NCBI GenBank assembly: GCA_937902985.1
Contig: CALFNG010000527.1
Coordinates: 1-33,562 of the forward strand
Source of the DNA: an uncultured Myxococcales bacterium
GTDB taxonomy: Bacteria > Myxococcota_A > Polyangia > Polyangiales > Polyangiaceae
Reading direction: 5' to 3'
DNA: 33,562 nucleotides
This document shows positions 1-33,562 of the stretch, in pieces. The translations under genes were made by a program, and so were the position numbers. The notes beneath the pieces are model-generated. The model worked only from the letters and a program-made list of their open reading frames with translations, was not told the DNA's origin and made no database searches. Position 1 is the first letter of the stretch, and every line of letters starts with the position of its first letter.

Positions 1-5
1 CGAGT

Positions 6-22
6 CACCTCATCGTGAGGTG
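6..22. terminator. Short perfect hairpin at the window edge
   Basis: A 7-bp perfect stem (CACCTCA / TGAGGTG) closes a 3-nt TCG loop. No T-tract follows on either side. It may be the end of a transcript entering from outside the window, but nothing in the window shows which gene it would serve. Confidence 0.3.
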
Positions 23-39
23 GAACGGGTCGTCCCTAC

Positions 40-141
40 CGGAACCGCCTCTGCGCCTCTGCGGCCAATCTCTCTCTCCGGACGTGAGCCGAAGACGTGA
101 GCCGAAGACGTGAGCCGAAGACGTGAGCCGAAGACGTGAGC
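40..141. repeat. 13-bp tandem repeat next to a degenerate short-period repeat
   Basis: Positions 81-141 contain 4.7 head-to-tail copies of the 13-nt unit GACGTGAGCCGAA without a mismatch. Just before it, about 44-65, is a shorter-period CCTCTGCG motif. The unit is not a multiple of three and the block sits upstream of the first gene, so it is non-coding. Its GAAGAC- and CGCAGAGGC-like words recur at 14611-14650 and in inverted form near 14758-14800, which suggests a dispersed degenerate repeat family. Confidence 0.85.
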
Positions 142-267
142 AACAGTGCGACATCGACGACGACAAGCCCCGTGACGGGAGCATCTCGCCTCACGCGCGT
201 CTCCTTACCTTCGCCGCTGATATCACCTGGACGGCGCGCGCGCGCTTCTCGTAGACTCCCGCGCGCC

Positions 268-1212
268 ATGAGCGAAAAATGCCTCATTGTCGGGCCTCTC
301 GTCGCGACCGCAGCGCTTGCCGTCGCCGCCTCCGTCGGTTGCAGCCGCAACAACATCGAAGCCGTCAACCTCGCCAACGAGGGTGATCAGGCCAAGAGCG
401 CCAACGTCGACGAGGCGATCTCGAAGTACGATCAAGCCACCAAGCTCGACGCGGACAACCCGCGCATCTGGTGGAAGCTCGTCTTGGCCTACGAAAAGAA
501 GGAAGACTGGCAGAAGATGGCCACCGCGTGCACGCACGCGGAAGAGGCCGCCGAGAAGTCCGAGGGCAAGAAGACCCACGCCGACTACTACTTCCGTCAG
601 GGCTACGCGCTCGAGAAGCTTGCCGAGGCCGGTGGCAACTGGAACGACGCCAAGGCGCCGTTCCAGCAGGCGATCGCGCTCGACCCCAACTACGGCGAGG
701 CCTACGGCGAGCTCGCCTGGGTGCTCATCCACACCGACGACGAGGTCGGTGCGATGCAGAACTGGACGAAGGCCATTCAGACGCAGCCCGATCAGACGCA
801 GTACTACGTGACCCTTGCAGACGAGTACCGCCGACTGATGTTCTACGATCTCGTCGAGCAGGTGCTGAAGGAAGGCCTGTCGTTCGCCAAGGAAGACGAC
901 AAGCACCTCTTCAACATCCACACCCTGCTCGGCGATGCGTACGAGACCAAGGGTGATTTTTCCCGCGCGGTCACGGAGTACGAGGCGGCCAAGAAGTCGT
1001 GCGAGAGCAACAAGTGCAACGACCACAAAGAGGCGTACTTCTACCTGGGGTCCGCTTACGCGGAGCTGAACCCCCCGAAGAAGAACGAAGCCGTCCAGCA
1101 GCTGCAGTCGTTCTGGAAGATCACCTGCAAGGGTGCTGCTGCGAAGAACTACGCCGATCAGTGCGCGCAGTCCCAGGAGATCGCACGGCGCGTCGGCGGC
1201 TCTCTCCAGTAG
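268..1212 (+). CDS. TPR-repeat lipoprotein
   Basis: A 314-residue protein. I chose the ATG at 268 because it opens a lipoprotein-type signal: a short basic start, a hydrophobic stretch at about residues 6-23, then Cys25 preceded by Ser-Val-Gly. An earlier in-frame start at 136 would begin inside the tandem repeat and add 44 low-complexity residues. After the Cys come several TPR-like helical pairs with the usual A..Y..A..LDP.N spacing (about residues 45-250). A Cys-containing C-terminus follows. It is probably a periplasmic or outer-membrane scaffold that binds protein partners; no enzymatic motif is visible. The next gene downstream is also built of TPRs, so the two may act together, but a gap of about 520 bp separates them. 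The lipobox has Ser rather than Leu at -3, so lipidation is likely but not certain. Confidence 0.85.
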   Translation: MSEKCLIVGPLVATAALAVAASVGCSRNNIEAVNLANEGDQAKSANVDEAISKYDQATKLDADNPRIWWKLVLAYEKKEDWQKMATACTHAEEAAEKSEGKKTHADYYFRQGYALEKLAEAGGNWNDAKAPFQQAIALDPNYGEAYGELAWVLIHTDDEVGAMQNWTKAIQTQPDQTQYYVTLADEYRRLMFYDLVEQVLKEGLSFAKEDDKHLFNIHTLLGDAYETKGDFSRAVTEYEAAKKSCESNKCNDHKEAYFYLGSAYAELNPPKKNEAVQQLQSFWKITCKGAAAKNYADQCAQSQEIARRVGGSLQ

Positions 1213-1735
1213 GGTCCCTCCCGCCCCGTCAGCGCTCGCGGTCGCGAATTCATCTCCGGGGCGAGCGCCCCTGCCCACACGTTCCGGGGCGTTCGATCTG
1301 CGGAACTGCGACACGGTGTGGGGGATTGAGCGCCTCTACTTTGCCCCGCTCGCAGACGTCGTTGCTGCGCCGGCTGTCACGCTGCCGCGCTCGACGCTTG
1401 CCGCGGCGCCACAGGGTACGCGCTCGATCGGTGCGCCGAGCCGACTCTCGAGCGCAGCGCCCGGCGTGGGGGGCGAGGCCGCATCGAAAATCGATAACAG
1501 AAACGTGCGGCCGCGGCGGTATAGTGTGGCCCGGAGAAGGAGCCATGAGGCCGCCCACTTCGGGACCACGACTCTGTTATTCTCAGCAGCCTCCGCGTCG
1601 TCAGCGTACCGTTTGCATTGGTGCGGTCCGTGCCTCCCGAAGGCGCCGGGTCGTTGGTCGTGACGGGCAAGTACGACTTGCGCGCGAAGGGCGCGGTAAC
1701 TTTCACTTGAGCGGTCGAACGAACCGAGGCGATCG
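1213..1735. other. Intergenic gap between the two TPR genes
   Basis: About 520 bp without a convincing large gene. Just after the first gene lies a GC hairpin (GGGGC / GCCCC, 1258-1271) with no T-tract. A possible -10 hexamer and a small ORF occupy the right-hand end and are listed separately. A third reading frame at about 1600-1710 also has protein-like codon use for roughly 25 codons but ends in a stop, so part of this gap may be the decayed remnant of a gene. Confidence 0.5.
1520..1525 (+). promoter_or_regulatory. Possible -10 element (TATAGT)
   Basis: TATAGT is a good sigma-70-type -10 hexamer in otherwise GC-rich DNA. Its predicted start point (about 1532) falls just before a purine-rich GGAGAAGGAG ribosome-binding region and an ATG at 1545. 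No clear TTGACA-like -35 lies 16-18 bp upstream, so the call is weak. If real, it would drive the small ORF and the giant TPR gene together. Confidence 0.25.

Positions 1736-1745
<10 letters not shown>
1545..1745 (+). CDS. Possible 66-residue basic leader ORF overlapping the giant TPR gene
   Basis: This small ORF starts with ATG directly after a strong purine-rich ribosome-binding region (GGAGAAGGAG). It ends at a TAG that overlaps the first 10 nt of the giant TPR gene, an arrangement typical of translational coupling. The product would be highly basic (many Arg) with two Cys, and no domain is recognised. Its third-codon-position G/C bias is not strong, and another frame in the same DNA also looks partly coding, so it may be fortuitous. 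Confidence 0.25.
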
Positions 1746-13092
<11,347 letters not shown>

Positions 13093-13096
<4 letters not shown>

Positions 13097-13229
13097 AGCA
13101 CTTTTCCTCGTCGTTGCGCGGGCCGGTCTCGGCGCTCGCCGTGCTCGGCGTACGCGAACGTGACCGAGTACGCCTCCGCGCGGCGACCACCGAACCGGAC
13201 CCGCGCAACTTAGAGGAAAAGCGCTCTAC
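13093..13229. repeat. 137-bp imperfect inverted repeat at the TPR gene stop codon
   Basis: The left arm (13093-13127) and right arm (13194-13229) are about 35 nt each and are inverted copies that differ at a few positions with one indel. Both share the word TTGCGCGGG and a CTTTTCCTC block in mirrored orientation. The left arm includes the TAG stop of the TPR gene. Inside lies a second perfect pair, GGCGTAC (13147-13153) and GTACGCC (13168-13174). The transcript could fold into a long hairpin acting as a terminator or RNA-stability element. It could also be a non-autonomous MITE-like palindrome; no target-site duplication was identified. Confidence 0.8.
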
Positions 13230-13302
13230 GCTTTGCTTGGGGGCTGCGCGTCGCCCGTCGTTTTGTAAGCAACATCTCTTGGTCTCGGGCCGACATTGGG
13301 GG

Positions 13303-14598
13303 GTGGAGCCTGTCCTTTCCTTGCCGGCCGAAGACGACGCGCAGCCCGTAGCGACGCTCGACATCACCCCGCCTTTGATCCGCGGTTCCTGGGTCGTCGA
13401 GCTCCAGGACGAGACGGTCGCCCGCCGGGTCTCGCTGTCAGCCGAACAGCTGATCGTCGGCACGGCTCCGTCGGCGGATCTCATCGTCGTCGATCCGACC
13501 GTGAGCGGCCGTCACTGCGCGCTGACAGTGCGGGAGGGAGCTGTCTTCATCGAAGACCTCGACTCGAAGAATGGCACCTACGTCGGCAGCGCCCGGGTCC
13601 GTGAGGCGCGCGGGCAACCGGGCACCGTCGTGACCATCGGCCGCTCGACCCTCGTCGTCTTCGCGGCCGACGAGGCCGACGCCCAGAGCCCACCAGGGGA
13701 ACCCCTCTCCGGGATGGCGGGGTCCTCGATCGCCATGCGAAGGCTCGCCGACCAGGTGCGCCGGCTCGCACGTCACGGGCTGCCGGTGCTCATCGCGGGT
13801 GAGAGCGGCACGGGGAAAGAGCTCCTCGCTCGCGCGCTGCACGCCGAGGGGCCGCGGCGCGAGCGGCCCTTCGTCGCTATCAACGTGACGGCCGTGCCTC
13901 GCGAGCTCGTCGAGAGCGAGCTTTTCGGGCACGAGCGCGGAGCCTTCACGGGGGCTCACGTACGCCGGGAGGGAGCCTTTGCCGACGCCGACGGCGGTAC
14001 GTTGTTCCTCGACGAGATCGGCGACTTGCCGCTCGAGGCGCAGCCAAAGATTCTCCGAGCGCTCGATGGATACGAGGTCCGACGGGTCGGCGGCGCGGGC
14101 GGCGGCCGCCGCGCCAACGTGCGGGTCGTCGCCGCAACGCACGCGCGCCTCGATCAGCGCGTCGCGAGCGGAGGCTTCCGGCGTGACCTCTATCATCGTC
14201 TCGAGTGCTTCGTGATCCACGTCCCGCCGCTTCGTGAGCGCCGCGGTGACATCGGTGTCATCGGGCGAGTGCTTCTGCGCCAGCTCGTGGCCGACGTGGG
14301 CGATCGCTCGCTCACCGGCGGCGCGCTCGCTCGTCTCGCTGCGCACAACTGGCCGGGCAACGTCCGTGAGCTTCGAAACGTCCTGTGCAGGGCAGCCGAC
14401 GCCTGCCGCGAGAGGAGCCGTATCGACGCGGACGACATCGACCGCGCGCTCCGACGCGACCGCCACGAGCTCGCCAAGTGCATGACGCCCCAGCGAGCCC
14501 GTGAGCTCCTGCGCGACAGCGAAGGCAATCTGAGCGCCGCTGCCCGCGCCGCTGGCCTTCCGCGCACCTCATTCCGAAAGCTCCTCGTCGGCGCCTGA
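13303..14598 (+). CDS. FHA-domain sigma-54-dependent activator with Fis-type HTH
   Basis: A 431-residue bacterial enhancer-binding protein that would remodel sigma-54 RNA polymerase using ATP. An FHA domain occupies about residues 22-122, with the phosphothreonine-binding core Gly53, Ser69/Arg70/His71 and an N-G-T turn at 90-92. The AAA+ domain (about 136-370) has Walker A (GESGTGKE, 166-173), the sigma-54 loop GAFTGA (213-218), Walker B ([10 protein letters not shown], 231-240) and WPGNVREL (350-357). A Fis-like helix-turn-helix ends the protein (about 397-428). The FHA domain in place of a response-regulator receiver suggests control by a Ser/Thr kinase, as is common in myxobacteria. The frame is open far upstream into the TPR gene, so the start is uncertain: GTG 13303 was chosen to precede the FHA domain closely, and TTG 13279 is possible. 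Confidence 0.93.
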
Positions 14599-15108
14599 CG
14601 GCCCAAGGGGAAAGAAACCGCAGAGGCACGAAGACGCGAAGAAATTCGGCTGTCGGCGCGCGCTGGGGCGCGGGCGTCCGAGACGCCGCGTAGAGTAGTT
14701 GGAGCTCGCCGAGTCGTATGAGACGCTCTCTGGGTTCCCGGTGCACGTTTGTGACGCTCCTCGAATCCTTCGGGTCTTCGTGTCTTCGCAGTTTCTCCGT
14801 CTCGTGCGTGGCGCTCGGGTGTGGCCGGGAATCGGCGCGTCCAGGCGTGGTGGACGCGGCGCTAGTGGCCTCAACGACGGGTCTGGTGGCGATCTCGGTG
14901 ACGGGGATGACGACGTCACGGCCACCGCCTTCGCGCCCGCCGCGCCGGGCGGGCCTCCGCTGGTCGCGATTCGAGACAAGGACTTCGGCGACGACGACGA
15001 GCGAGAACACGAGGCGAAACGAGCGACCCGTGCGCGGGGGGCGAATCGGGGGCTCTGAGCATCCGAGCGCTCCGGGTCGATCGAAAGACGGGGGAGGAGA
15101 GCGCCGTC
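14599..15108. other. Repeat-bearing stretch with broken reading frames
   Basis: About 510 bp with no intact gene that I can support. It contains two inverted copies of a degenerate repeat (listed separately). Between about 14850 and 15058 one plus-strand frame has a protein-like, Asp-rich run that ends in TGA, while the frame of the next gene is already open and protein-like from about 15020. This looks like the frameshifted 5' part of the following hypothetical gene. Confidence 0.5.
14611..14800. repeat. Inverted pair of a degenerate CACGAAGAC-type repeat
   Basis: Copy A at 14611-14650 and the reverse complement of copy B at about 14758-14800 align over about 36 nt with roughly three-quarters identity. 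They share GAAAC, GC, CACGAAGAC, CGAAG and ATTCG in the same order. The 7-9-nt periodicity (GAAGAC/CGCGAAG words) is like that of the block at 40-141. A dispersed non-coding repeat of unknown function is the best description. Confidence 0.65.
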
Positions 15109-15465
15109 TTGTTGGCCCAGGCCGACTGTGCGAGCGTTCCAGGGCCATTCTGGATCGGCGCGATAGGTACGGGCGCAATGGCGGCGGGCGCGATGGCCGC
15201 GACGCCGGGAGCCTCGGTGGTCGCGTGGGCGCATCGAAAGGCAAAGCGGCCAGCGAACGCGGCTCCGATCGATGGCCTGGTGTATCGGGTGCTCGCGCCG
15301 GATCGATCGACGCCGCTCACGATGGCTACGGTCGACGTCCACGCCGACGCGCTGGTCGACGCGGGTTGCGACGCCACCGGCTGCTTCGCCGCGGCTCTCT
15401 TGCGCGGCACGGACGCCGACGCCGGCAGTCCCGAGCCGATCCTGGCCATCCGCTACCCGCAGTAG
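15109..15465 (+). CDS. Hypothetical protein, probably 5'-truncated by a frameshift
   Basis: A 118-residue frame with strong G/C third positions, so it is probably or recently coding. The only starts are TTG 15109 or ATG 15178; no ATG or GTG lies further upstream in this frame before a stop at 14899. The frame is nonetheless protein-like from about 15020, ahead of the TTG. A small-residue hydrophobic stretch (Trp-Ile-Gly-Ala-Ile-Gly then Gly/Ala/Met-rich, about residues 14-36) could be one membrane segment. An acidic C-terminus follows with two Cys and a terminal Ile-Arg-Tyr-Pro-Gln. No family is recognised. An Asp-rich run in another frame ends at 15058, so a small indel at the G-runs at 15036-15053 may have split a longer gene. 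Confidence 0.5.
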   Translation: MLAQADCASVPGPFWIGAIGTGAMAAGAMAATPGASVVAWAHRKAKRPANAAPIDGLVYRVLAPDRSTPLTMATVDVHADALVDAGCDATGCFAAALLRGTDADAGSPEPILAIRYPQ

Positions 15466-15576
15466 CGGGGACGTGACCGGGCCGCGCCGCGACTCGAAAT
15501 GGCGATCGGTCGAGCGCGCTGCCTCCGAGAGCCACGCGGCACCGTTCCACGAACGCCGTCGGTCGGTGCTTGAAGA

Positions 15577-16713
15577 CTAGAACCGACCCGACAGCGAGAA
15601 GCCGCCAGTCGACGGACCGATCATGGGGGTGAGAGACGGAAGGGTGGCGCTCGTTGAGGGCGCATCTTCGCCCTTGTCCGCGAGGAGCCAGTAAACGACG
15701 GTCGCGGCCCCGGCAACCACGCCCACGCCGACAGCGATGTTGCCAATGGTCGCGTCGGTGTTCACGTCGTTGTTGTCGCTGACGAACCGATCGCAAGCGC
15801 CCGAGATCGTCGAGACGAGGTTCGCGGGCGACGGCGGATTGCACGACGTGCCTCCGATGCCTTTGATCTGGTTAGCCGTGTCGTTGGCCTTCGTCTGCGC
15901 GGACGACTTTGCCGCCCCCATCGCAATGGCGACCCCCACCCCGGCGAGGACGAGGATTCCGCCAATCACGACCGGCGCGACGTTCGATGGCGGCGACAAG
16001 AGGCCCTTGTGCGAGGACGAGGGCGGCTCCTTCGGTGTCTCGGGATTCGGCGGCGTCTCTGCGGGAGGCGCGGCCGGCTCGGACGGCGGTGTGCTGTCGG
16101 GGGTCGCGGAAGCCGCGGGTGGAACTGCGGCGGGAGCGGGCGACGCCGTCTTGGCGAAGCGAGCGACAGCCTTCTCGCCGGCAAGGACCGTCACGCTGTC
16201 GGTGTCGGTCGTGCCGTCGGTTCCCTTGAATTTTACGGTGTGCGCGCCCGGCTCGACCATGATCGGGTCGGTCAGCGGCGCCGTGCCCGCCTTGTCGCCG
16301 TCGACCGTGATCTCGGTGCCCGCGGCCGCCACGACGTCGATGCGACCGAGCTTGGCGTTCGCCTGATTCAAACCATCGTTTGCGTCGGCGCGCTGCTTGT
16401 CGGTGATGTCTTTGCCCTCGGTCAAGAACTGCTTGAAATAACGCTGAGCCTCGAGGGTATGCGCGCTCTTCAAGCTGCTCCATGCGAGGTTCAGCAGCAC
16501 GGCGGGGTGTTTCTTCAGCGCGTACGCCTGAAGGAACGCGGCGCGCGCTTGCTCGAACTGCCCCTTGTCGTAGAAGCCGACGCCTTCTTTGAACCGCGCG
16601 CGGGCCATGTCGGTCGTCGGGTCTTCCGCGGCGGCCTGAGCCCACGACGGCGACGCGCTCGCGATCGGAGCGAAGGCGAGAAGCAAAGCAACGGCAAGGG
16701 GGCGTGTTCTCAT
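15577..16713 (-). CDS. Secreted TPR/PEGA-domain envelope protein
   Basis: A 378-residue protein. The ATG at 16713 opens a clear signal peptide (basic Met-Arg-Thr-Arg, hydrophobic core, Ser-Trp-Ala before the likely cut at about residue 26). Residues about 34-100 form TPR-like helices of the type seen in YbgF/BamD-like proteins. A PEGA-like beta domain (about 125-187) has the EPGAHTVKF core and an ITVDGDKAGTAPL strand pair. A Pro/Ala/Ser/Thr-rich linker (190-234) leads to two hydrophobic segments (245-267 and 323-345) flanking a Cys291/Cys307 loop. The C-terminus ends in Gly-Gly-Phe-Ser-Leu-Ser-Gly-Arg-Phe. This architecture recurs in large Polyangiales genomes. Envelope anchoring and peptidoglycan or surface-carbohydrate association are plausible but not shown. 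It ends convergently with the preceding plus-strand gene. Confidence 0.85.
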   Translation of the reverse strand: MRTRPLAVALLLAFAPIASASPSWAQAAAEDPTTDMARARFKEGVGFYDKGQFEQARAAFLQAYALKKHPAVLLNLAWSSLKSAHTLEAQRYFKQFLTEGKDITDKQRADANDGLNQANAKLGRIDVVAAAGTEITVDGDKAGTAPLTDPIMVEPGAHTVKFKGTDGTTDTDSVTVLAGEKAVARFAKTASPAPAAVPPAASATPDSTPPSEPAAPPAETPPNPETPKEPPSSSHKGLLSPPSNVAPVVIGGILVLAGVGVAIAMGAAKSSAQTKANDTANQIKGIGGTSCNPPSPANLVSTISGACDRFVSDNNDVNTDATIGNIAVGVGVVAGAATVVYWLLADKGEDAPSTSATLPSLTPMIGPSTGGFSLSGRF

Positions 16714-16783
16714 GGGTTTGCTTGGCGCGGCGGCGCCGGCGCGCCCGATCCTCGCCGCACCGCCTGCCTGCTGTAAAGCTCGT

Positions 16784-17743
16784 TCAGAACGGCACGTCGT
16801 GAACGATGGTACCGCCGCCGCCTGTCTTCGGTCGCGCGACCGGCCGGGGCGCCGGTGCAATGGGTCGCGGCGCGGGGGCCGGTGGCGGTGAGGGTGCGAC
16901 TGCCGGTCGCGCCGGCGGGGGAGAACTCGTCTGCACGGGCATCGGAACCTGGGCCAGCGCCGAGACGGGAACGGTCTTGACCGTTGGCGCAGGCGCGGGT
17001 GGTGGCTGCGCGGCCTGCGGCGGCGTCGTGTCGGGGGGGGGCGGGATATCGGGCGGAGGCCGCGTGGGCGCGGTGGTCGCAATCGTCGCGACCGGGGCGG
17101 GCGCGTCGGAGCTGCCGGACGCTGACCAGATGCCGACGGCGGCGAGCGCCACGGCACCGGCCCCGAGGGCGATCCAGAGAGGTCGCCTGGAGCGGCGCCC
17201 CACATCGAACGAGCCCGTGCTCTCTTTCGCAAGCGCAAGAGGGAAGGTCGCGGGGGCCGAATGCTGGACGATGCGCGTCTGGGCCAGCCGGTCGGGCGAG
17301 CCCGAGCGCGCCGGAACCACGAGCGCTGCACCCGGTACGGAAGACGTAACCGGAGCAAGAACGGAAACGGGCGGCCCGAACGGCGTCGGCGCCGGCGCAG
17401 ATACAGGCGGAGGAGCGTCGGCTGCCGTGAGAGCGCTCGCGACGATGACCGAATCTTCCGGTGGCGCGGTCATCGCGGTCGGCTTGGGGACGGCGTGCCG
17501 ATGGATGCCGTTCGTCGGCGGTGCAGGCGCGCGAACGTCGGCGTGCGTGCCGCCGGCGCTCTGAAGGAGCTGCAGCTCGGAGGGCGACATCGATCCCGGC
17601 CCGGTGAATGGCGCCTCGTCGAACTCCCACGACGGACGGAACGCTGCCGCAAGCTGCTCGAAGTCATCCGGAGCGAGCCTGCCGGCCACGAGGGAGGCCC
17701 CACCTTTCGAGGGCGGGCCCGACGGATCCCCAGGATAAGCCAT
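16784..17743 (-). CDS. Proline-rich single-pass membrane protein
   Basis: A 319-residue protein of unknown function. The ATG at 17743 begins Met-Ala-Tyr-Pro-Gly-Asp; a more upstream in-frame ATG would add 19 residues without a better start context. A short amphipathic segment, Ala-Pro-Asp-Asp-Phe-Glu-Gln-Leu (24-31), resembles docking motifs in regulatory tails. A low-complexity region reaches about residue 180, and an Arg-rich stop (183-187) precedes one transmembrane helix (about 189-207). The rest is Pro/Ala/Thr-rich and ends in Ile-Val-His-Asp-Val-Pro-Phe. With the long N-terminus inside and the Pro-rich tail in the periplasm, the layout is TonB-like, but no TonB C-terminal domain is present. 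It lies 70 bp upstream of the TPR/PEGA gene on the same strand, so co-transcription is likely. Confidence 0.75.
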   Translation of the reverse strand: MAYPGDPSGPPSKGGASLVAGRLAPDDFEQLAAAFRPSWEFDEAPFTGPGSMSPSELQLLQSAGGTHADVRAPAPPTNGIHRHAVPKPTAMTAPPEDSVIVASALTAADAPPPVSAPAPTPFGPPVSVLAPVTSSVPGAALVVPARSGSPDRLAQTRIVQHSAPATFPLALAKESTGSFDVGRRSRRPLWIALGAGAVALAAVGIWSASGSSDAPAPVATIATTAPTRPPPDIPPPPDTTPPQAAQPPPAPAPTVKTVPVSALAQVPMPVQTSSPPPARPAVAPSPPPAPAPRPIAPAPRPVARPKTGGGGTIVHDVPF

Positions 17744-17840
17744 GACACGACGAGCGTAACATCCGAGTGCCGGACGAACAAATGCGCAGACGATGGGCAT
17801 CTCATCCGAGGGCGTCGTTCTCGAATCGCTCCCGGTGCCC

Positions 17841-17862
17841 GGATTTTTTCGTAACTTTTTTC
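17841..17862. promoter_or_regulatory. A/T-tract island upstream of the proline-rich membrane protein gene
   Basis: Two phased T6 runs separated by CGTAAC stand out in GC-rich DNA. Read on the minus strand they are A-tracts about 100 nt upstream of the start at 17743, where UP-element-like or bent DNA could help a promoter. No matching -10/-35 pair was found. Confidence 0.25.
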
Positions 17863-17898
17863 CTCTACGCCTTGTCGCTGCGAGCTCGAGGCGCTCGA

Positions 17899-17910
17899 GG
17901 CGTCGACGCC
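17899..17910. terminator. 12-bp perfect palindrome after the YbjN-like gene
   Basis: GGCGTCGACGCC directly follows the TAA stop (17912-17914) of the minus-strand YbjN-like gene and is preceded by two CTCGAGGCG tandem words. It could form a small hairpin at the transcript end. No T-tract follows in the sense direction, so termination is only a guess. Confidence 0.3.
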
Positions 17911-17911
17911 C

Positions 17912-18391
17912 TTACTTGGTCCCGAACTCCGCGCGGAGCACGTCGTCCCACTCGTCGGCCACTTTGCCGACGGTCTCGAGGAGATCTTCGAACTCTTCGT
18001 AGTCGAGCCCCGAGAGCCTGCGCAGCGCCCTCACGACGACCTCGTCGTGATCGCCGTCAACGGCGAAGGCCGCGTCGGACGTGGTCAGGAACGAGAGCTC
18101 GAGGAGCCGCCGGTACAGCGCTTCGAGCGCCACGGGCGAGAGCTTCGGCACAGGCATCACCGGGGCGACGAAGAGGAGGACGCCGTGATCTTCGAGGACG
18201 TTGATGCCGACCGTGGCCGAGCCCTTCTTGACGAGCGTGTAACCGCTCGCATCGAGGGCCTCGAGGCTGGCGCCGGCGCGCTCGCCAAAGCGCGCGAGGT
18301 ACGCGTTCACCATCGTGCGCGCATCGGCGAACGTCTGCGCGGTGGCGCGATCGGCGTAGATCGGTTGTATCGTCAGCGGGGGCTCGGACAC
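17912..18391 (-). CDS. YbjN / type III secretion chaperone-like domain protein
   Basis: A 159-residue soluble acidic protein. Its alpha-beta pattern is that of the YbjN / CesT-like chaperone fold: an N-terminal helix with VNAYL (about 28-32), then strands around Gly-Tyr-Thr-Leu, Val-Gly-Ile-Asn-Val and Val-Leu-Leu-Phe-Val-Ala-Pro-Val, a helix (LEALYRRLLEL), a strand with Ala-Ala-Phe-Ala-Val-Asp-Gly-Asp, and a long acidic C-terminal helix. Family members often act as small protein-binding modules; no substrate can be named. The start is GTG at 18391. It abuts the GTG of the divergent amidase gene, so the promoter must lie inside that gene or the true start is further in (the ATG of the VNAYL helix). 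Confidence 0.8.
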   Translation of the reverse strand: MSEPPLTIQPIYADRATAQTFADARTMVNAYLARFGERAGASLEALDASGYTLVKKGSATVGINVLEDHGVLLFVAPVMPVPKLSPVALEALYRRLLELSFLTTSDAAFAVDGDHDEVVVRALRRLSGLDYEEFEDLLETVGKVADEWDDVLRAEFGTK

Positions 18392-20173
18392 GTGAACGAG
18401 TTTACGCGAACGGCCTCCCCGCTGCTAGGCGCTCTCGCTTTGGCGACGCCGGTTGCATTGGCGTTGTGGACCGGGGGGCCGACGGGGCTCGTGATCGGGT
18501 CGCTGCTGGCCGTCACAGGCTGCGGGCCACGGGCCTCGGGCGACGTCGACAGCGGCGGCGGTGGCGGTGGCGGCGGCGAGGGAACGCCCGACGAACTTCC
18601 TAGGGCGAGGGCTCTCGGCGAGGGCAAAGGCGAGCTTCCAGCGAGAGCGGAGGCCCTGGCGCTGGCGGAGTCGATCGAAGCGCACGCCCTCCGCGAGGGG
18701 ACGGGGGCCCGGGCCGCGACCCTCCACGGCGCCGCGGCGCGGCTCGTCGAACGCGTGTGGCGCGTCGAGGGCCGGGACCGCGACGCCAACGAGGCCCTCG
18801 ATCTCTATCGAGCCGCATCGCGCGACCCGGAGGCGCCCGGAGCTTGCGAAGCTGCCCTGGCGGGCGCGCGTCTCGCAGGCGATGCCGCGCACGACGCCGC
18901 CGTCACTTACACTGAGCTTTACCGCGCACAGCGTCGCTTCGCGCCGCTCCACGACGCGCCTGCCAACGATGCCGCTCCCTGGCTCGACGACCCGCGGCAC
19001 ACCTGCCGCGGCGACCTCGAAGACGCTCTCGTCGAGCTCATCGCGTTCCGCCCGCCTCAACACGTCCTCGACGCCATCGAGGCCGGGCTGGCAGGCGCGG
19101 GGATGCGCCCGCTTGGCGGAGCTTCTCCCGCCTCGTCGACGCAGGTTCCCGACAGACCGCCCCAGATCGTGCGCATCGAGTCGTGGCCGGGTCGGGACGC
19201 GGCGCGGATCGTGGTCGTTCTCGATCGGCCGGCCACGTACCGGATCGACGACGAAGTTCTCGGCGGCAGCGCGTCGGCCCGCACGTTCCTCGACCTCGAC
19301 GGCGTCGACGTGGGCGCCGCGCCGCGCGATACGCCCGGCCGCGGCGTCGTCTCACGCATTCGCGCCGACCCGACCAGCACGGGCTCGCGGATCTCGGTCG
19401 ACCTCGACGGCCGCGCGTTCCGCAGGGCGTTCGTCATGCGCGATCCCTACCGGATCGTCGTCGACCTGGCGCACCACCCGCCCGGAGTCACCGGCCGGAG
19501 CCCGCGGGCCGTCACGCGTCTCGTGCTCGATCCCGGACACGGCGGCAAGGACACGGGCGCGGTCGGCTCGGGCGGCCTCCGCGAGAAGGACGTGACCCTC
19601 GACATCGCGCGCCGGGCCGCGCCTATCTTGAGCGCGATGGGCATCGAGGTCGTCTTGACCCGCGACGACGACCGCTTCGTCTCGCTCGAAGAGCGCACCG
19701 CTCGCGCGAACGCCTTCGGGGCGGATCTGTTCGTGTCGATTCACTGCAACGCCAGCGAGCGCGGCGTGCGGCGGGGGGTCGAGACGTACGTCCTCGACAC
19801 GAGCCGCGACGAGCTGGCGACGCGGGTCGCGGCGCGCGAGAACGCGACCACCCAGGCCGCGACCGCCGAGCTCGCGTCGATCCTCGGCGACCTGCGCCTC
19901 GCAGACCAGTCGCAGCGGTCGACGCGCTTCGCGCAGCTCGTGGAGCGCACCGCGACCTCGGCCATCGGCGCGCGGTACGGTGATGCGGTCGACGGCGGCG
20001 TTCACACGGCCGGCTTTTACGTGCTCGTCGGGGCCGACATGCCGAGCGTCCTCCTCGAGACGAGCTACATCTCGAGCTCGCTCGAAGAGCAACGGCTGGG
20101 GAGCGACGAGTACCGGCAGCTCCTGGCCGACGCGATCGCGAACGCCGCCAAGGCCTACCGCGAGGGCCGCTGA
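18392..20173 (+). CDS. N-acetylmuramoyl-L-alanine amidase (AMIN + amidase_3), lipoprotein-like
   Basis: A 593-residue zinc amidase that would cut the amide between N-acetylmuramic acid and the stem peptide, for example at division septa. Starting at GTG 18392, a hydrophobic leader ends in Ala-Val-Thr-Gly-Cys44, so it is probably a lipoprotein. A poly-Gly tract follows (from about residue 55), then an alpha-helical region to about 240. An AMIN-like beta domain (about 257-366) would target it to septal peptidoglycan. The amidase_3 domain (373-593) keeps all expected zinc and catalytic residues: His383 in DPGHGG, Glu398, His451 in SIHCNA and Glu556 in LLETSYIS. The helical insert between lipobox and AMIN is longer than in E. 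coli AmiC. It is divergent from and directly adjoining the YbjN-like gene. Confidence 0.93.
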   Translation: MNEFTRTASPLLGALALATPVALALWTGGPTGLVIGSLLAVTGCGPRASGDVDSGGGGGGGGEGTPDELPRARALGEGKGELPARAEALALAESIEAHALREGTGARAATLHGAAARLVERVWRVEGRDRDANEALDLYRAASRDPEAPGACEAALAGARLAGDAAHDAAVTYTELYRAQRRFAPLHDAPANDAAPWLDDPRHTCRGDLEDALVELIAFRPPQHVLDAIEAGLAGAGMRPLGGASPASSTQVPDRPPQIVRIESWPGRDAARIVVVLDRPATYRIDDEVLGGSASARTFLDLDGVDVGAAPRDTPGRGVVSRIRADPTSTGSRISVDLDGRAFRRAFVMRDPYRIVVDLAHHPPGVTGRSPRAVTRLVLDPGHGGKDTGAVGSGGLREKDVTLDIARRAAPILSAMGIEVVLTRDDDRFVSLEERTARANAFGADLFVSIHCNASERGVRRGVETYVLDTSRDELATRVAARENATTQAATAELASILGDLRLADQSQRSTRFAQLVERTATSAIGARYGDAVDGGVHTAGFYVLVGADMPSVLLETSYISSSLEEQRLGSDEYRQLLADAIANAAKAYREGR

Positions 20174-20176
20174 CGA

Positions 20177-20190
20177 AGCCGTCCGCGGCT
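20177..20190. terminator. Hairpin in the convergent gap
   Basis: AGCCG-TCCG-CGGCT forms a 5-bp stem with a 4-nt loop inside the 24-nt gap between the converging amidase and methyltransferase genes. It could serve both strands. No T-tract is present, so intrinsic termination would be inefficient. Confidence 0.35.
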
Positions 20191-20197
20191 CGGGAGG

Positions 20198-20980
20198 CTA
20201 GAGGCGGAGCACCATCTGCCCCATGACGCAGGTCACGTGGGGAGCGCTCCGGTCGCCGGCAGCGACCGCCTCGAGCGCCGAGGCCATGGCGTCGATCTCC
20301 GCGGCGTCGAAGGCCGAGGCGGCGAACGGGTCGCGCCTCCAGGTGCCCACGTTGATGGCGTGGAGCCTCGCCATGACGCGCGCATCGAGCTCGATGCGCG
20401 TCCTGGCGAAGCGCTCGAGGGTCCACGACGTCTCGCCCGCGAGCTCCGGCAATCGCTCCCCGATGAACATGTTTTGGCCGTAGTGCGCGTGCATGGTACG
20501 CACGCGGGCGTAGTAGTCGGTGAACAGCGGATCTGGCGATTCGAGCGCGCAGTTGTCTTCGATGACGAAGACGGCGCCGGGCGCGGCCGCGGCGGCCGCC
20601 GCTTCGAGCACGGAGGCCGGAGACGCGAGGTGCGTGAAGAGGTAGCGCGCGTAGAAGACGTCGACCTCGGCCACCGGGTACGGCGACTCGGTGACATCGT
20701 GGACGGTGAACGTCAGCGGCGCATCGAACGCCGCTCGCGCCGCGGCGACGAGCCTCTCGGACGCGTCGAGGCCCCACGTTTCGCGCGCTCCGAGGGTGCC
20801 GTGCAGCAGCGCGGTCGTGTATCCGGGGCCCGAGCCGAGATCGACCGCGCGCGCGTTTGATGGACGCGCGGGCCGCACGCTCTCGAGGAACGCTGCGCTG
20901 CTCGGCTCGTACGCGCGAGCCAGGAGCACGAGGCGGTCGGCGGCCGCGTCGTTGTCGCCAAAAGTGTATCGATTCTTCAT
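20198..20980 (-). CDS. Class I SAM-dependent methyltransferase
   Basis: A 260-residue soluble protein with a Rossmann methyltransferase fold. Motif I is VDLGSGPGYTT (46-56). The acidic end of strand 2 (Trp-Gly-Leu-Asp-Ala-Ser-Glu) and a motif IV-like Asp-Val-Phe-Tyr-Ala-Arg-Tyr-Leu are visible. Small-molecule methyltransferases of this type carry the N-terminal Tyr-Thr-Phe-Gly-Asn/Asp-Asp...A..Rl..La..y.p sequence seen here. The substrate cannot be deduced, and no biosynthetic partner is adjacent. It begins with ATG at 20980, with 261 bp of apparently gene-free DNA upstream. Confidence 0.88.
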   Translation of the reverse strand: MKNRYTFGDNDAAADRLVLLARAYEPSSAAFLESVRPARPSNARAVDLGSGPGYTTALLHGTLGARETWGLDASERLVAAARAAFDAPLTFTVHDVTESPYPVAEVDVFYARYLFTHLASPASVLEAAAAAAAPGAVFVIEDNCALESPDPLFTDYYARVRTMHAHYGQNMFIGERLPELAGETSWTLERFARTRIELDARVMARLHAINVGTWRRDPFAASAFDAAEIDAMASALEAVAAGDRSAPHVTCVMGQMVLRL

Positions 20981-21021
20981 GATCGTGCGGCGGCGCGATG
21001 GGCCGCTCGACGACGATGCTC

Positions 21022-21054
21022 GGAGAGGGGCGACCCGGGGCCGCCTCTCCTTTT
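21022..21054 (+). terminator. Intrinsic-terminator-like hairpin on the plus strand
   Basis: GGAGAGG (21022-21028) pairs with CCTCTCC (21044-21050), closing a GC-rich 15-nt loop, and TTTT follows directly. The U-tract is on the plus strand, yet the flanking genes are both on the minus strand. It may stop antisense read-through from the amidase gene. On the minus strand it would be part of the methyltransferase leader. Confidence 0.45.
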
Positions 21055-21241
21055 CGATGTCTAGTACGACAGATGGGGTGAGGCGGGCTGTTCGACGTCC
21101 CTACGCCAACCGCCGGAGCGGGAGAGCGTGACTCCGTGTGACAGAGCGAGCCTCACGCGGCCAGCGTACACCAGGCGCGCGGCCGGTCGATACCCCGGAC
21201 GTTACGCTTCGACGAGCAAAGAGGCAGGCGAGGGCACGGCC

Positions 21242-22132
21242 TCAGCCCGGCGCGTCTTCGGGCGAGAAGCGGCCACTTCGCAGGACGTAGCGCGAGGGCC
21301 CCGCCACGCGGGCGACGCGGACGTCGTGCTCGGGATCCCCGGGCAGGACGATCGCGACGGTGTCGCCCGCCGGGTCGCGCTGCGTGACGGCCCGCGGGCA
21401 GATCGGGTCGAGGCACGACCGCGACGCGATGCCGACGGCGTCGGCCGTGCTGCGCGCCGCCGAGAGCACGAGCAACGTGCGGTGAGTCGGCGGAGCGAGG
21501 AGGAGCGCACCCGCCTGGTACCGCGCGAGCACGTCGGCCGGCGACGCCCAGAAGCTCGCGGTGGTCTCGTGATCGTCGTGCGCGCCGGTGACGTCGCCGG
21601 TCGACACGAAGAGAAAGAATCGCGTATCGAAGCGCCTCGATTCGGCGACGGGCGTGATCCACCGGGAAAGGGGATGGAGCGACGCGAGGTCGAGCTTCAG
21701 CCCTCGCGCCGCCAGGATCGGCCGGAGCGCCCCGGGGCTTCGCGCCATCTCGGCGCGCCAGGCGAGGAGCTCGGCGTGGGCCGGAGCGCCTCCCGCGACC
21801 GGCAAGATAGCCGCCTCCTCGAGAGCCTCGCGGCACGCCGCGATGGCGAGGCCTCGGAGCGTCGCCGGATCCGCCGCGATCGGCGCCCCCCGTTCGCCGG
21901 TCGTGTCGGACGCGATCGGCGTCGTCGTGCACGTCTCCCAGTCGGGCTCGAGGTCGCTCGGGTCGAGCTTTCCGCCGGGAAAGACGACCGCGCCGCCGAG
22001 GAAACCCGTCTTGTGGCGTTCGACGCAGAAGATCTCGATCCCTCCGCCTATCGCGCGCGCGTTACGCGCGACGATCAACGTGGCCGAGTCGCGCGGTGTG
22101 GGTCCCTGCCGGTTCAGATCGAGATCGAGCAT
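21242..22132 (-). CDS. NUDIX hydrolase, NUDT19/RP2-like with interrupted Nudix box
   Basis: A 296-residue protein starting at ATG 22132. Nudix enzymes hydrolyse nucleoside diphosphates linked to another moiety. The first half of the Nudix box is FPGGKLDPSD (51-60) and the second half, REALEEAAI, is at 101-109, so about 35 residues are inserted between the conserved Gly and the REUxEE core. Such an insertion is characteristic of the NUDT19/RP2 branch, whose characterised mammalian member cleaves coenzyme A esters. A C-terminal SRWITP...R.DTRFF segment also fits that branch. The last Gly of the box is Ala here. It is the final gene of the riboflavin/nusB operon, 14 nt after the M17 N-domain gene. 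A CoA or FAD/flavin-nucleotide substrate is a guess from family and context. Confidence 0.87.
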   Translation of the reverse strand: MLDLDLNRQGPTPRDSATLIVARNARAIGGGIEIFCVERHKTGFLGGAVVFPGGKLDPSDLEPDWETCTTTPIASDTTGERGAPIAADPATLRGLAIAACREALEEAAILPVAGGAPAHAELLAWRAEMARSPGALRPILAARGLKLDLASLHPLSRWITPVAESRRFDTRFFLFVSTGDVTGAHDDHETTASFWASPADVLARYQAGALLLAPPTHRTLLVLSAARSTADAVGIASRSCLDPICPRAVTQRDPAGDTVAIVLPGDPEHDVRVARVAGPSRYVLRSGRFSPEDAPG

Positions 22133-22146
22133 GTGCGGCGCGAATA

Positions 22147-22665
22147 CTACGCCGTTCGCACCCGCCGTCGCTCCTCGGCCGCCCGGAGCTCGGTGCGCTT
22201 CTGATCCGCCGCGGGTTCGACGATCCACCACGTGTCGTGCTCGGGCGAGGCGCCCACGCTCTCGAGCGTCAGCGTGATCGCGGGCTCCGGTTCCATCGCG
22301 CCGCTCGCACGCCCGGGTAGCTCGACGACGGCCCGGCGAATGCGCAGCCGCTCGAGCGCCGACGCGATGTGGAGGACCCCTTGCCGGAACCTGTCCTCAC
22401 CAAAGGCCGCGCGCTCGCCCAGCCCGACGACGAGCACCTTCTCGAACGGAACGTGCGGCTTGCCCGGCACGAGGAGCGCGTCGCCGAGCTCGCCGCGGAA
22501 GAACCCGGACCGGAGGAGCGCGCTGATCTGGCCGCCCAGCCGCCAGTCGAGGAGGCCGGCGAACCCGCGCACCGGGCGCTCGTCGCTCCAGATCGAGCAC
22601 GCGCAGAGCTCGACGTTCGCGCCGTCGAGCCGGCGCAGCTCGGGTTCTAGGAAGCGAAGATCCAT
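22147..22665 (-). CDS. Stand-alone leucyl aminopeptidase (M17) N-terminal domain protein
   Basis: A 172-residue soluble protein that resembles only the N-terminal, non-catalytic macro-like domain of M17 leucyl aminopeptidases. The signature is a Gly-Glu-Leu-Gly-Asp segment, then K.LVVGLG.R..F..D..R...... and a strand Arg-Ala-Val-Val-Glu-Leu-Pro-Gly. The zinc-binding catalytic domain with NTDAEGR is absent and there is no room for it downstream. An Arg/Glu-rich helix ends the protein. It sits between nusB (10 nt upstream) and the NUDIX gene (14 nt downstream), so it belongs to the operon. Macro-like folds can bind ADP-ribose or nucleotides, which would fit a NUDIX partner, but this is speculation. 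Confidence 0.75.
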   Translation of the reverse strand: MDLRFLEPELRRLDGANVELCACSIWSDERPVRGFAGLLDWRLGGQISALLRSGFFRGELGDALLVPGKPHVPFEKVLVVGLGERAAFGEDRFRQGVLHIASALERLRIRRAVVELPGRASGAMEPEPAITLTLESVGASPEHDTWWIVEPAADQKRTELRAAEERRRVRTA

Positions 22666-22675
22666 GGCGGGCGCC

Positions 22676-23107
<432 letters not shown>

Positions 23108-23108
23108 C

Positions 23109-23594
23109 TCAGAAACCAGCGTCAGCGAGCGCGCGCGAGAGCCCGACCATCTCGATCGCCGTGACGGCCGCGTCCCACCCCTTGTTGCCGGCCTTCGTGC
23201 CGGCCCGCTCGATCGCCTGTTCGATGGTCTCGGTGGTCAAGACGCCGAAGACGACGGGCACGTCGCTCGATTGCGCAGCGGCCGAGAGGCCCCCGGCGGC
23301 TTCGCCGGCGACGTAGTCGAAGTGCGGGGTCGCGCCGCGGATCACGGCCCCCAGCGCGATGACCGCGTCGACCTTCTTCGACGCGGCGAGCCGGCGGGCG
23401 ATGAAGGGCAGCTCCCACGCGCCGGGGACGCGGACCACCGTCACGCCGTCGCTCTGCGCGCCGTGCCGAGCGAGCGCGTCGAGGGCGCCTTCGACGAGGC
23501 GATCGACGATGAAGTGGTTGAAGCGGCTCGCGACGATCCCGAACCTCGCCCCTTTGGGCACCACGAGGCTGCCTTCGATCACGTGTGTTGTCAT
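23109..23594 (-). CDS. ribH: 6,7-dimethyl-8-ribityllumazine synthase
   Basis: A 161-residue enzyme that joins 3,4-dihydroxy-2-butanone 4-phosphate to 5-amino-6-ribitylamino-uracil, the penultimate riboflavin step. ATG 23594 (Met-Thr-Thr-His-Val) gives the usual length; an upstream in-frame start would add a charged non-conserved 20-residue tail. Conserved motifs are [23 protein letters not shown] with the substrate loop, [14 protein letters not shown] (catalytic His in the His-Phe-Asp triad), PVVFGVLT and AGNKGWDAA near the end. The icosahedral or pentameric state cannot be told from sequence. It lies downstream of ribBX with a gap of about 75 nt and one base before nusB. Confidence 0.97.
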
Positions 23595-23669
23595 CGGTCG
23601 CTCATCTCGCTCATGCCGTTGCTCAGGCTGCTCGTCACGTTTCGCTCGTTCCACGCTCGCGCCACCGCT

Positions 23670-24839
23670 TCAGGTTCCCCTGGCCGTCGCCCCGGCCGAC
23701 TCCGGGGAGCGCAGCGGCACCCGCTCGACCACGTCGAGCCCGAACCCGTGGATGCCCGCCAGCTTACGCGGGTTGTTCGTCAAAAGCCGGATCTGATGGA
23801 GGCCGAGGTCGACCAGCACCTGCGCGCCCAGCCCGAACGCGCGAAGGGGCGGATCGGCCGACGGGAGCGACGGCGGCGCGTCGTTCGCCGCACGCCACGC
23901 GGCGAGCTCGGACCGCACGTCGCCGCGCGGCGCGATGTAGACGAGGGCGCCGTTCCCCGCGGCCTCGATCTGCGCGATGGCCTCGCGAAGGTGACGCCCG
24001 CCGTCGCGCGGCGTGGCGGCGAAGAGGTCGGCCACGATCGACCCCGTGTGCACGCGACACAGCGGCGGCGGACCGCCCTTGAGTGACCCCTTGACGAGCG
24101 CGACGAACTGCCGGTCGTCGATGGTGGTCTCGTAGACCATGGCGCCCCACTCGGTGCCCGTCTGGTCGAGCGTCATCACCGACTCCGACGTCCGGCGCAT
24201 CAGCCGCTCGGTGAAGAGCCGGTACTGGATCAGGTCTTCGATCGTCAAGATGCGAAGGCCGTGCTTTTGCGCGAACTGCTCGAGGTCAGGCATCCGGGCC
24301 ATCGAGCCGTCTTCGTTCATGATCTCGCAGATGACGCCCGCGGGGGTCAGGTCGGCGAGGCGCGCCAGATCGACGGAGCCCTCGGTCTGCCCGGTGCGAA
24401 CGAGGACGCCGCCCCTGCGCGCGCGGAGCGGGAACACGTGGCCGGGGGTGACGAGGTCTTCGGCGCGCGCTTCGGGGCTGGCGGCGACGCGGATCGTATG
24501 CGCGCGATCCGCGGCGCTGATGCCCGTGGTCACGCCCCGGCGGGCCTCGATGCTGACCGTGAACGCCGTGCCGAGCGAGGGACCGCTCCGGCCGGGAGGC
24601 TGCATCATCGGCAGCTTGATGCGATCGACCTGCTCCTCGTTCAGCGTCACGCAGATGAGCCCGCGGCCGTGTGTGGCCATGAAGTTGATCGCCTCGGGCG
24701 TCACGAACTGAGCGGCCATCGTGAGGTCGCCTTCGTTCTCGCGATCCTCGTCGTCTACGAGGATGATCATCTTGCCGGCCCGGACGTCGGCGATGGCGCC
24801 GGCGATGCGTTCGGTGAGTTTCGGATCGATCGTGCGCAC
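23670..24839 (-). CDS. ribBX: DHBP synthase fused to a degenerate GTP cyclohydrolase II-like domain (RibBX type)
   Basis: A 389-residue protein starting at GTG 24839; no ATG is available before Met24. Residues 1-205 are a full 3,4-dihydroxy-2-butanone 4-phosphate synthase with DDEDRENEGDL (29-39), THGRGLIC (56-63), RRGVTTGISAADRAHT (100-115) and GHVFPLRA. It converts ribulose 5-phosphate to the four-carbon riboflavin precursor. The C-terminal half resembles GTP cyclohydrolase II but lacks its chemistry: the three zinc cysteines of the Cys-X10-Cys-X-Cys site are Ser267, Arg278 and Gly280 here, and the arginine-rich QEGR.IG loop is gone. This matches the described RibBX variant, so the domain probably has no GTP cyclohydrolase activity. 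A separate RibA is needed elsewhere in the genome. It lies 8 nt downstream of ribE. Confidence 0.94.
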   Translation of the reverse strand: MRTIDPKLTERIAGAIADVRAGKMIILVDDEDRENEGDLTMAAQFVTPEAINFMATHGRGLICVTLNEEQVDRIKLPMMQPPGRSGPSLGTAFTVSIEARRGVTTGISAADRAHTIRVAASPEARAEDLVTPGHVFPLRARRGGVLVRTGQTEGSVDLARLADLTPAGVICEIMNEDGSMARMPDLEQFAQKHGLRILTIEDLIQYRLFTERLMRRTSESVMTLDQTGTEWGAMVYETTIDDRQFVALVKGSLKGGPPPLCRVHTGSIVADLFAATPRDGGRHLREAIAQIEAAGNGALVYIAPRGDVRSELAAWRAANDAPPSLPSADPPLRAFGLGAQVLVDLGLHQIRLLTNNPRKLAGIHGFGLDVVERVPLRSPESAGATARGT

Positions 24840-24847
24840 GGAGGGGC

Positions 24848-25465
24848 CTATTCTCGAGTCGACAGCAAGCGTGCAACGTAGCGCGCGATGAGGTCGACCT
24901 CCAGGTTGACGCGGCCGCCCGGCACCAGCGAGCCGAGCGTGGTCTTGCCGATCGTGTGGGGAATCAGCGTGACCTCGAAGACGTCGGCGCGGGCGGCGTT
25001 GACCGTCAGGCTCACGCCGTCGACCGCGATGGAGCCCTTCTCGGCGATGAACCTCGAGAGGTCCGCGGGGACGCGAAAGGCCATCCACACCGCGTCGCCC
25101 GCATCGCGCCGGTCGACCAGGGAGCCCACGCCGTCGACGTGGCCGGTCATCAGGTGACCCCCGAGCCGGTCGGCGGCTCGAAGAGCGCGCTCGAGATGAA
25201 CGCGGCTTCCCGCTTCGAGGCTGCCCAGGGTCGTTCGCGTGAGCGTCTCGGAGGTGGCGTCGATCTCGAAGCCGTCGCCCGTGATGGAGTCGACCGAAAG
25301 GCAAGCGCCGTTGACGGCGATCGACTCTCCGAGAACGAGCGGGCCGTCTTCGAAGTGTGCGCGAAGCGCCATACGCGCGCCGGTCAGGCTGGCTCCGGGG
25401 CCCTCGTCGCGCTTGGCCCGCACGGCAGCGACCGTTCCGGTGACGGCGACGAGGCCGGTGAACAT
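24848..25465 (-). CDS. ribE: Riboflavin synthase alpha chain
   Basis: A 205-residue enzyme that dismutates two 6,7-dimethyl-8-ribityllumazine molecules into riboflavin and a pyrimidine. ATG 25465 opens the hallmark Met-Phe-Thr-Gly-Leu-Val; an upstream in-frame start would extend into the divergent intergenic space. Two homologous lumazine-binding barrels follow: the first has GESIAVNGACLSV and the second begins near HLMTGHVDGVG with GSIAVDGVSLTV. The length is normal. As the first gene of the riboflavin operon it should mark the promoter, in the 81-bp gap shared with the divergent lipoprotein gene. That gap is too short for an FMN riboswitch and none is seen. This gene is named ribE in E. coli (ribC) and ribB in older Bacillus nomenclature. 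Confidence 0.96.
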   Translation of the reverse strand: MFTGLVAVTGTVAAVRAKRDEGPGASLTGARMALRAHFEDGPLVLGESIAVNGACLSVDSITGDGFEIDATSETLTRTTLGSLEAGSRVHLERALRAADRLGGHLMTGHVDGVGSLVDRRDAGDAVWMAFRVPADLSRFIAEKGSIAVDGVSLTVNAARADVFEVTLIPHTIGKTTLGSLVPGGRVNLEVDLIARYVARLLSTRE

Positions 25466-25546
25466 GGCGTTCGATGTAGTGACAAGGCCGCGCTCCGTCC
25501 AGACGGGCTTGCGAATCGATGGGGACCGTAGGACAATCAAGGGGCT

Positions 25547-26140
25547 GTGAGTTCGCTTCGTTCCGTGATGGTGGGTGGTGTCGGCCTGCTAGGAGCGGGC
25601 GTCATCGCTGGCGTTTGCTCCGCGTGCGGGCCGAGCTACCAGGCCGTTTACGAGTGCGACGTTCACTTCGAGCACTGCTACGCGCTCGACGAGAGCGGCG
25701 CGTCGGCCGACGCCAAGAAGGAGTGCTGGCGCGACTGGCTGCACGGTTACACCTACGGCCAGTCTCGCGATCGGGTCGAGTACGGCGGCACGCGTTACAG
25801 CCAGCTCTCGCTCGACCCGACGCTCCCGAGCGAAGACGTTCCGTCGACGACGACCAAGCGCATGTCGGCCGCCCCGGTGCCGACCAGTGCGTTCGCGCCG
25901 CCCCCGAACGTCAGCGAGAGCCACGTGGCGGGGAGCGTGGTGACCGTCAGCGCGCGCGCGCCGGGCGCCGACTGCGCCGACGCGTGCGCGCAGCGGTGGA
26001 CCACGTGCCGGTCGACCTGCAAGGGCGGCTCGTGCGACGGGTGCGACCACGCGTACCACGCTTGCGCGCCCGGCTGCTTCCGGGAAGAGGCGACGTTCAC
26101 GCCGCCATCCGCGCTGACGCCGCCGGGCGGCACGAAGTAA
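25547..26140 (+). CDS. Cys-rich putative lipoprotein
   Basis: A 197-residue exported protein of unknown function. GTG 25547 follows a purine-rich AAGGGG sequence. A hydrophobic leader (residues 8-23) ends in Val-Cys-Ser-Ala-Cys27; Cys at -3 makes the lipobox unusual, but export is clear. Two Cys pairs lie early in the mature chain (Cys38, Cys45 region), followed by a Ser/Thr/Pro linker. A compact C-terminal block has eight Cys in about 35 residues (Cys.. Asp-Ala-Cys, Thr-Cys-Arg-Ser-Thr-Cys, Ser-Cys-Asp-Gly-Cys, Cys-Ala-Pro-Gly-Cys), likely disulphide bonded. No named domain is recognised. It is divergent from ribE and converges on hemB with a 3-nt gap. Confidence 0.8.
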   Translation: MSSLRSVMVGGVGLLGAGVIAGVCSACGPSYQAVYECDVHFEHCYALDESGASADAKKECWRDWLHGYTYGQSRDRVEYGGTRYSQLSLDPTLPSEDVPSTTTKRMSAAPVPTSAFAPPPNVSESHVAGSVVTVSARAPGADCADACAQRWTTCRSTCKGGSCDGCDHAYHACAPGCFREEATFTPPSALTPPGGTK

Positions 26141-26143
26141 CGA

Positions 26144-27133
26144 TCAGCCGCCGAGGAGTTCGGCGGCTTCGACTGCGTGATACGTGAGAATCGCGTCGGC
26201 GCCTGCGCGGCGAATCGACGTCAAGACTTCCATCATCGCCCGGGGGTAGTCGATCATTCCCGCCGCGGCGGCGGCCTTGAGCATCGCGTACTCACCGGAC
26301 ACGTTGTAGGCAAAGAGAGGTAACGTCGTCTCTTCGCGTACCGCCCGGATCACATCGAGATAGGAAAGCGCCGGCTTCACCATCAGCATGTCGGCCCCCT
26401 CGTTCTCGTCGAGGCGGGCCTCGCGAAGGGCCTCGCGCGCGTTGGCGGGGTCCATCTGATAGCCCGCGCGGTCGCCGAACTTCGGCGCGCAGTCGGCGGC
26501 CTCGCGAAACGGACCGTAAAACGCGCTCGCGTACTTCACCGCATAACTGAGGAGGCTCGTCGCCTCGAACGCGTTCTCGTCGAGGGCGCGCCGGATCCGC
26601 GCCACGCGCCCGTCCATCATGTCGCTCGGGGCGACCACGTCGGCCCCGGCGCGCGCGTGCACGAGGGCCATTGTGGCCAGCACTTCGACGGTGGCGTCGT
26701 TGTCGACTTCGACCTCGCCGTCGCGGCGCGTCTTCAAGATGCCGCAATGACCGTGGTCGGTGTACTCATCGACGCACACGTCGGTCATGACGACGAGCCC
26801 CGGGGCCGCGCTCTTCATCTCGGCGACCGCCCGCGGGACCGGTCCGTCGGGGTCGAGGCCGCTCGAGCCGCGGGCGTCTTTCGTCTTCGGCAAGCCGAAG
26901 AGGATGACCGCGCCCAGCCCGCGACGCGTGGCCTCTTTCGCGATGCGTGCCGCGTCTTTGACCGGGAGCTGAAAAACGCCCGGCATCGTGCGGATCGGGG
27001 CGGGGGCGTCGAGGCCCGCGTGGAAGAAGAGCGGCCAGATGAAATCGCGCGGCGAGAGCGAGGTCTCGCGGACCAGCGCGCGGAGGCCGGGGGTGGCGCG
27101 GAGCCGCCGAGGACGGACGATGGGGAACGACAT
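26144..27133 (-). CDS. hemB: Delta-aminolevulinic acid dehydratase (porphobilinogen synthase)
   Basis: A 329-residue TIM-barrel enzyme that condenses two 5-aminolevulinate molecules into porphobilinogen, the second common step of tetrapyrrole synthesis. ATG 27133 begins Met-Ser-Phe-Pro-Ile-Val-Arg-Pro-Arg-Arg. The two Schiff-base lysines are Lys200 (YAVKYASAFYGPFR) and Lys253 (MVKPALSYLD). The zinc-binding segment reads DVCVDEYTDHGHCG: Cys120 and Cys130 are kept, but the middle Cys of the C-X-C-X7-C site is Asp122, a mixed metal site also met in other bacterial HemB subfamilies. DNDATVE and the APSDMMDGRV motif are intact. The active form is normally an octamer. It diverges from the lipoprotein/hemD pair. 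Confidence 0.96.
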   Translation of the reverse strand: MSFPIVRPRRLRATPGLRALVRETSLSPRDFIWPLFFHAGLDAPAPIRTMPGVFQLPVKDAARIAKEATRRGLGAVILFGLPKTKDARGSSGLDPDGPVPRAVAEMKSAAPGLVVMTDVCVDEYTDHGHCGILKTRRDGEVEVDNDATVEVLATMALVHARAGADVVAPSDMMDGRVARIRRALDENAFEATSLLSYAVKYASAFYGPFREAADCAPKFGDRAGYQMDPANAREALREARLDENEGADMLMVKPALSYLDVIRAVREETTLPLFAYNVSGEYAMLKAAAAAGMIDYPRAMMEVLTSIRRAGADAILTYHAVEAAELLGG

Positions 27134-27175
27134 CGTGACGAAGTGGAGATAGCACGGCCATGCGTAGGGGGCAGA

Positions 27176-28258
27176 ATGCGCGACTTGTCGAGCGCGCGCG
27201 CTCTTGCCATCGTGGTGAATCCCATGCCCCTCTGGCCTTACGCCTTGCCTTGCGTGGTTTTTTCGGCTGTCGTCGTAGCCTGCGGGAGTCGAACGGGGCT
27301 TTTGGTCCCGGGCGACGACAAGGGGAGTGGCGGCCCCGGTCCAGTGGGGGATGACGACTCCGGCTCCATGGTCGGACACCTCGATTCCGGAACGATCGAC
27401 GACCGATCCATCGAGCCGCCGCCGATTCGCGACGCGCTCCCCCCGCTCGACGTGACCGCTCCGGGCGACGCGTTCAACAACTGCCCCGATGCGGGCGCCA
27501 CGTTCGTCTACGTCGTGACCGAAGAGTTCGAGCTCATGAGCTTTTACCCGCCGACCGGCGAGTTCAAAGCCATTGGCCAGCTGAGTTGTTCGGTCAAGCC
27601 CAATAGCTCCGGCCCTCCGTTCACGCCGTTCTCGATGGCCGTCGATCGAAGTGGCGTCGCATACGTGCTCTACAACGACGGCGAGCTTTTCCGCGTGAGC
27701 ACCGCGACCGCGTCGTGCCGGAGCACCGCCTTCGTCTCGGGCCAGCGCGGGTTCGCCGACACGTTCGGCATGGGCTTCTCGCGCGACACGCAGGCCACCG
27801 GCGAGACCCTCTTCGTCGCGAGCGGCGGTGACAACCCAAGCATCGCCACCGTCAACACGACGACGTTCGGGCTGCGCGTCGTCGGCGCCCTCAATCCCCC
27901 CATCGACAGCGCCGAGCTTACCGGCACCGGCGCCGGCGATCTCTTCGCCTTCTATTCCACAAGGGGAGCAAACCCCTGCGACAACATGGACCCCAACACG
28001 ACCTGCACCGACTCGGCAATCGGCCAGATCGACAAGACCACCGGGCAGGTGACCAACCAGTCGGTGCTGTTCGGCAAGCCGCAGGGCACGGCCTGGGCCT
28101 TCGCGTTCTGGGGAGGCCAGTTCTATACGTTCACCGCGCCGGGCAGCGGAACGATCGTGTCGCGCTTCGATCCGAACGACGGTTCGGTCGTCGTCGTCGC
28201 CCAGCGCACCGACAAGATCGTGGGGGCCGGCGTCTCGACGTGCGCCCCGGCCCAGTGA
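27176..28258 (+). CDS. Putative lipoprotein with a beta-propeller-like repeat region
   Basis: A 360-residue protein if it starts at ATG 27176, which has an AGGGGG ribosome-binding site 4 nt upstream and adds Arg to the signal's front. ATG 27224 would give 344 residues with no positive charge. The signal ends at Ala-Cys36 (lipobox Val-Val-Ala-Cys), then a Gly/Asp-rich linker follows. From about residue 115 the chain has repeating strand patterns with DRSGVAYVLYNDGELFRV, GETLFVASGGDNPSIATV and GQFYTFTAPGSGTIVSRF, typical of a surface-exposed propeller. Paired Cys (about 284/291) could form a disulphide. No enzyme motif is seen. The TGA stop overlaps the GTG of the next gene by 4 nt, so translational coupling with the hemD fusion is likely. 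Confidence 0.78.
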   Translation: MRDLSSARALAIVVNPMPLWPYALPCVVFSAVVVACGSRTGLLVPGDDKGSGGPGPVGDDDSGSMVGHLDSGTIDDRSIEPPPIRDALPPLDVTAPGDAFNNCPDAGATFVYVVTEEFELMSFYPPTGEFKAIGQLSCSVKPNSSGPPFTPFSMAVDRSGVAYVLYNDGELFRVSTATASCRSTAFVSGQRGFADTFGMGFSRDTQATGETLFVASGGDNPSIATVNTTTFGLRVVGALNPPIDSAELTGTGAGDLFAFYSTRGANPCDNMDPNTTCTDSAIGQIDKTTGQVTNQSVLFGKPQGTAWAFAFWGGQFYTFTAPGSGTIVSRFDPNDGSVVVVAQRTDKIVGAGVSTCAPAQ

Positions 28259-29574
28259 GCGCGCGGAGCGGCGTCGTCGCCTTCGTCGGCATCGGGCCCG
28301 GCGATCCCGCCCTGCGCACGGAGCGCGCTTCGCAGCGGATCGCCGCGGCCGACCGGATCTTCGAAGACGACGTGCCCGCGGCGACCCTGGTCGAGCTCGC
28401 GCGCGCCGGCCAGCGCGTCGTGCGCATGGTGGCCGGCGATCCCCTCGAGTCCCCGGCGATCGTGGCGCGCGCGATCGCCGTCGCGACCGCGGGCGTGGCG
28501 ATCGAAGTCGTGCCGGGAGTCGGGGCCGGGAGCGCCGCTGCGGCCTTCGCCGGGGCGCTCGGGCGGGCGGTTCGCGTTCCGGCGGCCGAGCTGCCCGCGG
28601 CCCTGGCCCGCGAAGCGTCGGACGCGATCGTCACGCTGGTCCTTCACGCCGGGTCGCCGCTGCAGCGGGTCGTCGTCGCGCCGGCGGCGCTCGCGGCCGA
28701 GTTCGACCTCGAGGGCGCCGATGTGATCGTGGCGTTTGGTGCCCCCAACGACGCCCTCCGTTGGGCCGAGCGCCGCCCTCTCTTCGGTAAGCGCATCCTG
28801 GTCACCCGCGCCAAGGAACAAGCCGGCGGAACGGCGGCGCTGCTCCGCGACTGCGGGGCCGAGCCGGTCGTCGTGCCCACGATCGAGCTCCATCCGCCGA
28901 GCGATGCGGCCCCGCTCGCTCGCGCACTCGACGCCCTCCGCGCGGGCGCGTACCGGTGGGTCGCCTTCACGAGCGCGAACGGCGTCGAGCACACCTGGGA
29001 AGCGCTCGCCGCGGCCGGGGGCGACGCGCGCGCTTTTGGTCCCGCGCGAATCGGCGCGATTGGCCCGGCCACCGCGCGCGCCCTCGAGCGGCGAGGCCTC
29101 CGGCCCGATGTCGTGGCGACCGAGTTCCGCGGCGAGCTCCTGGCCGAGGCGATGCTCTCGGCGATCCGGTCCGAAGGCCAAAGCGCGCCCCGCGTGCTCA
29201 TCGCCCGGGCCGCCAAGGCGCGCGACGTGTTGCCCGACGCCCTGCGCGAAGCGGGGTGCGAGGTCGATGTCGTCGCCGCGTACGAGACCCGTCCGCCCTC
29301 TCCGCCGGCTGTCGAAGACTTGCTGCGCGAGCTCGAGGGAGGCCGCCTCAACGCCGTGACCTTCACGTCGAGCAGCACGGTCGAGAACCTCTGTGACTTG
29401 CTCGGCGCGCGGGCGAGCGAGCTCCTCGGTCGCGTCCGCGTCGCCAGCATCGGCCCGATCACCACCGCCACGGCGGCCGCACGGGGCCTCCGGGTCGACG
29501 TGACGGCCGGCGAGTACACGGTGCCAGGGCTCGTCGAGGCGTTGGTGGCGAGTTATGCGGGTTATTCGAGTTAA
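28255..29574 (+). CDS. hemD: Shortened SUMT-like domain fused to uroporphyrinogen-III synthase
   Basis: A 439-residue fusion starting at GTG 28255, which shares 4 nt with the previous stop. An alternative GTG lies 15 nt upstream. The C-terminal half (from about residue 178) is uroporphyrinogen-III synthase (HemD), which closes hydroxymethylbilane with ring-D inversion: GKRILVTRAKEQA, then VAFTSANGVE, IGPATARALERRG and a late AVTFTSSSTVENL. The N-terminal half resembles uroporphyrinogen-III C-methyltransferase (CobA/SUMT): FVGIGPGDPAL (10-20), AGDPL and EVVPGV...AAAA. It spans about 165 residues rather than about 240. It has lost the conserved Arg-Ala-Gly-Arg-His-Ser-Leu-Pro-Gln block and the Phe-Val-Phe-Gly-Arg-Gly loop, so methyl transfer is doubtful. 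It lies close to hemB but on the other strand. Confidence 0.9.
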   Translation: MSARSGVVAFVGIGPGDPALRTERASQRIAAADRIFEDDVPAATLVELARAGQRVVRMVAGDPLESPAIVARAIAVATAGVAIEVVPGVGAGSAAAAFAGALGRAVRVPAAELPAALAREASDAIVTLVLHAGSPLQRVVVAPAALAAEFDLEGADVIVAFGAPNDALRWAERRPLFGKRILVTRAKEQAGGTAALLRDCGAEPVVVPTIELHPPSDAAPLARALDALRAGAYRWVAFTSANGVEHTWEALAAAGGDARAFGPARIGAIGPATARALERRGLRPDVVATEFRGELLAEAMLSAIRSEGQSAPRVLIARAAKARDVLPDALREAGCEVDVVAAYETRPPSPPAVEDLLRELEGGRLNAVTFTSSSTVENLCDLLGARASELLGRVRVASIGPITTATAAARGLRVDVTAGEYTVPGLVEALVASYAGYSS

Positions 29575-29672
29575 TGCGCGCGAGCGGGTAATTCTGAGGG
29601 ATTGCGGCTTGGAGCCCCTTGGAGCGCGCCCCCGGTCCGCGTTACTCTGGCAAAGTTCACTCGCGCGAGCCC

Positions 29673-32573
29673 ATGTCCCTGAGCTCACTCATCGTCCAGC
29701 GTGAGATCGCGACCATGCGGCAGGTCGAGGAGGCCCTCGCTCGCCAGGTTATCTATGGCGGCGATCTGGTCACGAACCTCCTCGAAGTGGCCCAGGTCGA
29801 CGAGGGCATTCTCGTCGGGCTCCTCGCCGAGTCGATGCGCCTCGTGCCGGCTCCGTCGGGGCACCTCCCCGAGGCGTCCGACCGGGTAAAGGCCCTCGTG
29901 CCGCGCGAAGTCGCGATCGAGCGCACGATCGTGCCGCTCGAAGTGCAGGGCGACGGCAAGCTGGTCCTTGCGGTGGCCGAGCCCCTCGGGCGCGACATCG
30001 AGGAGCAGCTGCGCTTTGCGCTCGGCATGGCGATCGAGCAGCGCGCGGCGCCGGCGGTGCGCGTGCTGGAGGCCGTATCCCGCGCGTACGGCGTGCCCCT
30101 CGAGCGGCGGATGCTTCGACTCATCGCCCGCCTCAGCGGGGGCCTGGCCGAACTCGGGTCCACGCCGCCGCCCCTCGGGATTGTCCCCGCAGTCCCCGAG
30201 CCGCCCCGACCGCCGAGCTCGCCGCCCGCGCTCTCCGTACCGCCGTCCGCGAGCCCCGCGGTCGCCGGGCGGATCGCGCCCCAGGCCGCGATCCATCGAA
30301 CGACGTCAACCGGCTTTCCCGCGGTCCGGGGTCCGATGGCGCCCGAGGTGCCGGCGGTAGCGAGGCCCGCGCCCCACGTCATTCCCGTGCGTGCGCCCGA
30401 GGCCGCAGCCTCGCCTGTGGCCTCGCCTGCGCCTGTGGCATCGCCATCGCCCGCGCCATCGCCCGCGCCTGCCCCCGCCCCTGCGCCGCCCGAGGGGCGC
30501 ACGCTCTTGCAGAGAGAGTCGTTGCCGCCGCCTCGAGCCGGGCGGCGCCGGCGCGGCCCGATCACGGTCGACGTGGCCCACCACGAAGCGGAAGAGGCCG
30601 AAGACCGCGACGCGCTGCTCGATCTGTTCTTCGATTTCTCGCAGCAGTTCTTCGACTACTCGGCGCTCTTCCTCGTGCATGGAGACATCGCCGAGGGTCG
30701 CGACGCGTTCGGCTCGGGCGCGACCCGCGAGAAGGTGCTCGGGATCGGCGTCCCGCTCGACATGCCGAGCATGATGTCGACGGCGCGCGAGCAGCGCCTG
30801 CCCATCGTCGCGAAGCCCGCGGCCGACGGTCTCGACGCCGTTCTCCTCGGAGACCTCAGCCGCCGTCGCGAGTCCGAAGTGGCGATCGTGCCGCTCGTCG
30901 TTCGCACCCGCGCGGTGGCCATTCTCATCGGCGACTGCGGCGAGGTCGGCATCGAGCGCACGAGCATGAAGCAGGTGGTTGCGTTTTCCGGCGTCGTCGG
31001 CAAGGCGTTCGAGCGCATCATCGTCCGGAGAAAGCTGAGCGGCTTCATGGCCGGAGCGGCCGAGAGCGGCAGCCCCTCGAGCCGAGTGACTGGATCGATG
31101 GTCCCGGCCAAGCCACGCTCGAGCGCGGCGCCGACGCGCGTCGCTCCGCGCACGCCCCCGCCGCCATCCGCGCCGCCGGCGGCTCCGTTCATTTCCAAGC
31201 TTACGAAGCGCTCAACGGCGCCGACGATGGGCACGGGGCTTCCGCCGCCCGCTGCCAACGTGGCCGCCGTTCGCAAGATCACCGGTCCGCCGATCCCGCG
31301 CGAAGAGCCGGAGACCCCGGGTGTCGCGCACAGGACCATCGACACGACGCCGCCCCGCTCCCTGCCGAATCCGCCGCCCTTGCCGGTGCGCGCGCCCCGC
31401 GGCGAGTCGTTGAGTCCTCGCGCCGTGGTCAGCGGGCGGCCTGCGAGCAACAGCAAACCCCCTGCCGACAGGAGCGCGCCCCCTCGCGCCGCGAACAGCC
31501 CGTCGTCGTCCGCATCGCCGGAGCTCGAAGTCGTCGCGATCGAGAAGGGCGATGACCCCGGCGACGCGACGCTGTTAGAAGAACTCGGGTGGGCCGGCAC
31601 GTCGCCGCCCTCGACCGAGCTGCCGGCGTCGGCGGCGATCGAGGTCCCCGCTCACAAGCCGCCCGCGCCGGTCACGGCGTCGATCGAGTTGCCCTCGGTG
31701 ATAGTCGACGACCTCGATCTCGAGCTCGTAGCGATGGTGGATCGCCTCGCCGCGGGCGAAGTCGACGAGTTCGCCGAGGGCGAGCTCCTCCGCCAGGGCG
31801 CGCGCGCCATGCGCGCACTCATGTCACGCTTCCCCGGGCCCATCGCGTTTTCGCGCGCTCGCATCGCGACGGCACCGAGCCCTCCGAAGGCGAGCGAGTG
31901 CGGCCCGATCCTCAAGCTCGTCGCGCGCGAGCGTCGCGTCGCGCTGCCGTTCGTGCTCGAGCGGCTCGGCTCGAACGACGCCGAGGTTCGCGGGTGGGCC
32001 ACCCATCTCCTGTGCGAGCTCCCGTACGTCGAAGCCATTCCGAGACTCTTGCCCCGCCTGCGCGACGCCGACGCGAGCACCGCCGTCTCGGCCGCGCACG
32101 CGCTCGTGGCGATCGCCCGCGGCGCGCCTGCGCCCGTGCGCGACGCGCTCGTGGGGCTGGCCCACGCGAGCGACCCCGACGATCGCGTCGCGGCCATGGC
32201 GGTGATTGCCAAGCTTCGCGAAGCGTCGTTCGTACCCGAGCTAATTCAGGCGCTGGGCGACGACGACGACCGCGTCGTCGCAGCCGCCCACGACGCGCTC
32301 ATGCAGGTCACCCGGCAAGACCTCGACACCGACGCGCGCCTCTGGCTGCGCTGGTGGGAGCACAACGCGAGCAAGCACCGCATCGAGTGGCTCATCGACG
32401 CGCTCACGCACGGCGTCACGGAGATCCGGCGAGGGGCCGGAGAAGAGCTGCGAGCGCTCACGAAGGAGTACTTCGGGTACGCGGGCGATTTGCCTCCTCG
32501 CGACCGGGATCGTGCCCAACAGCGCTACCGCGACTGGTGGACGATCGAAGGCCGGGGCCGCTTCCGCCAGTGA
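29673..32573 (+). CDS. MshEN-type N-domain / GAF-like / HEAT-repeat protein
   Basis: A 966-residue soluble protein starting at ATG 29673 (Met-Ser-Leu-Ser-Ser-Leu). Residues 1-155 match the N-terminal domain of type II secretion and pilus ATPases (GspE_N/MshEN), with helix pairs, an 'L..PREVA......PL' segment and A.AEPLG...E.LRF. This domain can bind cyclic di-GMP in MshE. A Pro/Ala-rich linker follows (about 160-300), then a GAF-like sensor region (about 311-456) and a second Pro/Ser-rich linker (about 460-640). HEAT-like repeats occupy about 755-873. A C-terminal tail (about 875-966) has WLRWWE, RIEWLIDAL, EYFGYAGDLP and RYRDWW motifs that I have seen in Polyangiales/myxobacterial proteins. 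There is no ATPase domain. It may be a regulatory adaptor for motility or secretion; this is inference. An upstream in-frame TTG 29619 is possible. Confidence 0.8.
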   Translation: MSLSSLIVQREIATMRQVEEALARQVIYGGDLVTNLLEVAQVDEGILVGLLAESMRLVPAPSGHLPEASDRVKALVPREVAIERTIVPLEVQGDGKLVLAVAEPLGRDIEEQLRFALGMAIEQRAAPAVRVLEAVSRAYGVPLERRMLRLIARLSGGLAELGSTPPPLGIVPAVPEPPRPPSSPPALSVPPSASPAVAGRIAPQAAIHRTTSTGFPAVRGPMAPEVPAVARPAPHVIPVRAPEAAASPVASPAPVASPSPAPSPAPAPAPAPPEGRTLLQRESLPPPRAGRRRRGPITVDVAHHEAEEAEDRDALLDLFFDFSQQFFDYSALFLVHGDIAEGRDAFGSGATREKVLGIGVPLDMPSMMSTAREQRLPIVAKPAADGLDAVLLGDLSRRRESEVAIVPLVVRTRAVAILIGDCGEVGIERTSMKQVVAFSGVVGKAFERIIVRRKLSGFMAGAAESGSPSSRVTGSMVPAKPRSSAAPTRVAPRTPPPPSAPPAAPFISKLTKRSTAPTMGTGLPPPAANVAAVRKITGPPIPREEPETPGVAHRTIDTTPPRSLPNPPPLPVRAPRGESLSPRAVVSGRPASNSKPPADRSAPPRAANSPSSSASPELEVVAIEKGDDPGDATLLEELGWAGTSPPSTELPASAAIEVPAHKPPAPVTASIELPSVIVDDLDLELVAMVDRLAAGEVDEFAEGELLRQGARAMRALMSRFPGPIAFSRARIATAPSPPKASECGPILKLVARERRVALPFVLERLGSNDAEVRGWATHLLCELPYVEAIPRLLPRLRDADASTAVSAAHALVAIARGAPAPVRDALVGLAHASDPDDRVAAMAVIAKLREASFVPELIQALGDDDDRVVAAAHDALMQVTRQDLDTDARLWLRWWEHNASKHRIEWLIDALTHGVTEIRRGAGEELRALTKEYFGYAGDLPPRDRDRAQQRYRDWWTIEGRGRFRQ

Positions 32574-32577
32574 TAGG

Positions 32578-32596
32578 CCGGCCGAAAGCCGGTTGT
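32578..32596 (+). terminator. Short hairpin after the HEAT-repeat gene
   Basis: CCGGC-CGAAA-GCCGG forms a 5-bp stem 5 nt past the TGA, followed by TTGT. It fills most of the 47-bp gap. The weak U-tract means read-through to the next gene is likely. Confidence 0.35.
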
Positions 32597-32620
32597 AAAA
32601 GTGGTGCTACGCTGTCCGCG

Positions 32621-33310
32621 ATGACGTGGGATAGCCGCGTGCGCTGGGTCTTTGCTTTGGGGACGGTCCTGGGGCTGAGCGTCGTTCCCCCCGTGGCCCG
32701 AGCGGGCACCGGGGAGACGATCGAAGCCTCGGGAACGGGCACGGCCACGACCGTCGATCCCGAGGCCTCGCGGATTGCCGCGGCGGGCCACTCGCTCAAG
32801 TGGAACTGGACGCCGCCTGGTCACGCCGATCGCTACGGGCACGCCGAGACGCTCATCCACGCGCCGCTCGCCGGCGTGCGCCAGCGCGTCATGGACTACG
32901 CGCACTACAAGGACATCTTGCCTAGCAAGTTCAAGTCGTCGCGCGTGGTCGGCCACGTGCCCGACGGCTCGGCCGACGTGTACATCCAGATCGCGGTGAT
33001 GAACGATATGGTCCTGCTCTGGGACGTCACGCGCTTCGCGCCCGCGAAGAGCATGTCCCCCGGCCTCGAGGTCGTCGAGGGTCGGATGCTTCCGGGGAAG
33101 GGCAACGTTCAAGACTTCGACGTCGTGTGGACGATGCACGCACTCGACGCGCAGTGGACCGTGCTGAAGCTCGATCTCCTGCTCAAGCCCGGCCTGCCCG
33201 CGCCTCAGTCCGCTGTGGATGAAGAGCTGCGGGACTCGGCGCGGTACGCGGTCGACATGATCCATGACCGTTCGCAGGGCAGCGGCGGCGTGGGACCCTG
33301 GCCAGGCTGA
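32621..33310 (+). CDS. Secreted SRPBCC (START-like) family protein
   Basis: A 229-residue protein with a signal peptide (Met-Thr-Trp-Asp-Ser-Arg-Val-Arg then hydrophobic residues to Ala-Arg-Ala27, likely cut before Gly28). The mature part has the SRPBCC/polyketide-cyclase-like pattern: a helix with V...V.DY..YKDILP, then strands ending in Val-Val-Gly-His and Ala-Asp-Val-Tyr-Ile-Gln-Ile, and a long C-terminal helix (EELRDSARYAVDMIHD). Family members form a hydrophobic pocket for lipids or small ligands, here presumably in the periplasm. The ligand is unknown. It lies 47 bp downstream of the HEAT-repeat gene on the same strand, so it may be co-transcribed. A Gly/Pro tail ends the protein. Confidence 0.85.
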   Translation: MTWDSRVRWVFALGTVLGLSVVPPVARAGTGETIEASGTGTATTVDPEASRIAAAGHSLKWNWTPPGHADRYGHAETLIHAPLAGVRQRVMDYAHYKDILPSKFKSSRVVGHVPDGSADVYIQIAVMNDMVLLWDVTRFAPAKSMSPGLEVVEGRMLPGKGNVQDFDVVWTMHALDAQWTVLKLDLLLKPGLPAPQSAVDEELRDSARYAVDMIHDRSQGSGGVGPWPG

Positions 33311-33443
33311 GGCGGCTTCGGGACGGGGCGGGCGCGGGCGGGCAGAGCGTTCGGCGTCAGAGGGTTCGGAGGTCGTTCGGGACGCGAGGTGCGCCGCGAT
33401 CCGTTGCCCGCGAATGTTTCGGCACGTTTGCGGCACAAGGCGC

Positions 33444-33472
33444 TTGCGGGACTGCGTCGGTTCGCTTAATAA
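33444..33472 (+). promoter_or_regulatory. Promoter of the initiator tRNA gene
   Basis: TTGCGG (33444-33449) and TAATAA (33467-33472) are separated by 17 bp, a good housekeeping-sigma promoter. The predicted start point falls at about 33479, at the mature tRNA 5' end, so little or no leader would be left for RNase P. Confidence 0.55.
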
Positions 33473-33477
33473 CGTCC

Positions 33478-33551
<74 letters not shown>

Positions 33552-33562
33552 CTAACAATCTC

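Follow-up and report, generated by a model that had tools for sequence, protein, structure and literature searches.

A hemD gene with a shrunken, almost certainly inactive SUMT domain held under purifying selection in myxobacteria

Results

A shrunken SUMT-like domain fused to a complete HemD

The window, a 33,562-nucleotide stretch of DNA from a myxobacterial draft genome in 563 contigs (G000), carries a hemD gene whose product begins with a SUMT-like methyltransferase domain (Table 1). The stop codon of an upstream lipoprotein-like gene and the start of hemD overlap by four bases (GTGA), and the true start of the neighbouring hemB probably lies within its open reading frame. The lipoprotein-like gene has no Pfam match. 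Homologues of it lie 5' of hemD at 20 loci including the window (19 further ones), where the SUMT part is dead in 13 cases, shrunken in five and absent in two; no homologue was found at the 18 intact-SUMT loci having at least 400 bp of upstream sequence. Elsewhere in the window (22676-25540, reverse strand) is a riboflavin cluster with lumazine-binding, RibBA-type, lumazine synthase and NusB genes.

Table 1 Features of the hemD locus (window coordinates)
Feature	Position	Strand	Remarks
hemD with N-terminal, almost certainly dead, SUMT domain	28255..29574	+	GTG start, 439 aa
Shrunken SUMT-like domain, residues 1-174	28255..28776	+	Alignment and AlphaFold model
HemD (uroporphyrinogen-III synthase) domain, residues 175-439, complete	28777..29571	+	HEM4 profile, model
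VGIGPGD loop, kept	28285..28305	+	
First deletion junction, VGKRxG...Q segment of intact SUMTs missing	about 28360..28383	+	
RMVAGDP in place of RLKGGDP	28423..28443	+	Arg of NirE R100 kept, Lys of K102 replaced by Val
LESPAIVAR in place of FIFGRGAEE	28444..28470	+	Ala at the positions of NirE R111 and E114
Second deletion, Thr-His-Arg to Met-Gly part, second lobe	about 28552..28617	+	NirE R149 and M186
Trp170, linker to HemD	28762..28764	+	Kept in 51/51 intact and 30/36 dead domains
Upstream lipoprotein-like gene	27224..28258	+	
hemB (ALAD)	26144..27379	-	Divergent, same pathway as hemD

Profile searches found a full-length HemD half, with Pfam HEM4 (PF02602) matching residues 193-428 (E 6.4e-64; 215.7 bits against a gathering score of 27.5) over profile positions 3-231 of 231. 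The N-terminal part matches TP_methylase (PF00590) in two pieces (E 3e-15; 57.2 bits against a gathering score of 27.8), which places it in the tetrapyrrole methylase superfamily, and it reaches 40.6 bits with the SUMT equivalog model TIGR01469, below the cut-off of 185 that would make it a SUMT/CobA. The gene product is predicted from its sequence to be a HemD of the haem pathway that makes uroporphyrinogen III. Codon-position G+C in the hemD genes of G000 and of its congener G002 (0.83/0.55/0.95) is that of a coding gene.

Losses within the SUMT-like domain

We used the window protein to search 38 related genomes and found matches in 36. We assembled an intact set of 51 N-terminal parts (247-250 residues; 319-432 bits against an intact-SUMT HMM built from 18) and a dead set (0-302 bits, lengths of 89 to 288 residues), 36 of which entered the residue comparison. 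With 174 residues, the N-terminal part of the window protein is 73-76 residues shorter than the 51 intact relatives, which bears out the first-pass annotation in describing a methyltransferase domain fused to HemD that had lost about 70 residues while keeping the VGIGPGD loop and, within RMVAGDP, the GDP of its AGDP motif. That annotation had also listed two conserved segments as lost. The VGKRxG...Q segment is truly deleted, whereas FGRG is not, since LESPAIVAR aligns to it without a gap and is therefore a replacement; the second deletion, in the second lobe, was absent from the list.

Alignment columns were tied to NirE through residue spacing with one constant offset, which fits eight of eight NirE residues checked (R100, K102, D105, I108, G110, R111, E114 and E115). 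On this basis V59, A68 and A71 of the window protein stand at NirE K102, R111 and E114, and the regions of R149 and M186 are deleted, so that none of the five catalytic and SAM/substrate residues expected of a SUMT/CobA remains. Of the NirE mutants, K102A is inactive and binds SAM less well, R111K and E114Q lose 94% and 84% of activity, and M186L loses 84% and binds SAM weakly (PMC4731766). Because these key residues are replaced or deleted, the SUMT domain is almost certainly dead, and the protein would not be an active bifunctional CobA-HemD fusion.

The same five positions (K102, R111, E114, R149 and M186, in that order) are kept in 1, 6, 4, 1 and 0 of the 36 dead domains of the order and in 51, 51, 51, 50 and 51 of the 51 intact ones, and the VGKR Lys occurs in 0/36 dead and 50/51 intact domains. 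Non-catalytic columns persist in the dead domains, among them NirE R100 (34/36), a Gly (33/36), an Arg (32/36) and the linker Trp. Two dead domains score as high as 272 and 302 bits (G060 and G093), yet lack the residues of NirE K102 and M186. In the dead SUMT part of locus L011 (G022), the former site of the VGKR segment holds a near-perfect run of GETGEA repeats.

Both deletions recur in G002 (MAG BP9.bin63, a different assembly from the same genus), whose N-terminal part has 175 residues and whose protein is 63% identical to that of G000 over residues 5-435. Since the architecture is common to both, the shortening is not a sequencing error, the outcome that would have overturned the first-pass reading. 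Although the window comes from a draft genome, the probability of an assembly or sequencing error is negligible, given the identical architecture in another assembly, the single open frame and the coding-type codon-position G+C. G123 has the first deletion alone, which suggests that the segments were probably lost step by step.

AlphaFold models of the window and G002 proteins have mean pLDDT values of 90.5 and 88.8, and the N-terminal domain is mostly confident. Residues 1-172 of the window model match the whole SUMT 2ybq with a Z score of 12.8 (166 residues of a 242-residue chain, rmsd 3.6), and 1s4d and CysG give similar results (range: Z about 12-13, 166-172 residues, rmsd 3.5-4.0); residues 178-437 match solved HemD structures with Z scores of 16-21. 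In this predicted model, which is biased towards the SUMT fold because the input alignments contained intact SUMTs, both lobes of the fold remain in miniature. Truncation from one end was ruled out, as the model covers both lobes and the missing pieces are internal.

Other SUMT genes in G000 and its relatives

The search for a separate CobA that the first-pass annotation had called for identified two other SUMT genes with an active site in G000, namely a separate SUMT of 275 residues on contig C256 (275 bits) and a second one, with a weak HemD half, in a cobalamin cluster on contig C549 (229 bits). Around the C256 gene, about 17 kb hold nitrite/sulfite-reductase domains, a HEM4 protein, a nitrite reductase and a molybdopterin oxidoreductase. 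All 18 separate SUMTs examined, both G000 ones included, carry the full active-site set, the VGKR position being K or R. In the C549 fusion (L041:7166-8668) the SUMT active site is kept and the HemD half scores 52-54 bits, and because that half is weak HemD may be the decaying partner there, a mirror image of the window protein. We also observed further HEM4 proteins in G000 at L238:5864-6991 (C256, 130 bits) and L239:2086-3009 (C104, 117 bits). The L238 reading frame ends within that of the nitrite reductase and recalls HemD-like nitrate-assimilation regulators, though the search found no DNA-binding domain. Contigs C317 and C549 place two tetrapyrrole methylase gene sets in one draft genome, one of which may derive from contamination (3.37%) or represent a second cluster.

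A census of the order classed 150 of 183 genomes (the 33 unclassed being 13 without a match and the rest below floors near 130 bits for HemD and near 230 bits for SUMT). Among the matches listed, a second SUMT occurs in one of the 93 genomes with a fused SUMT of at least 230 bits, and a separate SUMT lies elsewhere in 35 of the 57 others. In the 94 tree rows for which both traits are available, a separate SUMT accompanies 1/51 intact and 31/43 non-intact rows, the latter comprising 27/33 rows that keep the dead domain and 4/10 that have none. Relatedness weakens this link, since it leaves four independent pairs on supported branches in a kinship-aware and underpowered test (mean 2.5 in the same direction, 0 opposite, p 0.25); G138, G093 and G180 were left out of both the test and the 94-row count. 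For 24 genomes of the siroheme-enzyme survey described below the location of the separate SUMT is listed, and in 23 of these a siroheme-enzyme or Met8-type domain lies no more than about 20 kb away (G095 being the exception, and G092 and G127 falling outside the 24). Redundancy is not always visible, because six genomes with a dead domain, several of them incomplete, show no other SUMT (G002, G139, G140, G104, G160 and G060).

Siroheme enzymes follow intact SUMTs

We then looked for the siroheme-dependent nitrite/sulfite reductase domain NIR_SIR (PF01077) in 52 genomes picked by SUMT state. It was present in all 36 genomes with an intact SUMT (26/26 that have a separate SUMT but yielded no intact fusion, 10/10 with an intact fusion) and in 1/16 genomes that yielded no intact SUMT (1/7 that keep a dead domain, 0/9 without the domain). 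The exception, G138, has siroheme enzymes and no intact SUMT found in a fragmented assembly of 810 contigs. No siroheme enzyme was found in the other six keepers of a dead domain, the same six named above; a negative result from a draft genome is no proof of true absence. We note that four genomes without a SUMT part (G013, G096, G118 and G164) were classed from the census alone, and that the fused part of G001 is undefined where its contig ends. The presence of siroheme enzymes in one genome out of seven indicates that a dead domain alone does not accompany siroheme use.

These results bear on what the domain could do. The GPGD loop, the GDP motif and the Arg of NirE R100 are still present, as they might be if the domain worked as a SUMT or as some other tetrapyrrole methylase, a reading that is nonetheless extremely improbable: the active-site Lys, two Arg, Glu and Met are gone along with two segments, the SUMT score stands far below its cut-off, and siroheme enzymes are missing in six of the seven genomes where a dead domain is the sole SUMT found. 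The earlier judgement that the domain is unlikely to methylate is well supported by the replaced or deleted residues, by the separate SUMTs and by the lack of siroheme enzymes in 15 of the 16 genomes that yielded no intact SUMT.

The first-pass annotation had suggested instead that the domain binds substrate, SAM or a partner and regulates flow between haem and sirohaem. As a regulatory pseudoenzyme it would bind SAM, uroporphyrinogen III or the separate SUMT; SUMTs are dimers (PMC7018833), which would allow a dead domain to associate with a live one, and the higher share of separate SUMTs in rows that keep the dead domain (27/33, against 4/10) fits such a partnership. We consider this very unlikely, however, as the losses fall on the very residues that bind SAM and uroporphyrinogen III, and six genomes in which neither an intact SUMT nor a siroheme enzyme was found, G002 among them, keep the domain. 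Retention in genomes that yielded no siroheme enzyme disfavours a haem/sirohaem switch as the general job of the domain.

Purifying selection on the dead domain

An open frame is no proof of function here, because the HemD downstream needs the frame to stay open; we rejected it as evidence and turned to selection at the codon level, using a pairwise maximum-likelihood codon model with F3x4 frequencies, in which for saturated dS only the likelihood ratio (LR) and position-wise differences are usable. In genera g5, g21 and g44 the dead domain has omega values of 0.002-0.18, and omega = 1 was rejected in 11/11 pairs (LR 33-179). For G000 and G002 omega = 1 was likewise rejected (LR 44.7), with saturated dS making the omega value itself unreliable. 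Differences between these two at codon positions 1/2/3 are 0.38/0.28/0.45 in the dead domain and 0.22/0.16/0.49 in HemD, and as both are shrunken their differences postdate the shrinkage. The domain changes faster than HemD in this pair (52% against 70% identity). In 14/14 intact pairs similarity in the SUMT part equals or exceeds that in HemD; the same is true of 4/12 dead pairs, all four from g5, where the dead domain has 79 invariant columns, 53 of them matching the intact consensus and 23 carrying residues present in fewer than 20% of intact SUMTs. Constraint on the dead domain, as read from these codon comparisons, is genuine though relaxed (in g5 about as strong as on HemD) and supports a non-catalytic job for the domain.

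In a HemD tree of 100 rows, G000 falls in a 22-row clade (SH-aLRT 98 in a quick search) whose SUMT parts are dead but full-length in 14 rows, shrunken in five, absent in three and intact in none; L037 was dropped from the trees, and L101, L105, L113 and L115 have no state because of contig ends. Intact and non-intact states change 13 times on the best tree, and supported branches of a wider tree force at least three changes of the dead label; the count of independent inactivations inside the order is uncertain. Among the 45 non-intact rows, 13 are shrunken and 10 lack any SUMT part, and HemD can thus manage without the SUMT domain.

The main rival to a structural role is that the domain is a plain vestige, a roleless SUMT remnant in which deletions must spare the HemD frame and start signals and constraint acts only against misfolding. 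Shrinkage or absence of the SUMT part in 13 and 10 of the 45 non-intact rows, dead-part lengths that run from 288 down to 89 residues, and the faster change of the domain in the window's own genus all fit this view, and purifying selection could act solely against misfolding. We nevertheless regard a vestige as the less likely reading, because omega is well below 1 or omega = 1 is rejected in 12/12 dead pairs and in 11/11 actinomycete pairs (see below), because the g5 domain is about as slow as HemD and fixes residues rare in intact SUMTs, and because entire clades retain the dead domain.

Inactive SUMT domains in Actinomycetes

We also compared 80 loci from named genomes. In the class Actinomycetes, 48 of 49 fusions lack the active-site set. 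The exception, L204, comes from a record titled as a Bifidobacterium breve MAG, has an Acidimicrobiia-type hemD that groups with L179, and is probably a mislabelled bin. Intact SUMT parts are found in 28 of the remaining 31 loci, the other three being the myxobacterial L157 (dead) and L158 (no N-terminal part scored) and the Myxococcota locus L175, in which the Lys of VGKR is the only change. With TIGR01469 (cut-off 185), two actinomycete SUMT parts score 129 and 148 bits and an intact one 314. The actinomycete dead domain has omega values of 0.00-0.10 (11 pairs), and actinomycete HemD groups in a single clade (support 100) separate from that of the myxobacteria, which argues that the actinomycete inactivation was independent of the myxobacterial. 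Exactly one separate SUMT above the cut-off was found in 15/16 actinomycete genomes with a dead fusion (the exception being a draft Streptomyces), and exactly one SUMT, the fused one by frame length, in 12/12 genomes with an intact fusion.

CobA-HemD fusions, first characterised in sulfur-dependent bacteria, are described as makers of precorrin-2 and counted in 3448 of 5525 Actinobacteria (PMC11237513), and a mycobacterial HemD is listed as 'methyltransferase/synthase' beside a separate cysG (PMC8192938).

Discussion

Taken together, we favour an explanation, to which we give a probability of roughly 0.7 as a whole, in which the ancestor of the window gene was a CobA-HemD (SUMT-HemD) fusion whose SUMT half no longer has the catalytic and SAM/substrate residues and has become shorter through two internal deletions. 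The present protein would make uroporphyrinogen III without methylating it, and precorrin-2 for siroheme and cobalamin would come from the other SUMT genes of the genome, a redundancy that may have let the fused copy die. The residue losses, the deletions, the separate SUMTs and the constraint are seen in the sequences themselves; purifying selection on the dead domain suggests that it probably stays as a folded structural part of HemD, with a likeliest role in stability, solubility or dimer contact.

What is new here is a recurrent, conserved pseudoenzyme. A search by title and abstract, with subscription literature mostly outside its coverage, returned no paper that treats the fused SUMT half as dead. 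More tentatively, and at slightly less than even odds, we suggest a broader scenario in which a SUMT encoded in a siroheme or cobalamin cluster took over and the fused half became a conserved pseudoenzyme with a positive job for HemD (dimer formation, stabilisation or holding the product, for example), independently in the myxobacteria, probably several times, and in the ancestor of the sampled Actinomycetes lineages; many CobA-HemD proteins would then be a HemD with a dead partner. If so, many of the Actinobacteria CobA-HemD proteins counted as bifunctional in PMC11237513 would be affected. The general pattern is of more interest than the single gene. A fused SUMT domain cannot be equated with SUMT activity, and about one live SUMT per genome makes predictions of siroheme and cobalamin pathways testable from sequence. 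If HemD requires the dead domain, the intact, dead full-length, shrunken and absent states found across the order form a natural series for studying what a pseudoenzyme domain contributes to a haem-pathway enzyme.

The window protein shares its domain order and complete HemD half with CobA-HemD fusions, intact ones of which occur among its relatives in the order, but its SUMT half is about 75 residues shorter and lacks the active site, and in G000 precorrin-2 would come from other genes. The HemD proteins of Actinomycetes (Streptomyces, Nonomuraea, Microbispora and others) likewise combine a dead SUMT part with a complete HemD, a separate SUMT and purifying selection, although their dead SUMT is nearly full length, at 224-255 residues. 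Compared with NirE (2ybq), 1s4d and CysG, whose whole two-lobed fold is matched by the N-terminal part of the window model, the window domain lacks the active site and internal units of both lobes. Finally, in the system described in PMC11162112 a tetrapyrrole enzyme domain has likewise been kept after loss of activity; there the dead half is HemD, with a DNA-binding domain attached, whereas in the window protein SUMT is the half that appears dead and HemD the half that is kept.
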